This document shows positions 1 to 64,000 of a stretch of DNA of 64,000 nt, one piece after another. The stretch is from BD2-11 clade cluster bacterium bin43 (GTDB lineage: Bacteria; Gemmatimonadota; Gemmatimonadetes; Longimicrobiales; Gaopeijiaceae), in the NCBI GenBank assembly GCA_002238605.1, contig MPMR01000009.1:1-64000 (forward strand), read 5' to 3'. Within the stretch, counting starts at the first letter, position 1; every line of letters starts with the position of its first letter. Both the position numbers and the translations under genes were made by a program. The notes under the pieces were generated by a model. It had not been told where the DNA came from, searched no databases, and saw nothing but the letters and a program-made list of their open reading frames with translations.

Positions 1-245
1 TCCACCGGGATGGGCACGCCCGGCAAGGCGACCTCGGGATCCGCGGGCGCAAGGAGGTCCTCCAAGTCGAACAGGCTGCCATCGTAGAGTCCTCCCGCGA
101 ACGCGTTCGCTTCGGCCTCGGTCATGACATCCTCGTCGGCAGGCCAAATGCTCTCGCACGCGCCCAGCATGAGGGCCGACTGCGCGGCGAGCAGGGCGGC
201 CAGAACCCCTGAGCGGCCTGCCGCGAAACACCTTATTGGGTTCAT
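1..245 (-). CDS. Lipoprotein of unknown function, cut by the left edge
   Basis: Only the first 81 or so residues are inside the window. The ATG at 245 follows an AGGAG ribosome site seven bases upstream. The N-terminus is a lipoprotein signal: basic start, a hydrophobic run rich in Ala and Leu, then the lipobox LGAC with Cys30 as the lipidated residue. The mature part seen here is acidic and Ala/Pro rich and matches no family I recognise. It lies alone, followed upstream by 300 bases without a gene, so it may be the promoter-proximal gene of a leftward unit. Function cannot be assigned from this piece. Confidence 0.7.
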   Translation of the reverse strand, partial: MNPIRCFAAGRSGVLAALLAAQSALMLGACESIWPADEDVMTEAEANAFAGGLYDGSLFDLEDLLAPADPEVALPGVPIPV

Positions 246-559
246 GGTTCCACTCCTGTTGACTGGAGGGGTTGGACAACCGCCAAACTCCGCGAGCGGG
301 GGAATCCGGCCCGAGGCACCGCCGAGATCATCCGCCGAAATCTCGCCGTCATGAGCCAATATTTCGCCCTTACATCGTACCCGAACCGCATTGATTGCGC
401 GCCGATGTTAGCCTCATCGGACATGGATGGCTATCTCTTGCTGGTTCCGAGTGCCGACCAACCGTCGGATCCGATCGCACCGCCCTGAATGAAGGTTGGC
501 AGGATGAAGATCCCGCCCGTGAGTGAGCGCCGGGCCGCCAATTCAGGCCGCCCGATCCG
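246..559. other. Intergenic stretch with no gene seen
   Basis: Both neighbours are on the minus strand. Apart from the ribosome site of the lipoprotein gene at its left end I see no coding frame, tRNA, repeat or terminator. The promoter of the lipoprotein gene should lie here, but no convincing -35/-10 pair was found. Confidence 0.5.
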
Positions 560-1513
560 TCAAGCGCGCTCCCTGCGAATCCTCGCCATCAGTTCGAACG
601 GATCGCCGGGCTGCTCGGTCGAACCGAACTCCCGATACAGAGTCGCGACGTTGACGACGATCCGCTCGGCATCGCCCCACGAGCCGAAGTCGGAGAGCGA
701 GATGTCCATTGCCGCGTCGTAGACGCTCAGACCGGCGTCGAAGCGGGCCTTCGCCTCGTCCCTCACATACACCAGGTAGTCGCGCACCGCTTTGACGCCC
801 CGCTTGTCGGTGATCGGACCGTGGCCGGGAACGACAACCTCGACGGGCAACCCAAGGATGTGGTCGCAGGCCGCGATCCAATTCTCGGCCGGCCCCACCC
901 ACAGGATCGGGTGGCCCTCGATGAACAAGATGTCGCCGGTGAACATCAGCTTGTCGTGGGGCACGTAGACCAGAACATCGCCAACGGTATGGCACGGCCC
1001 GACCTCCTTCAGTACGACGCGCTTGTCGCCCACGCGCGTAACGTAGTCGCCCTCGAACGTGGTCGTCGGAAGGGTCTGTGTGATGCCGTCGAAGTCGAAT
1101 GCGCTGAACGCTTCCATGAGGAACCGGCCCATCTCGCCCATGCCGGGGGCTTGGCGCATGAGCGCGGCCAGCCGGTCCGGGCTTTCGGCGGCCATCTCCT
1201 CGGCTGCTGCCCTGGAGGCGATGATCTCCGCTTCCGCCACCAACTCGTTGCCGTTGCAGTGGTCGGGGTTGGCGTGGGTGTTGACCAGCTTGTCGAACCT
1301 GCGCGCGGCCACGGGTTCCGCACTGCGCATGCCGGTGAGCATCGCGCGCGTCAGATGGAGATCGAACAGCGTGTCCACCAGCAGACTCTGGTCGCCGTCT
1401 ACGACGAGCCCCGCGTTGCTCCAGCCCCAGCCGCCATCCGGCTGGATCCACGCGTAGCATGCCGTCCCAACATCGTGGAGACCGTAACTGAAAGGTCGAA
1501 TCCCCAGCGCCAT
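560..1513 (-). CDS. MBL-fold metallohydrolase
   Basis: A 317-residue protein of the metallo-beta-lactamase fold. The metal-site loop reads NTHANPDHCNGN at residues 78-89, so the usual HxHxDH is H80-x-N82-x-D84-H85, with Asn in place of the second His. Later ligands are recognisable in GPCHTVGD, FTGDILF and PGHGPI, in the right order for the fold. No signal peptide is visible, so it is probably cytoplasmic. The start at 1513 is chosen because AGGAGG lies about 11 bases upstream; the frame is open for 42 more codons but these do not look conserved. Substrate unknown; the family includes thioesterases, glyoxalase II-like enzymes and lactonases. The second-His substitution could alter metal content, or could be normal for this subfamily. 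Confidence 0.85.
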   Translation of the reverse strand: MALGIRPFSYGLHDVGTACYAWIQPDGGWGWSNAGLVVDGDQSLLVDTLFDLHLTRAMLTGMRSAEPVAARRFDKLVNTHANPDHCNGNELVAEAEIIASRAAAEEMAAESPDRLAALMRQAPGMGEMGRFLMEAFSAFDFDGITQTLPTTTFEGDYVTRVGDKRVVLKEVGPCHTVGDVLVYVPHDKLMFTGDILFIEGHPILWVGPAENWIAACDHILGLPVEVVVPGHGPITDKRGVKAVRDYLVYVRDEAKARFDAGLSVYDAAMDISLSDFGSWGDAERIVVNVATLYREFGSTEQPGDPFELMARIRRERA

Positions 1514-2113
1514 GCCTCTTCTCGCCTCCTGTGATCGCTCTGCGAAGCTCCGGAATCGAGCTGCCCCAGCGACGGTGCCGCCCAGGGAGTCCGACTGTCC
1601 TTCCCACTTCGCCCCTCGGCTGCCTCCATCCGCATCCACTCAACTTCGGGCGACTCGGGCCAGGCAGCCCCAGTCATCTGCAAGACTCCTCAGGGTGACC
1701 GTCCAGAGGGCCGGATGCAATACCGCCGATCCGAAGGCCGAGCGCGTTGACCTGCCCGAAAACGGGACCACCTCCCTCGGGTTCGGAGTGCCGTCCGCCG
1801 AGCAGAGACCGTGGAGTTCGACGCGGACGATCTCGTGTCCCCGTGAGCCGCCATGCCTGTCGCCTCACCTGTGAACTTCGCGCTGCGGTCACAGATCCCC
1901 CTCCGCAATCGCGCCCGTGGCCGGGCGCCTCGGGCCCAACCGTGTCTCCTGCGCAGACAGCGGGAGCGTTCAAGGTCAGCGTGAACACCTCGCTGGTTGG
2001 CTCGATTGTCCCCACGGCGGAACTGATGCCCGTGCCTCCCGACAGGGGCGCTGGCGGGGATTCTCTCGGCGACGAGGCGACGGGCGGGCCGCGTCGTGGC
2101 CCCGGCGGCCGGA
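1514..2113. other. 600-base region without a confident gene
   Basis: Sits between the start of the MBL-fold gene and the end of the HU gene. Minus-strand frames between about 1635 and 2015 contain short protein-like stretches (for example VFTLTLNAPAVCAGDTV near 1970), but they are split over different frames and broken by stops. This could be a decayed gene. No tRNA, repeat or terminator was recognised. Confidence 0.35.
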
Positions 2114-2446
2114 CTATGGCTCGTGAACGGCCTCCAAGGGCTCTTCCGCCCCAGACACCTCAAGGCTTCGGTCCACCCGGCTGCAGAGGAGCCGCGACGG
2201 TTTGAAGACCGGCACGTCGCGGGCAGGGACCTCGACCGCCTCTCCCGTCCTGGGGTTGCGGGCCTTGCGGGCCCTGCGGGGCCGCACCTTGAAGGTGCCG
2301 AAGCCCCGCAGCTCAATACGGTTGCCGCGCGCGAGCGCGTCCTTGACGGAATCGAGGAAGGCGTCGACCACCAGCCCGCACTCCCTCTTGGTGACTTGCG
2401 GTCCGACCGCATCGGCGACCTGCTCAACGAGGTCGGCTTTGGTCAT
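2114..2446 (-). CDS. HU/IHF-family DNA-binding protein
   Basis: A 110-residue histone-like protein that bends DNA as a dimer in nucleoid organisation. The N-terminus MTKADLVEQVADAVG and the core RGFGTFKVRPRRARKARNPRTG contain the two family hallmarks: the GFGTF strand turn and the Arg-rich beta-arm with the conserved ARNPxTG. It is about 20 residues longer than typical HU; the extra tail after FKPSRLL is acidic and not recognised. A GAGGAG-rich ribosome site precedes the ATG. It is divergent from the integrase 575 bases away. HU-type proteins are cofactors for tyrosine recombinases, so the neighbourhood could be functional or a leftover of one element, but a housekeeping HU is equally likely. 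Confidence 0.93.
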   Translation of the reverse strand: MTKADLVEQVADAVGPQVTKRECGLVVDAFLDSVKDALARGNRIELRGFGTFKVRPRRARKARNPRTGEAVEVPARDVPVFKPSRLLCSRVDRSLEVSGAEEPLEAVHEP

Positions 2447-3021
2447 CCTCTTCTCCTCGCGCGATATGTGGCCAAGTCCTGCCGCTTCACTATGATAACC
2501 TTACAGGGCGATCCCCGGCGTCCGTTCCGCACCGACCGCGCCGTGCTGAAGGCCGTACCCCGATGTGGCGTTGGCCGCAGCAGACGCCTTCAGGCTCGGG
2601 ACGCGGCCGTCCCCGGTGTCAAATGGCCTTCCCGCACGGGATTGCTGGACCGGAGCGACCCGCCGGGGGAGGGTGGCATGGGTGTCCCATGCTGACCTTC
2701 TCGATGGCACGCCAGGCATCGAAAGAGGTGGGTCGCTCCGGTCACGGCCACACCTTCCCGCGTGCGACGAACACCCCGGCGTCCGTGGCTCAACCGCCAA
2801 GCGGTCAAGGACTTGCGGCACCGGCGGGCTGTCCATTCCAAGAGCGATTCCGTGTCCAGTCGCCCCCAATGTCGGTTGGACACCCGCGCTACGGCCCCGT
2901 ACCGCGCCGAATCCGCCCTCGGGATCGGCTTCGAAGAGCAGCTCGAAACACTGGTCAAGAAGCCCTCCAGATGCGACCTTCCGATGCGCAGATCGTGCAG
3001 TCCATCACGATGAGGAATCGA
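2447..3021. other. Divergent intergenic region between HU gene and integrase
   Basis: Holds the HU leader and the 5' side of the integrase. The integrase frame stays open leftward to 2563, but that extension is Pro/Arg/Gly-rich with no family match, so I treat it as noncoding. A TATCAT hexamer about 45 bases before the HU start could be a -10, but no matching -35 is seen. No tRNA or attachment-site repeat was recognised. Confidence 0.4.
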
Positions 3022-4185
3022 ATGATGGCACGCACGAAACGAAGTCGGCGGAGCTACGGCGCCGGCGAATGGGGCCGGAACCGGGTGAGGATCTTCCCTG
3101 ACCCGAAGACCGGCATTTTCCAGATCGAGTGGCGCGAGAACGGGCGCAGGCTCACGAGGTCGCTCAAACACCGCGACTGGGTGAGGGCGAAGGAGCAGGC
3201 GGACGAGTTCGCCGCCGGCTTCGTCGGCCCGGACCTGAACGGCACGGCGGAAGCCGAGCCCGAGCCGCTCACGCTGGAGACGCTGTTTGACATCTACGGT
3301 GAGGAAGTGACGCCCGCGAAGGGCAGGCACACCCGGCGGCATGACGGGGCCGCCATGGCGATGTTCCTCGAGTGCTTCGGCAGGGACCGGAAGCCGGGAA
3401 CGCTCTCGCAGCGCGACTGGGACCGGTTCATCCGGCTGCGCCGGGCGGGCAAGGTCGGCCCAAGCGGCGAGCCCGTGTCCGACCGGACGGTCGAGCGGGA
3501 CCTGAGGTTCCTGCTCGCGGTCCTCAACTGGGCCGGGCGTTCGAGGGACGAGGAGGGCAGGCTACTCCTCGAAGCGAATCCTCTGAGGGGTCTCAAGCCG
3601 CCCAAGGAGAAGAACCCAAGGCGGGTGCTGCTCAGCGCCGCGGAGTACGAGGCCCTGCTGGAAGCGTCGGCGGAGATGGACTGGCGCTTCCGCGTCGCGC
3701 TGGTCCTGGCGCACGAGACGGGGCACCGCATCGGCGCGATCCGCCAACTCCGGTGGGCGGACATCGACCTCGGAGCCGGAGTCATCCGGTGGCGCGGCGA
3801 ACATGACAAGACGGGTTACGAGCACCGGACGCCGTTGACCGTCGAGGCGCTCGTCGTCCTCGATGAGGCACGGAGGCGGAACCCGGGCATCGGGGACAGT
3901 CCCCTGCTGCCTGCGCCGAAAAACCCCACGAAGTGCATGCACCGATGCCTGGTCGCCAAATGGTGGAAGAAGGCCGAGTCGCTCGCCGGACTGGAACCGA
4001 AGCGGGGGCGCGGCTGGCATTCGCTGAGGCGGAAGTTCGCTAGCGACCTCATGGACCAACCCCTCAAGGTGCTGTGCGAGCTGGGAGGCTGGAAGACGGC
4101 CCAGACGGTGCTTCAGTGTTACCAGCGCGCCGACGAGGACAAGCTCAGGAAGGCTCTCGCGGAGCGCGGGCGCATGGCCTCCTAA
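3022..4185 (+). CDS. Tyrosine-type site-specific recombinase (integrase)
   Basis: A 387-residue phage/ICE-type integrase that cuts and rejoins DNA through a phosphotyrosine link. An N-terminal Arg/Lys-rich arm (1-50) and a SAM-like core-binding domain (about 85-180) precede the catalytic domain. The full active-site set is present: Arg236 in GHRIGAI, Lys263 in HDKTG, His333 and Arg336 in WHSLRRKF, Trp357 in GGWK and the nucleophile Tyr367 in QCYQ. The start at 3022 is preceded by GAGGAA at a good distance; an ATG at 3010 lacks such a site. No excisionase, relaxase or phage gene is nearby and no flanking tRNA or direct repeat was found. It is therefore either a remnant of a mobile element or a domesticated recombinase with an intact active site. 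Confidence 0.93.
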   Translation: MMARTKRSRRSYGAGEWGRNRVRIFPDPKTGIFQIEWRENGRRLTRSLKHRDWVRAKEQADEFAAGFVGPDLNGTAEAEPEPLTLETLFDIYGEEVTPAKGRHTRRHDGAAMAMFLECFGRDRKPGTLSQRDWDRFIRLRRAGKVGPSGEPVSDRTVERDLRFLLAVLNWAGRSRDEEGRLLLEANPLRGLKPPKEKNPRRVLLSAAEYEALLEASAEMDWRFRVALVLAHETGHRIGAIRQLRWADIDLGAGVIRWRGEHDKTGYEHRTPLTVEALVVLDEARRRNPGIGDSPLLPAPKNPTKCMHRCLVAKWWKKAESLAGLEPKRGRGWHSLRRKFASDLMDQPLKVLCELGGWKTAQTVLQCYQRADEDKLRKALAERGRMAS

Positions 4186-4382
4186 CGCAATCAGCGGGAA
4201 CAGAATAGCGGGAATCCGGCCAACGATTTCCGTAAGTTCATTGGTCGCATAAGATGTGGATTCGCGACCCCATGCCAAAATGGCAGACTTCCGGCCCATT
4301 TCACCGCAGCGGGCTGCCGGTCCGAGTACCGGGAGCACCGGGCGAATGTGCCCGACCCCGAAGTTATTCTATCTTACGTTCC

Positions 4383-7040
4383 ATGCCGCATCGAGCCTTT
4401 CCGTCACTGCCCTTCGCGCTGTCCCGCCCGCTTCGCGCGTGCCTCTGCGTCGCCGTGCTGCTTTCCTGCGGCGACGAGCCGGCGGGGCCGCCGCCGGGGA
4501 TGCCCGCCGCCCTGACGGTGTCCCCCGCCGACCTCACGCTGACCGCCATCGGCCAGACCCTGCAACTGCAGGCGGAGGTCGTCGACCACTACGGCGATCC
4601 GGTGTCCGGCCAGAGGGTGGCCTGGACGAGCGACCGGCCCGGGACGGTCATGGTCGATTTCGGCACCGGGGTGGTCACGGCGATCGCGGCGGGGACGGCC
4701 ACGGTGACCGCCACCTCGAGCACGCTCAGCACACGGGTTCAGGTAACCGTGGCCCAGGAGCCGGGCGCGATCGAGAAGGTGGCCGGCGACCTCCAGGCGG
4801 GGTTCATCGGCGAGGCGCTCCCTCTGGCCGCCGTCGTGCGCGTGACGGATGCCAACGGCCATCCCGCCGGGCTGGTTCAGGTCCGGTTTGCCGTGACTTC
4901 GGGAGGCGGTTCCGTGGCCCCGGCGTCAGCCGTCACCAGCCCCGCCGGCCTCGCCCAGACCACCTGGACGCTGGGCACGGCCGCCCGGCATGCGCTGGCC
5001 GCCACCGCGGGGAGCGTCACCGAGGAGTTCCGGGCTACCGCGGAACGCCTGCCGCTGACCATAGAAACCGACTCGCTCGCCCGGGCGCGGCTCACGCTCC
5101 CGTACCTCACCCGTCTGCGCGCCCGCGGCGGTTCCACTCAGGGCTACGAGTGGAGCCTCGGCGCGGGAAGCAGCCTGCCCCCGGGGCTCCGGTTCGATTC
5201 CCGCGGGACCATCCGCGGCGTTCCCACGGACACGGGCACCGCCGTCGTGCAGGTGCGGCTCGCCGACTCGGAGGGCGGGGGAGCGGTTCGCGAGTTCACG
5301 TTGCGCGCCTGCGACGCTCCGCTGGGACTGGAACTGGGGGAGGTGCGGATTCTGGAAGAGGACGCGATCCGCGGATGCGGCTTCTACGTGCGCGCTCCCG
5401 AGGCGGGCGCGTACTACCGGGTCACGCTGGCGGGAGCCGACGGCGGGAGCACCGCCATCATGCCGGTGGCGCTGCACGCCGAAACCGATACCGCGGGTGA
5501 GGGGGCCGCAGCCGCCACCGCGCCGCGGCCCGTCGTGCACCGGGCCTCCGCCGCGCGAGCGTTCCGCCAGACCATCCCGGCGCGTGAAATGCAGGCGATC
5601 CAGGAAGTCGAGCGCGCCAACGCGGCCCTCCACCAGGAGATTCGGCAGCAGGAAGATGAGCTGTTCTCGCGCCTCGCGATGGAGGGACGGCTGGAGGTTC
5701 TGCCCGACCGCTCCTTCGAGGTACGGGGAGCCATGGCCGCGGATGCGGGGCCGAGTCCGCCGACGCGCATGTTCCGTCTGTACAACCCCACCGCCGAACC
5801 AGGGGAACGCTGCAACGCCTACGCCACCCTGAGCGCCCGCCTGGTCACGGAGAACGACCACATTGCCGTCTACGAAGACGCAGAAGCAGCGACGGGGATA
5901 TCCAGGGCCAACGCCGACCGGATCCTCGCCTTCTACGAGGACTACGGGGCCTCCGTAATCGAGCGCTACTTCGGCGGGACGAGCGACGTGAACGGCGATG
6001 GCCGGGTCGTCGTGGTGGTGGACCCGGCGCTCAACGGCATCAAGGCGTTCGTCTGGGGAGGCGACCATACCCTGCCCCGCGAAACGTGCGCCTCCTCAAA
6101 CGAAATGGAGCTGGTGCGCATGAGCGCCGGCGCGTTCGCGCAACTCGACAGCGAGCGCTACTGGGCCTTCGGCGGGCTCGTCCACGAAGTCAAGCACGTC
6201 AGCTCGCTGTACAAGCGGGTGCGGCATTCTCTGGGCGTAGCGGGCGAGATCTCGCCCGACTTTCATCCGACCTGGATCGAGGAGGGCACGGCCGAGATCG
6301 CCAAGGAAATGAGTTCGCGCCTCGCGTGGCAGGCTGCGGGGGGACCGGCAGTCCACGAACGGGTGACCGGCGAGATGCTGCAGGCGGGGATCAGCGGATC
6401 GTATCCGGAAGTGTACGGGATCGTGAACCTGATCGGCCGCACCGCATCCGCCTTTGCCTGGTTCACCGAACGTCCCAACGCGGTCACGTTCAGACCCAGG
6501 GACCGGGGCAACGTGTACGGGAGCGGCTGGCATTATCATCGCTTCCTGCGCGACTGGTTCGGCACGGCCGGCACGTCGCCCGCAGGGGACGAGGCGTTCG
6601 TTACCGTGCTGAACGACTCGCTCACCGCCCCGGGTCTGTCGGGCATCGAGCGCGTCAGCGGTCTGACCTTCGACGATCTGCTGACCCGGCACGCGGTGGC
6701 CATGTCGGTGGCGGGGGCCGAGGACAGCCTGCTGGAAGGCGTACCGCGCTTCTCGTCCTATGACTTTCCGGAAGTCGGAGAGTTCGCCCCCTCTCTGAAC
6801 GCCCCCGGGCACTACCCGTGGCCAGTGACCCGAACCGGGTCATCCGACGATACGGCGGTCCTCTGGGCGGACCTGGCGGTGAACCGCCCATTCCGCGGCG
6901 AACTGACCGGAAGCGGCGTGCGCTTCCACGACTTCCGCGCGACGGAGAGAGGCGCGAGCACGACATTCCTCGTTGAGCTCGGGGCGGAGGATTTCGAAGT
7001 ACGCGTGATCGTGGCGCGGATCCCGGATCCGGCGCGCTGA
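4383..7040 (+). CDS. Lipoprotein with Ig-like repeats and an HExxH metalloprotease motif
   Basis: An 885-residue cell-surface protein. The N-terminus carries a lipobox (VLLSC, Cys29). Residues about 40-110 form a bacterial Ig-like (BIG2-type) domain with the typical ending TAIAAGTATVTATS; a second Ig-like domain spans about 115-220; a putative-Ig (He_PIG-like) repeat with LPPGLRFDSRGTIRGVP follows. The C-terminal half contains HEVKH at residues 601-605, a zinc-binding HExxH, followed 28 residues later by Glu633 in WIEEGTAE, the layout of gluzincin peptidases such as family M30 (hyicolysin). I infer an anchored adhesin-like zinc protease. The start at 4383 is chosen because it begins the signal peptide; no strong ribosome site precedes it, and the frame is open 43 codons further upstream. 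It follows the integrase in the same direction, so it could have been cargo. Confidence 0.82.
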   Translation: MPHRAFPSLPFALSRPLRACLCVAVLLSCGDEPAGPPPGMPAALTVSPADLTLTAIGQTLQLQAEVVDHYGDPVSGQRVAWTSDRPGTVMVDFGTGVVTAIAAGTATVTATSSTLSTRVQVTVAQEPGAIEKVAGDLQAGFIGEALPLAAVVRVTDANGHPAGLVQVRFAVTSGGGSVAPASAVTSPAGLAQTTWTLGTAARHALAATAGSVTEEFRATAERLPLTIETDSLARARLTLPYLTRLRARGGSTQGYEWSLGAGSSLPPGLRFDSRGTIRGVPTDTGTAVVQVRLADSEGGGAVREFTLRACDAPLGLELGEVRILEEDAIRGCGFYVRAPEAGAYYRVTLAGADGGSTAIMPVALHAETDTAGEGAAAATAPRPVVHRASAARAFRQTIPAREMQAIQEVERANAALHQEIRQQEDELFSRLAMEGRLEVLPDRSFEVRGAMAADAGPSPPTRMFRLYNPTAEPGERCNAYATLSARLVTENDHIAVYEDAEAATGISRANADRILAFYEDYGASVIERYFGGTSDVNGDGRVVVVVDPALNGIKAFVWGGDHTLPRETCASSNEMELVRMSAGAFAQLDSERYWAFGGLVHEVKHVSSLYKRVRHSLGVAGEISPDFHPTWIEEGTAEIAKEMSSRLAWQAAGGPAVHERVTGEMLQAGISGSYPEVYGIVNLIGRTASAFAWFTERPNAVTFRPRDRGNVYGSGWHYHRFLRDWFGTAGTSPAGDEAFVTVLNDSLTAPGLSGIERVSGLTFDDLLTRHAVAMSVAGAEDSLLEGVPRFSSYDFPEVGEFAPSLNAPGHYPWPVTRTGSSDDTAVLWADLAVNRPFRGELTGSGVRFHDFRATERGASTTFLVELGAEDFEVRVIVARIPDPAR

Positions 7041-7089
7041 GGAGCGCCGCCTGAAGGTCCCCGTCCGGAGATCCCCGGCCGACGCGCCC

Positions 7090-8418
7090 CTACCGCCGGC
7101 CCGCCGGCACCATCCGGACGATCCTGGTGGGCGGGCCATCGATGTCGCGGGTGGTGCCGTCGATCGCCAGGTAGATCAGTCCATCGGGGGCCTGGCGAAC
7201 GTCGCGGATGCGGCCGATGTCCTGAAGCAGCGTTTCCTCGCGGGCGACCCGCCGCTCGTCGAGGCGCAGCCGGACCAGGCGCTGGCCGCGCAGTCCTCCA
7301 ACCAGCGCATCCCCGTGCCAACCGGGGAACGCTTCCCCCGTGTAGAAGAGCATCCCCGATATGCCGATCGAGGGAACCCAGACGTGGGCCGGCGCCTGCA
7401 TTTCCTCATGCTGCGTGCCCGCGTGGATTCGGAGGCCGGTTCGGTAGTGGACGCCGTAGCCGACAACGGGCCAGCCGTAGTTGCGGCCGGGCTCGATCAG
7501 GTTGAGCTCGTCTCCGCCCTGCGGGCCGTGCTCGTTCTGCCACAGGTCGCCGGTCCCCGGGTCGGTGGCCATCCCCTGGGCGTTGCGGTGGCCGTAGGTC
7601 CATATCTCCGGCTGCGCGCCCCGCACGTCCACGAACGGGTTGTCGGCGGGGACGCGGCCGTCGTCATGAATCCGGATTGTGGTTCCGTTGTGATTTGAGA
7701 GGTCCTGGGCGGGGTGCGCCGTCAGGTCGCCCACGGAAGGCCACTGCCGATCTCCCAGCGTCATGAAGAGGTACCCGTCGTCATCGAACGCGAGCCGCCC
7801 TCCCCACATCGAACTGCGATCGGTTCCGTTCCCCGGCGCATCCGCGTGAAACAACTCCTCGACCTCCGTCAGCCTGTCGCCGGCGAATCGGCCGCGCGCG
7901 ATCGCGATGTTCCCCAGCGAATCGGGCCCGGGCCGGGTGTAGCTGAGGTAGAGAAGACGGTTCGCGGCGAAGTCCGGATGAAGGACGACATCGCGCAGGC
8001 CGGCCTGCTCGAATCCGTCCATGGATCGCGCCCCGCGTCCAAGGGCCCGTATCTCGGGCAGTCCGTCCACGGAATCGGGCAGCAGTTCTCCGTTTCGGAT
8101 GATGCGGAGTCGGCCCGGACGCTCCGTTACCAGCAGATCGCCCTCCGGCGTGAAGGCCATGGCAAAGGGGCGGACCAGGCCATCGGCGACCTCCTCGACA
8201 CGGAAGTCGTGGAGGGCGGTCTGCACGATGGCTTGGTCGGCGGTGGACGGCGCTTCCGGGGCCGGCGCGCAGGCGGCCAGCACCCCCAGCAGTCCGTAAG
8301 CAAATCCGCGCAAGCACCGAGAGCGGCGAGGCGCGGAGCCGCGAGGAGTTCGTCCACGGGCTGCCGGGAGGATGACGGGCGTGCAAGGGCGAACCCGTCG
8401 GTCGGAATCGTTTCTCAT
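7090..8418 (-). CDS. PQQ-dependent sugar dehydrogenase-like protein
   Basis: A 442-residue member of the soluble glucose/aldose sugar dehydrogenase family (Asd, YliI), six-bladed beta-propellers that bind PQQ and calcium in the periplasm. Family signatures are clear: FAMAFTPEGDLLVTERPGRL near the N-terminus, GLRDVVLHPDFA, GGRLAFDDDGYLFMTLGDR, the Ca/PQQ stretch IWTYGHRNAQGMA, and NEHGPQGGDELNLIEPGRNYGWP. A long basic N-region leads to a hydrophobic segment ending in LAAC (Cys50), so the protein is probably a lipoprotein. The ATG at 8418 has no good ribosome site and lies directly at the edge of a tandem-repeat array, so the true start is uncertain. No PQQ synthesis genes are in the window. 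Confidence 0.88.
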   Translation of the reverse strand: MRNDSDRRVRPCTPVILPAARGRTPRGSAPRRSRCLRGFAYGLLGVLAACAPAPEAPSTADQAIVQTALHDFRVEEVADGLVRPFAMAFTPEGDLLVTERPGRLRIIRNGELLPDSVDGLPEIRALGRGARSMDGFEQAGLRDVVLHPDFAANRLLYLSYTRPGPDSLGNIAIARGRFAGDRLTEVEELFHADAPGNGTDRSSMWGGRLAFDDDGYLFMTLGDRQWPSVGDLTAHPAQDLSNHNGTTIRIHDDGRVPADNPFVDVRGAQPEIWTYGHRNAQGMATDPGTGDLWQNEHGPQGGDELNLIEPGRNYGWPVVGYGVHYRTGLRIHAGTQHEEMQAPAHVWVPSIGISGMLFYTGEAFPGWHGDALVGGLRGQRLVRLRLDERRVAREETLLQDIGRIRDVRQAPDGLIYLAIDGTTRDIDGPPTRIVRMVPAGRR

Positions 8419-8421
8419 GGA

Positions 8422-8571
8422 ATGTACGATTGGTGGAGATGAACGATGGGTGGGATGAACAACGCCGCGCGGGATGAACGATTGGTGGCATGAACGATTG
8501 GTAGGATGAACGACGCGCGTGGGATGAACCATTCGCGGGTGCGACGCGTGGGATGAACGACTCGCGCCGGC
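8422..8571. repeat. Degenerate tandem repeat, about eight units of 16-19 bases
   Basis: Units begin with ATGAAC (first one ATGTAC) at 8422, 8439, 8455, 8474, 8490, 8506, 8524 and 8553. The best-kept form is ATGAACGATTGGTGGC, 16 bases; others have diverged or carry small insertions, and the last gap is 29 bases. The array fills the space between the divergent sugar dehydrogenase and arsC genes. It lacks the regular repeat/spacer pattern of a CRISPR array. The upstream open frame of the dehydrogenase runs through it, which produces a false protein extension. Confidence 0.8.
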
Positions 8572-8654
8572 ATGGGACCCTCGCGAGGTTGTCCGGGCAG
8601 GCGCGTTCAATCCTACTTCCACGATCCCGGCCGGGACAGGAGGAAACGGAGCTG

Positions 8655-9110
8655 ATGGCAGGGTTGGGCGAGAGCTGGCGCTCGGACGCGGACGCGCTGC
8701 GCGACCTGGGATTCCGGCACATCCTCTTCCTGTGCGTGGCCAACTCGGCACGCAGTCAGCTGGCCGAGGGGATCGCCCGCCATCTCGCGCCCGCCGGCGT
8801 CAGGGTCTCTTCCGCGGGCTCTGAGCCGTCGTCGGTGCGCCCGCACGCGGTGGCGGTCCTGGCCGAGGTCGGGATCGACATCTCGGGGCATCACTCCAAG
8901 GGGGTGGACGACGTAGTCCGCCCGGTGGACGCCGTGGTCACGCTGTGCGCGGAGGAGGTGTGCCCGGTCTGGCTCGGGGACGCGCACCGGGTGCACTGGG
9001 GGCTGCCCGACCCGGCCGCGGTTCGGGGACGTCCCGGGGCGCGACTGGACGCTTTTCGGGCGGTGCGGGACGAGCTGCGGCGCCGGCTGGCGGTGGTGTT
9101 CGCGCGGTAG
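8655..9110 (+). CDS. arsC: Arsenate reductase ArsC, thioredoxin-linked (LMW-PTP fold)
   Basis: A 151-residue protein of the low-molecular-weight phosphatase fold. The P-loop is C27-V-A-N-S-A-R33 (Cx5R), followed by SQLAEG. Two further cysteines, Cys98 and Cys103 in VTLCAEEVCPVW, sit where ArsC enzymes of the Staphylococcus pI258 type have the resolving cysteine pair, and LPDPA supplies the acid loop. This favours arsenate reductase, which passes electrons from thioredoxin through a three-cysteine relay, over tyrosine phosphatase. The start at 8655 has AGGAGG about 12 bases upstream; the ORF is open earlier only through the repeat array. No arsR, arsB or acr3 is adjacent, so it stands alone and its role in arsenic resistance is inferred. 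Confidence 0.87.
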   Translation: MAGLGESWRSDADALRDLGFRHILFLCVANSARSQLAEGIARHLAPAGVRVSSAGSEPSSVRPHAVAVLAEVGIDISGHHSKGVDDVVRPVDAVVTLCAEEVCPVWLGDAHRVHWGLPDPAAVRGRPGARLDAFRAVRDELRRRLAVVFAR

Positions 9111-9161
9111 ACGGGCCTCGGCCCCCCGGGGGCTTCGGGCGACCAGGGTGCGGAGCCCGGA

Positions 9162-9563
9162 TCAGGCCTCGGCGGCTCCCCGGTTGAGCACCATCGCGAT
9201 CACCGCGCCACCGACCCCGTAGACGACCAGTGAGACCACGGTATCGCCGAGGAGGGTCGCGATCGTGTGCATGCCTACCATCGTCCCGTACATCATCAGG
9301 CCGTAGGCAAGACCCATCACGGCCCCGATGATCGCCCCGGCCTGAAAGCCCTCCTTCGCATTTGCGACGCCCTTCCAAGCCAGGATGATGGCGAGGAACG
9401 CCGCGGAAAGGAACTGACCCAGGGTCACCGCCCACATGATGGGCTCGGGATTGATCGCGTCGTTCGCGAAGAAGTCCGCCAGCAGCACGGCGTAGATAAG
9501 GTAGCCCAGCACGAACAGGGTGACGCCGCCCGCGATCGTGGCCATGAGGAAGTTCTTGTTCAT
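9162..9563 (-). CDS. DUF1761-like small membrane protein
   Basis: A 133-residue integral membrane protein with four hydrophobic segments (about 5-28, 42-63, 75-98 and 103-125). The layout and motifs such as MWAVTLGQFLSAAFLAIILAW and a Gly-rich third helix match DUF1761-type proteins, for which no activity is known. The ATG at 9563 has GGAGG at a normal distance. It is transcribed toward the arsC 3' end and is separate from the downstream acyl-CoA synthetase remnant by 124 bases. Confidence 0.75.
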   Translation of the reverse strand: MNKNFLMATIAGGVTLFVLGYLIYAVLLADFFANDAINPEPIMWAVTLGQFLSAAFLAIILAWKGVANAKEGFQAGAIIGAVMGLAYGLMMYGTMVGMHTIATLLGDTVVSLVVYGVGGAVIAMVLNRGAAEA

Positions 9564-9687
9564 GGATGCCTCCGGGGTGAGGGTGGGGCGTGCACTTCGC
9601 AAGATGGCAAGATGCGGGGCCTGCTCCCGGGCGTGTAACCTTGGCTTCCGAGGGCGGGACATCTCGTGGCTCGATGTACGCGGGGCG

Positions 9688-11917
9688 TCACGAACCGGAC
9701 AGGATCACGCGCGCGTCGGCCGGAACGGCGCGGTCGCCGTACGCGAAGAGTGGGTTGACCTCGACTTCGGCGACGTCGCTCCAGGTCGAGAGGCAGCGCG
9801 CCACAGCCTCGGCTGCCTGGACGATTCCGGCGACGGAGACGGGAGGATGGCCCCGGCTTCCGGTGAGCAGAGGACTGGCGCGCAGTTCCCCGATCATCAT
9901 CTTCACGTCCCGCGGCCGCACGGGAAGCACCCGATGGGTGACATCGCGCAGCACCTCCACCCGGGTGCCGCCACTGCCGACGGTGAGCATGGGGCCGAGC
10001 TGGGGATCGCGGTATGCGCCGACGAGCACTTCGCCCATGGGTGCGGGCAGCATCGGGGTGACCAGTACGGACCAGGTTTCCGAGGGGATGTTCCCGGCGC
10101 GGGCGTAGGCATGCGCGTTTGAGACGATGGCCGCGAAGGCGCGGGCGGCGGCGGCGCCGTCCGCCACGTCGAGCACCACCCCGCCGGCGTCCGACTTGTG
10201 GGTGATCCGGCGGGAGAGGAGCTTGACCGCCACCGGACACGCGAAGCGCTCCGCCGCCCGGGCGGCCGCTTCTCCCGAGTCGGCGACCTCGGCGGCGGGG
10301 AAGGCCAGCCCCGCCGCCTCCAGCAGGGCGCGGGCCTCCACTTCGGTCAGCGTGATCCGCCCTTCCTCGCGGGCCGCGCGGATCGCGGGGTGGGGTGGAG
10401 GGACGGGCGTGTTCGCGCCGGGCGGCGGGAGGGTGGCAGCCGGGTCGGACGCCGGTGGGCGGGTCGCCGAGGCGGTCCGCGACGGGCCGGCCTGCAGGTC
10501 GGACGCAGGAGGAAGCTCGTCGGGGTTCCAGCGGGATGCGCGCCCCCGTCGCGACCGGCGCTCGAGTTCGATCGTGGCGCGGCACGCCGCTTCCAGCGAC
10601 TCGATCACGGGGATGCCGGCATCGACGAAGGCCTTCAGGGGCGGGCTGTCGTGGGTGGTGTACATGGAGTGCACAACCATGGCCTTCCCGAGGGCGCGCA
10701 TCCTGGCCGCCATCGCCCGGGCGGCTTCGGTCTCGGGAGCGGTCAGGCGGTCGGAGAAGCGGATGCCGTAGCCTCCGAAGAGCCCCACCACCAGGACGAT
10801 CCCGACAGCCGGGTCGGGGGCGAGCACGTCCAGCGCGCGCGCGAAGGCACCCGGGTCGGTGTCCGCCGCCCCCGCCACGTCCACAGGGTTGGCGACCGCG
10901 GCGGCCGGGCCCAGCACCTCCCTCAGCCGGTCCCGGGTCTCGCGCGCAAGGGTCGCCAGCCGCGCCCCCGACTCGGTGATCGCGTCCACCGCCAGGGTGT
11001 TCTGCCCGCCGCCGTCCGAGAGGATCGCGATCCCGCTGCCAGCAGGCGCGGCGGGCTGCGACGCCAGCGCATGCGCGACCGCGACCAGCTGGTCGGTATG
11101 GCGCACCTCGGTCACCCCGGCCTGCGCCAGCCCCGCCCGCAGGCGGTCGTACGGACCCGCGACCGCCCCGGTGTGCGACAGGGCCGCCCGGGCCCCCACC
11201 GCCGTCCGCCCCCACGGGCTTGCGGGGCGTGACCCGCGCGGCGGCCCGCAGGAACGCGCGCGCGTCCGTGAAGCCCTCCACATGCGCGATCACCGCCCTC
11301 GTGTGCTCGTCTTCACCCAGGTACTCGAGCACCTCACCGAACCCGACGTCCACCTGGTTGCCGAGCCCGCAGCACACGGAAACCCCCTCCCGCGTGCGCG
11401 CGCCGATCTCGTTCATGAGCCCGAGCGCGATGTTGCCCGACTGCACCAGCAGCGCGATGCCCCCGGCCCGCACATCGCGCACGCCGATCAGATTCACGCC
11501 CTGGTGCAGGTTCATCATCCCGGAGGTGTTCGGGCCGATCACGCGGACGCCGTGCGCGCGCGCCGCCTCGCCCAGGCGGGCCTCCAGCTCCGTCCCCCGG
11601 CTCCCCGACTCGCCGAACCCCACCGCGAGCACCACCACCCCGCCCACGCCCCGCTCCCCGCAGGCGCGCACGAGCGCGGGCGCCATCCCGGCGGGAGTGC
11701 ACAGGACGGCCAGATCGACACCGGCCGGCAGCGCCTCCACGGATGTGAGCAGGACGTGTCCCAGGAGACGTCCTCCGCGCGGGTTCACGGCGTAGACCGG
11801 GCCCGGGTAGCCCGACCTCGCCAGCCCGCGCAGGATCTGGTAGCCCCTCTTCGTGGGATTGGCGCTGGCGCCCACCACAGCGATCGAAGCGGGCTCGAAG
11901 ATGCGCCGAAGGGTCAT
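9688..11917 (-). pseudogene. ADP-forming acyl-CoA synthetase, interrupted by a frameshift
   Basis: The gene encodes the acetate-CoA ligase (ADP-forming)/Pat-like architecture: a CoA-binding Rossmann domain (IFEPASIAVVGASANPTKRGY at the start), a succinyl-CoA ligase-like middle region and a C-terminal ATP-grasp domain (KLLSRRITHKSDAGGV, ending in VEVNPLFAYG). The start, ATG 11917, lies 22 bases after the enoyl-CoA hydratase stop. At about 11205-11213 the reading frame changes: the first part ends at RVTPRKPV and the second resumes with GRTAVGARAALSHTG in another frame. Relatives have about five more residues at this point (KPVVVLKAGRT type), so a deletion of roughly 14 bases is likely. Either a recent inactivation or an assembly error. 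If expressed, two fragments would result. Context with the enoyl-CoA hydratase suggests acyl-CoA metabolism. Confidence 0.85.
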
Positions 11918-11939
11918 TTCACAGTCGGCCGGCCAGCGA

Positions 11940-12737
11940 CTAACGTCCCCGGTAGTTCGGAGCCCGCCCTTCCCGGAACGCCGCCACGCCCTCCGCCCAG
12001 TCATCCGTTCGGAAGATCTCCTCCAGCGCCGCCCGCTCCCGCTCCAGCGCCTGCTCGCGCGACAGGTTGCCGGCCGGCCCGATGAGCCGTTTAGCCTCCG
12101 CCAGCGGAATGGGAGCACGACGCGCCAGGCGGGCCGCCAGCTCGCGCGCCGCGGGCAGCACCTCGTCCGCCGGCAGTGCGCGGTTGACCAACCCCATGCG
12201 GGCGGCTTCCGCTCCCGGGAAGAAGTCGCCCAGGTACACGAGCTCGCGGGCCTTGAGCACTCCGACCCGCTCGGCCAGCGTGTAGACCACGCCTCCTCCC
12301 AGGAACGTGCCGAGCGCGATCTCGGGCAGCCGGAGTTTCGCTTCCTCCGCGACGATGGCGAAATCCGCCGACAGCGCCAGTTCGAGCCCCGCCCCGATGG
12401 CGTGCCCGTTCACCGCCGCCACCACCGGCGTACCCATCGTCTGCATCAGGTGGTTGGCGCGCTGGGCGGTTCGCACATAGCGCTCCCGTTCCTCCCCCGT
12501 CATCGGCTGCTCGGCGTGCGCCTTCAGGTCCGCGCCGGCACAGAACGCCCGCCCGCTCCCGGTCACGACGACGCAGCGGATTCCGCCGTCCGCCTCCGCA
12601 GCTTCCAGCTCCGCGACCAGCTTCGCATAGAGCGGCAGGTTCACCGCGTTCAGCCGATGCGGGCGATGGAGGGTGAGCGTAAGCAGCGCCGCATCGCGCG
12701 TTACGAGGACCTCGCGCCCCGCCCGCTCAGCCGTCAT
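11940..12737 (-). CDS. Enoyl-CoA hydratase/isomerase family protein
   Basis: A 265-residue crotonase-fold protein. The two oxyanion-hole segments are present, AFCAGADLKA and GHAIGAGLELALSADF, and the active-site loop reads LPEIALGTFLGGG, where the conserved Glu of hydratases is kept. The C-terminus ends with EGVAAFREGRAPNYRGR, the usual helix of the family. It starts inside the last 11 bases of the upstream D-aminoacylase gene, which implies translational coupling, and is followed by the acyl-CoA synthetase remnant. The substrate is not predictable: fatty-acid or branched-chain acyl-CoA hydration are both possible. Confidence 0.92.
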   Translation of the reverse strand: MTAERAGREVLVTRDAALLTLTLHRPHRLNAVNLPLYAKLVAELEAAEADGGIRCVVVTGSGRAFCAGADLKAHAEQPMTGEERERYVRTAQRANHLMQTMGTPVVAAVNGHAIGAGLELALSADFAIVAEEAKLRLPEIALGTFLGGGVVYTLAERVGVLKARELVYLGDFFPGAEAARMGLVNRALPADEVLPAARELAARLARRAPIPLAEAKRLIGPAGNLSREQALERERAALEEIFRTDDWAEGVAAFREGRAPNYRGR

Positions 12738-14424
12738 CGGGCGCGCCCGCCTCGAAAGCCGCCCCGCCGCGCACCAGCGCCCGCCCCGCCAGCGCCTTCG
12801 CAGCCTCGCCCTGCCGGATGGCGAAGACTCCGTTCACCAGCACGTGCACGGTCCCCTCCGAGTACTGGTGCGGATCCTCGTAGGTCGCCATGTCCCGAAC
12901 TGCGTCGAGCTCGAGCACGGCGATGTCGGCGAAGTATCCCTCGCGCAAATACCCCCGTTCGGGCCATTCCAGGAAGTCGGCGGCCAGCCCGGTCATGGAG
13001 CGCACGGCATGAGGCAGGGTGATGAGGCCCTCGTCGAGCACCAGGTCGCGGATCTTCCTCGAGAACGACCCGAAGGCGCGGGGGTGGGTGATCGGCCGGG
13101 TCGGCCCCGGATCGCGCCCGTCGGTGCAGGTCATCATCCAGTCGAGCCGCGCCAGGTAGCGCACGTTCTCGATGTCGTAGAGGCCGAGGTTCATCACCGC
13201 CGCATTCCCCTCGCGCAGGATGTGGCGGGCCGCTGCGGAGGGCTCCATCCCCAGCTCGTCGGCCACCTCCTGGAGCGTCCTGCCGTTCAGTTCCGGACGC
13301 CGGTCGGCGAACAGCAGCCGGGCGGCCCCGCCGCGGATGGCGAGCATCTCGCGCGTCTGGCGGTCGATCACCTCGACCGTGTCGGGGTCGTCGAAGCGCC
13401 GGAGCATCGCCGTGTCGCCCCCCGCCACGAACCAGCTTGGGATGGTATAGGAGCGCAGGTTGGACTGGGTCGCGGTGTAGGAGTGATGCGCGCCGGCCAC
13501 CTGCACCCCGCGCGCCCGCGCCGCCTCGATGAGCGCGGCCCCCTCGGGCGCCCGGCCGTAGTTATGGGCCCCCTGGGCGTTGAAATGGCTGAAGATGACC
13601 TTGGTGCCCGCCTCCTCGCCGATGCGGATGCCCTCCTCGATCGACTTGAGGTAGCCGAAGGGCGGGTAGGCCGCGCCGAGATCGCGGTCGTGAGTGTCGT
13701 AGATCGCCCCCGGGTACTCGGCGGCGACCCGGTTGAGCTCGATGACCTCCTCGGTCTCGGCATAGTTGCCCGGCAGGTAGAAGAGCCCGGAAGAGAGTCC
13801 CTGCGCGCCCTCCTCCATGCCCTTGCGCACCAGGGCGCGCATCTCGTCCAGCTCGGCTTCCGTGGGCGCGCGGTCCGCCATCCCCAGCACCTGCCGCCGC
13901 ACCCAGTTGTGGCCCACGGACAGGAAGGCGTTCACCCCGATGCCGTCCTCGGTCCACCGGGCCAGCCGGTCCGCCACATGGGCCGAGCCGCCCCCGTCGA
14001 GCCCGAGCGCGACCGTCGTGATGCCCTGGTACAGGAAGGCGCGCGCGTCCCGCCCGTGGTCGGCGTCGAGCTCGGCGTGGGAGTGCATGTCGATGAAGCC
14101 TGGCGCGACCACCAGCCCGCGCGCGTCGACCGTGTCCCTCGCCGTGATCCCCGCGCCTTCCGCGTCTCCGACGAAGCGGATGCGGTCACCGGCCACCGCC
14201 AGGTCGGCCGCCGTCGCCTCGCTCCCGGATCCGTCGATCACCGAGCCGCCGAGTATGAGGATGTCGGCCGGCTCCCCGCCCGCCGTGCAGGCCGCAAGCG
14301 GGAGGACGAAGAGGGGTACGAACCGGAGCGCAGAGATCCAGGGGAGGGACCGGAGCGCAGAGATCCAGGGGACGGACCGGATGGTCGAGAGCGAAGGGCC
14401 GGACCCGACAGCGCGCACCGTCAT
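12727..14424 (-). CDS. N-acyl-D-amino-acid deacylase / D-aminoacylase family amidohydrolase
   Basis: A 565-residue amidohydrolase of the D-aminoacylase type, which removes acyl groups from N-acyl-D-amino acids with a zinc centre. After a lipobox (LPLAAC, Cys46) the protein shows DILILGGSVIDGSG, then GFIDMHSHAELD with the metal-binding HxH, later VIFSHFNAQG and AGAHHSYTAT His clusters, and a C-terminal YFADIAVLELDAV composite-domain strand. The ATG at 14424 has GGAG nine bases upstream. The signal peptide contains a nine-residue duplication, SVPWISALR then SLPWISALR (residues 17-34), from a 27-base tandem repeat. Exported and lipid-anchored, it may act on D-amino-acid peptides or peptidoglycan fragments. 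Confidence 0.88.
   Translation of the reverse strand: MTVRAVGSGPSLSTIRSVPWISALRSLPWISALRFVPLFVLPLAACTAGGEPADILILGGSVIDGSGSEATAADLAVAGDRIRFVGDAEGAGITARDTVDARGLVVAPGFIDMHSHAELDADHGRDARAFLYQGITTVALGLDGGGSAHVADRLARWTEDGIGVNAFLSVGHNWVRRQVLGMADRAPTEAELDEMRALVRKGMEEGAQGLSSGLFYLPGNYAETEEVIELNRVAAEYPGAIYDTHDRDLGAAYPPFGYLKSIEEGIRIGEEAGTKVIFSHFNAQGAHNYGRAPEGAALIEAARARGVQVAGAHHSYTATQSNLRSYTIPSWFVAGGDTAMLRRFDDPDTVEVIDRQTREMLAIRGGAARLLFADRRPELNGRTLQEVADELGMEPSAAARHILREGNAAVMNLGLYDIENVRYLARLDWMMTCTDGRDPGPTRPITHPRAFGSFSRKIRDLVLDEGLITLPHAVRSMTGLAADFLEWPERGYLREGYFADIAVLELDAVRDMATYEDPHQYSEGTVHVLVNGVFAIRQGEAAKALAGRALVRGGAAFEAGAPDDG
14323..14376. repeat. 27-base tandem duplication in the D-aminoacylase signal peptide
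   Basis: Two adjacent copies, 14323-14349 and 14350-14376, differ by one base and begin with CCGGAGCGCAGAGATCCAGG. The unit is a multiple of three, so the reading frame is kept and nine residues are doubled just before the hydrophobic core. Confidence 0.92.
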
Positions 14425-14626
14425 CGGCATGTTCTCCGGAAGGGGAGTCCCGTTTCGCCGGTGTCCCGCCCGGGGTTGCCGGTTATGTTCCGCGAACTTG
14501 AGTTGCATGCGGGGCGGACGACCGGGACCGGGATCCGGCGGTTCGGTTGATATACGAGCGACCTAACGATTAGGCTAGGCCCTTCACGGGTCGGTCATAC
14601 CCGATTCTTCACGGAGCGAGGCGGGT

Positions 14627-15805
14627 TTGGAATTCCTGGGGTTCAACTTCGGTTCCATCGACATCGGCGCGGCGTGGCGGGCCGCGCTCGCCTTCGCGGC
14701 TCCACGCTGGATGCCCACCGTCGCGACGATCGTCCTGGCTACGGTCGTTTACTTCATTGTCCGCTGGATTCTCGGCCGCGCGAAGAAGCGATGGGTGACG
14801 CGCACCGAGACCCGGCTCGACGACCACTTCGTCGAGTTCCTGCTGAGCGCCGGGCTGTTCTCGATCGTCGCGTGGGCCGCCTGGCGGATCATCCAGGTCT
14901 GGTCCATCCCCAACGCGACCGGGGACGCGCCGCTGGCCGCGAACTGGGTGCTCGCGATCTGGGTCGGGCTTCTGTTTCTTCCGCTCAGCCGCTTCATCGG
15001 CGACATCCTCGACGTGGTCGAGGAGCGGGTCATCGCCAAGGGTGAAACCACACTCGACGAGACGGCGTTTCCCCTCATCAACCGCACCGTCCGCTTCATC
15101 ATCCTGGCGCTCGGAGCCGTGCTGGCCCTGGACCTGCTGGGGCTGAACATCGCCCCGCTGCTGGCCGGCGCCGGGGTCATGGGTCTGGCGCTCTCCCTGG
15201 CGGCCAAGGACACGCTGTCGAACCTGATCGCCGGCGTGCTGCTGATCATGGACCGGCCCTTCAAGGTCGGGGACCGCATCGAGCTCTGGAGCGCGCCCAA
15301 CGAGACCGGCACCTGGGGCGACGTGATCGAGATCGGCCTGCGCGCCACCAAGATCCGCAACCCGGACAACCTGGTGATCGTCGTGCCCAACAGCCAGATC
15401 ATGGTGCGCGACATCATCAACTACACGATGTCGGGCGAGGACATTCGCCTGCGCATCCCCTTCTCGGTGGCGTACGAGTCCGACATCGACCGCGCCAAGG
15501 TGCTGCTGATTGACGCCGCGAAGAAGGTGGAGGGGGTCAAGCTTTCGCCCGAGCCCCTCGTCATCGTGCGCGGCTTCGGGCCCTCCGACGTCCAGATCCA
15601 GCTGCGCGTCTGGATCCTGGAGGCCCGCAACCGCCGCCGGATTGCCGACGAGATCACGGGGAGGGCGGTCGCAGCCTTCGCCGACGCCGGTGTGGAAATC
15701 CCGTATCCGAAGCGGGAGCTGATCATCCACGGAGAATCGGGGCAGGGGCCGGCGTCACGGTCGGGGCAGGGGCCGGCGTCACGGCGGCTCCCGCGGCCGG
15801 GCTGA
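14627..15805 (+). CDS. Small-conductance mechanosensitive channel family protein (MscS)
   Basis: A 392-residue membrane channel that would relieve osmotic pressure. Hydrophobic helices lie near residues 22-48, 75-95, 105-122 and 150-172. The pore-lining helix and following strand are typical: LLAGAGVMGLALSLAAKDTL, then LIAGVLLIMDRPFKVGD, then the beta-domain with IRNPDNLVIVVPNSQ and the C-terminal alpha/beta domain ending VEIPYPKREL. Translation starts at TTG 14627, preceded by GGAGCGAGG. The last residues contain an eight-residue duplication (SGQGPASR twice) from a 24-base tandem repeat, so the tail is probably dispensable. It is divergent from the D-aminoacylase gene. Confidence 0.92.
   Translation: MEFLGFNFGSIDIGAAWRAALAFAAPRWMPTVATIVLATVVYFIVRWILGRAKKRWVTRTETRLDDHFVEFLLSAGLFSIVAWAAWRIIQVWSIPNATGDAPLAANWVLAIWVGLLFLPLSRFIGDILDVVEERVIAKGETTLDETAFPLINRTVRFIILALGAVLALDLLGLNIAPLLAGAGVMGLALSLAAKDTLSNLIAGVLLIMDRPFKVGDRIELWSAPNETGTWGDVIEIGLRATKIRNPDNLVIVVPNSQIMVRDIINYTMSGEDIRLRIPFSVAYESDIDRAKVLLIDAAKKVEGVKLSPEPLVIVRGFGPSDVQIQLRVWILEARNRRRIADEITGRAVAAFADAGVEIPYPKRELIIHGESGQGPASRSGQGPASRRLPRPG
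15737..15784. repeat. 24-base perfect tandem duplication at the 3' end of the MscS gene
   Basis: Copies at 15737-15760 and 15761-15784 are identical and begin TCGGGGCAGGGGCCGGC. The duplication is in frame and extends the C-terminal tail by eight residues. Confidence 0.93.
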
Positions 15806-15916
15806 TGTAATGGACAGAGCAAGTATCCGCGATGAGTTACCCAACACTACGAATCACTCGACATGCTGAGTATTCCGGTGCCGGGAAGTGAGTAAACGGA
15901 AGTGGAGGAGCATCTG

Positions 15917-17962
15917 ATGAGACGTTCATGCACCGTAGCCCGGTTGGCCATCGCCTTGGTGGTCCTCGCGATCTTCTCGGTCGCCACGCCCGCAGCCGCC
16001 CAGGAGCGGCTCTCGCTCACGCACTACCTGGACATGGAGAGCGTGTCCGATCCGCGTATCTCCCCGGACGGGGAGCGCATCGTGTACACGCGCGGCTGGG
16101 TCGACAAGCAGGCCGACCGCCGCGAATCGTCGCTCTGGATCATGAACGCCGACGGCTCCCGCTCCCGGCACCTCATCGACGGCAGCGGGGCCCGCTGGTC
16201 GCCGGACGGCACGCGCATCCTCTTCAGCGCGCGCGGCGAGCCCAGCGGCTCCCAGCTCTTCGTCCGCTGGATGGACGACGAGGGCGCGGTCAGCCAGATC
16301 ACGCGCCTGGAGAACGGGCCGTCGGGGCCGCGGTGGTCCCCCGACGGCGAGTGGATCGCCTTCACCAGCCGGGTGGCCGACCGGGCCGACTTCGCGGGCG
16401 TGCAGCTGCCGCGCCGACCGGAGGGCGCCCAGTGGGTGCGCGAGCCCAAGGTGGTGGAACGGGCCGGCTACAGGCGCGACCGGCAGGGATACGTCGACAC
16501 CGGCTGGACCCACGTCTTCGTGGTTCCCGCCGAGGGGGGGACCGCGCGCCGGCTGACCGACGGCGACTGGAACCACTCCGGCATCCAGTGGAGCCCCGAC
16601 GGCAGCGAGATCTACTTCACGTCATATCGGGAGGACGACTGGGACCGCCCGGAGCACTGGCAGGAGTCCGAGATCTACGCGGTCTCGGTGGCGAGCGGCG
16701 ACATCCGGCGGCTGACCGACAGGCGGGGCCCCGACGGCGGCCCGGTTCCGTCACCCGACGGCTCGCTCATCGCCTATACCGGGATCGACGCCCACCGCGA
16801 CACTTACCGCAACCAGAAGATCCATCTGATGAACCGGGACGGCTCCGGCTCGCGCGTCATCTCCGGGGACTACGACCGCCAGGCCGGAGGCATGATGTGG
16901 GCGAGCGACGGCAGCGGGCTCTACTTCAACGTGCGGCGCGACGGATACGCGCAGCTCCACTTCGTATCCGTGGGTGGCGGGGTGACGCAGCTCACCTCGG
17001 GCGAGCACCTGTTCGGCCTGTCGTCGTTCTCGGACGCCGGCGTGGGCGTGGGGGTGATCTCGGACGTCCATCAGCCCGGCGACGTCTACCGCTTCGACCT
17101 CGACAGCCCGAACGAAGCCCGACGCCTCACCGACGTGAACGCCGACGTGCTGGCGTACGTCGAACTGGGTGAAGTGGAGGAGATCTGGTACGACTCGGAG
17201 GACGGCTTCCGCATCCAGGGCTGGATCGTGAAGCCGCCGGACTTCGACCCGTCCCGCATCTACCCGATGATGCTCGTCATCCACGGCGGCCCGCACAGCA
17301 TGTACAACGGCGGCTTCAACTTCGCCTTCCAGGAACACGCCGCCAACGACTACGTGGTGCTCTACACCAACCCGCGCGGCAGCACCGGCTACGGCACCGA
17401 GTTCGCCAACGCCATCAACCACGACTATCCCGGTGCCGACTTCCCGGACCTGATGGCCGGTGTCGACGAGATGCTCGGGCGCGGCTACGTCGACGAGGAA
17501 AACCTCTTCGTCTACGGCTGCTCGGGCGGCGGCATCCTCACCAGCTACATCGTGGGCAACACCGACCGCTTCACCGCCGCGTCCGCCAACTGTCCCATCG
17601 TCAACTGGATGTCGGCGATGGGCACCTCGGACGCCATCAGCTACACGCGCACCTTCGAGAAGCCCTTCTGGGAGGATCCGGCGGAGTGGATCGACCGCTC
17701 ATCCATCTTCTACGTCGGCAACGTGACCACCCCGACCATGCTGCTGACCGGGGAGATGGACCTGCGTACCCCGATGGGCCAGACCGAGGAGTTCTACCAG
17801 GCGCTCCAGTACGAAGGCGTGCCCACCGTGATGATCCGCTTCCAGGAGGAGTGGCACGGCACCAGCTCGCGGCCCTCCAACTTCCTGCGCACCCAGCTAT
17901 ACCTGCGCAAGTGGTTCGAGAAGTGGGGGACCCACAAGACGCCGGTCACGCAGGACCGGTAG
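15917..17962 (+). CDS. Secreted S9-family serine peptidase (prolyl oligopeptidase/acylaminoacyl peptidase type)
   Basis: A 681-residue exported peptidase. A signal peptide (about 1-27, ending PAAAQE) is followed by a WD40-like beta-propeller with repeated SPDG turns (SPDGERIVYT, SPDGEWIAFTS, SPDGSEIYFT) and a C-terminal alpha/beta-hydrolase domain. The triad is complete: Ser536 in VYGCSGGG, Asp615 in GEMDLRTP and His647 in EEWHGTSS. The propeller normally restricts the enzyme to short peptides. ATG 15917 is preceded by GGAGGAG; an in-frame GTG at 15902 is less likely. It is the first of three S9 genes in the window and is transcribed alone. Confidence 0.94.
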   Translation: MRRSCTVARLAIALVVLAIFSVATPAAAQERLSLTHYLDMESVSDPRISPDGERIVYTRGWVDKQADRRESSLWIMNADGSRSRHLIDGSGARWSPDGTRILFSARGEPSGSQLFVRWMDDEGAVSQITRLENGPSGPRWSPDGEWIAFTSRVADRADFAGVQLPRRPEGAQWVREPKVVERAGYRRDRQGYVDTGWTHVFVVPAEGGTARRLTDGDWNHSGIQWSPDGSEIYFTSYREDDWDRPEHWQESEIYAVSVASGDIRRLTDRRGPDGGPVPSPDGSLIAYTGIDAHRDTYRNQKIHLMNRDGSGSRVISGDYDRQAGGMMWASDGSGLYFNVRRDGYAQLHFVSVGGGVTQLTSGEHLFGLSSFSDAGVGVGVISDVHQPGDVYRFDLDSPNEARRLTDVNADVLAYVELGEVEEIWYDSEDGFRIQGWIVKPPDFDPSRIYPMMLVIHGGPHSMYNGGFNFAFQEHAANDYVVLYTNPRGSTGYGTEFANAINHDYPGADFPDLMAGVDEMLGRGYVDEENLFVYGCSGGGILTSYIVGNTDRFTAASANCPIVNWMSAMGTSDAISYTRTFEKPFWEDPAEWIDRSSIFYVGNVTTPTMLLTGEMDLRTPMGQTEEFYQALQYEGVPTVMIRFQEEWHGTSSRPSNFLRTQLYLRKWFEKWGTHKTPVTQDR

Positions 17963-17974
17963 GAGGGACGAGGG

Positions 17975-18385
17975 CTACGGGCCCGAAGGCGCCGACGGCT
18001 CCTTCGTAGAGATCTGGATGACGCCGTTCTCGGCGCGTTCGCCGAACAAACCGGCTGCCGCCTCTCCCTTGATGACCTCGATACGCTCGATGTCGTCGGG
18101 GTTCAGGGAGTTGAGCGACGCGCTGCCCCCCTCGAGCTCGACGCCGTCGACGAAGATGAGCGGGGCACCGTCTCCGAGGTTGCCCGTGATTCGCACTGCT
18201 TCCGAGACCGGATTGCCGGAGCCGTCTGCGCTGGCCGCCGCTTCGGGGTTCGCAAGCGCGTCGAGAAGCGCATCGTCGATGGCGGTGGGCGCATCGGAAT
18301 CGCAGGCGGTCACCGCCGCCAGGAGGGCCATACCGGCAAGCGTGAGCGCGCGCGGCGGGGTCCATTTCATCTTCGTTGCAGCCAT
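17975..18385 (-). CDS. Small lipoprotein with a TonB-plug-like domain, tandem copy of the M56 protein tail
   Basis: A 136-residue protein that repeats the C-terminal third of the neighbouring M56 protein. Residues 1-28 equal the anchor segment of that protein (MAATKMKW versus MAAKKMKW) and end in VTAC, which fits a lipobox, so the membrane anchor of the parent may serve here as a lipoprotein signal. The rest has the SusC-type plug signature: PLIFVDGVEL, then LNPDDIERIEVIKGEAAAGLFGERAENGVIQI. DNA upstream of the ATG continues to match the parent gene but is frameshifted. It may be a functional small lipoprotein or only the surviving 3' end of a dead copy. The ribosome site is weak. Confidence 0.65.
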   Translation of the reverse strand: MAATKMKWTPPRALTLAGMALLAAVTACDSDAPTAIDDALLDALANPEAAASADGSGNPVSEAVRITGNLGDGAPLIFVDGVELEGGSASLNSLNPDDIERIEVIKGEAAAGLFGERAENGVIQISTKEPSAPSGP

Positions 18386-18475
18386 GACCTCGGTCTCCGT
18401 TGGAGGGAATGTCTGGATTTGATGAGGGCGGGCGTGAACACCCAACGTCGGCGTTGCCTCACAGCGATGACGAGC
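18386..18475 (-). pseudogene. Frameshifted remnant of a duplicated M56 gene
   Basis: Read leftward in another frame this stretch gives RRRWVFTPALIKSRHSLQRR, matching HRRWVLTPALVESRHSLERR of the M56 protein encoded at 18582-19970. At the DNA level it aligns with about 19195-19285, with a one-base loss near 18390 that breaks the frame before the plug-domain copy. The similarity fades beyond about 18475, so the duplication covered only the 3' part of the gene, or the rest has decayed. Confidence 0.75.
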
Positions 18476-18581
18476 CAAGAGGCCAACAATAGCCCCCCCT
18501 GACTCCGCTGGCGATGCCGGACCTCTGAATCGAGAAGGCAAGCATGGCCAGCCGTGCCGTTCACGCCGGATGGTTGGAAGA

Positions 18582-19970
18582 CTAAGGGGCGAGCGATAGC
18601 TCCTTAGCGGTCAAGATAAAGGCGGGAGCTCCCAACTGGACGAAGTAGGCGATTTCAATCGGCTTGCGGGTGGCGCCGGCGTCGCCAGACGGCGGCACAT
18701 CCTTCGCCGACGGCGCCTCAGGTTCAGTCGCCTCGCGCTCGATCGTAAAGATCTGGATAACGCCGTTCTCGGCGCGTTCGCCGAACAAACCGGCTGCGGC
18801 CTTTCCCTTGATGATCTCGATCCGGTCGATGTCGTCGGGGTTCAGGGAACTCAGTGGCGAGTACAGGACGCCGTCGCTGGTCCTGACCGAGTAGGTGCCG
18901 GCCTCGAGCGAGCCGTCCGAATCCGTCACGTCCACGCCGTCGATGAAGATCAGCGGCCTGAGCCGCTCGGCCTTGAGCTGCCGCTCGACCTCGAGCCGCT
19001 GGGCCAGGGCACGCGGCGTAAGGGAGCCGTCCGCGCTGGCGTCGGCCTCCGGGTTCGCCAGCACGTCGAGGAGCGCATCGTCGATGGCGGTGGGGGCGTT
19101 GGTATCACAGGCGATGACCACGGCCGCCAGGGTCAGACCGGCCAGCGTCACCGCGCGCAGCGGGCTCCACTTCATCTTCTTCGCTGCCATGACCTTCAGT
19201 CTCCGTTCGAGGGAATGTCTGGATTCGACGAGGGCGGGTGTGAGCACCCACCGCCGGTGCTGTCCCACCCCGATGGCGAGCAGCAGCTTGCCGTAGTCGT
19301 CCGCCGGGACTCCGGAGGCGATGACGCGCCGGTCGCAATCGATTTCCACCGCGCCGCGCAGGTTGCGGACCATCCACCAGACCGCCGGGCTCCAGGGGAA
19401 GAGCGTGGCGATCATCGCGCCGTAGAGGAGGGTCAGGTGGTCGTGTGCGCGGGCGTGCTCACGCTCATGCCGGATCGCGACGCTCCCGGCCCGCTCGCTC
19501 GCGCAGAACAGCCATTCGGGGATGACCACGGAGGGTCGTGCCACGCCGATCAGCGCCGGGCCGAAGCCCTCAGAGACGTAGACGTCTTCGCCGTCCACCG
19601 ACCGCCGGGGCCATCGGCGGCGCGAGCGGACCATGAGGCCCAGGATCGCGCCGAAGACGGCAAGCGTGGCCAGGGACGCGGCGCCCCATCCAATCGCCGC
19701 CATGCGGTCGAGCATCTGGCCGGGGACCGACGCAACCGGATTCTGCACGGCTTCGATGACTTGTTCGACGGCGGGCGAGGCGTTCGCGGGAACCTCCGGA
19801 ATCGCCGCCGGCGGCCTCGCGGAGAGCGGGATCACCACAGCCAGCGTGAGCGCGACCAGCCAGGGAAAGCGCCGCGGCCAGCCCATGGTCTCACACAGGC
19901 GCTCGCAGGCCCACCCGCCGGCCGCCAGCAGACCGCCGATCACCGCGGCATATGTCATCCAGATGATCAT
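18582..19970 (-). CDS. BlaR1-type M56 metallopeptidase fused to a TonB-plug domain
   Basis: A 462-residue membrane protein. Residues 1-200 carry hydrophobic helices (about 4-20, 37-50, 92-113, 180-200) and the M56 zinc motif H168-E-R-E-H172 in IRHEREHARAHDHL, with the downstream acidic ligand region VEIDCDRR (209-214). BlaR1/MecR1 proteins of this family cleave or trigger cleavage of the BlaI repressor after an outside signal. In place of the penicillin-binding sensor there is a membrane segment (272-287) and a C-terminal domain (338-409) with the SusC/TonB-plug signature PLIFIDGVDV and SLNPDDIDRIEIIKGKAAAGLFGERAENGVIQI. Its start overlaps the blaI stop by four bases (ATGA). I infer a sensor-protease whose input is not a beta-lactam. 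Confidence 0.88.
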   Translation of the reverse strand: MIIWMTYAAVIGGLLAAGGWACERLCETMGWPRRFPWLVALTLAVVIPLSARPPAAIPEVPANASPAVEQVIEAVQNPVASVPGQMLDRMAAIGWGAASLATLAVFGAILGLMVRSRRRWPRRSVDGEDVYVSEGFGPALIGVARPSVVIPEWLFCASERAGSVAIRHEREHARAHDHLTLLYGAMIATLFPWSPAVWWMVRNLRGAVEIDCDRRVIASGVPADDYGKLLLAIGVGQHRRWVLTPALVESRHSLERRLKVMAAKKMKWSPLRAVTLAGLTLAAVVIACDTNAPTAIDDALLDVLANPEADASADGSLTPRALAQRLEVERQLKAERLRPLIFIDGVDVTDSDGSLEAGTYSVRTSDGVLYSPLSSLNPDDIDRIEIIKGKAAAGLFGERAENGVIQIFTIEREATEPEAPSAKDVPPSGDAGATRKPIEIAYFVQLGAPAFILTAKELSLAP

Positions 19971-20404
19971 CGGTCTTCCTCCTTCTCCTGGGCACGGTCC
20001 AGGATCGAACGCATGCGCGCGATCTCCTCTTCGGTGAATTTCCGGTTCTCGACCAGCGTCGCGAGGAGCAGTTCCGCGGAACCCTGGAAGATCTTGTTCA
20101 TGACGCGCCGCAGGGCGCTGCCGCCGGCGGCAGCGGACTCGACCAGGGGGAAGTAGCGGTGGGCCCGGCCCTCTTTCTCATGGCGAACCGCGTTCTTGCC
20201 CTCCAGGATCTGCAGCATCTTGAGGACGGTGGTATAGCCGACGTCCTCCCCGAGAACGTCCCGGACCTCCGCCACTGTCCCCGAGCCTTCGCGCCAGAGG
20301 ACGCTCATGATGTCCAGTTCGCGGTGCGTGAATCGATTCGGTTCCCGCGCCGCTTCGGCTGACTCGCGCGAGCTTCGGTGCGATTCCTGCGCCTTGTCGT
20401 CCAT
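19967..20404 (-). CDS. blaI: BlaI/MecI-family transcriptional repressor
   Basis: A 145-residue winged-helix repressor. After a polar N-terminal extension of about 23 residues the DNA-binding domain reads FTHRELDIMSVLWREGSGTVAEVRDVL, followed by YTTVLKMLQILEGKNAV, the recognition helix region and hinge where related repressors are cleaved. The C-terminal half (RRVMNKIFQGSAELLLATLVENRKFTEEEIARMRSIL) is the dimerisation part. It overlaps the M56 gene by four bases and is transcribed first, the standard blaI-blaR1 order. Two copies of an inverted repeat bracket its promoter, so autorepression is very likely. Confidence 0.95.
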   Translation of the reverse strand: MDDKAQESHRSSRESAEAAREPNRFTHRELDIMSVLWREGSGTVAEVRDVLGEDVGYTTVLKMLQILEGKNAVRHEKEGRAHRYFPLVESAAAGGSALRRVMNKIFQGSAELLLATLVENRKFTEEEIARMRSILDRAQEKEEDR

Positions 20405-20445
20405 TTAGAACCTTGCGAGACGTTGGATTGAACGAGTCATGCCTT

Positions 20446-20469
20446 GGGGCGCCAATTCTCCGGCGCCCC
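20446..20469 (-). other. Perfect 8-bp inverted repeat in the blaI leader
   Basis: GGGGCGCC at 20446-20453 and GGCGCCCC at 20462-20469 can form an 8-bp GC-rich stem with an 8-base loop. It lies between the predicted blaI transcription start and the blaI start codon. There is no T-run on either side, so it is not a classical terminator. It could stabilise the leader or end read-through from metB. Confidence 0.55.
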
Positions 20470-20474
20470 GCTTC

Positions 20475-20488
20475 ACGAAGGTCTTCGT
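20475..20488. promoter_or_regulatory. Predicted BlaI operator 1
   Basis: ACGAAGGTCTTCGT is a perfect 6-bp inverted repeat with a 2-base spacer. It lies 7 bases downstream of the predicted blaI -10, over the likely start of transcription, where a bound repressor would block the polymerase. The same motif recurs at 20524-20537 and at 33498-33511. Confidence 0.75.
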
Positions 20489-20495
20489 AGTCGGA

Positions 20496-20524
20496 AGTGT
20501 AGCGAGTGCTTCACCGGATGTCAA
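20496..20524 (-). promoter_or_regulatory. blaI promoter
   Basis: On the minus strand TTGACA (20524-20519), a 17-base spacer and TACACT (20501-20496) form a near-ideal housekeeping promoter, about 90 bases upstream of the blaI start. It is bracketed by the two predicted operators. Confidence 0.8.
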
Positions 20525-20537
20525 CGAGGATCTTCGT
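20524..20537. promoter_or_regulatory. Predicted BlaI operator 2
   Basis: ACGAGGATCTTCGT matches operator 1 with one imperfect position in the dyad. It touches the upstream end of the -35 box. Centre-to-centre distance to operator 1 is 49 bases. Confidence 0.7.
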
Positions 20538-20572
20538 AGATTGGATCGCTACGCATCCCGGACTCCGGCCTG

Positions 20573-21907
20573 TCAGCCGATCCCCGCGATCGTCGCCCGC
20601 CGGCGACCGGGCTCCGCTGCAGCCGACCCGAGGCGCACGACATCGGCGTCATCGGCGCCACACCCAGGCACGGCAACCTGACATGCCGACAACGCCTGCC
20701 TGAGATCCGCGACCAGATCGTCCGCCGACTCGATGCCGACGGAGACGCGCAGGAGGCCCTTGCCGATCCCCGCGACGGCCTGGGCGGCCTCGTCCATGGC
20801 GGCGTGGGTCATGCTGGCCGGGTGGCAGATGAGGCTTTCCACGCCACCCAGCGACTCCGCCAGCGTGAAGAGCCTGAGCCGTGACAGGAGCTTCTCCGCC
20901 GCGGGCCGCCCGCCCTCCAGCTCGAAGCTGAACAGGCTACCGTACCCGGACTGCTGGCGGTGGGCGAGTTCATGTCCGGGATGCGCGGGCAGCCCCGGGT
21001 AGTACACCTGGGCGACCGCGGGAGACTCCGCGAGTAGGTCGACGACCGCGCGGGTGTTCTCCTCGTGGATGCGGGTGCGGGCGAACAGCGTGCGCACGCC
21101 GCGCAGCGCCAGGTAGCTGTCGAAGGGGCTCTGGGCCGCGCCGGTGGCGTTGGTCCACCACGCGATCTCCTCGAACAGTTCGTCGCCGGCCGCGATTACC
21201 GCTCCGCCGACCACATCGCTGTGCCCGTTGATGAACTTGGTGGTGGAGTGAACCACAAGGTCGAAGCCGAAGTCGATGGGCCGCTGAAGGGCCGGTGAAA
21301 GGAAGGTGTTGTCGGCGACGGCGATCGCTCCGACGCGCCGGGCCGCGCGCGCCACCGCGGCCAGGTCGGTGATGCGGAGCAACGGGTTGCTGGGCGTCTC
21401 GACCCAGATCATGCGCGGCTCCTGCTCCAGCCCGGCCGAGAGCGAGGCCGGGTCGGTGAAGTCCACGAAGCGCACGCGCAGCCGCCCCTGGCGCTCGAGG
21501 CCCGCCAGCAGCCGGTGCGTGCCCCCGTAGCAGTCGTGCGGCGCCAGCACCAGGTCGTCGGCGCGAACCAGGTTGAGGGCGACGCCCACCGCGGACATCC
21601 CCGACGAAGTCGCGACGGCGCCCGCTCCGCCTTCCAGCTGCGCCAGCGCGTTGGTGAGGAGTTCGCGGGTGGGGTTGCCGGACCGGGTATAGTCGTATGC
21701 GGGAGGTTCATCCAGTCCCGGAAAGCGGAAGTTGCTGGACAGGTAGAGCGGGGGCATCACCGCGCCGTAGGCGGGGTCGGCGGCGAGCCCGGCCTGGACA
21801 GCTCTGGTGGCGGGGGCAGGGTGCGGGTTCGCTGCTTCGTCCAGCAGCCGGGTCGTCCTGTCCCCGCCCCCGTGATCCGTGTGGTGTCTCGTACAGTTCC
21901 CGTTCAT
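20573..21907 (-). CDS. metB: PLP-dependent trans-sulfuration enzyme (cystathionine gamma-synthase / O-acylhomoserine sulfhydrylase type)
   Basis: A 444-residue Cys/Met-metabolism PLP enzyme. Hallmarks are YDYTRSGNPTRELL, the cofactor-phosphate loop ATSSGMSAV, VETPSNPLLRITDL, ADNTFLSPALQRP, and the Schiff-base Lys224 in VHSTTKFINGHSDVVGG. It follows the homoserine acyltransferase gene, and the pair would convert acylhomoserine to cystathionine, or to homocysteine with sulfide. The family cannot be subdivided safely by eye. The upstream gene stops at 21913 and an ATG at 21916 overlaps it as ATGA, but the AGGAGG site is only one base from that ATG and ten bases from the ATG at 21907, which I prefer. 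An N-terminal extension of about 30 residues is His/Asp-rich and odd. Confidence 0.9.
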   Translation of the reverse strand: MNGNCTRHHTDHGGGDRTTRLLDEAANPHPAPATRAVQAGLAADPAYGAVMPPLYLSSNFRFPGLDEPPAYDYTRSGNPTRELLTNALAQLEGGAGAVATSSGMSAVGVALNLVRADDLVLAPHDCYGGTHRLLAGLERQGRLRVRFVDFTDPASLSAGLEQEPRMIWVETPSNPLLRITDLAAVARAARRVGAIAVADNTFLSPALQRPIDFGFDLVVHSTTKFINGHSDVVGGAVIAAGDELFEEIAWWTNATGAAQSPFDSYLALRGVRTLFARTRIHEENTRAVVDLLAESPAVAQVYYPGLPAHPGHELAHRQQSGYGSLFSFELEGGRPAAEKLLSRLRLFTLAESLGGVESLICHPASMTHAAMDEAAQAVAGIGKGLLRVSVGIESADDLVADLRQALSACQVAVPGCGADDADVVRLGSAAAEPGRRRATIAGIG

Positions 21908-21912
21908 TGCAG

Positions 21913-23022
21913 TCATACCTCCTGGCCGACGGAAAGCCCGAGGCTCTCCCGCAAAGCGGCCTTGTACTCGCGTGCGTGAAGGAGAAACGCGTCGTGGCCG
22001 CCGTCGGAGTGGAGCACCCGAAGGCGCGAGCGGGCCCCCGCCCGGCGGTGCATCTCCTCGACCAGCCAGAGCGGCACCGACCTGTCCTCTTCCCAGGCGA
22101 TCAGCCAGGAGGGGACCGTCAGTTCCTCGGGCCGCAGGTCGCACAGATCGATCGAGGCGCACAGCGTCAGGTAGGTTCTCGCATCGAACCGCCCGGCGAA
22201 CGCCCGTCCGCGCTTCCACAGGTAGCGGTCCACCGGGTGGACCGGCGTGCCGCTCGACAGGTCGGCCTCGAAGGCGAAGCGCGCGTCCAGCCCCGCGTCG
22301 GTCTTGTAGGTGGTGAAGGCCAGCGCCCTCGCCATGGCCACGCCGTCGGCCTCCCGGCCGTGGTCGCGTGCGAACTCGAGGATCGCGCGCTGTACGCTGC
22401 GCACTCCGGTCGCGAGAGGGTGGGGGCGGTGGGCGGCCGCAATGGCGACGACCCCTTCCGCACGCCGCGGATACCGGATGCCCAGGGCCAGCGCGGCGTT
22501 ACCCCCGTAGGAGGCTCCCACGGCCCGATGGACCCCTTGTTCGCCGAGATGGTCCAGGACGGCCACCACCGCGTCCGCCTGGTCCCCCGGCGTGATGTGG
22601 AACTGCGTGCGGGACGCGTCGCGCCCTGCGGGCTCGATGGTGCCACCCGCGCCGATGAAGTCGATGCCCAGGATGCGCCACTCACGCGAGTCGATCGCGA
22701 GCCTGGGGCCGACGATCTTCCGCCACCAGCCCTCGGAGCGGTCTTCGGCGTTGACCGAGATGTGCCGATCGGCCGAGATCCCGCCCATCGCAACCAGCAA
22801 CGGGGCGTCCGCCGGTCCCGAGACCTCGAAGGGAACCTTGAAGCGGGCGTTCAGCCCTGGCTCAAGCTCCGGCTTCCATCCGGGGCGCATGTAGACCGCT
22901 CCGCGGCGGGCGGGCGGCAGGGCGCGGGCGCGCGGGGGCTCGCGGTGGTCCGGAACGTTCCCGTTGCGGGCAGGCGGGTACGGAAGCGGATATCCTCGGG
23001 GAGGGGAGGTGGTCGGTTGCAT
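21913..23022 (-). CDS. metX: Homoserine O-acyltransferase
   Basis: A 369-residue alpha/beta-hydrolase-fold transferase that moves an acetyl or succinyl group to homoserine, the first dedicated step of methionine synthesis. Seen directly: LLVAMGGISADRH, the DFIGAGGT segment, the nucleophile Ser171 in VGASYGGNAALALG, Asp313 in AWEEDRSVPL and His343 in SDGGHDAFLL. Donor specificity (acetyl- versus succinyl-CoA) is not clear from the sequence. The Pro/Arg-rich N-terminal 45 residues are outside the catalytic fold. ATG 23022 is preceded by GGAG. The gene is led by a SAM-I riboswitch and is followed, with overlapping ends, by the metB-type gene, so both are expected to be switched off by S-adenosylmethionine. 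Confidence 0.92.
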   Translation of the reverse strand: MQPTTSPPRGYPLPYPPARNGNVPDHREPPRARALPPARRGAVYMRPGWKPELEPGLNARFKVPFEVSGPADAPLLVAMGGISADRHISVNAEDRSEGWWRKIVGPRLAIDSREWRILGIDFIGAGGTIEPAGRDASRTQFHITPGDQADAVVAVLDHLGEQGVHRAVGASYGGNAALALGIRYPRRAEGVVAIAAAHRPHPLATGVRSVQRAILEFARDHGREADGVAMARALAFTTYKTDAGLDARFAFEADLSSGTPVHPVDRYLWKRGRAFAGRFDARTYLTLCASIDLCDLRPEELTVPSWLIAWEEDRSVPLWLVEEMHRRAGARSRLRVLHSDGGHDAFLLHAREYKAALRESLGLSVGQEV

Positions 23023-23090
23023 CGTGGCTCTCCACAGGTTGGGCGCGATGCCAACCCCTGGAAGCGCCAGCCGGCGAACCGACCGAGGCA

Positions 23091-23210
23091 CTCATCTCTC
23101 GGATTCCATCACGGGAACCCGCGGGAGTTGGCACCGCTGACCGTTCTCCAGAGAAAACGATCCGGTTGCCCCGGCGTCAAAGGGCCAGTCCCTCGGCCGG
23201 TCTCGATGAG
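23091..23210 (-). promoter_or_regulatory. SAM-I (S-box) riboswitch upstream of metX
   Basis: The minus strand carries the S-box core in order: 5' closing strand CTCATCGAGA, then GAGGGACTGGCCC, then GACGCCGGGGCAACCGG, a variable stem, CGGTGCCAACTCC, and the 3' strand GAGAGATGAG that pairs with the start (CTCATC/GATGAG). This is the aptamer that binds S-adenosylmethionine. Between the aptamer and the metX ATG (68 bases) a small stem GGTTGG/CCAACC lies just before the ribosome site and there is no T-run, which favours control of translation over termination. Location in front of metX-metB fits the known role. Confidence 0.95.
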
Positions 23211-23328
23211 TTGTGTGAGAATGTGATGCCCCGTCCGGGGCTGTCAAGGGTGCGAAAAAAGGGCGCTGGCCGATGGAGATGAGTTCGGGCTCATCTGCGC
23301 GCGGACTCGTCCACGGAGCGCATGCCGC

Positions 23329-23931
23329 TCAGCGGCGCGGATCCACCTCCGCGTACACCTCGACGTTCCCCGCGCGATCCCAGGAGAGCACCTGGTAGGG
23401 GCGCGCACCGATTCCTTCCATGCCCGGGGACCCGATCGGCATGCCCGGAACGGCGATGCCCACGACGTCGGGCCGCTCCTCCAGCAGCCGCTTGACGTGC
23501 TCCGCGGGGATGTGGCCCTCGACCACGTAGCCGTCGATCAGCGTCGTGTGGCAGGACGACATCCGGGGCGGCACGCCGGCGTCGATCTTGATCGGGATGA
23601 TGTCGTTCAGGTTGCGCGCGTCCACCTCGAAACCGGCCTCCCGCATGTGATCGACCCACAGGGTGCAGCACCCGCAGCTGGGCGTCTTGTAGACGAGCGC
23701 CCTGGGCAGGGCCTCGGCGCCGGTGCGCGCGGGGGAAGCCGCCAGAGTCGCGGTTGCCTCGCCTGCAGCGCCGGCCGCCACGTCCCCGGATGCATGCAGG
23801 GCATGGGCGTCGTGCGACGCCGGCGCGCCATCCGACGCCTGGCCACCATCCGCGTCGCGCGCCTCCCCCGTGGCACAGGCGGCAACGAGGATCAGGAGGG
23901 GGAAGCTGAAGAGGGGGCGAAGCTGAGTCAT
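23329..23931 (-). CDS. DUF411 metal-binding lipoprotein
   Basis: A 200-residue exported protein. The N-terminus has a lipobox (LVAAC, Cys19) and a His/Asp-rich linker (ASHDAHALHASGD). The DUF411 domain starts near residue 78 with the thioredoxin-like VYKTPSCGCCTLWVDHM (Cys86, Cys88, Cys89), followed by PPRMSSCHTTLIDGYVVEGHIP with a further Cys-His pair and PGMPIGSPGME. DUF411 proteins are often found with copper-resistance genes, so copper binding is inferred; no copper gene is adjacent here. The ribosome site is weak. The gene stands alone between the riboswitch region and the serine hydrolase. Confidence 0.85.
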   Translation of the reverse strand: MTQLRPLFSFPLLILVAACATGEARDADGGQASDGAPASHDAHALHASGDVAAGAAGEATATLAASPARTGAEALPRALVYKTPSCGCCTLWVDHMREAGFEVDARNLNDIIPIKIDAGVPPRMSSCHTTLIDGYVVEGHIPAEHVKRLLEERPDVVGIAVPGMPIGSPGMEGIGARPYQVLSWDRAGNVEVYAEVDPRR

Positions 23932-24114
23932 GGGAGTCTCGGAATCAGAGAGCGGGGCAGAATCGATTCAGCGGAGCAGTTCCGCGCGTACCTCTTTCCA
24001 ATCTAGCACGAGGTCGCTCGAATCGCCGGGCGGCCGCATCCAACCTCTCGGAAAGCTCGTCAGGTACACGCGCCGAAATACGATGCCTGGGCGTTCCTCC
24101 CGTGCGCTCGGAAT

Positions 24115-25431
24115 TCACCCCTCGATGGCCAGGTTCACGATCTCGCGGAAGCGCGCTACCGGATCGCGGCCTCGCGGCGTCTGCGTGAACACCAGCACGA
24201 TCAGGTTGGTCGACGGATCCACCCAGGCACCGGTGCCGTCGGACCCGGTGTGAGAGTACACGCCGTCGTCCGAAACCGACCATCCGTACCCGTAGTAGCG
24301 GGCCGGGCCCTCGGCACCGGGGTTGGTGCGGATCTTCGGCGATGTCATCGACTCCACGGTCTCCTCGGAGATGATCCGCTTCCCGTCGTAGACGCCGCGG
24401 TTCAGAAACATCTGACAGAAGACGACATAGTCGTCAGCGGTCGAGATCATCCCTCCCGAGGCCCGCACGAACGGGACCTGGGGCGGATCGCCGGGGGTCC
24501 ATCCGGGCATCCAGCCGCCCTCGCCGTCGCGCTCATAGTAGACGACGCCCATTCGGTCCAGCTTGCCGTCCATCCTCTCGTCGATCTCGTGATGGTAGCT
24601 GTCGACCATGCCGAGCGGCGTGTAGATCTCCTGGTCGAGGTACTCCTCCAGCGGCATCCCCGACGCGATCTCCACCAGCGCGCCCAGGGTGTTGTAGCCC
24701 GGATTGTTGTAGCTGTAGGTGGTGCCGGGGATGGCCTCCGCACCGACGGCGCCGAAACGGGCGGCTTCCAGTTGGAGTGTCGGCGCGTCCGGATGCTCGG
24801 CGGACGGCTCCATGTAGGGCTGCAGGAAGAGCGTCGGGATGCGGAGCCCGCTGGCGTGCGACAGCAGATGGCCGATGTTGATGAAGCCGGCGCGATAGTT
24901 GTCCCAGGACGGCAGGTGTTCGCGCACCAGGTCGTCGTAGGCCAGCCTCCCGTCCTCCACCAGCATCGCGATGGCCGTGGCCACCGGCGGCTTGGTGTTG
25001 GAGGCCATGCGGAACATGGTGCCCGGCTCCATGCGGATGCCGCGCGCCTTGTCCCGCCACCCCAGCGCCTCGTGCAGCACGACCTTGCCGTCCCTGGCCA
25101 CGAGCAGCACCGCCCCCACGAGGTCGCCACGCTCGATCGCCTCCTCGTAGAGCGCCACGCCGCCGGCGAGAACGCCCTCGGACATGCCCGCGTCCCCCGG
25201 GGCCGCTCGCGTGACGACGGTCCCCTGGGCGTGAAGAGGCGCCGTGGAGAGCAGGGCGGGGACAAGAAGCAACAGCGCGCGGACACGGGCCACGGGACGA
25301 CGGGTGCGAGGAGGGGTCGCCTCGGAGGAAGGAGCCGACGGGACTCCGGCGCCGGAGCGACCGGGGTCGAAGGGAGAAGGGGGGTCGGCGCAGATCGACC
25401 GGCGGGGCGGATGCATGTGGGAACGCGTCAT
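24115..25431 (-). CDS. Exported serine hydrolase, beta-lactamase class C/esterase family
   Basis: A 438-residue protein of the penicillin-binding fold. The nucleophile motif SxxK is Ser144-N-T-Lys147 (FRMASNTKPP), the YxN motif is Tyr242-N-Asn244 in TTYSYNNPGYN, and the third motif is HTG in VYSHTGSDGTG. These define serine beta-lactamase-related esterases and D-aminopeptidases; class C beta-lactamase activity cannot be claimed. The chosen ATG (25431) overlaps the upstream stop as ATGA, but leaves a 47-residue polar region before the hydrophobic signal segment (48-66, ending LHAQG), so a later start is possible. It is the second gene of a pair with a DUF2891 lipoprotein. Confidence 0.85.
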   Translation of the reverse strand: MTRSHMHPPRRSICADPPSPFDPGRSGAGVPSAPSSEATPPRTRRPVARVRALLLLVPALLSTAPLHAQGTVVTRAAPGDAGMSEGVLAGGVALYEEAIERGDLVGAVLLVARDGKVVLHEALGWRDKARGIRMEPGTMFRMASNTKPPVATAIAMLVEDGRLAYDDLVREHLPSWDNYRAGFINIGHLLSHASGLRIPTLFLQPYMEPSAEHPDAPTLQLEAARFGAVGAEAIPGTTYSYNNPGYNTLGALVEIASGMPLEEYLDQEIYTPLGMVDSYHHEIDERMDGKLDRMGVVYYERDGEGGWMPGWTPGDPPQVPFVRASGGMISTADDYVVFCQMFLNRGVYDGKRIISEETVESMTSPKIRTNPGAEGPARYYGYGWSVSDDGVYSHTGSDGTGAWVDPSTNLIVLVFTQTPRGRDPVARFREIVNLAIEG

Positions 25432-26711
25432 GGCGAGGAGCCTCCTGTCGTCAGAACCAGGTACTTGAGCGCGAACGAGCCGATCCAGTGGGATCCGGCG
25501 TAGTCCGCGTCGAACATGGTGGCGTAGCCGGTGCGGGCGTGTTCGGTTGCCATCGCGCGCAGCTCGGAGGCCCTGGGGTCCCCGTCGGGAAGCGCCGCCG
25601 CAATGCGCAGCATCGCATCCGCACGGGTAAACGCGAGCCCGATGAGGTGGGAGTAGGTGCCGTACGCCGACCTCAGCGAGTCGTTGGTGACCACGTCGCC
25701 GCCCTCGGGGGGCTCGTCCTCCCGCGCGCCGGCCGGATTCGTCTCGCGGAGCGGCTCGAACTCGTCGGAGTCGAGCGGAGGCAGAAAGCCGCCGAGCCAC
25801 GTGGCGTAGGGCTCCGGATCCAGCACCATGCCCATGACCGCGGCCTCCTCCAGGCAGGGCGAGAGGAAGTCGGAACGGCCGGGCTCGTAGGCGACCGGAC
25901 AGTTGCGGTCTGCCCCGAAGAAGCGCTCGGCCGATGCGCGCAGCGCCTCCTGGAGTGCGGGGCGTTCGGCCATCTCCTCCGCCTGCAGGGCTGTGGCGAT
26001 GGCGAAGGCGGTGTTGGGGTGGACGCCGGTGCGCACCGGTCGTTCCAGCTCGGCGAGATAGTCGACGAGGCGGTCGCTCAGATGGCTCACCACGGGTTCG
26101 AGGCGCTCGGCCCAGCTGGCGGCGAAGGGATCGTCCCAGGACGCCAGCTCACCGTGCAACAGGAGGAGCCAGACCCAGCCGTAGGGGCGCTCGAAGGACG
26201 GGTTGTCCGACAGGTACTCGAGTTCGCCGGCGAGGGCCTCCTCGGAGAGATGGTCCCTCAGCTTCTCGCGGATGAGCGGCGCCACCGGAAGCTCCGGCAT
26301 CTCCTTCACCAGCCGCACCATCGCCCACGTCGAGTTCACCGCCGAGTGCCAGTCCCAGCAGCCGTAGAAGGCGCGGTTCCGGTCGAAGTCGCGGCGCCGG
26401 GTGTAGCTGATGTCGTCCAGGTAGCCGGCCCGGTCCGGCCGCAGCGCGTGGGGGCGGTCCACACAGGAGAGGGGCATCGCGGCGAGGGACAGCGCGGTTT
26501 CCAGGTCGAGCATCGGGCCGGTGCCGGGGCCGGTGACGCTCGGAGCCGATTCCGCGGCCATGGCATCGGAAGCTGCCATGGACTGTTCCGGAGCATCGGT
26601 CGCGCACGCGGCGGCGATTACAACCGCAGCGGTGGCGAGAGCGGACCACAATGAGTCGGGGAACCGGAGGAATGTGCGGGAGGAGCCCGGCTCGTTCTGC
26701 GTAACGCTCAT
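25428..26711 (-). CDS. DUF2891-family lipoprotein
   Basis: A 427-residue exported protein. The ATG at 26711 begins a lipoprotein signal with Cys36 in VIAAAC. The mature part is a helical, Trp-rich protein with FYGCWDWHSAVNSTWAMVRL, FERPYGWVWLLLLHGEL, TGVHPNTAFAIATAL and a C-terminal DYAGSHWIGSFALKYLV. These motifs match DUF2891, a family with an alpha-toroid look resembling glycosidases or lyases; activity is unknown. Its stop overlaps the start of the serine hydrolase gene, so the two are likely cotranscribed. It is divergent from the S9 peptidase gene at 26947. Confidence 0.82.
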   Translation of the reverse strand: MSVTQNEPGSSRTFLRFPDSLWSALATAAVVIAAACATDAPEQSMAASDAMAAESAPSVTGPGTGPMLDLETALSLAAMPLSCVDRPHALRPDRAGYLDDISYTRRRDFDRNRAFYGCWDWHSAVNSTWAMVRLVKEMPELPVAPLIREKLRDHLSEEALAGELEYLSDNPSFERPYGWVWLLLLHGELASWDDPFAASWAERLEPVVSHLSDRLVDYLAELERPVRTGVHPNTAFAIATALQAEEMAERPALQEALRASAERFFGADRNCPVAYEPGRSDFLSPCLEEAAVMGMVLDPEPYATWLGGFLPPLDSDEFEPLRETNPAGAREDEPPEGGDVVTNDSLRSAYGTYSHLIGLAFTRADAMLRIAAALPDGDPRASELRAMATEHARTGYATMFDADYAGSHWIGSFALKYLVLTTGGSSP

Positions 26712-26946
26712 TGGTGCACTGTCCTGAGAGGTGTTCCCGCGACCCGGCCGTGGAACTGAGCGCCGACCGTGCCTGGATGCCGCGGCCGGCATCAGCCGTT
26801 GAGGCACTCCACGCGGTTAGCATTCAGGACCACCCGTCGGCGGTCAAGTCGGCCGTGTCCGGCCTCCCCCCAGGGGCTTCGACTGGTGGACTCCCGCGGG
26901 TGCGCCGTTCACATTGCACGGAAGTCCATCGCACCCGGAGGATCCC

Positions 26947-29079
26947 ATGATTCCGCGTCCCGTGTTCGTCCTGCGCCGCTTCGCCTTTGCCGCCGCGGCC
27001 CTGTCGCTCCTCTCGTTCGGTCTCGCAGGCGTACCGCCCCTCGCCGCGGGGCTGGCCGCCCAGGAGCGGAGGCCCGTCCAGCTCGAGGACTACTACCGGC
27101 TGAAGAACGCGGGCAGCCCGGCCATCTCGCCGGACGGGTCGCAGGTCGCGTTCGTCATCACATCGGTCCTCGAAGAGGAGAACCGGAGCCACAGCGGGAT
27201 CTGGCTCGCGGACGCGGCGGGAGCCGGTGAGCCGGTGCGGCTTACCAGCCCGAGCTTCAGCGCCTCCGGGCCCGGCTGGTCACCCGACGGGCGCCTGCTC
27301 GTCTTCACATCGAACCGCCCGGGTCCCGATGGCGAGAGCGGCGGCAGCACCTGGTTTCTGCGCATGGACCAGCCCGCGGGCGAGGCCTTCCAGATCGAGA
27401 GGCTGGGCGGGTCGCCGGTGTTCAGCCCCGACGGCGAGTGGATCGCGTTCACGCGGCCGACCCCGCCGGAGCCGGCTCCCGAGCCCGTATACGCCTCCGA
27501 TTTCGAGCGCCGAACGGTCGAGCGCTTCGACGGGCGCGCCTACGACTGGATGAACTACCGCTTCGACCGCCGCGGCTACCTGGCCGACCCCCGCGACCCC
27601 GCCGCCACCCCCCCGCGCGAGGTGTACGTGCTGCCGGCCACCGGAGGTGAATCCCGCCGCCTGACCGATCTGGGCGTGGACGCGGCCGGCCCGGCGTGGA
27701 GCCCCGACGGCCGGCGCCTCGCATTCACCGCCGACGCGCACCAGCGCGACGAGCTCAGTTACGAGCGCGCGGACCTCTGGACCGTAGACCTGGACGGCGC
27801 CGTCACCCGCCTCACCGACGACGAGTACAACTACTCCGGGCCCGCCTGGTCGGCAGACGGCCGCCGCATCGTGGTCCGCGGCAACGAGGGGCTGAACGTG
27901 ATCATCCGCGAGGGAAGGGACCGCGGGGCGGCCAACGACCTCTTCGCCTTCGACCCCGACGGCGGTGGCCGAAGCAACCTGACCGCCGACTGGGACCTGA
28001 TCCCCGGCGGGCCCGTCACGTCGCCGGACGGACACGTCTACTTCTCGGCGGGCGTGAGCGGCAACACCCACCTCTTCCGGGTGGCCGTGGACGGCGGCGC
28101 GGTCGAACAGGTCACCGGGGGCGACCGCCGGCTGGCGGGCTTCTCCTTCTCGGCCGACTTCTCGCGCATGGCCTACCGGGTCACCACCCCCACCGAACCC
28201 GGCGACATCCATGTCGCGCCCGTATCGGGCGCCGCCGAGACCCGGCTGAGCGAGGTGAACGCGGCGCTGCTGGCCGAACTCGACCTCTCCGAACCCGAAA
28301 ACCTCATCTTCCACAGTCCCGACGGCACCGAGGTGGAGGGCTGGATGCTGCCGGCGCGCGGCTACGAGGCCGGGAGCGGCGACTTCCCCATGGTCCTCGT
28401 GATGCACGGCGGGCCGCACGGGATGTACGGCAACGACTTCTCCTTCGACCGCCAGCTGCTGGCCGCGCAGGGGTACATGGTCCTCTATACGAACCCGCGC
28501 GCCTCCACCGGCTATGGGGAGGACTTCCGCTGGGGCACCTGGGGCGGATGGGGCTTCAACGACTACGACGACATCATGGCCGGCGTCGACCATGCCATCG
28601 ACAACTACCGCATCGACACCGGGCGCATGGGCGTGACCGGCTACTCGTACGGCGGCTACCTGACCAACTGGGTCATCACTCGGACCGACCGCTTTGCGGC
28701 CGCCATCGCCGGGGCCTCCATCTCCAACTGGGTGAGCGACTACGGCGTCGCCGACATCCCGCGCACCAAGGAAAGCGAGTTCTTCGGGCCTCCCTGGGAG
28801 GAGCGCGGGCTCGAGAACCTGCTGCGCTCTTCGCCCATCATCCACGCCGACGGGGTAACCACCCCGACCCTCTTCGTGCACGGAGAGTCCGACCATCGGG
28901 TTCCCATCGAAGAGGCCGAACAGATGTACGTCGCCCTGCACAAGCAGGGGGTCCCGGCGAAGTTCGTGCGCTATCCGGAGTCCTACCACGGCGGCTGGAC
29001 CCCCTGGCGCATGGTGCACCGCACCTGGGTCCAGCTCGAGTGGTGGGAACAGTGGCTGAAGGCTCGGCCGGCGATGTAG
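26947..29079 (+). CDS. Secreted S9-family serine peptidase
   Basis: A 710-residue exported peptidase with a signal peptide ending near GLAAQE, a WD40-like propeller with SPDG turns (ISPDGSQVAFV, WSPDGRLLVFTS, FSPDGEWIAFTR) and a C-terminal hydrolase domain. The triad is Ser567 in GYSYGGYLTNW, Asp649 in HGESDHRVP and His681 in SYHGGWTP. The start at 26947 has GGAGG at the right distance. It is of the same family as the genes at 15917 and 34448 but clearly diverged. It is divergent from the DUF2891 gene, with about 235 bases between that hold both promoters; none was recognised. Confidence 0.95.
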   Translation: MIPRPVFVLRRFAFAAAALSLLSFGLAGVPPLAAGLAAQERRPVQLEDYYRLKNAGSPAISPDGSQVAFVITSVLEEENRSHSGIWLADAAGAGEPVRLTSPSFSASGPGWSPDGRLLVFTSNRPGPDGESGGSTWFLRMDQPAGEAFQIERLGGSPVFSPDGEWIAFTRPTPPEPAPEPVYASDFERRTVERFDGRAYDWMNYRFDRRGYLADPRDPAATPPREVYVLPATGGESRRLTDLGVDAAGPAWSPDGRRLAFTADAHQRDELSYERADLWTVDLDGAVTRLTDDEYNYSGPAWSADGRRIVVRGNEGLNVIIREGRDRGAANDLFAFDPDGGGRSNLTADWDLIPGGPVTSPDGHVYFSAGVSGNTHLFRVAVDGGAVEQVTGGDRRLAGFSFSADFSRMAYRVTTPTEPGDIHVAPVSGAAETRLSEVNAALLAELDLSEPENLIFHSPDGTEVEGWMLPARGYEAGSGDFPMVLVMHGGPHGMYGNDFSFDRQLLAAQGYMVLYTNPRASTGYGEDFRWGTWGGWGFNDYDDIMAGVDHAIDNYRIDTGRMGVTGYSYGGYLTNWVITRTDRFAAAIAGASISNWVSDYGVADIPRTKESEFFGPPWEERGLENLLRSSPIIHADGVTTPTLFVHGESDHRVPIEEAEQMYVALHKQGVPAKFVRYPESYHGGWTPWRMVHRTWVQLEWWEQWLKARPAM

Positions 29080-29242
29080 CCGGGAATCCGCGCCTCGATG
29101 GCCCGGGCCCGATCGCGCAGCCGGGCCGGGCCGGCGGGGTTTCGCCGCTCGCGCGCAAACCGGTAGATTTCCGCCCCTGCCGTTGTGGCATGCGCGACTC
29201 CGCGCCGCGGATCCTCGCCATGCGACCGAGTGAGGACCGTCC

Positions 29243-29809
29243 ATGCTCGCTGCGTACATCTTCTGCCTCGTCGTGGGCGGCGGCTTCCTGCTGCTGTCGC
29301 TCTTCGGCGACTTTCTGGAAGCTGACGCCGACATTGACGCAGACGCGGATCTAGGCATCGGGGACGTCGGCGATGTCGCGAAGCTCTTCTCGCTGCGGGC
29401 CATCATCTACGCCCTCTTCGGTTTCGGTGCGGCCGGCACCCTTCTGCATCTGGTGTGGGGCGGCGGCCGGCCAGGACTGACCGCCATCGTCGCAGGCGTG
29501 ACCGGGCTGGCCACGGGCGCGCTCATCGGAGCCGCGTTCGGGTTCCTCAAGCGAGGAAACACCGGAACCATGCTGGGGGAACAGTCCTTCGTGGGGTTGA
29601 CCGCGGAAGTGTCGCTCGAGATCACGGCCGCGAGCCCGGGCTCGATACGGGTGCTGCGCGGCGACCGGCGCCACGGCATCCGCGCCCGACTGGACGCGAG
29701 CTGTCCCCCGGACAGCACGCTCCGTCCAGGTCAATCGGTGGTGGTGGTCAGCATGGCGTCGGGGATCGCCGCCGTGGTACCGGTGGAGATGAAGCTGATC
29801 GATGATTGA
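29243..29809 (+). CDS. NfeD-like membrane protein
   Basis: A 188-residue protein with three membrane helices (about 4-20, 52-72 and 78-98) and a C-terminal OB-fold domain (about 110-185) that starts MLGEQSFVGLTAEV and ends in GIAAVVPVEMKLID, typical of short NfeD proteins that partner SPFH/flotillin proteins. An acidic Asp/Ala repeat (DADIDADADLGIGD) follows the first helix. It lies just before an SPFH gene in the same direction, 132 bases apart, which supports the pairing. AGGA precedes the ATG. Confidence 0.82.
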   Translation: MLAAYIFCLVVGGGFLLLSLFGDFLEADADIDADADLGIGDVGDVAKLFSLRAIIYALFGFGAAGTLLHLVWGGGRPGLTAIVAGVTGLATGALIGAAFGFLKRGNTGTMLGEQSFVGLTAEVSLEITAASPGSIRVLRGDRRHGIRARLDASCPPDSTLRPGQSVVVVSMASGIAAVVPVEMKLIDD

Positions 29810-29941
29810 CGACGTCGAGCCGAGCATCCCGATCCGCTGCCACGGAAGCGTTCCGCGTCACGCCGCGCGGCGAGAACGGCGGGATGACGTACGGCACGAT
29901 ACAAGATCGCCATGCCGGAATGGCACAAGAGGAGGCGCATA

Positions 29942-31249
29942 ATGGAATTCCTGGCCGCACCCCTGACCATGGCCCTCGTGGTCCTGGTGGCGATGATCGT
30001 GTTCATCATCACCATCAAGAGCCTGATTGTCATCGTGCCGCCCAACCGGGCCGCCGTGCTCACGGGACGCAATCGCACGTCCTCCGACGGGCAGGCGGTG
30101 GGATACCGCTCCATCTCCGGAGGCCGCACGCTGCGGGTGCCCATCATCGAGACCGTGCAGCACATGAACCTCGAGACCATCCCCATCGAGGTTTCGGTCA
30201 ACAACGCCTTCTCCAAGGGGAACATCCCGCTCAGCGTCGAGGCCATCGCCAACGTGAAGATCGCCTCCGAGCCGGAATGGGTCTTCAACAACGCCGTCGA
30301 GCGTCTGCTGGGGAAGACGGAGGACGAAGTGCGCGAACTGGCCCAGGACACCCTGACCGGCAACCTGCGCGGCGTGCTCGCGACCCTCACCCCCGAGGCC
30401 GTCAACGAAGACCGCCTCGGGTTCGCCAAGGCGCTGGCCGATGACGCCGGCGAGGACCTGGCGTCCCTGGGATTTCACCTGGACGTCCTCAAGATCCAGA
30501 ACGTCAGCGACGAGCGCGGCTACCTCGAGGCCATCGGACGCGAGAAGTCGGCGGAGGCGATCCGGGCGGCCGAGATCGCGGAGGCGCAGGCCGAGGCGGA
30601 CACCCGCGAAGCCCAGGCCGAGGCACGCCGCCGCGCCCAGGTGCGCGAGGCCGCCGCCTCCATCAAGGTGGCCGAGGCCCAGAACGAGTTGCGCGTCCGC
30701 AAGGCGGAGCTCGACCGCCAGGGCGAGACGGCCGAGAAGATCGCGCGCGTGAAGGCGCAGGAAGCCGAGGTCGAGGCCGAAAAGATCCTCGAGATGAAGC
30801 GGGTCGAGCGCGAGGAACAGCGTCTGCGCGCGGACGTGGTGGAGCCCGCCAAGGCCGCGAAGATGGCCGCGTTCGCCCGCGCCCAGGCGGAAGCGGCACC
30901 GATCCTGGAGCGCGGCAAGGCCCAGGTGGAGGTGCTCAGGCGGCTCTACGCGGAGGTCCAGACCGGCGGGGATGCGGCCTTCGCCGTCTTCATGGCCGAG
31001 AAGTTGCCGGAGCTGCTGGAGATCGCCGTGGGAGCAGTGGAAGGGGTCGATATCGACCGCCTAGTGGTCATGGACGGGGGGGAGGGCGAAGGTGTCTCCA
31101 ATGCGCTGAACCAGCGGGTCCGGGGCGCCTACGGGACGCTCGAGGGGCTGGCGTCGGTGCTCGGCCTCGACATCCAGCAGGTGTTGCGCCGAGCGACGGG
31201 AGGGACCATCCAGGAAGCGAATCGCGAACTGCCTTCGGGAGATGCATAG
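29942..31249 (+). CDS. SPFH-domain protein, flotillin-like
   Basis: A 435-residue membrane-associated scaffold. An N-terminal helix (about 8-28) is followed by an SPFH/band-7 domain (PPNRAAVLTGR to about residue 190) and a long Glu/Ala/Arg-rich coiled coil (about 190-330, with AEIAEAQAEADTREAQAEAR). The C-terminus is a short folded segment. GAGGAGG precedes ATG 29942. Flotillins organise membrane microdomains together with NfeD proteins, and the NfeD-like gene is immediately upstream. Confidence 0.9.
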   Translation: MEFLAAPLTMALVVLVAMIVFIITIKSLIVIVPPNRAAVLTGRNRTSSDGQAVGYRSISGGRTLRVPIIETVQHMNLETIPIEVSVNNAFSKGNIPLSVEAIANVKIASEPEWVFNNAVERLLGKTEDEVRELAQDTLTGNLRGVLATLTPEAVNEDRLGFAKALADDAGEDLASLGFHLDVLKIQNVSDERGYLEAIGREKSAEAIRAAEIAEAQAEADTREAQAEARRRAQVREAAASIKVAEAQNELRVRKAELDRQGETAEKIARVKAQEAEVEAEKILEMKRVEREEQRLRADVVEPAKAAKMAAFARAQAEAAPILERGKAQVEVLRRLYAEVQTGGDAAFAVFMAEKLPELLEIAVGAVEGVDIDRLVVMDGGEGEGVSNALNQRVRGAYGTLEGLASVLGLDIQQVLRRATGGTIQEANRELPSGDA

Positions 31250-31360
31250 CGCGCGAGGTCCGGTTCTCCGTCGCGTCGGGGATCGAAACGGCGGGCCGGC
31301 CCCTGTCGTAGCGATCCGTATTCGCGTAGCATCCCCTCGCATTCCCAGGGAGCCCGCATC

Positions 31361-31528
31361 ATGATCTGGAAGCTGATCACAAGGAAGGGAGGCGTGTTCG
31401 ACAAGCCGCGCGTGCAGAAGCCGCGCAAGCCGAAACCGCCGACCGCCGAAAAGCCCGACAACCCGTTCCGTCTTCCGAAGCCGCCCGCTCCTCCGGGGTA
31501 CGGGTGGCGGCGACGAAAACACCGCTGA
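31361..31528 (+). CDS. Small Pro/Lys/Arg-rich protein of 55 residues
   Basis: ATG 31361 is preceded by GGGAG, and the frame runs 55 codons to TGA, ending 9 bases before the SixA start. The protein begins MIWKLITRKGG and continues as a highly basic, proline-rich chain (KPRVQKPRKPKPP, then LPKPPAPPGYGWRRRKHR). It has no membrane segment or signal peptide and no family I recognise. Its tight fit between the flotillin and phosphatase genes and a proper ribosome site argue that it is real. It could be a nucleic-acid or membrane-surface binding peptide. Confidence 0.5.
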   Translation: MIWKLITRKGGVFDKPRVQKPRKPKPPTAEKPDNPFRLPKPPAPPGYGWRRRKHR

Positions 31529-31537
31529 GCGCCGCCC

Positions 31538-32050
31538 TTGAAGAGGATCCTTCTGCTCCGCCACGCCAAGTCCGACTGGAAGGACTACACTCTTGCGGAT
31601 TTCGACCGGCCGCTCGCACCACGGGGCCGCGCGGCCGCACCCCGCGTTGCAGCCTGGATCCGTGACCACGACCTGGTTCCCGACCGGGTACTGTGCTCGG
31701 CCGCCCGCCGCACTGCGGAAACCTGGGAACGCATGGTGCCGGAGCTTGGAGAGATACCGGTCGTGCATCGGCGGGCGCTCTACCACGCGTCGATGCAGGC
31801 GATCCTGAACCAACTGGTCAGACAGGACGACGAGGCGAACACGGTGGCGGTGGTCGGGCACAACCCGGGCATCGCCGAATTCGCCTGGCGCCATTCCGTT
31901 TTCGGCAGCAGGAAGAAGATCGCCCGAATGCAGCGCAAGTATCCCACCGGCGCCCTGGCCGTCCTCTCGTTCAAGATCGACCGCTGGGCCGATCTGCCCG
32001 GGGCGAGCGGGACCCTGGAATACTACGTGCGCCCCAAGCAGCTCAAGTAG
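31538..32050 (+). CDS. sixA: Histidine phosphatase, SixA type
   Basis: A 170-residue enzyme of the histidine phosphatase (phosphoglycerate-mutase-like) superfamily. The catalytic motif is LLRHAKSDW with Arg8-His9; the second His is in VAVVGHNPGIAEFA, and Arg residues in LCSAARRTAETW complete the phosphate pocket. SixA proteins remove phosphate from phosphohistidine, in E. coli from PTS or His-kinase proteins; the target here is unknown. Translation starts at TTG 31538. It follows the small basic protein by 9 bases and probably shares its transcript. Confidence 0.85.
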   Translation: MKRILLLRHAKSDWKDYTLADFDRPLAPRGRAAAPRVAAWIRDHDLVPDRVLCSAARRTAETWERMVPELGEIPVVHRRALYHASMQAILNQLVRQDDEANTVAVVGHNPGIAEFAWRHSVFGSRKKIARMQRKYPTGALAVLSFKIDRWADLPGASGTLEYYVRPKQLK

Positions 32051-32140
32051 CGCTTCCAGGCGTTCAGGTAGCGCCCCGGGCGTTCACCCCACCCCGGGCG
32101 TGCACCCTCCCGTTTCTCCGCGGCAGGGGATCGACGACCG

Positions 32141-33436
32141 TCAGCGCATGTGCAGCTCGTACACCTCCACGCGCTCGACGCCGAGATCGTCGGTGGATAC
32201 GACGGTCAGCCTGCCGTCGCCGATGTGCTGGATGCGAAGGCTGGCGGGTGCCACGACCTGGCCCAGGAAGCTGCCGTCGGTGCCGAATACATCGCGGGCA
32301 ACCGCCTCGGCGCCGCGAATCGCGAAGCGCCGCGCCCAGATCTCGCCGCTTTCGGCGATGAGGAGCGAGCTCCAGGCCGGGAGCTGCTCGGGAAGGGGCA
32401 TGTCTTCGTAGCGGCGCAGGGCGGCCGCTGCCTGGGCTTCGTCCATGGGCTCGCGGTCGCCGGTGGAGCCGCGCACCCAGGATTCGAGATGCGTGTCGGT
32501 GCGGGTTGGTGGCTCCTCCGCGAGGCGCACGATGCGCTCGAGGGCTCCAGCGGAATCGTAGAGGGAGAATTCGTAGGACCGGCCCGACGTCACGGCCATG
32601 CGCCCGTCCGGAGAGGCGGTGGCTGCGGGGACGGCCGAGAAGGGCACCCGCATGATCTGGATCGAGATGTTGGTGCCGCTGCCCTGTCCTGAAGTCACGG
32701 AAGCCTGAGCAGGAACCGTCGCGACGGTGTCGATCAGTGCGCCCGCCAGGTCGTGCCGGACCAGGTATTCGGATCGGGTTCCGCCAGGGTCCGAGATCGA
32801 TTCGAGGGCTTCTTCCAGGGTGGAGGCCCCCTCCAGCGACGGGAGGTTCAGGGCTTCCACCCGGCTGAAGAAGGCGCTCGGCCCCGCCATGCGAACCGGT
32901 CGGATGATGGGCCGCTCGCCCGGGCCCTGGAAGGTCGCGGTTGCGAGCAGTTCGCCCTCCGCCGCGAAACGAGTGATGCGGTCGAGCCGCGGGTCCGCCG
33001 CGACGATGGTGCCCTCCGCGGCGGGCCAGGCGCCCGCGAGCGCCCGGAATTCGCCCGGCCCCTCTCCGGGGCCCCCGATGGTCTGGAGGTGCGCGCCGCT
33101 CGCGTCGAAGATGCGGATCTCGCCCATCTGCGCATCGGCGACGATCAGATTGCCTGCGCCATCGACCGCCACCGAGGCGATGCGCCCGAAGAGCACCTCC
33201 GCGGGGCCGTCGATGGCGCCGATGGAAAGGACCGGTTCCGGGGCGATGGTGGCGTAGACGGCGTCGCCCGGCGAGTTGGTGACGATTGCGATGCCCGCCG
33301 AGTCGGCGAACCGGGCCGCGGTGGGGCGGAACTCTCCGCTGTCACCGCAGCCGGCAACGAGCGCCAGCACACCGCATGACCACGCACCGCTCGTATGGAC
33401 GGCCGTCCGGCGCCGGGGCGATCGCTTTCCCGTCAT
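32141..33436 (-). CDS. Six-bladed beta-propeller lipoprotein
   Basis: A 431-residue exported protein. A lipobox (LALVAGC, Cys30) precedes a propeller fold with NHL-like blades: GRIASVAVDGAGNLIVADAQ, IRIFDASGAHLQTIGGPGEGPGEF (the 6-bladed beta-propeller hallmark GxGPGEF), DPRLDRITRFAAEGELL, and a C-terminal DVFGTDGSFLGQV. Such proteins are common in Bacteroidota and Gemmatimonadota; their ligand is unknown. ATG 33436 follows GAGGGAGCACAGGG. The promoter region contains a copy of the predicted BlaI operator over the transcription start, so I infer control by the BlaI/M56 system encoded at 18.6-20.4 kb. Confidence 0.85.
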   Translation of the reverse strand: MTGKRSPRRRTAVHTSGAWSCGVLALVAGCGDSGEFRPTAARFADSAGIAIVTNSPGDAVYATIAPEPVLSIGAIDGPAEVLFGRIASVAVDGAGNLIVADAQMGEIRIFDASGAHLQTIGGPGEGPGEFRALAGAWPAAEGTIVAADPRLDRITRFAAEGELLATATFQGPGERPIIRPVRMAGPSAFFSRVEALNLPSLEGASTLEEALESISDPGGTRSEYLVRHDLAGALIDTVATVPAQASVTSGQGSGTNISIQIMRVPFSAVPAATASPDGRMAVTSGRSYEFSLYDSAGALERIVRLAEEPPTRTDTHLESWVRGSTGDREPMDEAQAAAALRRYEDMPLPEQLPAWSSLLIAESGEIWARRFAIRGAEAVARDVFGTDGSFLGQVVAPASLRIQHIGDGRLTVVSTDDLGVERVEVYELHMR

Positions 33437-33497
33437 CCCTGTGCTCCCTCGCATTTCGGTGACGCCCGGGGGCCATCCCCAAGCGTGCGGCATCACG

Positions 33498-33511
33498 ACG
33501 AAGAACTTCGT
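33498..33511. promoter_or_regulatory. Predicted BlaI operator at the beta-propeller lipoprotein gene
   Basis: ACGAAGAACTTCGT is a perfect 6-bp dyad with a 2-base spacer, matching the two copies at the blaI promoter (shared form ACGARGnnCTTCGTAG). It begins 5 bases downstream of a predicted -10, the same geometry as operator 1 of blaI. Confidence 0.7.
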
Positions 33512-33516
33512 AGATA

Positions 33517-33545
33517 ACGGTAGTCGACGATTCGCATGATGTCAA
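33517..33545 (-). promoter_or_regulatory. Promoter of the beta-propeller lipoprotein gene
   Basis: On the minus strand TTGACA (33545-33540), a 17-base spacer and TACCGT (33522-33517) form a plausible housekeeping promoter, about 80 bases upstream of the start codon. Confidence 0.65.
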
Positions 33546-33642
33546 CGTGCTCTCACGCGACCCAGGACGGAGCGCACGTCTCCTGGATTGGGTCGGACGC
33601 TGGTTGCGCGGGTGTGCGGTGCTCCCGTACGATCTGGCCACC

Positions 33643-34347
33643 ATGCCAGGGCATAAGCCGACAATCGGGAAACGGAGACAGTCGTGGAGGCAATCGCTCC
33701 TCGGGGGCGCGTGCCTGGTTTTCTGCCTCCTGACCATCCGGGTAGTGGCGCTGCAGGCCTTTACCATAACGTCCGGATCGATGGAACCCACGTTGCTGGC
33801 CGGGGACTTCGTTTGGGTCAACAAGGCTGCTCTGGGCTCGCGAATCCCGTTCACGGATATTCGCGTCCCCGGCTACTCCGAGCCCCGGAGGGGGGAGATC
33901 CTGGTATTCGATCCTCCCCACGACGACACGTTGATGGTCGTCAAGCGGCTCGTGGGAATGCCTGGCGACACGCTGGCGATGAGGGACAAGACCTTGTTCG
34001 TGAACGGGGTAGCCCGGGACGAGCCTTACGTGTTGCGCACCGACCAGCCTGACTTATCCACCGGCGCGATGCTTTGGCAGCGACAGATCGTGATTGGCGG
34101 TCCGAGGGAGGACTACCTGCCGACTCGCGACAACTGGGGTCCGCTCGTGATTCCCGACGGCCGCTACTTCATGCTGGGCGACAATCGGGACAACAGCATC
34201 GATTCCCGCACTTGGGGGCTTCTGGAACGCTGGCGCCTCGAGGGGCGAATCGTCGTCCGGTACTTCTCCTACAACCGGGACTCCTACCGGGCGTTCCCGT
34301 TCATCCGCGAGATACGCTGGGACCGGATCGGAACGCGACCGCGGTAG
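33643..34347 (+). CDS. lepB: Signal peptidase I
   Basis: A 234-residue membrane serine protease that removes signal peptides. One membrane helix (about 21-40) precedes the catalytic Ser46 in FTITSGSMEPTLLAGD. The general base is Lys101 in MVVKRLVGMPGD, and box E reads YFMLGDNRDNSIDSRTWG. All conserved boxes are in order. An ATG at 33643 is chosen because it gives the normal short cytoplasmic leader; the ribosome site is poor and the frame is open to 33547. It is divergent from the BlaI-operator-bearing lipoprotein gene. Confidence 0.93.
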   Translation: MPGHKPTIGKRRQSWRQSLLGGACLVFCLLTIRVVALQAFTITSGSMEPTLLAGDFVWVNKAALGSRIPFTDIRVPGYSEPRRGEILVFDPPHDDTLMVVKRLVGMPGDTLAMRDKTLFVNGVARDEPYVLRTDQPDLSTGAMLWQRQIVIGGPREDYLPTRDNWGPLVIPDGRYFMLGDNRDNSIDSRTWGLLERWRLEGRIVVRYFSYNRDSYRAFPFIREIRWDRIGTRPR

Positions 34348-34405
34348 CAGGGAGCACGCCTGGAGCTGGCACGACCGCCGCGGCATTGGCTGTCCCGGGG
34401 TCCCC

Positions 34406-34421
34406 ACACGTGCGTCAGCCA
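34406..34421. repeat. 16-base direct repeat, copy A
   Basis: ACACGTGCGTCAGCCA here is identical to 36465-36480, which is the 3' end of ilvE. Read on the minus strand both encode WLTHV, preceded by DPRD here and DPHG in ilvE. The two copies flank the S9-like gene at 34448-36394. Confidence 0.7.
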
Positions 34422-34447
34422 GTCGCGCGGATCGATCACTTCATCCG

Positions 34448-36394
34448 CTACGGGGCGTCGACCATGTCGTCTTTCAGGAAGCGGCCGAAGAAGTCGAGCA
34501 TGTCCAGCAGCATCTGGCGCCGGTTGGCCTTGCCGCGCACGTAGTAGTTCTCGTTCGGATAGGTCGTGTACTCGAAGGCCTTGTAGTGGTTCTCGAGCGC
34601 CCGCGCGAAGATTTCGGACTGATCCGAGCCCGGATAGCGGCCCTCGCCGTGCACCAGGAAGATCGGCGTGGAGACCTTGTCGATCTCGTAGATCGCCGAG
34701 CTGCTGCGCCACACGTCCTGGCTGGTCTCGAACGGCCCCAGTTCGTGCTCGAGGAGCTTGACGTGGCGCAGCTCGTTCTCGCTGCGATAGAAGTGTACCC
34801 AGTCCGAGTAGCCCGAGCCGGGGATGATGGCGCGAAAGGCGTCCGGCGCGAAGGCCGCCGCGTACATGCCCATGATCCCGCCGTAGCTGGTCCCGGTCAG
34901 GCCGATCCGGTCCGGGTCGACCTCGGGCTGCGCCTTCAGGTAGTCGGCGCCCGCGAGCACGTCCTCGAGGTCGCAGTGGCCCCAGCAGCCGTTGTTCGCG
35001 TCGGCGAAGTCCTTCCCGTAGCCCGAGCTGCCGCGGATGTTGGGCAGCAGCACCGCGTATCCGCGTTGTGCGAAGAACTGCACGTGCTGCTGGAAGGTGT
35101 CGTTGAACTGCGAGGTGGGGCCGCCGTGGATCCAGAGGATGCCGGGTGCGCGCTCGCCCGCCGGGACGCCCACCGGGCGGTACAGGTAGGCCGGGATCGA
35201 GTATCCGTCCGTGCTCGGGTAGTGGACCTTCTCCGGCAGGATCAGCCGCCCGGCAAGGTTTCCGGCGGGCATGGAGAAGGTGAGCGGGCGGCTCTCGCCG
35301 CCCTCCACGGCCACCACATACAGATCCTGGGGGCTCACCAGGTCGGCCTTCAGGTAGGCGATCGAGCGGCTGTCGGGCGACCACGAAGGGCCCGACGCCA
35401 CTCCCCCCTCGGGTGACACCAGCACCCGGGGCCTGCCGCCGCCGGCCGGGACCACGCGCAGGTCGTGACGGCCGTTGTGGTTCTCGACGTAGGCGATTGA
35501 GCGGCCGTCGGGCGACCACACCGCGCCGCTCTGATCGGCCTCGGCCGCGGCGACCGGACGGGGTTCACCGCCCTCGACCGGGGCGAGCCAGTAGTTGATC
35601 CAGCCGCTGCGATGCGAGCGGAAGAGGACCTGGCTGCCGTCGGGCGAGACGCGGGGGAAGCCGAAGGTGCTGCCGGCGCCGTAGTCGAAGAAGTCGCGGT
35701 CCTGGAGCACGGTGCGCGCGCCCGACCCGTCCGGAGCCACCTCGATCACGGCGTGGTCCTCCCAGGCGTCGTCGAGGCGCACGTAGAGGATGCGCTGCGA
35801 GTCCGGGGTCCAGGTCGGGAAGACCTCGTAGAGCTTGTCGTTGCTGATGCGCCGGACGCGGCGGGTGGCGACCTCGACCGTCCAGATGTCGTAGTTGCCG
35901 TAACGGTCGCCGGCGAAGGCGATCGAGCGCTCGTCTGGCGACCAGGTCATCGAATTGATGCGCCCGCCGAGGTTGGTGAGCTGCATCTCCCTGCCGTCAT
36001 GGGTGGACCAGATCCAGATCTCCGGCGAGCCGCCCTTGTCCGACACGTACGAGATCCAGTTCCCCTTCGGTGACCAACCGGGCATCTGGGACGCGAGGAA
36101 GTGACCCGAACTGCCCATCTCGATCGGGATCCGGGTGGGGAAGCCGCCGTCCGGCGAGAGCGTGACCAGCCCGCCGGAGAGTGACGACCGGAAGAGGATC
36201 GACGAGCCGTCGGGCGACCACGCCGGAGAGCCGGAGACGACCGACTCGATGGACAGCAGCTGGTCGATGGTGAGGACGTCGGGATCCTGGGCGCGGAGGC
36301 CCGTGGCGCCGGCGGCCGCGAGGATGAGGCCCGCCGCGAGGTTCGCGGCCGATCGCCGGCGAAGGACCGTCTCCGGGTTCCGGTGGCTGGTCAT
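34448..36394 (-). CDS. Exported S9-like protein with a degenerate catalytic triad
   Basis: A 648-residue protein with signal peptide (ending near GLRAQD), a TolB/WD40-like propeller with many SPDG turns (WSPDGSSILFRS, WSPDERSIAFAGD, VSPDGSQVLFRS) and an S9 hydrolase domain (HGGPTSQFND, GYAVLLPNIRGSSGYG). The nucleophile Ser503 in LTGTSYGGIMG is present. The other two positions look altered: where relatives have HGExD, this has HGEGRYPGSD, and where relatives have a His in a YPNEGHG-type loop, this has YPNENYYVRG. Another residue may replace them, or the protein may bind peptides without cutting. AAGGAG precedes ATG 36394. It follows ilvE in the same direction by 68 bases. Confidence 0.85.
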   Translation of the reverse strand: MTSHRNPETVLRRRSAANLAAGLILAAAGATGLRAQDPDVLTIDQLLSIESVVSGSPAWSPDGSSILFRSSLSGGLVTLSPDGGFPTRIPIEMGSSGHFLASQMPGWSPKGNWISYVSDKGGSPEIWIWSTHDGREMQLTNLGGRINSMTWSPDERSIAFAGDRYGNYDIWTVEVATRRVRRISNDKLYEVFPTWTPDSQRILYVRLDDAWEDHAVIEVAPDGSGARTVLQDRDFFDYGAGSTFGFPRVSPDGSQVLFRSHRSGWINYWLAPVEGGEPRPVAAAEADQSGAVWSPDGRSIAYVENHNGRHDLRVVPAGGGRPRVLVSPEGGVASGPSWSPDSRSIAYLKADLVSPQDLYVVAVEGGESRPLTFSMPAGNLAGRLILPEKVHYPSTDGYSIPAYLYRPVGVPAGERAPGILWIHGGPTSQFNDTFQQHVQFFAQRGYAVLLPNIRGSSGYGKDFADANNGCWGHCDLEDVLAGADYLKAQPEVDPDRIGLTGTSYGGIMGMYAAAFAPDAFRAIIPGSGYSDWVHFYRSENELRHVKLLEHELGPFETSQDVWRSSSAIYEIDKVSTPIFLVHGEGRYPGSDQSEIFARALENHYKAFEYTTYPNENYYVRGKANRRQMLLDMLDFFGRFLKDDMVDAP

Positions 36395-36462
36395 GGCCCA
36401 CTCCTTGTGTCGGTTGCCGGCGGCTGCCGCGGCGAGGAGGACCGCGCGGGGGAACCGTGCTC

Positions 36463-37389
36463 CTACACGTGCGTCAGCCACCCATGTGGGTCTTCGGCCC
36501 GCTGCTTGACGATGTCCATGAAGCGCCGCTGGATGCTCAGGGTGATCTCGCCCGCCGTCCCGCATCCCACCGGGAGGCGGTCCACGCTCGTGATCGGCGT
36601 CACTTCCGACGCGGTGCCCGAGAAGAAGAGCTCGTCGCAGGTGTAGAGGGTTTCGCGGGCGACCAGCTGCTCGCGACAGGGGATGCCCATCTCCGCGGCC
36701 AGCTTGATGATCGTGTCGCGGGTGATTCCCTGCAGCGAGGTGCCGTCGAGGATGGGAGTGATCAGCTCGCCGTCCGCCACCAGGAAGAGGTTCTGGCCGC
36801 TGCCTTCGCTCACCAGGCCGTTGGGGCCCAGCGCGATGGCGTCGGCGTAGCCGTCGGCGTGCGCCTCCATCTTCATGAGCATGGCGGCGTTGTAGTGGCC
36901 CGCCGCCTTTGCCCGCATGGGGAAGGTGTTGGGTTCGGCCCGCTGCCAGGAGGAGACCTTCACTCCGACGCCCTTCTCGAGCGCTCCCTTGCCCAGGTAG
37001 GTGTCCAGCGGCCACGCCGCCACGTAGGACTCGATCGGGCTGGGGCGCGGGTCGAGTGCGGCGGCGCCGTATCCGCGGATCACCATGGGGCGGATGTAGC
37101 AGCTCTGCAACCGGTTCCTCGCCACCACGTCGACGCAGGCCTGTGCGTACTCCTCCCGCGTGTACTTCGGCACCATGCGATAGACGATGCAGGAGTTGTA
37201 GAGTCTGCGAATGTGCGCGCCGAGACGGAAGATGGCCCGCCGTCCCCCGGCCTCGTAACAGCGTATGCCCTCGAAGAGGGATACGCCGAACTGTACGGCC
37301 AGGGACAGCAGGTGCACCCGGGCGTCCTCCCAGGCGATGAACTCGCCATCCTTCCAGATGAATTCGGATTCCTGCAGCTCAAGGGCCAT
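36463..37389 (-). CDS. ilvE: Branched-chain amino acid aminotransferase
   Basis: A 308-residue fold-type IV PLP enzyme that does the last step of Leu, Ile and Val synthesis. Seen: the N-terminal FGVSLFEGIRCYE, the cofactor Lys161 in FPMRAKAAGHYNAAM, NGLVSEGSGQNLFLV and LFFSGTASEVTPITSVD. Length is normal. It sits downstream of the cupin-SDR genes and upstream of the S9-like gene on the same strand. The terminal codons (WLTHV) are part of a 16-base repeat found again beyond the S9-like gene, at 34406. Confidence 0.95.
   Translation of the reverse strand: MALELQESEFIWKDGEFIAWEDARVHLLSLAVQFGVSLFEGIRCYEAGGRRAIFRLGAHIRRLYNSCIVYRMVPKYTREEYAQACVDVVARNRLQSCYIRPMVIRGYGAAALDPRPSPIESYVAAWPLDTYLGKGALEKGVGVKVSSWQRAEPNTFPMRAKAAGHYNAAMLMKMEAHADGYADAIALGPNGLVSEGSGQNLFLVADGELITPILDGTSLQGITRDTIIKLAAEMGIPCREQLVARETLYTCDELFFSGTASEVTPITSVDRLPVGCGTAGEITLSIQRRFMDIVKQRAEDPHGWLTHV
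36465..36480. repeat. 16-base direct repeat, copy B (ilvE 3' end)
   Basis: Identical to 34406-34421. This copy contains the last codons and stop of ilvE; the other copy lies just past the S9-like gene. Confidence 0.7.
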
Positions 37390-37429
37390 CGGGGTTCTCG
37401 TCGTGGGTATCAGGTTGGGGTTGGTGGCG

Positions 37430-38221
37430 TCATATCAGGGCGCGGATCCACCCGCCGTCCACGGGAATCGAGGTTCCCGTGATGTAGCTCGCGCGCTCGG
37501 AAGCGAGAAAGGTAACCAATGCCGCGAATTCCGCGGGATCGCCCACGCGTCCGGCGGGAATTTCGCTGGCCCAGCGGTCGAACGCGGCTTCCCGGTCGAT
37601 CCCCTCGCGCGCGGCGATCTGGCCGGCCAGCCAGTCGAGGCGGGCGGTGCGGGTGTAGCCGGGCATCACGTTGTTCACGGTGACGCCTTCGCGCGCCACC
37701 TCGTTGGCCAGGGTGCGGGCGAAGCCTGTTACCGCGGCGCGCACGCTGTTGGAGAGGATGAGCCCGTCGACGGGCTGTTTCACCGCGATCGAGGTGACGT
37801 TGACGATCCGGCCCCAGCCTCGCTCGCGCATGCCCGGAAGGACGGCGCGGGTCAGGTTGAGGACGCTCTCCAGGTTCTGGGCGACGGCGGTGCGCCACGC
37901 GCCGGGGGAGTGCGCCTCGAAGGGGCCGGAGGGCGGGCCGCCCGTGTTGGTGACCAGGATGTCGACCCGTCCGAAAGCCTCCGCGGCGGCGTCGGTGACG
38001 CGCCGGACCCCCTCGGGGTCGGTGAGGTCGGCGGCCACGGCCACGGGTTGGGAGCCGGAGGCGCGGGCGATGCGGTCGCGGGTGCGCTCCAGGTCGTCGG
38101 CGCCGCGGGCGCACATCACGAGCCGGGCCCCCTCGCGCGCGAATTCCTCCGCCACCGCGCGTCCCAGCCCGCGGCTGGAGGCGGCCACCAGCGCGACCCT
38201 GCCGGTCAGCCCGAGATCCAT
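37430..38221 (-). CDS. SDR-family oxidoreductase with altered YxxxK motif
   Basis: A 263-residue Rossmann-fold protein. The NAD(P) loop is VAASSRGLGRA (13-22), and VTNTGG replaces the usual NNAG. The catalytic Ser144 in NVTSIAVKQP is kept, but the positions that normally hold Tyr and Lys read Ser157 and Arg161 (LILSNSVRAAV). Similar LSNxxR versions exist as a distinct SDR branch as far as I know, so this may be a natural variant with different chemistry, or loss of activity. The C-terminus YITGTSIPVDGGWIR is typical. It starts one base after the stop of the cupin gene, so they are cotranscribed. Confidence 0.88.
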   Translation of the reverse strand: MDLGLTGRVALVAASSRGLGRAVAEEFAREGARLVMCARGADDLERTRDRIARASGSQPVAVAADLTDPEGVRRVTDAAAEAFGRVDILVTNTGGPPSGPFEAHSPGAWRTAVAQNLESVLNLTRAVLPGMRERGWGRIVNVTSIAVKQPVDGLILSNSVRAAVTGFARTLANEVAREGVTVNNVMPGYTRTARLDWLAGQIAAREGIDREAAFDRWASEIPAGRVGDPAEFAALVTFLASERASYITGTSIPVDGGWIRALI

Positions 38222-38222
38222 G

Positions 38223-38594
38223 TCACCTCAGGTACGCGTCGGTGCCGTCCAGCCAGTCCTGCCGGGGCGGGCAGAACACATCCACGTCCAGCGTGTCCTC
38301 GAGCGCCACCGCCTTGTGCGGCACCCACGAAGGAATGTGCAGGACCTCTCCGGCACGCACGACCACTTCCTCGCTCTCATCCTCCCCGAGCCAGAAGTGC
38401 AGTGCGCCCTCCAGCACATAGGTGAGCTGTTCGTTGTCGTGCGAATGCAGCGGCACGACGGAGCCCTTGTCCAGATAGATGTGCGCGAGCATCATGCGCT
38501 CGCCCGTCACCAGGCGCCTTCCAAGGCCTTCCTTGACCTTCTCGATCGGCATGTCGTCCCAGCGGAAGTGGCGCACGCTCGTTCCCGCGCTCAT
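38223..38594 (-). CDS. Cupin-domain protein, first of a tandem pair
   Basis: A 123-residue single-domain cupin. Motif 1 is PLHSHDNEQLTYVLEGALHFWLG with metal ligands His, His and Glu; motif 2 is GEVLHIPSWVPHKAVAL with the last His. No substrate can be inferred; small cupins of this kind include isomerases and dioxygenases. AAGGAG precedes ATG 38594. It is cotranscribed with the SDR gene and is a paralogue of the cupin encoded at 38692-39069; the ends CPPRQDWLDGTDAYLR and CPPRQDWLDDSDSYLR are nearly identical. It has its own copy of the promoter. Confidence 0.87.
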   Translation of the reverse strand: MSAGTSVRHFRWDDMPIEKVKEGLGRRLVTGERMMLAHIYLDKGSVVPLHSHDNEQLTYVLEGALHFWLGEDESEEVVVRAGEVLHIPSWVPHKAVALEDTLDVDVFCPPRQDWLDGTDAYLR

Positions 38595-38647
38595 TGACTC
38601 TCCTTGGCGATGGCGGAATGGGCCGGCAGGTGGCCGGGCGAACCCTC

Positions 38648-38676
38648 TCAATACCGTAACCGCGCGACTTCGGCAA
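38648..38676 (-). promoter_or_regulatory. Promoter of the first cupin gene, duplicated
   Basis: Minus strand TTGCCG (38676-38671), 17-base spacer, TATTGA (38653-38648), with GGTTACGG in front of the -10. The same arrangement, spacer length and flanking bases occur before the second cupin gene, which supports function. Confidence 0.65.
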
Positions 38677-38691
38677 GTAGCGGCGGCCCCG

Positions 38692-39069
38692 TCAGCGCAG
38701 GTAGCTGTCGGAGTCGTCCAGCCAGTCCTGGCGGGGCGGGCAGAAGACATCCGTCACCAGCGTGTCCTCGAGCGCGAGCGCCTTGTGCGGCAGTCCGGAG
38801 GGGATGTAGAGCACTTCGCCGGAGCGGACGGTCACCTCGTCGCCCTCGTCACCGTCCTCCCCGAGCCAGAGCCGGAGCGCGCCATCCAGCACGTGGGCGA
38901 TCTGCTCGTTGTCGTGCGCGTGCAACGGGACTACCGTGCCCCGGGCCATGTACCAGTGCGCCAGCATCATGCGCTCGCCGGTCACCACGCGCCTTCCCAG
39001 ACCTTCCTTCACCTCTTCCATTGGCATATCGTCCCACCGGAAATGACGGGCGTGCCGTTCGGGGCTCAT
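38692..39069 (-). CDS. Cupin-domain protein, second of a tandem pair
   Basis: A 125-residue cupin, paralogue of the gene at 38223. It shares HFRWDDMPMEEVKEGLGRR at the N-terminus, PLHAHDNEQIAHVLDGALRLWLG with the metal ligands, and the same C-terminus. A two-residue-longer loop (EDGDEGDE) separates the motifs. AAGGAG precedes ATG 39069. The upstream leader, including promoter, resembles that of the first cupin gene, so the pair arose by tandem duplication of gene plus promoter. Substrate unknown. Confidence 0.87.
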   Translation of the reverse strand: MSPERHARHFRWDDMPMEEVKEGLGRRVVTGERMMLAHWYMARGTVVPLHAHDNEQIAHVLDGALRLWLGEDGDEGDEVTVRSGEVLYIPSGLPHKALALEDTLVTDVFCPPRQDWLDDSDSYLR

Positions 39070-39124
39070 TGGTGCTCCTTGGTGATGTGCTCGGGAGTGC
39101 CGGCGATTCGCCGGGCGACCCCCC

Positions 39125-39153
39125 TCAATACCGTAACCGGCTTCATCCGGCAA
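39125..39153 (-). promoter_or_regulatory. Promoter of the second cupin gene, duplicated
   Basis: Minus strand TTGCCG (39153-39148), 17-base spacer, TATTGA (39130-39125). Identical hexamers, spacing and GGTTACGG element to the promoter at 38648-38676. Confidence 0.65.
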
Positions 39154-39293
39154 GTGGCGCGGATACCTGCCCAGGTTGTCGGGCGGGGAGGCCGGGACCC
39201 GGGGGCGGGACCGCGGCGTTGCGGTCCATGCAGGCAGGGAGAAACGAGGGACCGGGCGAGTGCTCGCAGGTCCCGATCAGGGGAGGAAACGAC

Positions 39294-40016
39294 GTGTCCG
39301 AGGCGCATTCGAAGACCCGGGGCTCCGGCGGACGGCGACCGTGGCTGCTGGCGCTCGTGGCGGTGGCGGTGGTCACGCTGCTGGTGTTTGCGGGAAGGTC
39401 GCTGGCCGGGGCCATCCCGGCGCTCGCGGAGCGCATTGAGGATATGGGGGTCTGGGGCCCGGTGGTCTTCGTGTGCGCCTACGCCGCGGCCACCGTGGCT
39501 TTTGCACCGGGCTCGATTCTGACGTTGGCCGGGGGAGCCATCTTCGGCATCGCGCGCGGGACCGCGATCGTGTTCGTGGGAGCCACGACGGGCGCCGCGC
39601 TCGCCTTTCTGGTGGCGCGCTACCTGGCCCGGTCCGCCATCGAGAGCAAGGTGGCCGACTATCCGCGGTTCGCGGCCATCGACAGCGCCATCGGCGAACA
39701 GGGGCGCAAGATCGTCTTCCTCCTGCGGCTGTCGCCGGTCTTTCCCTTCAACCTCCTCAACTATGCGCTGGGCCTGACCAGAGTGCGCTTCGCGGACTAC
39801 CTGGTCGCGTCGCTGGGGATGATTCCCGGGACGCTGCTGTACGTCTATTACGGCCAGGTAATCGGCGACGTGGCGGCGCTGGCGAGCGGAGTGGAGGTTG
39901 CGCGGGGCGCGGGCTACTACACGGTGCTCGGGGTCGGGCTGGCAGCCACCATCGTGGTCACTACCCTGGTCACGCGCATCGCCCGGCGGGCGCTGAAGGA
40001 GATCACGGGGGATTGA
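39294..40016 (+). CDS. TVP38/TMEM64-family (VTT domain) membrane protein
   Basis: A 240-residue membrane protein with a helix near 17-38, the VTT/SNARE-associated domain with APGSILTLAGGAIFGIARGT and the reentrant-loop signature FLLRLSPVFPFNLLNYALGLTRV, and a last helix near 205-228. DedA/TVP38 proteins are linked to lipid scrambling or transport. Translation begins at GTG 39294, preceded by GGGGAGGAA. It lies 187 bases upstream of a MerA-like reductase gene in the same direction; the two families are often neighbours or fused in bacteria, which supports a shared but unknown role. Confidence 0.9.
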   Translation: MSEAHSKTRGSGGRRPWLLALVAVAVVTLLVFAGRSLAGAIPALAERIEDMGVWGPVVFVCAYAAATVAFAPGSILTLAGGAIFGIARGTAIVFVGATTGAALAFLVARYLARSAIESKVADYPRFAAIDSAIGEQGRKIVFLLRLSPVFPFNLLNYALGLTRVRFADYLVASLGMIPGTLLYVYYGQVIGDVAALASGVEVARGAGYYTVLGVGLAATIVVTTLVTRIARRALKEITGD

Positions 40017-40020
40017 GGGT

Positions 40021-40050
40021 GGTGTGTGGAGGTCAGGTGTGTGGAGGTCG
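40021..40050. repeat. 15-base tandem repeat, two copies
   Basis: GGTGTGTGGAGGTC followed by A or G, at 40021-40035 and 40036-40050, directly behind the stop of the TVP38 gene and leading into the hairpin at 40049-40068. Confidence 0.75.
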
Positions 40051-40068
40051 CCGCGGGTGACCGCGGCG
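40049..40068 (+). terminator. Perfect hairpin after the TVP38 gene, possible terminator without T-run
   Basis: CGCCGCGG, loop GTGA, CCGCGGCG form a perfect 8-bp GC stem 32 bases after the stop codon. No T-run follows, so termination is not certain; it may be a pause or RNA-end stabiliser. Confidence 0.4.
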
Positions 40069-40203
40069 GGCGCGGGGCACTGTGATGCGATGACGTTCGC
40101 GTGGCTGGGCCGAGGCCGGTGCACCGACCGGGCACCGGGATGCGGTTCTCGGCCGAGCGGGCGCGGCGATGAACCAATGAGACCAACGACGGAGAGGTAG
40201 ATC

Positions 40204-41769
40204 GTGTCGGCAGACAGAGTCGTGATTCTTCCCGACGACGTGCACAACCGCGAGCTGGTGGGCCATGTGCACCCTCCGGACTGGCGCAACCCGGAACCCC
40301 GCGACCGCTACCACCTGGTCGTGGTCGGGGCGGGGACGGGGGGGCTGGTGAGCGCCGCCATCGCCGCCGGGCTGGGCGCGAAGGTCGCGATGGTGGAGCG
40401 CCACCTCATGGGCGGCGACTGCCTCAACTTCGGGTGTGTCCCCTCCAAGGCGGTAATCAGCTCCGCCCGGCGGGTGCACGCGGCGCGCCCGGCCGGCACG
40501 AATGGTCGCCCGGGTGGGGCCGGGGGGACGGGGGCGGCCGGCGGGGCGGGGGCGGTGTCCGGCGGCGGTGCCGGGAGCGATTTCCCCGCCGCCATGGAGC
40601 GCATGCGCCGGCTGCGCGCGGGTATCAGCCCGATCGACGGGGCGTCGCGGTTCGCGGGGCTGGGGGTGGACGTCTTCCTGGGACACGGCGAGTTCGTGGC
40701 TCCCGACCGTCTTCGAGTGAACGGGGACGAGCTCAACTTCCGCCGCGCGATCATCGCCACCGGCGCCCGCGCCGCGCTCATTCCGGTTCCGGGGCTCGGG
40801 GACGTCGACGTCTACACCAACGAGACCATCTTCTCCCTCACCGAGCTGCCGCCGCGCCTTGTGGTGATCGGGGCCGGCCCCATCGGGGTGGAGCTGGCCC
40901 AGACCTTCGCGCGCTTCGGCAGCCGCGTGACCGTGGTGCACGCCGACGCTCACCCGCTGCCGCGCGATGACAGGGACGCGGCCGCCATCGTCACCCGGGC
41001 GATCGAGGCCGACGGCGTGCGCGTGCTGAACTCGGCGGCGATCCGAAAGGCCCGCCGCGAGGACGGCGTCACCGTGCTGGAAGTCGAACACGACGGGGAG
41101 CGGGAGGAGTTGGCGTCCGAGGCGGTGCTGGTCGCGGCCGGCCGCGCTCCCAATGTCGACGGAATGGGTCTCGAGGCCGCGGGCGTGGCCCACGACCGCA
41201 CCGGCATCCGGGTCGACGACCAGTTGCGCACGACCGCGAAGGGCATCTACGCGGTAGGCGACGTGGCATCGAAGCACCAGTTCACCCATGCCGCCGACCA
41301 CCAGGCCCGCATCGCCGTGCAGAACGCGCTCTTCTTCGGTCGCGGCCGCGCCAGCCGCCTGGTGATCCCCTGGGCGACCTACACCGATCCGGAGGTCGCC
41401 CACGTCGGGCTCCATCGGGACGAGGCCATCGCGGCAGGCCACGACGTCGAGACCATCACCATCCACTTCGACGACATCGACCGCGCCATCCTCGAAGGCG
41501 AGAAGGAAGGCTTCCTCCGCGTTCACCTCAAGGAGGGAAGCGACCGCATCCTGGGCGCGACGCTGGTGTGCGCCCACGCGGGGGACATGATCGGCGAGAT
41601 CACGCTGGCGATGACCGCCGGCCTCGGTCTGGGCAAGCTCGGCGCCACCATACATCCCTACCCGACGCGCAGCGACATCTTCGCCCGCGCGGCCAACGCA
41701 TGGCGCAAGCAGAAGCTGACGCCGACGGTCGAGAAGGCGTTCCGCGCCTTCTTCCGGGTGTTCAAGTAG
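40204..41769 (+). CDS. FAD-dependent disulfide oxidoreductase, mercuric reductase-like
   Basis: A 521-residue class I pyridine nucleotide-disulfide reductase. FAD loop VVVGAGTGGLVSA; redox cysteines Cys73 and Cys78 in GGDCLNFGCVPSK; NAD(P) loop VVIGAGPIGVELA; second FAD motif GIYAVGDVA; dimerisation domain with TIHPYPTRSDIF. A low-complexity Gly/Ala insert occupies about 98-125. No N-terminal metal-binding domain and no C-terminal cysteine pair of true MerA are seen, so mercury reduction is not supported; relatives beside TVP38 genes are annotated mercuric reductase by similarity only. Starts at GTG 40204. It is followed by thrB after only seven bases. Confidence 0.88.
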   Translation: MSADRVVILPDDVHNRELVGHVHPPDWRNPEPRDRYHLVVVGAGTGGLVSAAIAAGLGAKVAMVERHLMGGDCLNFGCVPSKAVISSARRVHAARPAGTNGRPGGAGGTGAAGGAGAVSGGGAGSDFPAAMERMRRLRAGISPIDGASRFAGLGVDVFLGHGEFVAPDRLRVNGDELNFRRAIIATGARAALIPVPGLGDVDVYTNETIFSLTELPPRLVVIGAGPIGVELAQTFARFGSRVTVVHADAHPLPRDDRDAAAIVTRAIEADGVRVLNSAAIRKARREDGVTVLEVEHDGEREELASEAVLVAAGRAPNVDGMGLEAAGVAHDRTGIRVDDQLRTTAKGIYAVGDVASKHQFTHAADHQARIAVQNALFFGRGRASRLVIPWATYTDPEVAHVGLHRDEAIAAGHDVETITIHFDDIDRAILEGEKEGFLRVHLKEGSDRILGATLVCAHAGDMIGEITLAMTAGLGLGKLGATIHPYPTRSDIFARAANAWRKQKLTPTVEKAFRAFFRVFK

Positions 41770-41776
41770 CGAGACG

Positions 41777-42796
41777 ATGACCGGCGGGCGAACGAGGACC
41801 GGCAGGCCGACGAGGACCGGCAACGCCGAATCTGCCGGGGCCGCGGCCGCGGTGCGCGTCTCGGCGCCCGCGACCATCGGCAACATCGCCTGCGGGTTCG
41901 ATGTGTTCGGCATGGCCGTCGAGCAGCCCTGCGATGCGGTGGTCGCGCGCGCGGCGCCGGAGCCGGGGGTCAACATCGAGCGCATCACCGGAGACGTGGG
42001 ACCCATCCCGGGCGACCCCGCCCGCAACAGCGCCGGGGCGGCTGCCAGGGCCGTCCTGGAGATGGCCGGCGCCGATTCGGCGGGCCTGGCGCTCGAACTT
42101 CACAAGGGCATACCGCTCGCGGGAGGGATGGGTGGCAGCGCCTCGAGTGCCGTAGTGGGGGCGGTGGCGGCGGATCAGGTCATTCGGGCCGGCCTCTCCC
42201 GGAGACAGCTGCTGCGCTGTGCGGTGGCCGGCGAGCTGGCGGGTTCCGGGTCGCCGGCTGCCGACAATGTTGCGCCTGCCCTCTATGGCGGGATCGTGCT
42301 GGTCCTCCCCGGAAAGACGCTGCAGGTCGTGGAACTTCCCGTCCCCGACGAGCTTTGGGTCGTCGTGGTGCGCCCGCATCTGGAGACCCGCACCGAGGAC
42401 GCCCGTCGCGTGCTGGGCGAACATGTGCCCCTCAAGGCCGCGGTCACGCAGTGGGCCAACACCGCAGCGTTCACCGCGGGGCTCTACGCCTGCGACTGGG
42501 ACCTCATCTCGCGCTCCATCAGGGATGTCGTGGCGGAGCCGCTGCGCGCCGGACGCATCCCTGGTTTCGCCCGCGCCAGGGAAGCGGCGATGACCCGCGG
42601 CGCCCTCGGCTTCTCCATCTCCGGGTCCGGCCCCTCGGTCTTCGCGCTGTGCCGGGGACGCGAGACGGCCGAGGACGTCGCAGCGGGCATCCGCTGGGCC
42701 TTTGGCGAGACCGCGGCGCTCGATTGCGAAGCCTACGTCTCACCCGTCAACCGGGATGGAGTGCGCGTCGAGGACGTGAAAGCGGAGGAAGATTGA
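41777..42796 (+). CDS. thrB: Homoserine kinase
   Basis: A 339-residue GHMP kinase that phosphorylates homoserine, the step before threonine synthase. After a Thr/Arg/Gly-rich leader of about 25 residues the fold begins VRVSAPATIGNIACGFDVFGMAV; the ATP loop is PLAGGMGGSASSAVVGAVAA; the C-terminal GHMP motif is GALGFSISGSGPSVFALC. Its stop codon overlaps the TTG start of thrC by four bases. The leader is unlike family members and could mean the true start is later. Confidence 0.93.
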   Translation: MTGGRTRTGRPTRTGNAESAGAAAAVRVSAPATIGNIACGFDVFGMAVEQPCDAVVARAAPEPGVNIERITGDVGPIPGDPARNSAGAAARAVLEMAGADSAGLALELHKGIPLAGGMGGSASSAVVGAVAADQVIRAGLSRRQLLRCAVAGELAGSGSPAADNVAPALYGGIVLVLPGKTLQVVELPVPDELWVVVVRPHLETRTEDARRVLGEHVPLKAAVTQWANTAAFTAGLYACDWDLISRSIRDVVAEPLRAGRIPGFARAREAAMTRGALGFSISGSGPSVFALCRGRETAEDVAAGIRWAFGETAALDCEAYVSPVNRDGVRVEDVKAEED

Positions 42797-44145
42797 AGCT
42801 CGTCAGCACCTCGGGCCAGGCCGAACCGGTTTCCTTCGGCGAAGCGCTGTTCCGGGGACTCGCCCCCGATGGCGGGCTCTTCATGCCGGAAGGGCTTTCA
42901 CCCCTCTCCGCGGGCGCCATCGATGCGCTGAGAGGCGCCGGCGCGATTCGCTGCGGGCTCGCCGTGGGGCGGCATCTTCTCGGCGATGAACTGGAGGATG
43001 AAGTGCTGGAATCCGCGGTGCGGGAGGCGCTCGGCTTTCCGCTTCCGCTGGTTCCGCTGGGCCCGCGCACGCATGTGCTGGAACTGTTCCACGGCCCCAC
43101 GCTCGCCTTCAAGGATGTGGGGGCGCGCTTCATGGGCTGCCTGATGTCGAGGTTGCAGCGCTCCGGGCCTCCGCTGACGGTCATGGTGGCGACATCGGGC
43201 GACACCGGCGGGGCCGTCGCGCACGCCTTCCTGGGCCTGCCGCGGACCCGCGTCGTGGTCCTGTTCCCGGAAGGGCAGGTGAGCGAGCGCCAGCAGCGGC
43301 AGTTCACGACGCTGGGCGACCAGGTGCTCGCGGTGGCGGTGGCGGGCGCGTTCGACGACTGCCAGCGTCTGGTGAAGGCGATGTTCCGCGACCCGGATGC
43401 GCGGGAGGCTCTCGCGCTGACGTCCGCGAATTCAATCAACATCGGACGCCTGCTGCCGCAGATCTTCTACTACTTCCACGCCTGGGCGCAGCTGAGCCGG
43501 CGCGAGCCCCCGATCTTCTCGGTCCCGTCCGGAAACTTCGGCAACCTGGCGGCCGGCCTCATGGCCCGGGAGCTGGGGCTGCCCACCGCGGGGTTTGTCA
43601 CCGCGACCAACGCCAACGACGTTGTTCCGGAGTATCTGCGAACGGGCCTCTATGAGCCGCGGGCGTCGGTGCGCACGCTTTCCAGCGCAATGGATGTCGG
43701 GGCGCCTTCGAATCTGGCGCGCATCCTCGCGCTGTTCGAGGGCGACCTGGGCCGTCTGCGGGGGTGTCTGGAGGCGTCCGCGTGGAGTGACAGGGACACG
43801 CGGGAGGCGATGAGGAGGGTCTTCGACGAGCATGGCTACGTGCTGGATCCGCATACGGCGGTGGGATGGCTCGCATTGGAGGAGGCCCTCGCCGGGAGGC
43901 CGGACGCCCACGGCGTGGTGCTGTCCACGGCGCATCCCGCCAAGTTCGGGGATATCGTGGAGGAGGCCATCGGGGGTACGGTGCCCGTGCCGGAGCAGCT
44001 GGCGGCGGGGCAGCACAGGCCCTCGCGCTTCACGCGCATCGCGCCGGACCTCGCAGAGTTGAGGCGCGTGGTCATGCGATGGGCGGGCGCGCATTCGAAT
44101 GGTGACGTGCTGCGGACAGGCGGGGATCATCGGGCCGGCCTGTAG
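42793..44145 (+). CDS. thrC: Threonine synthase
   Basis: A 450-residue fold-type II PLP enzyme that converts phosphohomoserine to threonine. The N-terminus KLVSTSGQAEPVSFGEALFRGLAPDGGLFMPEG is typical; PLP Lys107 is in LFHGPTLAFKDVGARF; the phosphate loop is VATSGDTGGAVAHAF; and ALTSANSINIGRLLPQ and VPSGNFGNLAAG are conserved. Translation starts at TTG 42793 with GGAGG upstream, overlapping thrB as TTGA. With metX-metB at 22 kb this gives both branches out of homoserine in the window; homoserine dehydrogenase is not here. Confidence 0.95.
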   Translation: MKLVSTSGQAEPVSFGEALFRGLAPDGGLFMPEGLSPLSAGAIDALRGAGAIRCGLAVGRHLLGDELEDEVLESAVREALGFPLPLVPLGPRTHVLELFHGPTLAFKDVGARFMGCLMSRLQRSGPPLTVMVATSGDTGGAVAHAFLGLPRTRVVVLFPEGQVSERQQRQFTTLGDQVLAVAVAGAFDDCQRLVKAMFRDPDAREALALTSANSINIGRLLPQIFYYFHAWAQLSRREPPIFSVPSGNFGNLAAGLMARELGLPTAGFVTATNANDVVPEYLRTGLYEPRASVRTLSSAMDVGAPSNLARILALFEGDLGRLRGCLEASAWSDRDTREAMRRVFDEHGYVLDPHTAVGWLALEEALAGRPDAHGVVLSTAHPAKFGDIVEEAIGGTVPVPEQLAAGQHRPSRFTRIAPDLAELRRVVMRWAGAHSNGDVLRTGGDHRAGL

Positions 44146-44231
44146 TGCGCGAGCGAATACGAGACAGCCTCCCGTATGTTGGGAGGGCAACCGGCCCGCT
44201 CATGCCGTCCCCTTCCCCGCGGGAGACCATC

Positions 44232-44489
44232 ATGAATAAGAAGACGATGATCGCGTGCGCAGTAGCGCTCTACCTCTTTGTCGGGCTGAGCGGCTTCTTC
44301 CGATTCCCGGCGGCCTACAGATATAGCCGGACGATTACGACATACTACGATCCTGACGAGGGTCGTGAGCGCACGGAGGCGATCCGGTGTCGTGGGTTCC
44401 CGGTCGTCTTCAGTTACTGCACGGGGACCATCGAAGCGCCCAGTGACGAGGTCCCGTCGCCCCCGGGGACGCCCGGACTATCTCGCTGA
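44232..44489 (+). CDS. Small membrane or exported protein, unknown
   Basis: An 85-residue protein with one N-terminal hydrophobic helix (MIACAVALYLFVGLSGFF, residues 5-22), possibly an uncleaved signal anchor. The outside part has two cysteines (RCRGFPVVFSYC) that could form a disulfide bond and a Pro-rich end. No family recognised. GGGAG lies about 7 bases before ATG 44232. It converges with, and overlaps by 12 bases, the gene at 44478. Confidence 0.55.
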   Translation: MNKKTMIACAVALYLFVGLSGFFRFPAAYRYSRTITTYYDPDEGRERTEAIRCRGFPVVFSYCTGTIEAPSDEVPSPPGTPGLSR

Positions 44490-44864
44490 GCGGCGTCGCA
44501 CGACCGCGTACACGATCCACGCGGGGACGCTGAGTACGGCCGCGTAGACGGCGATTGCAATCGGACCGAGAAGTCCTGCGAAGAGCGCCGCGAATGACGT
44601 GAGGGGCGCGAGGATCGCGAACGTTGTCCAGGCCGCGCGGGTAGACCCCATCCGCCAGATCTTCCGGAAGGCCAGAGCGAGCGGAAGCCCGCACGGGGCG
44701 GTAATCGCGAGCGACATGAGCGCCGTCGGGAGCATGAACAGGGTCTCGGGCGTGATCGGGGGTGCCACGCCCCGGCTCAGCGATACGACGACGATCCCCG
44801 CGGGCAGCCACCCGAGGGACAACACCCAGAACTTACCTGCCGAACCGAATGGTTGATCGGTCAT
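44478..44864 (-). CDS. Small multi-pass membrane protein, unknown
   Basis: A 128-residue protein with four hydrophobic segments (about 10-28, 38-58, 76-97 and 100-121) and a basic C-terminus (VVRRRSAR). No catalytic motif or family was recognised. The ATG at 44864 is preceded by GGGAG. It sits at the edge of the accessory patch that contains a duplicated gene fragment and an AT-rich island. Confidence 0.6.
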   Translation of the reverse strand: MTDQPFGSAGKFWVLSLGWLPAGIVVVSLSRGVAPPITPETLFMLPTALMSLAITAPCGLPLALAFRKIWRMGSTRAAWTTFAILAPLTSFAALFAGLLGPIAIAVYAAVLSVPAWIVYAVVRRRSAR

Positions 44865-44900
44865 GTTGGTCTCCCGGTAGAGTTGCGCACGAGCGGGATG

Positions 44901-45064
44901 GGGCGCCAGCGGGAGGGATCGGGGTGAGCCGGAAACCTTCGGCCGTCGAGCGGTCCCAGTCCCGCCAGGTCGTCCACGGTTCTTGCGACCGCAGGACGCG
45001 GATGCCCCTGGTCGACCACCGTCTGTGCGAAGACGACCCGGTCGGTGGCGTCTACCAGCATGGC
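44901..45064 (-). pseudogene. Duplicated 3' fragment of the sialidase-like gene
   Basis: These 164 bases match 45302-45464, the 3' end and downstream flank of the BNR/sialidase-like gene, with roughly a dozen mismatches and one inserted C near 45007 that shifts the frame. Read leftward it gives MLVDATDRVVFAQTVVDQG, against MLVDSTDRVVFAQTVVDQG in the intact gene, then goes out of frame. It is a direct repeat separated by about 240 bases that include the AT-rich island. Confidence 0.85.
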
Positions 45065-45146
45065 CCCGCAGAGCCCTTTCAAGAACCGACGGGGGATTGC
45101 TCCTCTGCAGCAAGTCCCCGTTGGACGCGGTCATCTGCCCCTCCCA

Positions 45147-45232
45147 ATCAAGCAACCATCAAGCAATTAAGAAGATAAACAGAAATGTCTTACAGAGTTA
45201 TCCACAGAAATCACCGGTTGCCGATCAAGCAA
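45147..45232. other. AT-rich island with one DnaA box and three ATCAAGCAA repeats
   Basis: A short stretch far richer in A and T than its surroundings. It has a perfect DnaA box TTATCCACA at 45198-45206 and three copies of ATCAAGCAA at 45147, 45158 and 45224. No rep gene or further DnaA box is seen, so an origin is not claimed. It may be a scar or junction of a mobile element. Confidence 0.5.
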
Positions 45233-45356
45233 AGTTGTGAGCCAGCAGGCCGAATCCTCGAGGATCAGGACCGGGTCCAGAAGGAAGATAGCGCCTCGCA
45301 CGGGCGCCAGCGGGAGGGATCGGGGTGAGCCGGAAACCTTCGGTTGTCGTGCGGTC

Positions 45357-46670
45357 TCAGTCCCGCCAGGCCGTCCACGGTTCTTGCGACCGCAGGACGC
45401 GGATGCCCTGGTCGACCACCGTCTGTGCGAAGACGACCCGGTCCGTGGAGTCCACGAGCATCGCCGGGAAGCCGCTCGCGCGTGCGTTGGAGGAGGCTGC
45501 TACCTGGCGCGCGGGCCCCAGGTTCCCGTCCGCGGTGATGCCGCGCACGAACAGGCGCTCGTCCTCCAGCCAGCTGACCAGCGCTCTCCCCGGCTGAGGC
45601 ATTGCCACCGCGACCCGCCCCACCGGGTTACCCAGGTCGATGGTGATCGGCGGGCCGAAGGTCGCGCCTGCGTCATCGGAGAAGGCCGCCCGCACCCGGG
45701 GCGTGTTGCCGGCCCCGGTGAACCAGGCCACCACCACCGCTTCGCCACTGGCGGCCACCGAAGGGCCGTTCACCGGGCAGCCCGGGATCACCCAGCCGTC
45801 GTCGTGCACGGGAACCCCGCCCGTCCACTTCCCGTCCACGAAGCGCCCCACGGAGATGTCGCGCACCTCCTCCGGGGTGCGGTCGCGGTAGACGACCACC
45901 GGCCCCTCGGAGGTCATCGCAGCGTCCGTCTGGCAGCAGTCGCAGATGCGGTCATCGAGCTCGACCTCGGCGGTTGTGGTCCCGTCCGCACCGGCCGTTC
46001 GGTAGCGCAGCGTCATGCGGGGCTCGGTGGACCGTGAGCCGTCGGCCTCGAAGAAGCGCCGTCCGTCCAGCCAGACCATCCCCGCGTCCCCGTGCCCCAG
46101 CCCGAACACCGACACGAACCCGTGCTCGGAGGGCGTGCCGTCCTCGTGCGGCGTCCACGGCTCGCTCCAGGAATGCCCGCCGTCCTCGGAGAAAGCGACG
46201 CGAACCCCGTAGTCGTAGGTGGACGCCCCGCCCCGCTGGAGCCAGTGCGCGGCCAGCCTGCCGCCGCCCACGGGCCATACGACCGGGAAGTCGGCCCAGT
46301 TGACGAAGAACGAGACTCCGCCGCCCGAGCGGGTCACCTCGAAGGGCTTGCCCACACCCTTGTCGCCGTATGCGGCCCCCTTGAGCGCCCAGACTTCCTC
46401 GCCCTCCTCCATGTGCGCCTCGAGCCAACTCAGCACGACCGCGTCGCCTTGACGCTCCAGCGACGCGAAGCGGGCTCCGGACACCGCCTCCACGACGAGT
46501 TCCTCGACGGCCAGCTCCGTAACATCTGACCCAGGTACTACGCACCCGGCGATAACGGCCACCCACGCGGGGCCGGCGAACCGGCGGTATCTGCGCTTTC
46601 CGCAGTGGAGGAGGGAAGAAACTATCTGGCTCAAGATGGACTCCGTGCGGGAGGTTTGCTGCATGTTCAT
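45357..46670 (-). CDS. BNR/Asp-box (sialidase-like) lipoprotein
   Basis: A 437-residue exported protein. A lipobox (VAVIAGC, Cys43) follows a basic N-region. The mature protein is a beta-propeller of the sialidase type, with Asp-box-like turns FSEDGGHSWSEPW and FSDDAGATFGPP. An unusual CDCCQTDAAM stretch could bind metal. Sialidase catalytic residues were not identified, so the function may only be carbohydrate or peptide binding. ATG 46670 is chosen by the signal peptide and an upstream GGGGGTGG. Its 3' end is duplicated at 44901-45064. It is divergent from the AAA ATPase gene. Confidence 0.8.
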   Translation of the reverse strand: MNMQQTSRTESILSQIVSSLLHCGKRRYRRFAGPAWVAVIAGCVVPGSDVTELAVEELVVEAVSGARFASLERQGDAVVLSWLEAHMEEGEEVWALKGAAYGDKGVGKPFEVTRSGGGVSFFVNWADFPVVWPVGGGRLAAHWLQRGGASTYDYGVRVAFSEDGGHSWSEPWTPHEDGTPSEHGFVSVFGLGHGDAGMVWLDGRRFFEADGSRSTEPRMTLRYRTAGADGTTTAEVELDDRICDCCQTDAAMTSEGPVVVYRDRTPEEVRDISVGRFVDGKWTGGVPVHDDGWVIPGCPVNGPSVAASGEAVVVAWFTGAGNTPRVRAAFSDDAGATFGPPITIDLGNPVGRVAVAMPQPGRALVSWLEDERLFVRGITADGNLGPARQVAASSNARASGFPAMLVDSTDRVVFAQTVVDQGIRVLRSQEPWTAWRD

Positions 46671-46798
46671 GCCACCCCCAAAGATGCCGCGACGACGTGG
46701 ATGTCGAAAGGGAGGCCTCATCGGGTGTGCGGTCGGATAGGGGCGGTCCGCGAAGATTGTCACGAGGAGGCGGTGTCGGGGAGCAGGGCAGGCGGCAC

Positions 46799-46827
46799 TT
46801 GTCAAGAAAACCTGCGTTTCCTAATGT
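46799..46827 (+). promoter_or_regulatory. Promoter of the AAA ATPase/RloB operon
   Basis: TTGTCA (46799-46804), 17-base spacer, TAATGT (46822-46827), in locally AT-rich DNA about 40 bases before the start codon. Confidence 0.6.
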
Positions 46828-46839
46828 TATACGTCAACA

Positions 46840-46857
46840 TCAACGAAAAAACGTTGA
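46840..46857. promoter_or_regulatory. Inverted repeat before the AAA ATPase gene, possible operator
   Basis: TCAACG, AAAAAA, CGTTGA: a perfect 6-bp dyad with a 6-base A-tract, ending 9 bases before ATG 46867 and covering the likely start of transcription. It could bind a repressor or fold over the ribosome site. Confidence 0.5.
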
Positions 46858-46866
46858 GATCGCGCT

Positions 46867-48087
46867 ATGATCCACAGATTTTCGGTATCCAACTACGGAT
46901 CCATACGTGAGGAAGTAACCCTCGACCTGCGCATCCCCGGCACAACTCCGGACATGCCGTGCTTCCGACACAGCGCAGCCAAGCCGGACGTCAAGCTTCC
47001 GGCCGTTGCGGTGCTTATGGGGCCCAATGGGTCGGGGAAATCTACCCTGCTTCGGGCGCTTGTCGAGGTGGCGCGAGTTGCTTCGACTCCTGCGCCTTCA
47101 GAAGAAGGCCCGCTTATCATGGCTCCCTTCTACTCCGAGGACGGTTGGGCTAAACCGACGCGTTTTCGGCTAGAGGGCGAATGGGATTTCTTGATTCCGG
47201 GTCAGCCACCAACCCGGTTTGTCTACGAGTTGTCGATTGGACATGACGAATCGGAGGAAATCGAAGACCCTGTGGTTGGCCACGAAGCACTCGTGTACTA
47301 TCCGAAAGGACGTCGCCGACGGATCTTCGAACGGAGAGGCCCGGGCTCGCCCATCTATGTTGGCGGCGAGTTGGGAGTCACGCGCGGGGACGACCGTCTC
47401 AAGGCAGTCCGCCCTGATTCTTCGGTGATCGCGACACTCTCGTTGTTCAATGTGCCACTTGCCAAGCGCATCGCCGGGCGCATGAAGGCGTTCCTCAGGA
47501 CGACCAATATCGTCCCCTATGGATTCCCCAGGACGTGGTCTCCTTCATCGAAGGACGTTATCCGGATGCTCGAACAAGACTCCAGCGTTCGAGCATGGGT
47601 CGAGGAACGGATGAAGTGTAGCGATTTAGGGATTCGAGACATGAGCATTAGGGAAGACGTTTTCGTGGAGAAGAGCGTCTTGTTTGGTCACTACGGGCTC
47701 AACATGCGAGTGCTGTTGGAGGAGGAATCTCGGGGAACTCAGCGTTTATTCCATCTCTTCCCGCAGATCATACCTGCTCTCAAGGAAGCCGGGTTGGCCA
47801 TCCTCGACGAGATCGATGGCCATCTGCACGTCGACATCGTCTCCGAGATTCTCGGTTGGTTTCGGTCGCAAGACAGCAATCCCCACGACGCTCAGCTGCT
47901 GGTCACTTCGCATCATGTCGGACTCCTTGACGATCTGGAGAAGGAGGAAGTCTTCATCGTCGAGAAGGACGACACGGGCGCTACCCGCATCCATGGCGCA
48001 CAGGATGTGAAGGGTCTGCGCCGCGACGTTCGGCTGTATCCCAAGTACCGGGCGGGCGTGCTGGGCGGTATTCCTAGGATCGGCTAG
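46867..48087 (+). CDS. AAA-family ATPase of RloA/AbiLi type, predicted phage-defence component
   Basis: A 406-residue ABC/SMC-like ATPase. The N-terminus MIHRFSVSNYGSIREEVTLDL is the usual opening of these proteins. Walker A is GPNGSGKST (52-60), an ABC-type signature region SRGTQRLF lies near 288-295, Walker B is LAILDEIDG (310-318), and TSHH (347-350) supplies the switch His. The ATPase and an RloB protein gene form pairs known as RloAB or, in lactococci, AbiL, which abort phage infection. The downstream RloB gene starts 6 bases after the stop. Base and codon use here are visibly less GC-rich than in the neighbours, which suggests recent acquisition. Confidence 0.88.
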   Translation: MIHRFSVSNYGSIREEVTLDLRIPGTTPDMPCFRHSAAKPDVKLPAVAVLMGPNGSGKSTLLRALVEVARVASTPAPSEEGPLIMAPFYSEDGWAKPTRFRLEGEWDFLIPGQPPTRFVYELSIGHDESEEIEDPVVGHEALVYYPKGRRRRIFERRGPGSPIYVGGELGVTRGDDRLKAVRPDSSVIATLSLFNVPLAKRIAGRMKAFLRTTNIVPYGFPRTWSPSSKDVIRMLEQDSSVRAWVEERMKCSDLGIRDMSIREDVFVEKSVLFGHYGLNMRVLLEEESRGTQRLFHLFPQIIPALKEAGLAILDEIDGHLHVDIVSEILGWFRSQDSNPHDAQLLVTSHHVGLLDDLEKEEVFIVEKDDTGATRIHGAQDVKGLRRDVRLYPKYRAGVLGGIPRIG

Positions 48088-48093
48088 CGAACT

Positions 48094-48642
48094 GTGCGCC
48101 GTCGACCAGCGGTCGCGCGCAGGCGGGTCATCTTCATTGGTGTCGAAGGGAAGAGCGACCGAGCCTTCACCCGGTTTCTCCGACACTGTTGTGATGAGAG
48201 CGGGCTTCACCTTCATTTGGATGTCAAGCCGGCAAATGGCGGTGACTCTGTAGACGTTGTCGAAGCGGCCGGACGCCGACTGCAGAGGCATCCAGGCAAG
48301 CGGGAGATCAGTAGTCGCCTGGTGATGCTGGACGCCGACCGCATCCAAGAGGATCTGAAGGTCAATCGCGACGCGTTCGCTTGCGCACATAAGTGGGGTC
48401 TCAAGGTCATTCTTCAGAAACCCAATCTGGAGGGAGTCCTGATCCGGTTGCATGAGGGGCACGAGCAGAGTTCTATTGACCCGAGGAGTGCCGAGAGGAG
48501 ACTCCGACGGCTGTGGCCCGCGTACAAAAAGGGTTCGCTTACCGCTGATCAGCTGCAACAACGGTTCAGCCTGCGGGATCTCCAGCGGGCGGAGAGGCAT
48601 GATGAACAGCTGCGCAGGCTGTTGAAGATTCTGGGCCTCTGA
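48094..48642 (+). CDS. RloB-domain protein, partner of the AAA ATPase
   Basis: A 182-residue protein with the RloB fold, related to TOPRIM-like nucleases: the first strand VIFIGVEGKSDRAFTRFL carries Glu18, the second VMLDADR carries Asp80 and Asp82, and PNLEGVLIRLHEGHE (110-124) stands at the place of the PxFExWxLLH-type helix of relatives. In RloAB/AbiL pairs this is taken to be the effector that harms the infected cell, probably by acting on nucleic acid; that is inferred here. Starts at GTG 48094. No terminator was seen after it. Confidence 0.82.
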   Translation: MRRRPAVARRRVIFIGVEGKSDRAFTRFLRHCCDESGLHLHLDVKPANGGDSVDVVEAAGRRLQRHPGKREISSRLVMLDADRIQEDLKVNRDAFACAHKWGLKVILQKPNLEGVLIRLHEGHEQSSIDPRSAERRLRRLWPAYKKGSLTADQLQQRFSLRDLQRAERHDEQLRRLLKILGL

Positions 48643-48727
48643 GGCCTGGCAGTTTCTTGTACGCTGTCGTGTGCGATTCCACTTGCGCACCGCAGCTCGG
48701 ATGTTCCCCCCGGAGGAGGATGACCGC

Positions 48728-49624
48728 ATGCCCCGTCCCATCCGACCCCTGCCTTCCTCGCGACCCGCTGTCCCGGTCGCGACCGCCTTCGCCCTGATCC
48801 TCGGCGCCTGTACCGAGGCGGCCGAACAGGCGCCCGAGATGGATGCCGCGACCAGCCAGGTCGCCGACGGCGTCTTCTGGTACAACGCGGGCACGCATAA
48901 CGCTTTCTTCGTCGATACGGACGACGGCGTGGTGGCGGTGGACCCGATCTCGATGGAAGCGGCGGCTGGCCTCGCGGGCGCCATCCGCGGCGCGGTGCCG
49001 GAAAAGCCGCTCGCGGCCATCGTCTACAGCCACAGCGATGCCGACCACGCCACCGGGGCGCCCGCGCTGTTGGCCGAGTTCGGCGACGACGTCCCGATCA
49101 TCGCCCAGGAGAACGCGCTGCCCATCCTGCTTGAGCGCGCCGACCCCGATCTGCCGCCGCCGCATCTGACCTTCTCCGACGAGATGACGCTCCGCTTCGG
49201 CGGCCGGGCCATCGAACTCCACTACCTCGGGCGGAGCCACAGCGACAACTTGATCGTGACGTTTCTACCCGAGGAGCGCATCGCCTTCGCGGTGGACTTC
49301 GTCAGCAACGACCGGGTGGGCTTCCGCGACCTCCCCGGCTGGTATTTCGACGAGTTCTACGTGGCGCTGGACCGCCTGATGGAGATCCCCTTCGAGACCA
49401 TGGTCTTCGGACACGGCGACGTGGGGGACCGCGGCACGATCGAGCGGCAGCTCGCCTACTACGCGGACCTGCGGGACGCCGTCCAGGCCGCGCTCGACGA
49501 AGGCTTGTCGGAAGAAGAGGCGATGGCCCAGGTACGCCTCGACGACTACGCGCACTGGGGCCAGTACGAGGAGTGGTTCCCGCTCAACGTGGGCGCGGTC
49601 TATCGCTGGCTGGCCGGGGGCTGA
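48728..49624 (+). CDS. Exported MBL-fold metallohydrolase, lipoprotein
   Basis: A 298-residue protein. A lipobox (LILGAC, Cys28) follows a signal peptide. The MBL fold begins GVFWYNAGTHNAFFVDTDDGVVAVDP and the metal loop is YSHSDADHATG, so the HxHxDH motif is H102-x-D104-x-D106-H107, with Asp for the second His. Later ligand regions are LGRSHSDNLIV, AFAVDFVSND and VFGHGDVGD. Similar lipid-anchored MBL proteins are known without a defined substrate; beta-lactam hydrolysis is not supported. GGAGGAGG precedes ATG 48728. It converges on the ABC permease gene. Confidence 0.86.
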   Translation: MPRPIRPLPSSRPAVPVATAFALILGACTEAAEQAPEMDAATSQVADGVFWYNAGTHNAFFVDTDDGVVAVDPISMEAAAGLAGAIRGAVPEKPLAAIVYSHSDADHATGAPALLAEFGDDVPIIAQENALPILLERADPDLPPPHLTFSDEMTLRFGGRAIELHYLGRSHSDNLIVTFLPEERIAFAVDFVSNDRVGFRDLPGWYFDEFYVALDRLMEIPFETMVFGHGDVGDRGTIERQLAYYADLRDAVQAALDEGLSEEEAMAQVRLDDYAHWGQYEEWFPLNVGAVYRWLAGG

Positions 49625-49630
49625 GGACCC

Positions 49631-50896
49631 CTATACCCGCACCGCCAGCCCGTCGTGGAGGGCCGTGCGGTAGGCCTTGAGCGCGGGCACGAAGCCCATC
49701 AGGAACCCGGCCGTCACCACCGCTCCCAGGAAGAGCAGCTCGACGGAGCCGGGGGGCCGGAGCGGGATGAAGAGTCCCACCTGGGCCTCGACGATCGGCT
49801 GCCCGGCTGAGAGCAGCACGTACACCAACGCCAGTCCGGCGATGGCCCCCGCCGCCGCCAGGCACACCGACTCGAGCACCAGCAGCGCGATGATCCTGTA
49901 GGGGCCGGCCCCTACGGCGCGCAGGATCGCCATCTCGCGGCGGCGCTCGTTGAGCGAGGTGTAGAGCGAGACCAGCATGCCCAGGAGTCCGACCAGGACG
50001 ACGAAGATGGTCACCACCCGGAGCCCGGTCTCGGCGTAGCCGATCCCCTGCCACATCTCGCTCAGCGCCAGCCCGGGGATGACGGCCATCATCGGCTCGC
50101 TCTCGTAGTCGTTGATCTCGCGCTGGAGCCGGAGCACGTCCCTCCGGTTGGTCGCGCCCACGAAGAACGACGTCACCTGGGTGATCTCGATCTCCTCCAT
50201 CGCGAGCACGTCGTCGGGCGTGGGCTCCTCGCCGGGCATGGGCGGCGCGCCGTCTTCCCATCCGAAGTGGATGGCCTCGATGCCCTCGAGGGTGACGTAG
50301 ATTGCGCGGTCGACCGGGGTGAAGGTCTTCGCGAGGATGCCCACCACCTCGAACGGCAGCTGGTCATGGTTCAGGAAGCCCACCTCGCCGATGCCGTGGG
50401 TCACCGCCACCTCGTCGCCGAGCCCGTAGCCCAGCTCGCTGGCCACGTCCGCACCCAGGGTGACGTCGAACACCTCCGAGCCGGCCCGGCCCTCGGCCAG
50501 CGCGATGGCCTGCCCGCCGCGGTAGCGGTAGTGGCGATAGAAGTCCTCGTTGGTCCCGATGACGCGGAATCCCCGGTGGCTGTCGCCGAGGCCGTAGGGG
50601 ATGGTCCACTCGATCGCGGGGTGCTCGGCCCACTCGCGGTAGGTATCCCAGGTCAGGTTGCTTGTCGGCGACCCCATGCCGAAGACCGAGTACAGCAGCA
50701 GCTGGATGGTGCCTCCCTTGGCGCCCACGATCAGGTCGGTCTGGCTAATGGTGTTGGAGAAGCTCTCGCGCATGCCCACGCGCACGTTCTCGACGCCGAT
50801 CAGGAGGGCGACGCTGAGCGCGATGGACCCCACCGTGAGCGAGGTGCTGAAGGCGCGGTTGCGGAGCGACTTGAGCGCGAGATCGAGAACCAGCAT
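49631..50896 (-). CDS. ABC transporter permease, FtsX/MacB type
   Basis: A 421-residue membrane protein: an N-terminal helix (about 17-36) after MLVLDLALKSLRNRAFSTSL, a large periplasmic domain (about 40-280), and three C-terminal helices with the FtsX-type MLVSLYTSLNERRREMAILRAVGA coupling segment. Such permeases do not form a normal channel but drive periplasmic events, such as lipoprotein or small-molecule extrusion. Its start codon overlaps the stop of the ATPase gene (TGATG). The DUF3299 gene is upstream of both. Confidence 0.92.
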   Translation of the reverse strand: MLVLDLALKSLRNRAFSTSLTVGSIALSVALLIGVENVRVGMRESFSNTISQTDLIVGAKGGTIQLLLYSVFGMGSPTSNLTWDTYREWAEHPAIEWTIPYGLGDSHRGFRVIGTNEDFYRHYRYRGGQAIALAEGRAGSEVFDVTLGADVASELGYGLGDEVAVTHGIGEVGFLNHDQLPFEVVGILAKTFTPVDRAIYVTLEGIEAIHFGWEDGAPPMPGEEPTPDDVLAMEEIEITQVTSFFVGATNRRDVLRLQREINDYESEPMMAVIPGLALSEMWQGIGYAETGLRVVTIFVVLVGLLGMLVSLYTSLNERRREMAILRAVGAGPYRIIALLVLESVCLAAAGAIAGLALVYVLLSAGQPIVEAQVGLFIPLRPPGSVELLFLGAVVTAGFLMGFVPALKAYRTALHDGLAVRV

Positions 50897-51579
50897 CAGA
50901 GCGCCGCCTTGTTGATGTCGGGAAGCGAGATGGTGCGGGAAAACATGCCCTCCAGCGTGCGGTCGTGGCTCACGAACACCAGCGTTGCGCCGGCTCGCTC
51001 GCACTCCTGGAAGAGCAGCTCCAGGAAGGCCTCGCGGCGGTCGAAGTCCAGGGAGGAGGTCGGTTCATCGGCGACGATGAGCTCCGGGGCCCCGATCAGC
51101 GCCCGGCAGGCGGCCACCCGCTGCTGCTGGCCCACCGAGAGTTCCGTCACCGGCTTCTTCAGCAGATCGCCGATGTGAAGATGATCCGCGAGCAGGGCGG
51201 CGGTCTCCTTCACGCCCGCGCCGTCCAGCCGGGCCCGCCGTCCTGCGTTCATGCGCGCCGGAAGCGCGATGTTGTCGAGAACCGACAGGTAGGGGATGAG
51301 GTTGAACATCTGGAAGACATAGCCGATGTGCTCCGCCCGGAAGGCGTCCCGCTGGGCGCCGGAGAGGGACGCGAGGTCCCTGCCCAGCACGTTCACGCTG
51401 CCCTCGTCTGCCTCGAGAACGCCCGCGAGCACGCCGAGCAGCGTGGTCTTGCCGCTCCCGCTCGGACCGAACAGAAACGCGCGTTCGCCGCGTTCGAGCG
51501 TCAGTTCAGGGATGTCCAGCACCCAGGGGCCGCCGCCGTAGCGGAAGCGCAGGTGCCGGACGTCGATTGCGAGGCTCAT
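50896..51579 (-). CDS. ABC transporter ATP-binding protein, LolD/MacB type
   Basis: A 227-residue ATPase. Walker A GPSGSGKTT (38-46), Q-loop YVFQMFNLIPYLSV, signature LSVGQQQRVAACRAL, Walker B LIVADEPTSSLD and the His of VSHDRTLE are all in place. It pairs with the FtsX-type permease whose start overlaps its stop. The start at 51579 (MSLAID) is chosen over one 33 bases upstream because it begins at the fold boundary; GGGAG is about 14 bases away. Confidence 0.94.
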   Translation of the reverse strand: MSLAIDVRHLRFRYGGGPWVLDIPELTLERGERAFLFGPSGSGKTTLLGVLAGVLEADEGSVNVLGRDLASLSGAQRDAFRAEHIGYVFQMFNLIPYLSVLDNIALPARMNAGRRARLDGAGVKETAALLADHLHIGDLLKKPVTELSVGQQQRVAACRALIGAPELIVADEPTSSLDFDRREAFLELLFQECERAGATLVFVSHDRTLEGMFSRTISLPDINKAAL

Positions 51580-51675
51580 CCAGTGGGGTCTCCCTGCCGA
51601 GCGCAGCTCCACGAAAAAGCGCGCCCTCGGCTCAGCGATGGCGCGCTCGATCCATGCAGATGGCTGCGTCGCGGA

Positions 51676-52179
51676 TCAGGAACCGTACGGATAGACCCGC
51701 TGGCCGGTGATGGTGAAGCCAACGGCGCCGTACACGCTCTCCGTCATCTCGATCTGGAGCACGCCCTCGACCCACACCGGGTTCCAGCCGTCCATCGCCG
51801 CCCGCTTGCCCTGGTCCATCTCGATGTAGACGAGCTGGTTGGGCGGGGGAGGCGGCGTGTGGATGCAGGCGCCGACATAGGGCACGAGGAGGAATTCCGT
51901 CGCCGAGGACGCCCAGTCCTCGAGCGGCACCGTGAACCCGGGGATCTTGACGAGTTTGCCGTCGAGAGCGGCCAGGTCCTCGCTCTTCTCGCCGGTGCGG
52001 TAGTTGAGGCTGGCCAGGAGCCGCCAGCCCACCTCGGTCGGATCGTCGGCCGATGCGACCGGCGGTGCGTCGACCGGCGGCTTCGTGACGGCCTCCGGGA
52101 GGCCGCCCGCGCCGGTGAGGCTCGCCACCAGCAGCATGGTGGCGGCGGCGGAAAGAAGTCTTCGGCTGGCTTCGATCAT
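51676..52179 (-). CDS. DUF3299 exported protein
   Basis: A 167-residue protein with a signal peptide (about 1-25) and the DUF3299 pattern: VGWRLLASLNY, KIPGFTVPLE, FLLVPYVGACIHTPPPPPNQLVYI and a C-terminal YGAVGFTITGQRV. The Cys-His pair with the Pro run is the family's centre. DUF3299 genes occur beside ABC transporters of this permease type, and such clusters have been linked to zinc in Vibrio, to my recollection; the link is inference here. CGGAG precedes ATG 52179. It is the first gene of a three-gene unit with the ATPase and permease. Confidence 0.85.
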   Translation of the reverse strand: MIEASRRLLSAAATMLLVASLTGAGGLPEAVTKPPVDAPPVASADDPTEVGWRLLASLNYRTGEKSEDLAALDGKLVKIPGFTVPLEDWASSATEFLLVPYVGACIHTPPPPPNQLVYIEMDQGKRAAMDGWNPVWVEGVLQIEMTESVYGAVGFTITGQRVYPYGS

Positions 52180-52204
52180 CGGAAAACTCCGGTTGTGATA
52201 GTCC

Positions 52205-53827
52205 TCAACGCGACCCCGGGCTGCCCTGCCGGTCATCTTCGGAAACCGGCCGCGAAAGCGTAGGATACATGATCCCAAGCTGTTCCAGATAGGTCTCGAA
52301 GCGGGTCTCATCATAGTAGTACTGCTCAAGGAGCGGACGATAGGTGTCCATGATCTCCTTGTTCAGATCGATGGGCGGCGGGTCGTCGGGGCCGAGGAAG
52401 GGGATGTACTCCACGGCCGCGGTCTGTTCGTCGCGGAAGTAGGTCCAGGCTTCCTCGACCAGTTCCGGCTGGGCGAAGAGCTGGAGCGCCGTGCGGGCCA
52501 TGACGCGCGCGCCGGCAACCGCGCCCTTGTGCGCGATGGGGGTGGCCATCGCCATGGCGCTCGACCAGTGGTGGCCGGGAAGCCCCGGCACGTTGGAAGG
52601 GAAGCGCAGGGTCACCGTGGGCACGTTCCACGAGATGTCGCCGATGTCGTCGGAGCCGCCGCTCCGGCGCGGCCCCGGCTCGCCGAGCTGCGACAGGGCA
52701 GTGGGCATCCCCGATGGAACGCTCCCCACCGATTCCTGCACCGCGCTCGCGAAGTCGTGGTCGTCGTCGGTCCACTCCGGCAGCCCGACGTCCTCGATAT
52801 GCTCGTACATGGTCTCGGCCACGACCCGGTTGAAGTGCCGCGGCCAGGCGGTTCCGATGATCCGGTACGACATCTCGGTGTCGGTCATCATGGCCGCGCC
52901 CTCGGCGATGCGGATGGCGGTGTCGAAGTTGCGCTTGATGTCCTCGTAGTCCATCTCGCGGATGAAATACCATACCGAAGCGCTCGGCGGCACGACGTTG
53001 GGCTGATCGCCGCCGTCGCTGATCACGTAGTGCGAGCGCTGGTCGGGCCGCAGATGCTCGCGCCGGAAGTTCCAGGCGACGTTCATCAGCTCGACCGCGT
53101 CCAGCGCGCTGCGGCCCCGCCAGGGAGCCCCGGCGCCATGCGCAGCCTCGCCCTCGAAGGTGAACTCGACGGAGACGAGTCCGGTCCCGCTGCCCTGGCC
53201 CCAGCTCACCGACAGGTTGCTGCTGACGTGTGTGAACAGCGTGACGTCGATGTCCTCCAGATAGCCGTCGCGCACGTACCAGGCCTTCGAGCCCAGCTGC
53301 TCCTCCGCGACCCCGGGCCAGAGCACGAGCGTGCCCGCGATGCCCTCGGCCTCCATGACCTCCTTGAGCGCGAGCGCCGCCACCACGTTCACGGCCTGTC
53401 CGGAGTTGTGCCCCTCGCCGTGGCCGGGGGCGCCCGGAATCAGTGGATCGTGATAGGCCACGCCGGGCTTCTGGTTGGCCTTGGGGATGCCGTCGATGTC
53501 CGACCCAAAGGAGATCACCGGCCTCCCGCTCCCCCAGCGTGCGAACCAGGCGGTCGGGATGCCGGCGGGTGCGTGCTCGATGGTGAAGCCGTTCTCCTCC
53601 AGGATCCCCGTGACGTATGCCGAGGTCTCGGTCTCCTGCTGCCCGAGTTCGGAGAACGAGAAGATCTTGTCGACCATGACCTGGGCCAGCTTCGCGCGCT
53701 CCAGTACGCCTTCTTCCACGCGCGCCGTGAGAGGCTCCAGTTCCTCGTCGGAAAGGCTCTGCGCGGCCGTGGTGGCGGGGGTGATGAGGAGGGCGACCAG
53801 CATCGCTCCGAGCATTCGTTTAACCAT
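52205..53827 (-). CDS. Exported M20-family peptidase/amidohydrolase (AbgB-like)
   Basis: A 540-residue exported metallohydrolase. The signal peptide ends near TTAAQ. The M20 fold shows SFGSDIDGIPKANQKPG, the metal loop GAPGHGEGHNSGQAVNVVAALAL, LWPGVAEEQLGSKAWYV with the catalytic Glu pair, and HGAGAPWRGRSALDAVELMN in the dimerisation domain. The closest known type is the aminobenzoyl-glutamate hydrolase subunit group. ATG 53827 gives the signal peptide a normal start; an in-frame ATG at 53881 is less likely. It is 98 bases downstream of the TonB receptor gene on the same strand. Confidence 0.9.
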   Translation of the reverse strand: MVKRMLGAMLVALLITPATTAAQSLSDEELEPLTARVEEGVLERAKLAQVMVDKIFSFSELGQQETETSAYVTGILEENGFTIEHAPAGIPTAWFARWGSGRPVISFGSDIDGIPKANQKPGVAYHDPLIPGAPGHGEGHNSGQAVNVVAALALKEVMEAEGIAGTLVLWPGVAEEQLGSKAWYVRDGYLEDIDVTLFTHVSSNLSVSWGQGSGTGLVSVEFTFEGEAAHGAGAPWRGRSALDAVELMNVAWNFRREHLRPDQRSHYVISDGGDQPNVVPPSASVWYFIREMDYEDIKRNFDTAIRIAEGAAMMTDTEMSYRIIGTAWPRHFNRVVAETMYEHIEDVGLPEWTDDDHDFASAVQESVGSVPSGMPTALSQLGEPGPRRSGGSDDIGDISWNVPTVTLRFPSNVPGLPGHHWSSAMAMATPIAHKGAVAGARVMARTALQLFAQPELVEEAWTYFRDEQTAAVEYIPFLGPDDPPPIDLNKEIMDTYRPLLEQYYYDETRFETYLEQLGIMYPTLSRPVSEDDRQGSPGSR

Positions 53828-53926
53828 TGGCGTACCGGGGGCTGGGAAACGGGTAGACGAAAGACGCCGCAACATAAGCACGGGCGGCCCGAGTCGGAAA
53901 GTGGCGTGACCTCCGCCGGACGAGGC

Positions 53927-56122
53927 CTATCCGGCGAACAGCTCCCGGAGACGGACGCTCATCCGGAACCGGCGTTCGATGAGGCCCTGCCATCCCTCGG
54001 GGCGGACGTCGAAGAGGTTGTCGACGCCGGCGAGCAGCTCGAGGTGGTCCGCGACGGGGAGGGACGCCTGCAGGTCCACGGCCGTGAAGCGGTCCTGGGT
54101 CCCGAGGGGAACCGTGGTTCCGTCGGGTTGAGTGAGGATGATAGGCGCGCTTCCGGTGAAGTGGGCGGTGGCGTCCAGGCGCAGCCCCGCCAGCTCCTCG
54201 ACGATCCAGGTGGCACGGGCCCGCCCGGAGTGCCTGGCGCGCCGGTCCAGCCGTCCTCCGGAGCCCGTGTGCGCGTCGAGGTGCGCGTAGCCGACGGAGA
54301 ACTCGCCGTCCCCCGCCAGTGCGTGCAGCGTGAGCTCGAAGCCCTGCGTGACGGCGTTCGACAGGTTGCGTGGCGAGTAGACGAGAAGGCCGCTGGCCGC
54401 GTTGCCGATGAACCCGAGTTCGACGAGGTTCTCGATGCGGTTGGAATAGGCTTCGACGTTGACGAGCAGCCGCTCGCGCGGGCGCCATTCGGCGCCGGCC
54501 GACACGCTCCAGGAGCGCTCGGGCCGCAGGTCGGGATGGCCTTGGACGGTGACCCCCGCCGCCAGGTTGACGTACCTCCAGCCGAGCTCCTTGAATGACG
54601 GCGCGCGGAAGCCCTGGGCGACGGCGGCGCGCAGGCGCAGGTTCCGGCGGAGGGCGTGGGTCAGCCCGAGCGAGGGCGCCAGGTTCGATCCCCAGCGGCT
54701 GTTGCGGGTGAGGCGCGCGCCGGCGCTCGCGACCGTGGCGCCCAGCCGCCACGCGTCCTGCGCGAAGAGGGCGATCTGGTCGTCCGACGCCCGTTCCTCG
54801 ACCAACTTGTCGGGCGACTCGATAAAGCGCGCCGCGCCCTCGACGCCGATGTCGAAGTCGTGGTCGCCCCGGGTGCCGGAGTAACCCGCGGTGGCCTTGG
54901 CCAGCCGCTCCCGCTGGGCGTTGGAGCGATCGCCGGCGATCGGCGCCGCGCCGCGGGCGCTCCGGTAGAGATGCTCGTAGTCCTGCGCGAAGACGGTCGC
55001 GCTCCACTCCCCGGGGCCGGCGCGGCGGCGGGTCTCGAGCCAGCCTGACAAGCCGCGGTTGTCGTTGAAGCCCGAGAATCCACCCCCGACCGGCCATCGC
55101 TGGCGCTCGCGCAGCAGGGTGAGGCCGGCGCGCAGCTCCCAGTCGTCGGTCACGGCGAAGCGCAGGCGGGAGCGCCCGTCCCAGACGCGCGCGAAGGCTT
55201 CCTGGCCGCCGCTGACCAGTCCCGGCACCTGGTTCTCCTGGCGCCATCCCCCGGTGACTCCGTACTGAACGCGGCCCCCTCCGCTTGCGGTCACCTCCGC
55301 CTCCTGCCGCCCCGCCCCGCCCGAAAGCGCGCGCGCGTCCAGGCGGAAGCCGGAGGCGGGCAGCCGGGTGATGACGTTGACCACGCCGCCGAGGGCGTCG
55401 GATCCGTACAGGGACGACATCGGGCCCTTCACGATCTCGACCCGGTCGGTTCCGGCGAGCGACATGCGGCTCAGGTCGCGATTCTCGATGAGGGTTCCGG
55501 TGACCGGCTGCCCGTCGAGAAGCACGAGCACGCGCGCGCCGCCGATGCCCCGGATGAGGAGGCTCGAACCGGTCGGCGCGCTTCCGGTCACCTGCACGCC
55601 GGGCAGTTCCTCGAGCAGGCGGTCGGCGGAGGCGGCCCCCGCGGCGGCGATCTCCGCCGCCTCGATGGTCTCCACCGGCAGGGCGATCTCCGACCGGCGC
55701 CGCGCGCGCGCGCTGGCCGTCACCACGAGCTCGTCCAACGCGAGCGGGTCGCGGGCGAGGTCCAGGCGCCATTCCGCCGCCTCCGCCTCTTCCCAGGTCA
55801 GGGTGCGGGCAACGTATCCGAGCGCCGCCACCTCGATCGTTCCCCCCGGCCCCCAGGATTCGGGCCTCGCGAAGGCCCCGAGCGAGTTGCTGAACACCGG
55901 CTCCGGGCCCTCGCCCGCATCCGCGGCGGCGCGCCCCGGGCCGGGCGGGGTCCACAGCACGCTCGCCTCGGCAATGGCCGCGCCCGACGCCCGGTCGACC
56001 ACCCGCCCCGGGCACGCCTCCGCCCGCGACGGCTGAGGCGGCGCGCTCAGCGCGCGCGCGGGCGAAGCGCCGGCGATGCCCAGGACCCCCGCCACCAGCG
56101 CCGCCCGGGCGGCGACGTTCAT
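53927..56122 (-). CDS. TonB-dependent outer-membrane receptor, probable haem receptor
   Basis: A 731-residue receptor. Signal peptide (about 1-25), a short carboxypeptidase-like domain (GRVVDRASGAAIAEA to about 120), a TonB-box/plug region (ALDELVVTASARARRRSEIALPVE, then RLLEELPGVQVTG, SSLLIRGIGGARVLVLLDG, DRVEIVKGPMSSLYGSDALGGVVNVIT) and a 22-strand-type barrel ending in FRMSVRLRELFAG. Its start overlaps the stop of the HmuY-like gene (ATGA), so both are cotranslated. The partner suggests haem or another porphyrin as ligand. No FecR or sigma factor is near. Confidence 0.94.
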   Translation of the reverse strand: MNVAARAALVAGVLGIAGASPARALSAPPQPSRAEACPGRVVDRASGAAIAEASVLWTPPGPGRAAADAGEGPEPVFSNSLGAFARPESWGPGGTIEVAALGYVARTLTWEEAEAAEWRLDLARDPLALDELVVTASARARRRSEIALPVETIEAAEIAAAGAASADRLLEELPGVQVTGSAPTGSSLLIRGIGGARVLVLLDGQPVTGTLIENRDLSRMSLAGTDRVEIVKGPMSSLYGSDALGGVVNVITRLPASGFRLDARALSGGAGRQEAEVTASGGGRVQYGVTGGWRQENQVPGLVSGGQEAFARVWDGRSRLRFAVTDDWELRAGLTLLRERQRWPVGGGFSGFNDNRGLSGWLETRRRAGPGEWSATVFAQDYEHLYRSARGAAPIAGDRSNAQRERLAKATAGYSGTRGDHDFDIGVEGAARFIESPDKLVEERASDDQIALFAQDAWRLGATVASAGARLTRNSRWGSNLAPSLGLTHALRRNLRLRAAVAQGFRAPSFKELGWRYVNLAAGVTVQGHPDLRPERSWSVSAGAEWRPRERLLVNVEAYSNRIENLVELGFIGNAASGLLVYSPRNLSNAVTQGFELTLHALAGDGEFSVGYAHLDAHTGSGGRLDRRARHSGRARATWIVEELAGLRLDATAHFTGSAPIILTQPDGTTVPLGTQDRFTAVDLQASLPVADHLELLAGVDNLFDVRPEGWQGLIERRFRMSVRLRELFAG

Positions 56123-57213
56123 CGGAGGCGCTGGAACCTCACGGACGGGAAGCCCGACGCTCCGTTGGCGCTGTAGTAGTCGTGGACCTGCACCTTGTGA
56201 ATTTCCTGGTCCACCTTCACCAGGAAGACGTTGTAGGTCGGCCACAGGCGGTTGTTGTTCTGGATGCCGTACCAGAAGATCCCGCCGCCGTCGGTGACGC
56301 TGGCCGGAAAGGCGCCCGCGATCACGGCCAGGAAGTCGGCGTATTCGGGGGCGTCGTCGGCGCGCGTCTCCGTGGTGAAGTCTCGTGCCGCGTCGAGCGG
56401 GAAGGTGCCGGCGCCGCAGTCCGCGTTCACGAGCACGCCGAATTCGGGCGACACCCCGATGTCCCAGTCGCAGCTGCCCGCCCGCGGCCCCTCGGCTCCC
56501 GCGAAGCCGACGTACGCCGGACCGCGCGTGAGATCGGCGGCGGCGATGCGCGCCTCACCCAGGGCGCCGTCCGCATCCTGGCGCCGGTGTTCGATGTTCA
56601 GGCCCAGCGGCCGCTGTCCCTCCATCCGCAGCTCCACGACGCGAAAGAGGGCGTGACCCCGTCCCGAACTCTCCCGCACCTTCCACGCCACCCGCGGATC
56701 CGCCACCAGCGTCCCCGCCTGCGGATCGAAGCGGAACCAGGTGGAGCCGGGATCCGGCGCCAAGCCATCCTCGACGAAGGCCGAGGACGCCGGGATGTCG
56801 GCTTCGGTCACGGTTTGGAACGCGGCCTCTCCGTCCTCAGGCGCCAAAGCGGCGATTTGGTCCGCGGACGCACTGGCGTTGGTGCCGAGATTGAATCCCG
56901 ACACGGATCCCGGACCCGAAACACCGCTGTTCAGACGCACCGCGAAGCGCCGGAACGCCATGTGCCATTCGGTTGAGGTGGCGGGATCGGCGGGGGTCAC
57001 CCTCGTCCCGTTCGCGATGTTCAGATAGACGAAGTCCGTGGGGGACGAGGCGTCGAAGGAGATCTCGCCCTCCTCGAAGCTTTCCTCCCCGGGCGCCGCG
57101 ACCTCGGATTCGCACGCGGCCAGGCAGACGGCCAGCAAAGTGAGGAGGGGGACGGCATGTTTGCGAGGCGGGCCATGGCGCCGCGCCGCAACTTGATGGT
57201 GTCTGTTCGGCAT
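56119..57213 (-). CDS. HmuY-family haem-binding lipoprotein
   Basis: A 364-residue exported lipoprotein (LLAVCLAAC, Cys34). HmuY proteins are surface haem carriers that pass haem to a TonB receptor. Seen: a beta-rich fold with DASSPTDFVYLNIANGTRV, TEWHMAFRRFAVRLNSGVSG, GIFWYGIQNNNRLWPTYNVFLVK and the C-terminal VHDYYSANGASGFPSVRFQRL, which is the family's ending. It carries an internal segment (about 110-260) longer than in Porphyromonas HmuY. It is translated just before the TonB receptor, with overlapping ends. No Fur-type box was convincingly seen upstream; a TATATT hexamer at 57243-57248 may be the -10. Confidence 0.85.
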   Translation of the reverse strand: MPNRHHQVAARRHGPPRKHAVPLLTLLAVCLAACESEVAAPGEESFEEGEISFDASSPTDFVYLNIANGTRVTPADPATSTEWHMAFRRFAVRLNSGVSGPGSVSGFNLGTNASASADQIAALAPEDGEAAFQTVTEADIPASSAFVEDGLAPDPGSTWFRFDPQAGTLVADPRVAWKVRESSGRGHALFRVVELRMEGQRPLGLNIEHRRQDADGALGEARIAAADLTRGPAYVGFAGAEGPRAGSCDWDIGVSPEFGVLVNADCGAGTFPLDAARDFTTETRADDAPEYADFLAVIAGAFPASVTDGGGIFWYGIQNNNRLWPTYNVFLVKVDQEIHKVQVHDYYSANGASGFPSVRFQRLR

Positions 57214-57283
57214 GTGCCTGCCTGGGGTGGGGATCGAGGAACAATATACGACCCGCGCCATCGATCCTGAAGCAGAGTTTGAA

Positions 57284-58300
57284 TCAGTCCGCGGCGGGCT
57301 CGCGACGCTCGAAGGAGGCGTCGAATGCGGCGCCCGAGGGCGGGAAATCCAGGGAACGGACAAAGGCGCAGGCTTCCGCCGCGCCGTGTTCGCGGTCCAT
57401 GTCCATGTCTTCCCATTCGATGGAGAGCGGTCCGTCGTAGCCGGCGCGCGCGAGGGCGCGCACGATGTCCTCGAAGGGCACCCTTCCGCGTCCGGGGGAG
57501 CGGAAATCCCAGGACCGGTCCCGGTGTCCGAAGGGCAGGTGCCCGCCGAAGACTCCGGAGGGCATCGGACGATCCGACCACCACACGTCCTTCATGTGGA
57601 CGTGGTAGATGCGGTCGGAGAAGCGGTGGATGAACTCCACCACGTCGATGCCCTGGTAGGCGAGGTGGCTGGGGTCGTAGTTGAAGCCGAAGGCCTGACG
57701 ATGGCCGATGGCTTCCAGTGTCCGCTCGGCGGTCGCGATGTCGAAGGCGATCTCGGAGGGATGCACCTCGAGGGCGAAACGGACTCCGGCCTCGTCGAAG
57801 GCGTCGAGGATGGGGTGCCATCGCGCCGCGAAGTCGGCGAAGCCGGCGTCGATGGCGGCTTCGCCCACGGGCGGAAACGGATACAGCAGGTGCCAGATGG
57901 CGCTGCCGGTGAAGCCGTTGACGACCTCGACGCCCAGGGCGGCGGCGGCGCGCGCGGTGGCCTTCATTTCCTCGGCGGCGCGGGCGCGGACGCCTTCCGG
58001 GTCGCCGTCCCCCCACACGTGGGGCGGAAGGATCGCCCGGTGGCGCTCGTCGATCGGGTCGCACACCGCCTGACCGACCAGGTGGTTGCTGATGGCCCAC
58101 ACACCGAGGCCCTGGGCGTCCAGCAGCTCACGGCGGGCGGCGCGGTAGCCGGGGTCGCCGGCGGCGCGCAACACGTCGAAGTGGTCGCCCCAGCAGGCGA
58201 GCTCGAGGCCGTCGTAGCCCCAGGCGCTCGCCTTGGCGGCCAGCTCGGCCAGCGGCATGTCGGCCCACTGGCCGGTGAAGAGAGTGACGGGGCGGGTCAT
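57284..58300 (-). CDS. Sugar phosphate isomerase/epimerase family TIM-barrel protein
   Basis: A 338-residue xylose-isomerase-like barrel. Seen: [31 protein letters not shown] at strand 1, the metal-ligand strands [37 protein letters not shown] and [12 protein letters not shown]. These carry the Glu, Asp/His, His and Glu ligands of the metal centre. In operons with GMC and Gfo/Idh/MocA oxidoreductases these proteins act on keto-sugars or inositols. The ATG at 58300 follows GGGGAG and starts seven bases after the decarboxylase stop. Confidence 0.9.
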
Positions 58301-58307
58301 GCGCGGG

Positions 58308-59786
58308 TCACTCCCCTCGCAAAGCCTGGTCCAGGGCCTCCGTCCCGAACCGTTCAATGGCTTCGAGCGTCTCCCGCACGTCATCCCAGGTGGTGGTGTG
58401 GTTGACGATGCACATCCTGAGCGAAAACGTGCCCTTGAGGTTCGTGGAGGATATGAAGGCCCGGTCGTCCCAGAAGAGGCGGGCGAGCACCTCTCGATTG
58501 ATCCCGTCCACGGATGGCTCGTCAACGCCTGCGTCCCGGGCGTTCACCCGGAAGCACACGATGCCCAGCGAAGCCGGGGTGAGGATCTCGAGAAGCGGAC
58601 TCTCGCGGATGTACCGCTCGGCCCTGCCGGCCAGCGCCATTCCCAGTGACACGGCGCGCCGGAACGCGGACAGGCCGTAGGTCTGGACCGAAAACCAGAT
58701 CTTCAAGGCCCGAAACGACCGGCTGTGTTGCAGTCCGCGGTCCGCGAAGTTGGGATGGTTTGCGCCCCAGACCGTGTCCTGCAGCATGTCGTGGGGCACC
58801 GCGAAGGCGTCCTCGAGCGTAGCCGCGTCCTTTACCAGGAGGCACCCCGCCTCGTAGGGCTGGAAGAGCCACTTGTGGGCGTCGAGGCCAATCGAGTCGG
58901 CGTGCTCGACTCCCTGCAACAGACTCCTGCCCTTCTCGGTCAGGACCGCAAAGCCCCCGTAGGCGGCGTCAACGTGGAGCCAGATGTCTTCGTCTTCACA
59001 GTAGTCGGCCATCTCTTCCAGCGAATCGATTGCGCCCGTGCTGCCGGCGCCGGCGTTGGCGCAAACGGCGACGGGACTCAGCCCCGCCTCGCGGTCGTCG
59101 GCCACTGCGCGCGCCAGCTCTGCGAGATCCAGCCGGAAATGCCCATCGCTTGCCACTCGGCGGACATGTTCCGGCCGGACTCCGATGATCCTCGCTGCCC
59201 GAACCTGTGCGCTGTGGCTCTGGTCGCTCATGTACACGGTGGCCCGCTCGGGGTGGCCCGCTCGCTCCCGGGCCGCGACGAACGCGTCGACGGCGGCTGC
59301 CGAGCCTCCGCTGGTCAGGAGCCCGCCGGCGGTCCGCGGGTACCCCACCCAGCGGCGGATCCAGTCGATGACCACCAGCTCGAGCTGGCTCGGGCCGCTC
59401 GCGACCAACCAGGTGATCGTGTTCGCGTTGTACCCGGCGGCAAGGAAATCGGCGACCACGCCCGCCCAGGTGGAGGCCGATGGCACGAACCCGAAGCACC
59501 GGGGATGATCCAGGCGCAGCGTATAGGGCAGGATGGACCCGGCTACCGCGTCGAGTACTTCCCGGGCGGGGCGGCCGTGCTCGGGCGGGTCCCGCATCAA
59601 CTCCTTCTCGAGTCCCTGTTTGAACTCACCGTCCCAGGCTTCCTGGGAGGGCAGATTCTGGATGCGCTCCACAAGAAGCTCTGCCGCCCGGTTTGCCAGC
59701 TCGAGCATCTCGGCCGGCTCCATCTGCAGGTCGGCGCACGCCTCGACCGGCATCGGGGTCCGCGGATCGGAGTCGCTGGAGGTCAC
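58308..59786 (-). CDS. PLP-dependent group II amino-acid decarboxylase
   Basis: A 492-residue fold-type I enzyme of the aromatic-L-amino-acid/glutamate decarboxylase group. Seen: [41 protein letters not shown], the Asp of [14 protein letters not shown] and the Schiff-base Lys305 in [15 protein letters not shown]. The C-terminal part ([22 protein letters not shown]) is typical of the DOPA/tryptophan decarboxylase branch. Start taken at GTG 59786, which has AGGAG at about 12 bases; an ATG at 59753 has no site. It sits inside a unit of sugar-oxidation genes, where an amine-forming enzyme is unexpected. Confidence 0.9.
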
Positions 59787-59832
59787 GATATGGGAAGACT
59801 CCTGCCCTCGGTCGATTCTCGAATGAACGGCA

Positions 59833-61038
59833 TCATTGCGAGCCGTAGCTGATCGCGATCCAGGATCCGGCCCGGTCGCTGCGGATTGCGCCGTCGATGA
59901 AATGGATGCCGCGGGCGCCGTCCTGAACCGTGGGGAAGTCGGGCGCCGGAGCTTCCTCGCCGCCGTCCGGCGGGCCGCTCGGCGGGCGAGCATCACCACT
60001 CTGCGCGCACGCACTAAAGTCACCCGTCCGCACTGCGCGCGCCACTTCCCGGTAGAGGTTCGCAAACGCCTCCACAAAGCCTTCCGGATGGCCGCCGGGG
60101 AGACGGGTGGCGGCGGTTGCCGACGCCGAGCGGGCGCCGGCGCCGCGGTACACCAACTCTTCGGACCCGTCGGGGCGCAGCAGGCGCAGGCGGTTGGGTT
60201 CCTCCTGGTACCAGTCGAGCCCGCCCCCGCTGCCGTAGACGCGCAGGCGCAGGTGGTTGCGCTCGCCCGTGGCGATCTGGGAGGCCATCAGCACGCCCCG
60301 CACCCCTCCGTCGAGCTCGAGCAGCACCACCGCGTCGTCGTGGGCGGCACGGCCCGCCACCACGGTGCCCAGGTCGGCGAACAGGCGCTGCACCTCCAGG
60401 CCGGTGACGTATCGGAGCAGATGGTGCGCATGGGAGCCGATGTCGCCCAGCACCGCGGACGGCCCTCCGCGCGCGGGATCCGCTCTCCACTCCGCCTGCT
60501 TGTGCCCCTCCGCCTCGAGCAGCTCCGCCAGCCATCCCTGCGAATACTCGACCACGACCTTGCGCACCTGGCCGATGGCGCCGTCACGCACCCGTGCGCG
60601 CGCTTCCCTGACCATAGGGTAGCCGGAGTAGTTGTAGGTCACCGCGAAGACCAGGCCGGCCGACGCCGCCAGGCGGCACAGATCGTCGGCTTCCTCCACC
60701 GTCACCGCCAGCGGCTTGTCGCAGATGACGTGTATTCCCCGTTCCAGGAAGGCCCGTGCGACCGGGTGGTGCAGGTGGTTCGGGGTAACGATCACCACCG
60801 CGTGGATGCGCTCATCGTCCGGCAGGGCCGCCTCGCCTCGCGCCATCTCCCGCCACGATCCGTATGCGCGATCCGCCGCCAGGCCCAGCCGGGCCCCGGT
60901 TCGTCGCGCCATCTCCGCGTCCGCCGAAAACGCGCCCGCGCACAGTCGCCAGTCGCCGTCGAGGGCGGCCGCCCTGCGGTGAACCGGACCGATGAAGGCG
61001 CCCGGCCCGCCGCCCACCATGCCGTAGCGGAGGGTCAC
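59833..61038 (-). CDS. Gfo/Idh/MocA-family oxidoreductase
   Basis: A 401-residue NAD(P)-dependent dehydrogenase. Rossmann start MTLRYGMVGGGPGAFIGPVHRRA; VVIVTPNHLHHPVARAFLERG; the conserved CDKPLAVTVEEA with the catalytic Lys; and DIGSHAHHLLRYVTG for the active-site Asp/His. It probably reduces or oxidises a sugar, inositol or their keto-forms. Starts at GTG 61038 after GGAAGAAGG. It has a low-complexity Pro/Gly stretch near residues 345-368 that is unusual for the family. Confidence 0.92.
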   Translation of the reverse strand: MTLRYGMVGGGPGAFIGPVHRRAAALDGDWRLCAGAFSADAEMARRTGARLGLAADRAYGSWREMARGEAALPDDERIHAVVIVTPNHLHHPVARAFLERGIHVICDKPLAVTVEEADDLCRLAASAGLVFAVTYNYSGYPMVREARARVRDGAIGQVRKVVVEYSQGWLAELLEAEGHKQAEWRADPARGGPSAVLGDIGSHAHHLLRYVTGLEVQRLFADLGTVVAGRAAHDDAVVLLELDGGVRGVLMASQIATGERNHLRLRVYGSGGGLDWYQEEPNRLRLLRPDGSEELVYRGAGARSASATAATRLPGGHPEGFVEAFANLYREVARAVRTGDFSACAQSGDARPPSGPPDGGEEAPAPDFPTVQDGARGIHFIDGAIRSDRAGSWIAISYGSQ

Positions 61039-61104
61039 GGCTGCCTTCTTCCGGGGGACCGGTTCCGGTTGGGAAGGCTCACGTTGCGGACGTGCACCGC
61101 GCGC

Positions 61105-62595
61105 TCACCCCGCCTCCGCGATGTGTCGCGCCCGGTATCCGCCCTGCCTTCGGGCACGCGCCTGCATTACCCCGAAAATCACTACCAGCACGCCGCAAAG
61201 AGGCACCAGATAGCGGAAGGAGATGCGTCCGCCGAAGTTGTCAGCGGGTCCCAGGATCGCCTGCGCATCCCCGGTGAGGCCCTCGCCCGCCCCGGAGTCG
61301 ATGATCTGCCGGAGCGCGTTGGCGGTTGCGGGGGAGGGCAGGGCGCCTTCCGACCTGTATTCGGCCACCACATCGGCGGCAGCGTCGCGGGCGGCGCTCG
61401 CGTCGGGTCCCGGCACCGCCGCCAGTTCGCCGTCGGCGCGTTCGAAGAGCGCCACCACCTCCACCGCCGGAAGCTGGTCGTGGGCATAGACGTCGGCCAC
61501 CCGGCCCATCTGGGGCGCTGTCACCAGCCCTGTGGTCGCCATTCCCACCGCCCCCATCAGCCCCAGGCCCAGTGCGCCGCTCTTCGGCACCCGCTCCGAC
61601 ACCACGCCCAGCATGGTGGGCCAGATGTAGCAGATGCCGACCGCGTAGACCGTCGCGGTAAGGAAGACGGCGGCCGCCCCGGACGCGTAGCTGAAGGCGA
61701 GCAGCCCGACCCCGGTCAGGGCCGCCGAGATCAGCAGTACTCCGGGGGGCGAGAGCCGGTGAACGACCGTCCCGGCCCGGTGACGCAGCACCGCCATGAG
61801 GCCATTGATCCACACCAGAACCAGAATGCCGGGGATGCCCCCCGCCTCCAGCACCGCCGGGACCCAGCGGGTAGGGCCGATCTCGATGGAGGCGGTCATC
61901 GTCATCGCGAACAGCATGAGCAGCATGAACGGGGTGGTGAGCGCGGCGCGAAACGTCTCGGCCACCGAAACGCCCGCCTGCACCCCTTCGGTGGGCGGAA
62001 ACTTCTCCCGCAGCAGCATGTGCCCGTAGACCAGCGTCGGAACGACGATCAGCGCGATCTTCACCCGCCACTCCCCGAGGACCTCCAGCCCTGCGGACGA
62101 AGCCGCCAGCTGATCGAGCCCGAACGCGGCCAGTCCGCCCAGCACGATCCCGCCCGGGAACCAGACGTGGAAGTTGTTCAACTTGACGGTCTTGTTGCCC
62201 GGATAGAGCGCCGCCACCAGCGGGTTGCACGCGGCCTCCACCAGCCCGTTCCCCATGGAGATGATCAGCGCGCCCGTGAAGAGATGCGCGAAACTCCCGC
62301 CGAGGATGAGCGTGACCGTGCCGATCAGGTGCGCCGCGAACGCCGTGCGCAGCAGGGTGCGGAAGCCCAGCGTGTCGGCCAGCGGCGCGAAGACCACCTG
62401 CGAGAGCGCGAACCCCCAGAGGGCCGCGCCCCCGATCCAGCCCACCTGCTCGTTCGTAAGCACGAACTCGTTCTTGAGGTCGAGCATGACGGCGCCCACG
62501 GTCGCGAAGGCGACCGATGTGGCGATCAGGGCGACGCAGCTGCCACGGAAGAGGCGCTCGGCGTTTGCGGATGGGCGGGCGTCGGAGGGGGCCAT
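61105..62595 (-). CDS. MFS transporter, sugar-type
   Basis: A 496-residue transporter with 12 predicted helices. The N-terminal half contains WIGGAALWGFALSQVVFAPLADTLGFRT with the loop 2-3 motif. KTVKLNNFHVWFPGGIVLGGLAAFG is characteristic of MFS members near glycoside-oxidation genes. An insertion of about 80 residues between helices 11 and 12 (about 385-465, Ala/Asp-rich, with a SPATANALRQII helix) is longer than usual. It probably brings a glycoside or its keto-product into the cell. Confidence 0.88.
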   Translation of the reverse strand: MAPSDARPSANAERLFRGSCVALIATSVAFATVGAVMLDLKNEFVLTNEQVGWIGGAALWGFALSQVVFAPLADTLGFRTLLRTAFAAHLIGTVTLILGGSFAHLFTGALIISMGNGLVEAACNPLVAALYPGNKTVKLNNFHVWFPGGIVLGGLAAFGLDQLAASSAGLEVLGEWRVKIALIVVPTLVYGHMLLREKFPPTEGVQAGVSVAETFRAALTTPFMLLMLFAMTMTASIEIGPTRWVPAVLEAGGIPGILVLVWINGLMAVLRHRAGTVVHRLSPPGVLLISAALTGVGLLAFSYASGAAAVFLTATVYAVGICYIWPTMLGVVSERVPKSGALGLGLMGAVGMATTGLVTAPQMGRVADVYAHDQLPAVEVVALFERADGELAAVPGPDASAARDAAADVVAEYRSEGALPSPATANALRQIIDSGAGEGLTGDAQAILGPADNFGGRISFRYLVPLCGVLVVIFGVMQARARRQGGYRARHIAEAG

Positions 62596-62621
62596 GGGGT
62601 GGTCCTGGTTGGGAGAGCCGG

Positions 62622-63323
62622 TCAGGCGAGCCCGATGTGGCGGAGGACCTCGGGTGGCGGCGGGTCCCATCGGGTCAGTGGGGTGTTGCCGACGTACTGG
62701 ATGTCGTCCATGCCTTCGGCCGTGGTCCAGAAGGCGGTGAGGGTCAGGTAGCGCACCCGGTCGAAAAAGAGGGAAGGGGCTTCGAACGGCCCGCCCTCGG
62801 CCCGCTCCGGGTCGCAGATGTCGTCGCAGATGGCGTGCTGCTGCGCGCTCGTGAGGTCGCGGAAGCGGACGCCGGCCGGCGGGGCGCCCCCGCCGAAGCG
62901 CGCGTGCGCCTCGCGGTCGAGCCAGACCAGCCCGCCCCGGATCAGCACGCCGCCCGCCTGGAGGGCCTCGTAGGGCGCGCTCACCCATTCGTCGATGAAG
63001 TCGTGGGCGCCCAGCTCGCTCGCGGCCGGAGAGCGGTCGTCGGCGGGCAGGATCACGTCGCAGAGCACCGCGAGCGACTCGAGTTCGTCGGGGTCGAGCG
63101 ACCGCTCCCACGGCACCACGGGGGAGAGGAGGTCCGGATCCCAGAGATCGCCGCGCGCATTGGGGTTGGCGACCTGGCCGGGGGTGCTGTCGCCCGGGAT
63201 ACCGGCAGCCCCGGCAGATGCACCCGCGGCCACGTTTTCGTCACCAGGTCCGGGACCGCAGGATGCGAGTCCGGGCGCGGCGGCGGCCAGCGCCATCACC
63301 TTGAGGGCGTGGCGGCGGTCCAT
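62622..63323 (-). CDS. Gluconate 2-dehydrogenase subunit 3 family protein, Tat lipoprotein
   Basis: A 233-residue exported protein. Start at ATG 63323 is favoured by GGGAGCGAGGA and by the Tat signal that begins there: RRHALKVMALAAAAPGLASC with twin Arg at 3-4 and a lipobox Cys. An alternative ATG at 63449 overlaps the GMC stop (TGATG) and would add 42 residues. The mature domain shows LAVLCDVILPADDRSPAASELGAHDFIDEW and FWTTAEGMDDIQYVGN. These small subunits accompany GMC flavoenzymes such as gluconate 2-dehydrogenase or glucoside 3-dehydrogenase; the GMC gene is directly upstream. Confidence 0.9.
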   Translation of the reverse strand: MDRRHALKVMALAAAAPGLASCGPGPGDENVAAGASAGAAGIPGDSTPGQVANPNARGDLWDPDLLSPVVPWERSLDPDELESLAVLCDVILPADDRSPAASELGAHDFIDEWVSAPYEALQAGGVLIRGGLVWLDREAHARFGGGAPPAGVRFRDLTSAQQHAICDDICDPERAEGGPFEAPSLFFDRVRYLTLTAFWTTAEGMDDIQYVGNTPLTRWDPPPPEVLRHIGLA

Positions 63324-63448
63324 TCCTCGCTCCCCCGGGGCTGCCTCGCGCCCCTCGGCCATCGGCAAGGCCCGTTCGCGCCGATTCCGCGCCGCGATGC
63401 GCTCTTCGCCCCCCACGCGCGCCGGACCGGCCCCTCGCTTGTCGCTCA

Positions 63449-64000
63449 TCACAGGCTCCGGGTGCGCAGCTGTTCCACGATGTAGTCCGACGCGCGCCAC
63501 GCCAGCGCCAGGATCGACAGGGTCGGGTTCTTGTCGGCGTTCGACACGAAGGGGCCCCCGTCGGTCACGAACAGGTTGTCGACCTCCCACGACTGGCAGA
63601 ACTGGTTGAGCACGGAAGCGCTCGGGTCTTCTCCCATCATCACGCCGCCCACTTCGTGAATGATGACGCCGGGGGCGGCGATCGCGCGCGCGCCGTCGTC
63701 GTGGACGTCGCTGGTCACCCGACCGCCCATCGCCTGAATGATCTCGGCGAAGGTGTGCTGCATGTGCCGGGCCTGATTCAGCTCGTGCGAGGACCACTTC
63801 CAGTTGAATCTGAGGGTCGGGATGCCCCAGCGGTCGACGCCCTCGGGATCGATCTCGCACCAGGAATCCTCGTTGGGAATCATCTCGCCGCGCCCGTCGA
63901 ACCAGAGGAACGAGCCGTAGTAGCGGCGGCACTCGTCCTTGAGCCGCTGGCCATAGCTGCCCCCGGTGAGCTCCGCCAGCCCGCCCATGAAGCCGAAGCC
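63449..64000 (-). CDS. GMC-family flavin oxidoreductase, C-terminal part, cut by the right edge
   Basis: The last 183 residues of a GMC oxidoreductase. The C-terminal active site is present: APGVIIHEVGGVMMGEDP with the conserved His, and DNLFVTDGGPFVSNADKNPTLSILALAWRASDYI with the second residue (Asn) and the flavin contact. The N-terminal FAD loop lies outside the window. Together with the subunit-3 protein downstream this is the layout of membrane-linked sugar dehydrogenases such as glucoside 3-dehydrogenase (LacA/LacC type). The substrate is inferred only. Confidence 0.9.
   Translation of the reverse strand, partial: GFGFMGGLAELTGGSYGQRLKDECRRYYGSFLWFDGRGEMIPNEDSWCEIDPEGVDRWGIPTLRFNWKWSSHELNQARHMQHTFAEIIQAMGGRVTSDVHDDGARAIAAPGVIIHEVGGVMMGEDPSASVLNQFCQSWEVDNLFVTDGGPFVSNADKNPTLSILALAWRASDYIVEQLRTRSL

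Follow-up and report, generated by a model that had tools for sequence, protein, structure and literature searches.

A BlaR1-like BlaI–M56 operon with a TonB-receptor-type plug domain and a putative nested lipoprotein gene in a Gemmatimonadota genome

The window analyzed here, a stretch of 64,000 nucleotides (positions 1 to 64,000 of contig MPMR01000009.1, assembly GCA_002238605.1) from the Gemmatimonadota bacterium BD2-11 clade bin43, carries on its minus strand a gene pair of the BlaI/M56 type, the switch by which staphylococci sense penicillin. The pair and the domain that sets it apart are as follows:

19967..20404, minus strand: blaI, a BlaI/MecI-type repressor of 145 aa (Pfam Penicillinase_R, 6.6e-28)
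18582..19970, minus strand: M56 protease with a C-terminal plug domain, 462 aa (Pfam M56 1.7e-16, Plug 4.6e-6)
18744..18959, minus strand: plug domain, residues 338-409 of the M56 protein (Pfam Plug, NCBIfam SusC/RagA 1.6e-10, SusC matches in the PDB, fold match)

The initial annotation of this DNA had described a blaI gene overlapping by 4 bases an M56 gene with an HEREH motif, and both the coordinates and the Pfam matches agree with it; the functional unit nevertheless appears larger than the 18582-20404 interval then proposed, as it includes a second plug ORF (18385-17975) and a promoter with operators (20539-20473). The M56 product is a multi-helix membrane protein which, like the BlaR1/MecR1 sensors, contains a gluzincin domain (HExxH...E) with its catalytic residues present, the Peptidase_M56 match covering residues 137-260 (Pfam, 1.7e-16). 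In contrast, no penicillin-binding (transpeptidase-like) domain was matched in it by Pfam, even at an E-value of 10, and the NCBIfam BlaR1 model gave a score of 32 against a cut-off of 400. When a defence function was searched for with PADLOC, the protease and the plug ORF had no match, and BlaI had only weak HTH-type matches (Csa3, CARF). At the BlaI cleavage-site position, the Phe of MecI is a Leu here, a point against the signaling model proposed below. Across the genus, the M56 protein is 73-81% identical. In each member whose locus is intact, blaI precedes the M56 gene, and in each with a complete locus the genes run blaI, M56-plug, plug lipoprotein.

That the tail of the M56 protein bears a SusC-plug signature, as first noticed by eye, is borne out by profile, sequence, and structure comparisons. 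Plug (PF07715) matches residues 338-404 with 27.5 bits, above the Pfam gathering cut-off of 23.9, and the PDB sequence matches of the tail are SusC plugs. For the M56 body, both a profile built from 35 relatives (8exp) and Foldseek (8exq, 2e-4) point to BlaR1; for the tail, Foldseek finds SusC plugs (5fq7, prob 1.00). In the AlphaFold model (mean pLDDT 76.8), the plug part reaches a pLDDT of about 72-89 apart from a floppy insert at residues 351-369, and residues 413-462 are disordered; the C-terminal 50 residues are also poorly conserved. The plug domain of TonB-dependent receptors is recognized here by Pfam, NCBIfam, PDB, and fold comparisons alike, but the 22-strand beta-barrel that should come after it is absent, the ORF stopping 53 residues past the plug in a disordered stretch. 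The stretch before the plug consists of the last helix, a lipobox, and a linker, and no obvious TonB-box region is seen in it because the lipobox occupies that place. The same genome encodes about 20 large receptor-like ORFs with related plugs, with a core identity of up to 64%. Since a TonB-receptor plug stands where BlaR1 has its penicillin-binding domain, an input other than a beta-lactam, as the initial annotation suggested, is likely. Neither a tail unrelated to plugs nor its loss from homologues was found: it is conserved in the genus and recurs in other genera.

The fusion is indeed far from a lone case, as plug-like tails were found in 81 of the 167 M56 tails sampled from the same class of Gemmatimonadota (about half), across several genera, the source organisms being mostly represented by metagenome-assembled genomes. 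Some M56 tails carry a TonB_C domain, or a plug together with TonB_C (L017), and these, along with the plug tails, point the input toward the TonB-receptor system. The plug modules are, however, often degenerate or repeated (at least two in 31 of the 81 plug tails), and other tails of the family have none, which favors a different view of the input, in which the tail is a small beta-alpha-beta module reused for some other envelope ligand and unlinked to TonB or its receptors. Against this view, the tails of the window are still SusC-plug-like and share up to 64% identity with the genome's own receptors; we regard it as a serious contender although we lean away from it, and it is in any case compatible with the nested gene described below.

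Several other arrangements were seen among relatives and paralogs. The same genome holds a paralogous BlaI–M56 pair (L001, 28-2496) whose long tail has "LRGEIASHRGWVATLQGRIASHR"-type repeats and no plug, and whose last helix ends in a lipobox-like LIAC, as well as an M56 paralog (L002, 631-2286) with two TonB C-terminal domains and neither lipobox nor internal start. Tandem runs of three or four M56 genes exist at four loci in related Gemmatimonadota genomes. At another locus (L043, 6949-8916), an intact M56 gene lies beside one that is split over two frames (8533-8916 and 7884-8747) and may be decaying, and a neighboring tail-only ORF (6949-7857) retains two plug modules. Four records whose titles say Gammaproteobacteria group with the present Gemmatimonadota genus.

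Within the M56 gene and directly downstream of it, a further set of features suggests that the plug may also be made on its own:

19200..19204, minus strand: internal Shine-Dalgarno (SD) sequence GGAGA in codons CGG AGA of R256-R257, its GGAG 10 nt before an internal ATG
18582..19190, minus strand: predicted nested ORF of 202 aa opening at the internal ATG (M261), with a lipoprotein signal peptide followed by the plug tail
19107..19118, minus strand: lipobox V-I-A-C288, closing the last membrane helix (A287 and C288 identical in all 35 M56 proteins of an alignment)
17975..18385, minus strand: separate plug lipoprotein, 136 aa, lipobox V-T-A-C28, a tandem copy of the nested ORF (DNA identity, Pfam Plug 3.5e-12, model)
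18395..18398, minus strand: SD sequence GGAG preceding the separate plug lipoprotein ORF (kept ahead of each of the 10 copies)

Most Gemmatimonadota M56 proteins read LERRLxxM directly ahead of the last helix, and the codons chosen for the two arginines are strongly biased: the second is AGA or AGG in 110 of 116 genes, versus 11.5% of the 4151 Arg codons of the same genes, and the first ends in GG in 99 of 105, CGG-AGA being invariant in nine genus members. The choice at both arginines therefore places GGAGR nine nucleotides ahead of the ATG. Overall, [AC]GG-AGR is used at 111/123 RR pairs of this site versus 98/1263 RR pairs elsewhere in the same ORFs, and an SD four-mer stands 4-11 nt before 118 of the 133 site ATGs versus 113 of the 773 other internal ATGs in M56 bodies (15%). 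M56 genes being kin, these counts overstate independence; among RR representatives, one per 50%-identity cluster, the SD holds in 25 of 27 (p about 5e-26), a clustering that lessens the kinship effect and does not remove it. The SD with its ATG co-occurs with the lipobox (108/8/11/11, Fisher 5e-6), and SD, Met, and Cys are absent together from six TonB_C-type paralogs, L002 among them. From these signals, we conclude that the M56 gene most likely harbors a nested in-frame lipoprotein gene, whose internal start is probably used in vivo. Among 8 Proteobacteria M56 genes, the picture with regard to an internal SD is mixed. A plasmid search by tblastn with the M56 body as query gave no match; with BlaI as query, MecR1 and other M56 genes were reached. 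Outside Gemmatimonadota, an internal start may exist in an M56 gene beside blaOXA-29 on a Legionella plasmid (L244, 2881-4803), where AGGAGAATTTCAATG occupies the corresponding position.

The separate plug ORF repeats the last helix and plug of the M56 gene, with 82-86% DNA identity to its 3' end at a spacing of 739-806 nt, and begins with the lipoprotein signal peptide MAATKMKWTPPRALTLAGMALLAAVTAC. Its Pfam Plug match (3.5e-12) is stronger than that of the M56 tail (4.6e-6), and its model forms a beta-alpha-beta-alpha-beta unit (pLDDT 85-95) which superposes on SusC plugs at 1.5-2.1 Å over 54-58 residues, all of its top 24 fold matches in the PDB (24/24) being TonB-dependent receptors. Such ORFs are found in all genus members with complete loci, one or two per locus (two in G004), and start at the same SD and ATG as the nested site of the M56 gene, this ATG being the first of the frame in several of them. 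Their pairwise dN/dS values of 0.28-0.55 indicate purifying selection, and hence that they are maintained as proteins.

In the lipobox region, A287, C288, and P293 show no variation among the 35 aligned M56 proteins, and neither do the catalytic residues. Because this set was partly selected for plug tails, more weight falls on a wider count of 159 Gemmatimonadota M56 tails, 139 of which have an "AC[DE]" lipobox after the last helix (80/81 plug tails and 59/78 others). Nested and separate plug ORFs alike display what is expected of a lipoprotein, namely an SD-preceded start codon, a charged n-region, a hydrophobic stretch, and a lipobox Cys, and the nested product would be cleaved and lipidated at C288. 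In Staphylococcus aureus BlaR1, signal peptidase I (SpsB) cuts at Gly331|Gln332, between the last helix and the sensor (PMC9834060), and in an alignment with MecR1 the lipobox falls within about ten residues of the equivalent position. In place of the lipobox of Gemmatimonadota, the last helix of eight Proteobacterial M56 proteins closes with "AAQV(T/S/A)PP", an "AxAQ"-like motif and possible signal peptidase I site.

Against a nested product, the lipobox could serve only the full-length protein, or stay unprocessed in its multi-span context. If there were a single product, the full-length protein would always be cut at the lipobox after insertion and the SD-like codons would only pause the ribosome before the last helix; the near invariance of the lipobox and the documented shedding of the BlaR1 sensor by signal peptidase at the matching place (PMC9834060) are in keeping with this. 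Pausing, however, leaves unexplained both the ATG at a fixed spacing and the joint loss of SD, Met, and Cys in the TonB_C-type paralogs, and the duplicated copies can start only at that ATG, so that we hold this scenario to be unlikely. About as unlikely in our view is an ordinary BlaR1-like fusion in which the plug is a covalent periplasmic sensor of TonB or a receptor, the internal start and Cys being incidental. The confirmed plug fold, the about 20 SusC-like receptors of the genome, and the tails with TonB_C alone or next to a plug would all suit it, but the codon bias and the lipobox far exceed chance, and the tail has neither a barrel nor an obvious TonB-box region. The initial annotation, which took the plug for an attached sensor, was thus right about a BlaI–M56 pair with a plug, whereas the link does not seem simply covalent, helix and tail also forming what looks like a lipoprotein gene complete in itself, equipped with a ribosome-binding site and a lipobox and followed by separate copies.

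With regard to the regulation of this putative two-product gene, a promoter, three candidate operators, and a possible second target were located in the window:

20496..20524, minus strand: sigma-70-type operon promoter TTGACA-17-TACACT (sequence reading; surrounding block conserved in nine genus members)
20522..20539, no strand: operator 1, palindrome CTACGAAGATCCTCGTTG, overlapping the -35 box (nine-member alignment and pattern search)
20473..20490, no strand: operator 2, CTACGAAGACCTTCGTGA, just past the -10 box (nine-member alignment and pattern search)
33496..33513, no strand: operator 3, ahead of a beta-propeller lipoprotein gene, with 60 nt between it and the ATG (pattern search)
32141..33436, minus strand: 6-bladed beta-propeller lipoprotein, proposed second BlaI target (Pfam PF17170, 2.5e-6)

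Palindromic sites resembling CTACGAAGnnCTTCGTAG occur 3 times in the window versus 0.1 expected (pattern search); sites with three mismatches, about as many as in a reversed-pattern control, were discarded. Operators 1 and 2 are conserved around the promoter in the nine-member alignment, and the BlaR1/MecR1 arrangement of an adjacent BlaI/MecI repressor with operators at a shared promoter is found here too, with operators predicted from sequence. Operator 3 lies 13 kb from the blaI-M56 operon. The propeller gene has orthologs in all 11 genus genomes, preceded by the operator in 9 of the 10 testable members (G002 being without it), and is a better candidate target than lepB (33640-34347), divergent from operator 3, because several relatives have no lepB next to the operator. 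Across the same operators, another propeller gene diverges from blaI in four relatives, a layout recalling the bla divergon. The genome and its genus relatives contain dozens of genes resembling 6-bladed beta-propeller lipoproteins (33-75 matches in the more complete genomes), and a BlaI-type operator was seen before one propeller ortholog group, in addition to the divergent gene beside blaI in the four relatives.

On this basis, we propose that the locus probably encodes a BlaR1-like envelope-response system of the BlaI/M56 type, with a single gene yielding both a plug tethered to a protease and a free plug lipoprotein. This proposal builds on features readable in the DNA, namely the architecture, the operators, the conserved internal start signal, the lipobox, and duplicates under purifying selection. 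Translated in full, the gene would produce a membrane protease whose HExxH site faces the cytosol and whose plug domain lies in the periplasm, while the second start of the same gene (GGAGR-9 nt-ATG) would yield the last helix and plug as a lipoprotein in its own right, processed and lipidated at the "AC[DE]" lipobox; in this genus, the operon continues with further, separate copies of that lipoprotein. Upon meeting of the plug domain with a periplasmic or outer-membrane partner, the protease would cleave BlaI, thereby derepressing its own operon via the two operators around the promoter and, 13 kb away, the propeller lipoprotein gene. Induced at the same time as the protease, the free plug lipoproteins would most likely vie with it for that partner, and so set a threshold or end the response; such a competing decoy is our preferred, if tentative, role for them. 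We infer this partner to be part of the TonB-receptor (SusC-like) machinery. Sensing of TonB, ExbD, or a receptor barrel by the plug, as the initial annotation envisaged, is speculation.

To our knowledge, BlaR1-type signaling is known almost only from beta-lactam resistance, when here the same protease–repressor pair would be wired to another envelope sensor, seemingly freed by genetics (internal start and lipobox) rather than by proteolysis as in BlaR1. An incomplete literature search, preprints excluded, found no article that connects M56/BlaR1 to TonB plugs, and none that connects BlaR1 to internal translation. The new element is the nested start with its lipobox; the plug fusion is frequent in the class and shows up in any domain scan. 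Gene finders that allow one start per gene would overlook the nested lipoprotein in every such genome. More tentatively, and with doubt, BlaR1-like M56 genes may be two-in-one across Gemmatimonadota, an internal ribosome-binding site delivering protease and free sensor lipoprotein at a fixed ratio, with the free sensor of the plug branch mimicking TonB-receptor plugs and reporting on outer-membrane import. Release of the sensor by an internal start and lipobox would in itself suggest that separation of sensor and protease is a basic design principle of the M56 family. It would also help to make sense of the many M56 fusions that still lack an explanation, and open TonB-receptor surveillance in Gemmatimonadota to experimental tests.

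Among known systems, M56 proteins with TonB_C, such as the paralog L002, share with this locus the BlaI–M56 pair and a TonB-system domain as tail, but have no lipobox and no internal start. SusC/RagA TonB-dependent receptors share the sequence and fold of the plug, whereas here no beta-barrel exists and a membrane or lipid anchor precedes the plug. As for BlaR1/MecR1–BlaI/MecI of Staphylococcus (cryo-EM structures 8EXP-8EXT), the differences are a plug domain in place of a penicillin-binding domain, an internal SD-ATG and a lipobox that are both wanting at the corresponding place in MecR1, and proposed targets that are beta-propeller and plug lipoproteins rather than a beta-lactamase or PBP2a. 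What the two have in common is a BlaI-type repressor beside an HExxH M56 membrane protease, the helix order, the predicted topology, and an autoregulated operon with operators at its promoter, and in BlaR1 the sensor is also parted from the membrane portion, there through cleavage by signal peptidase I where the last helix ends.
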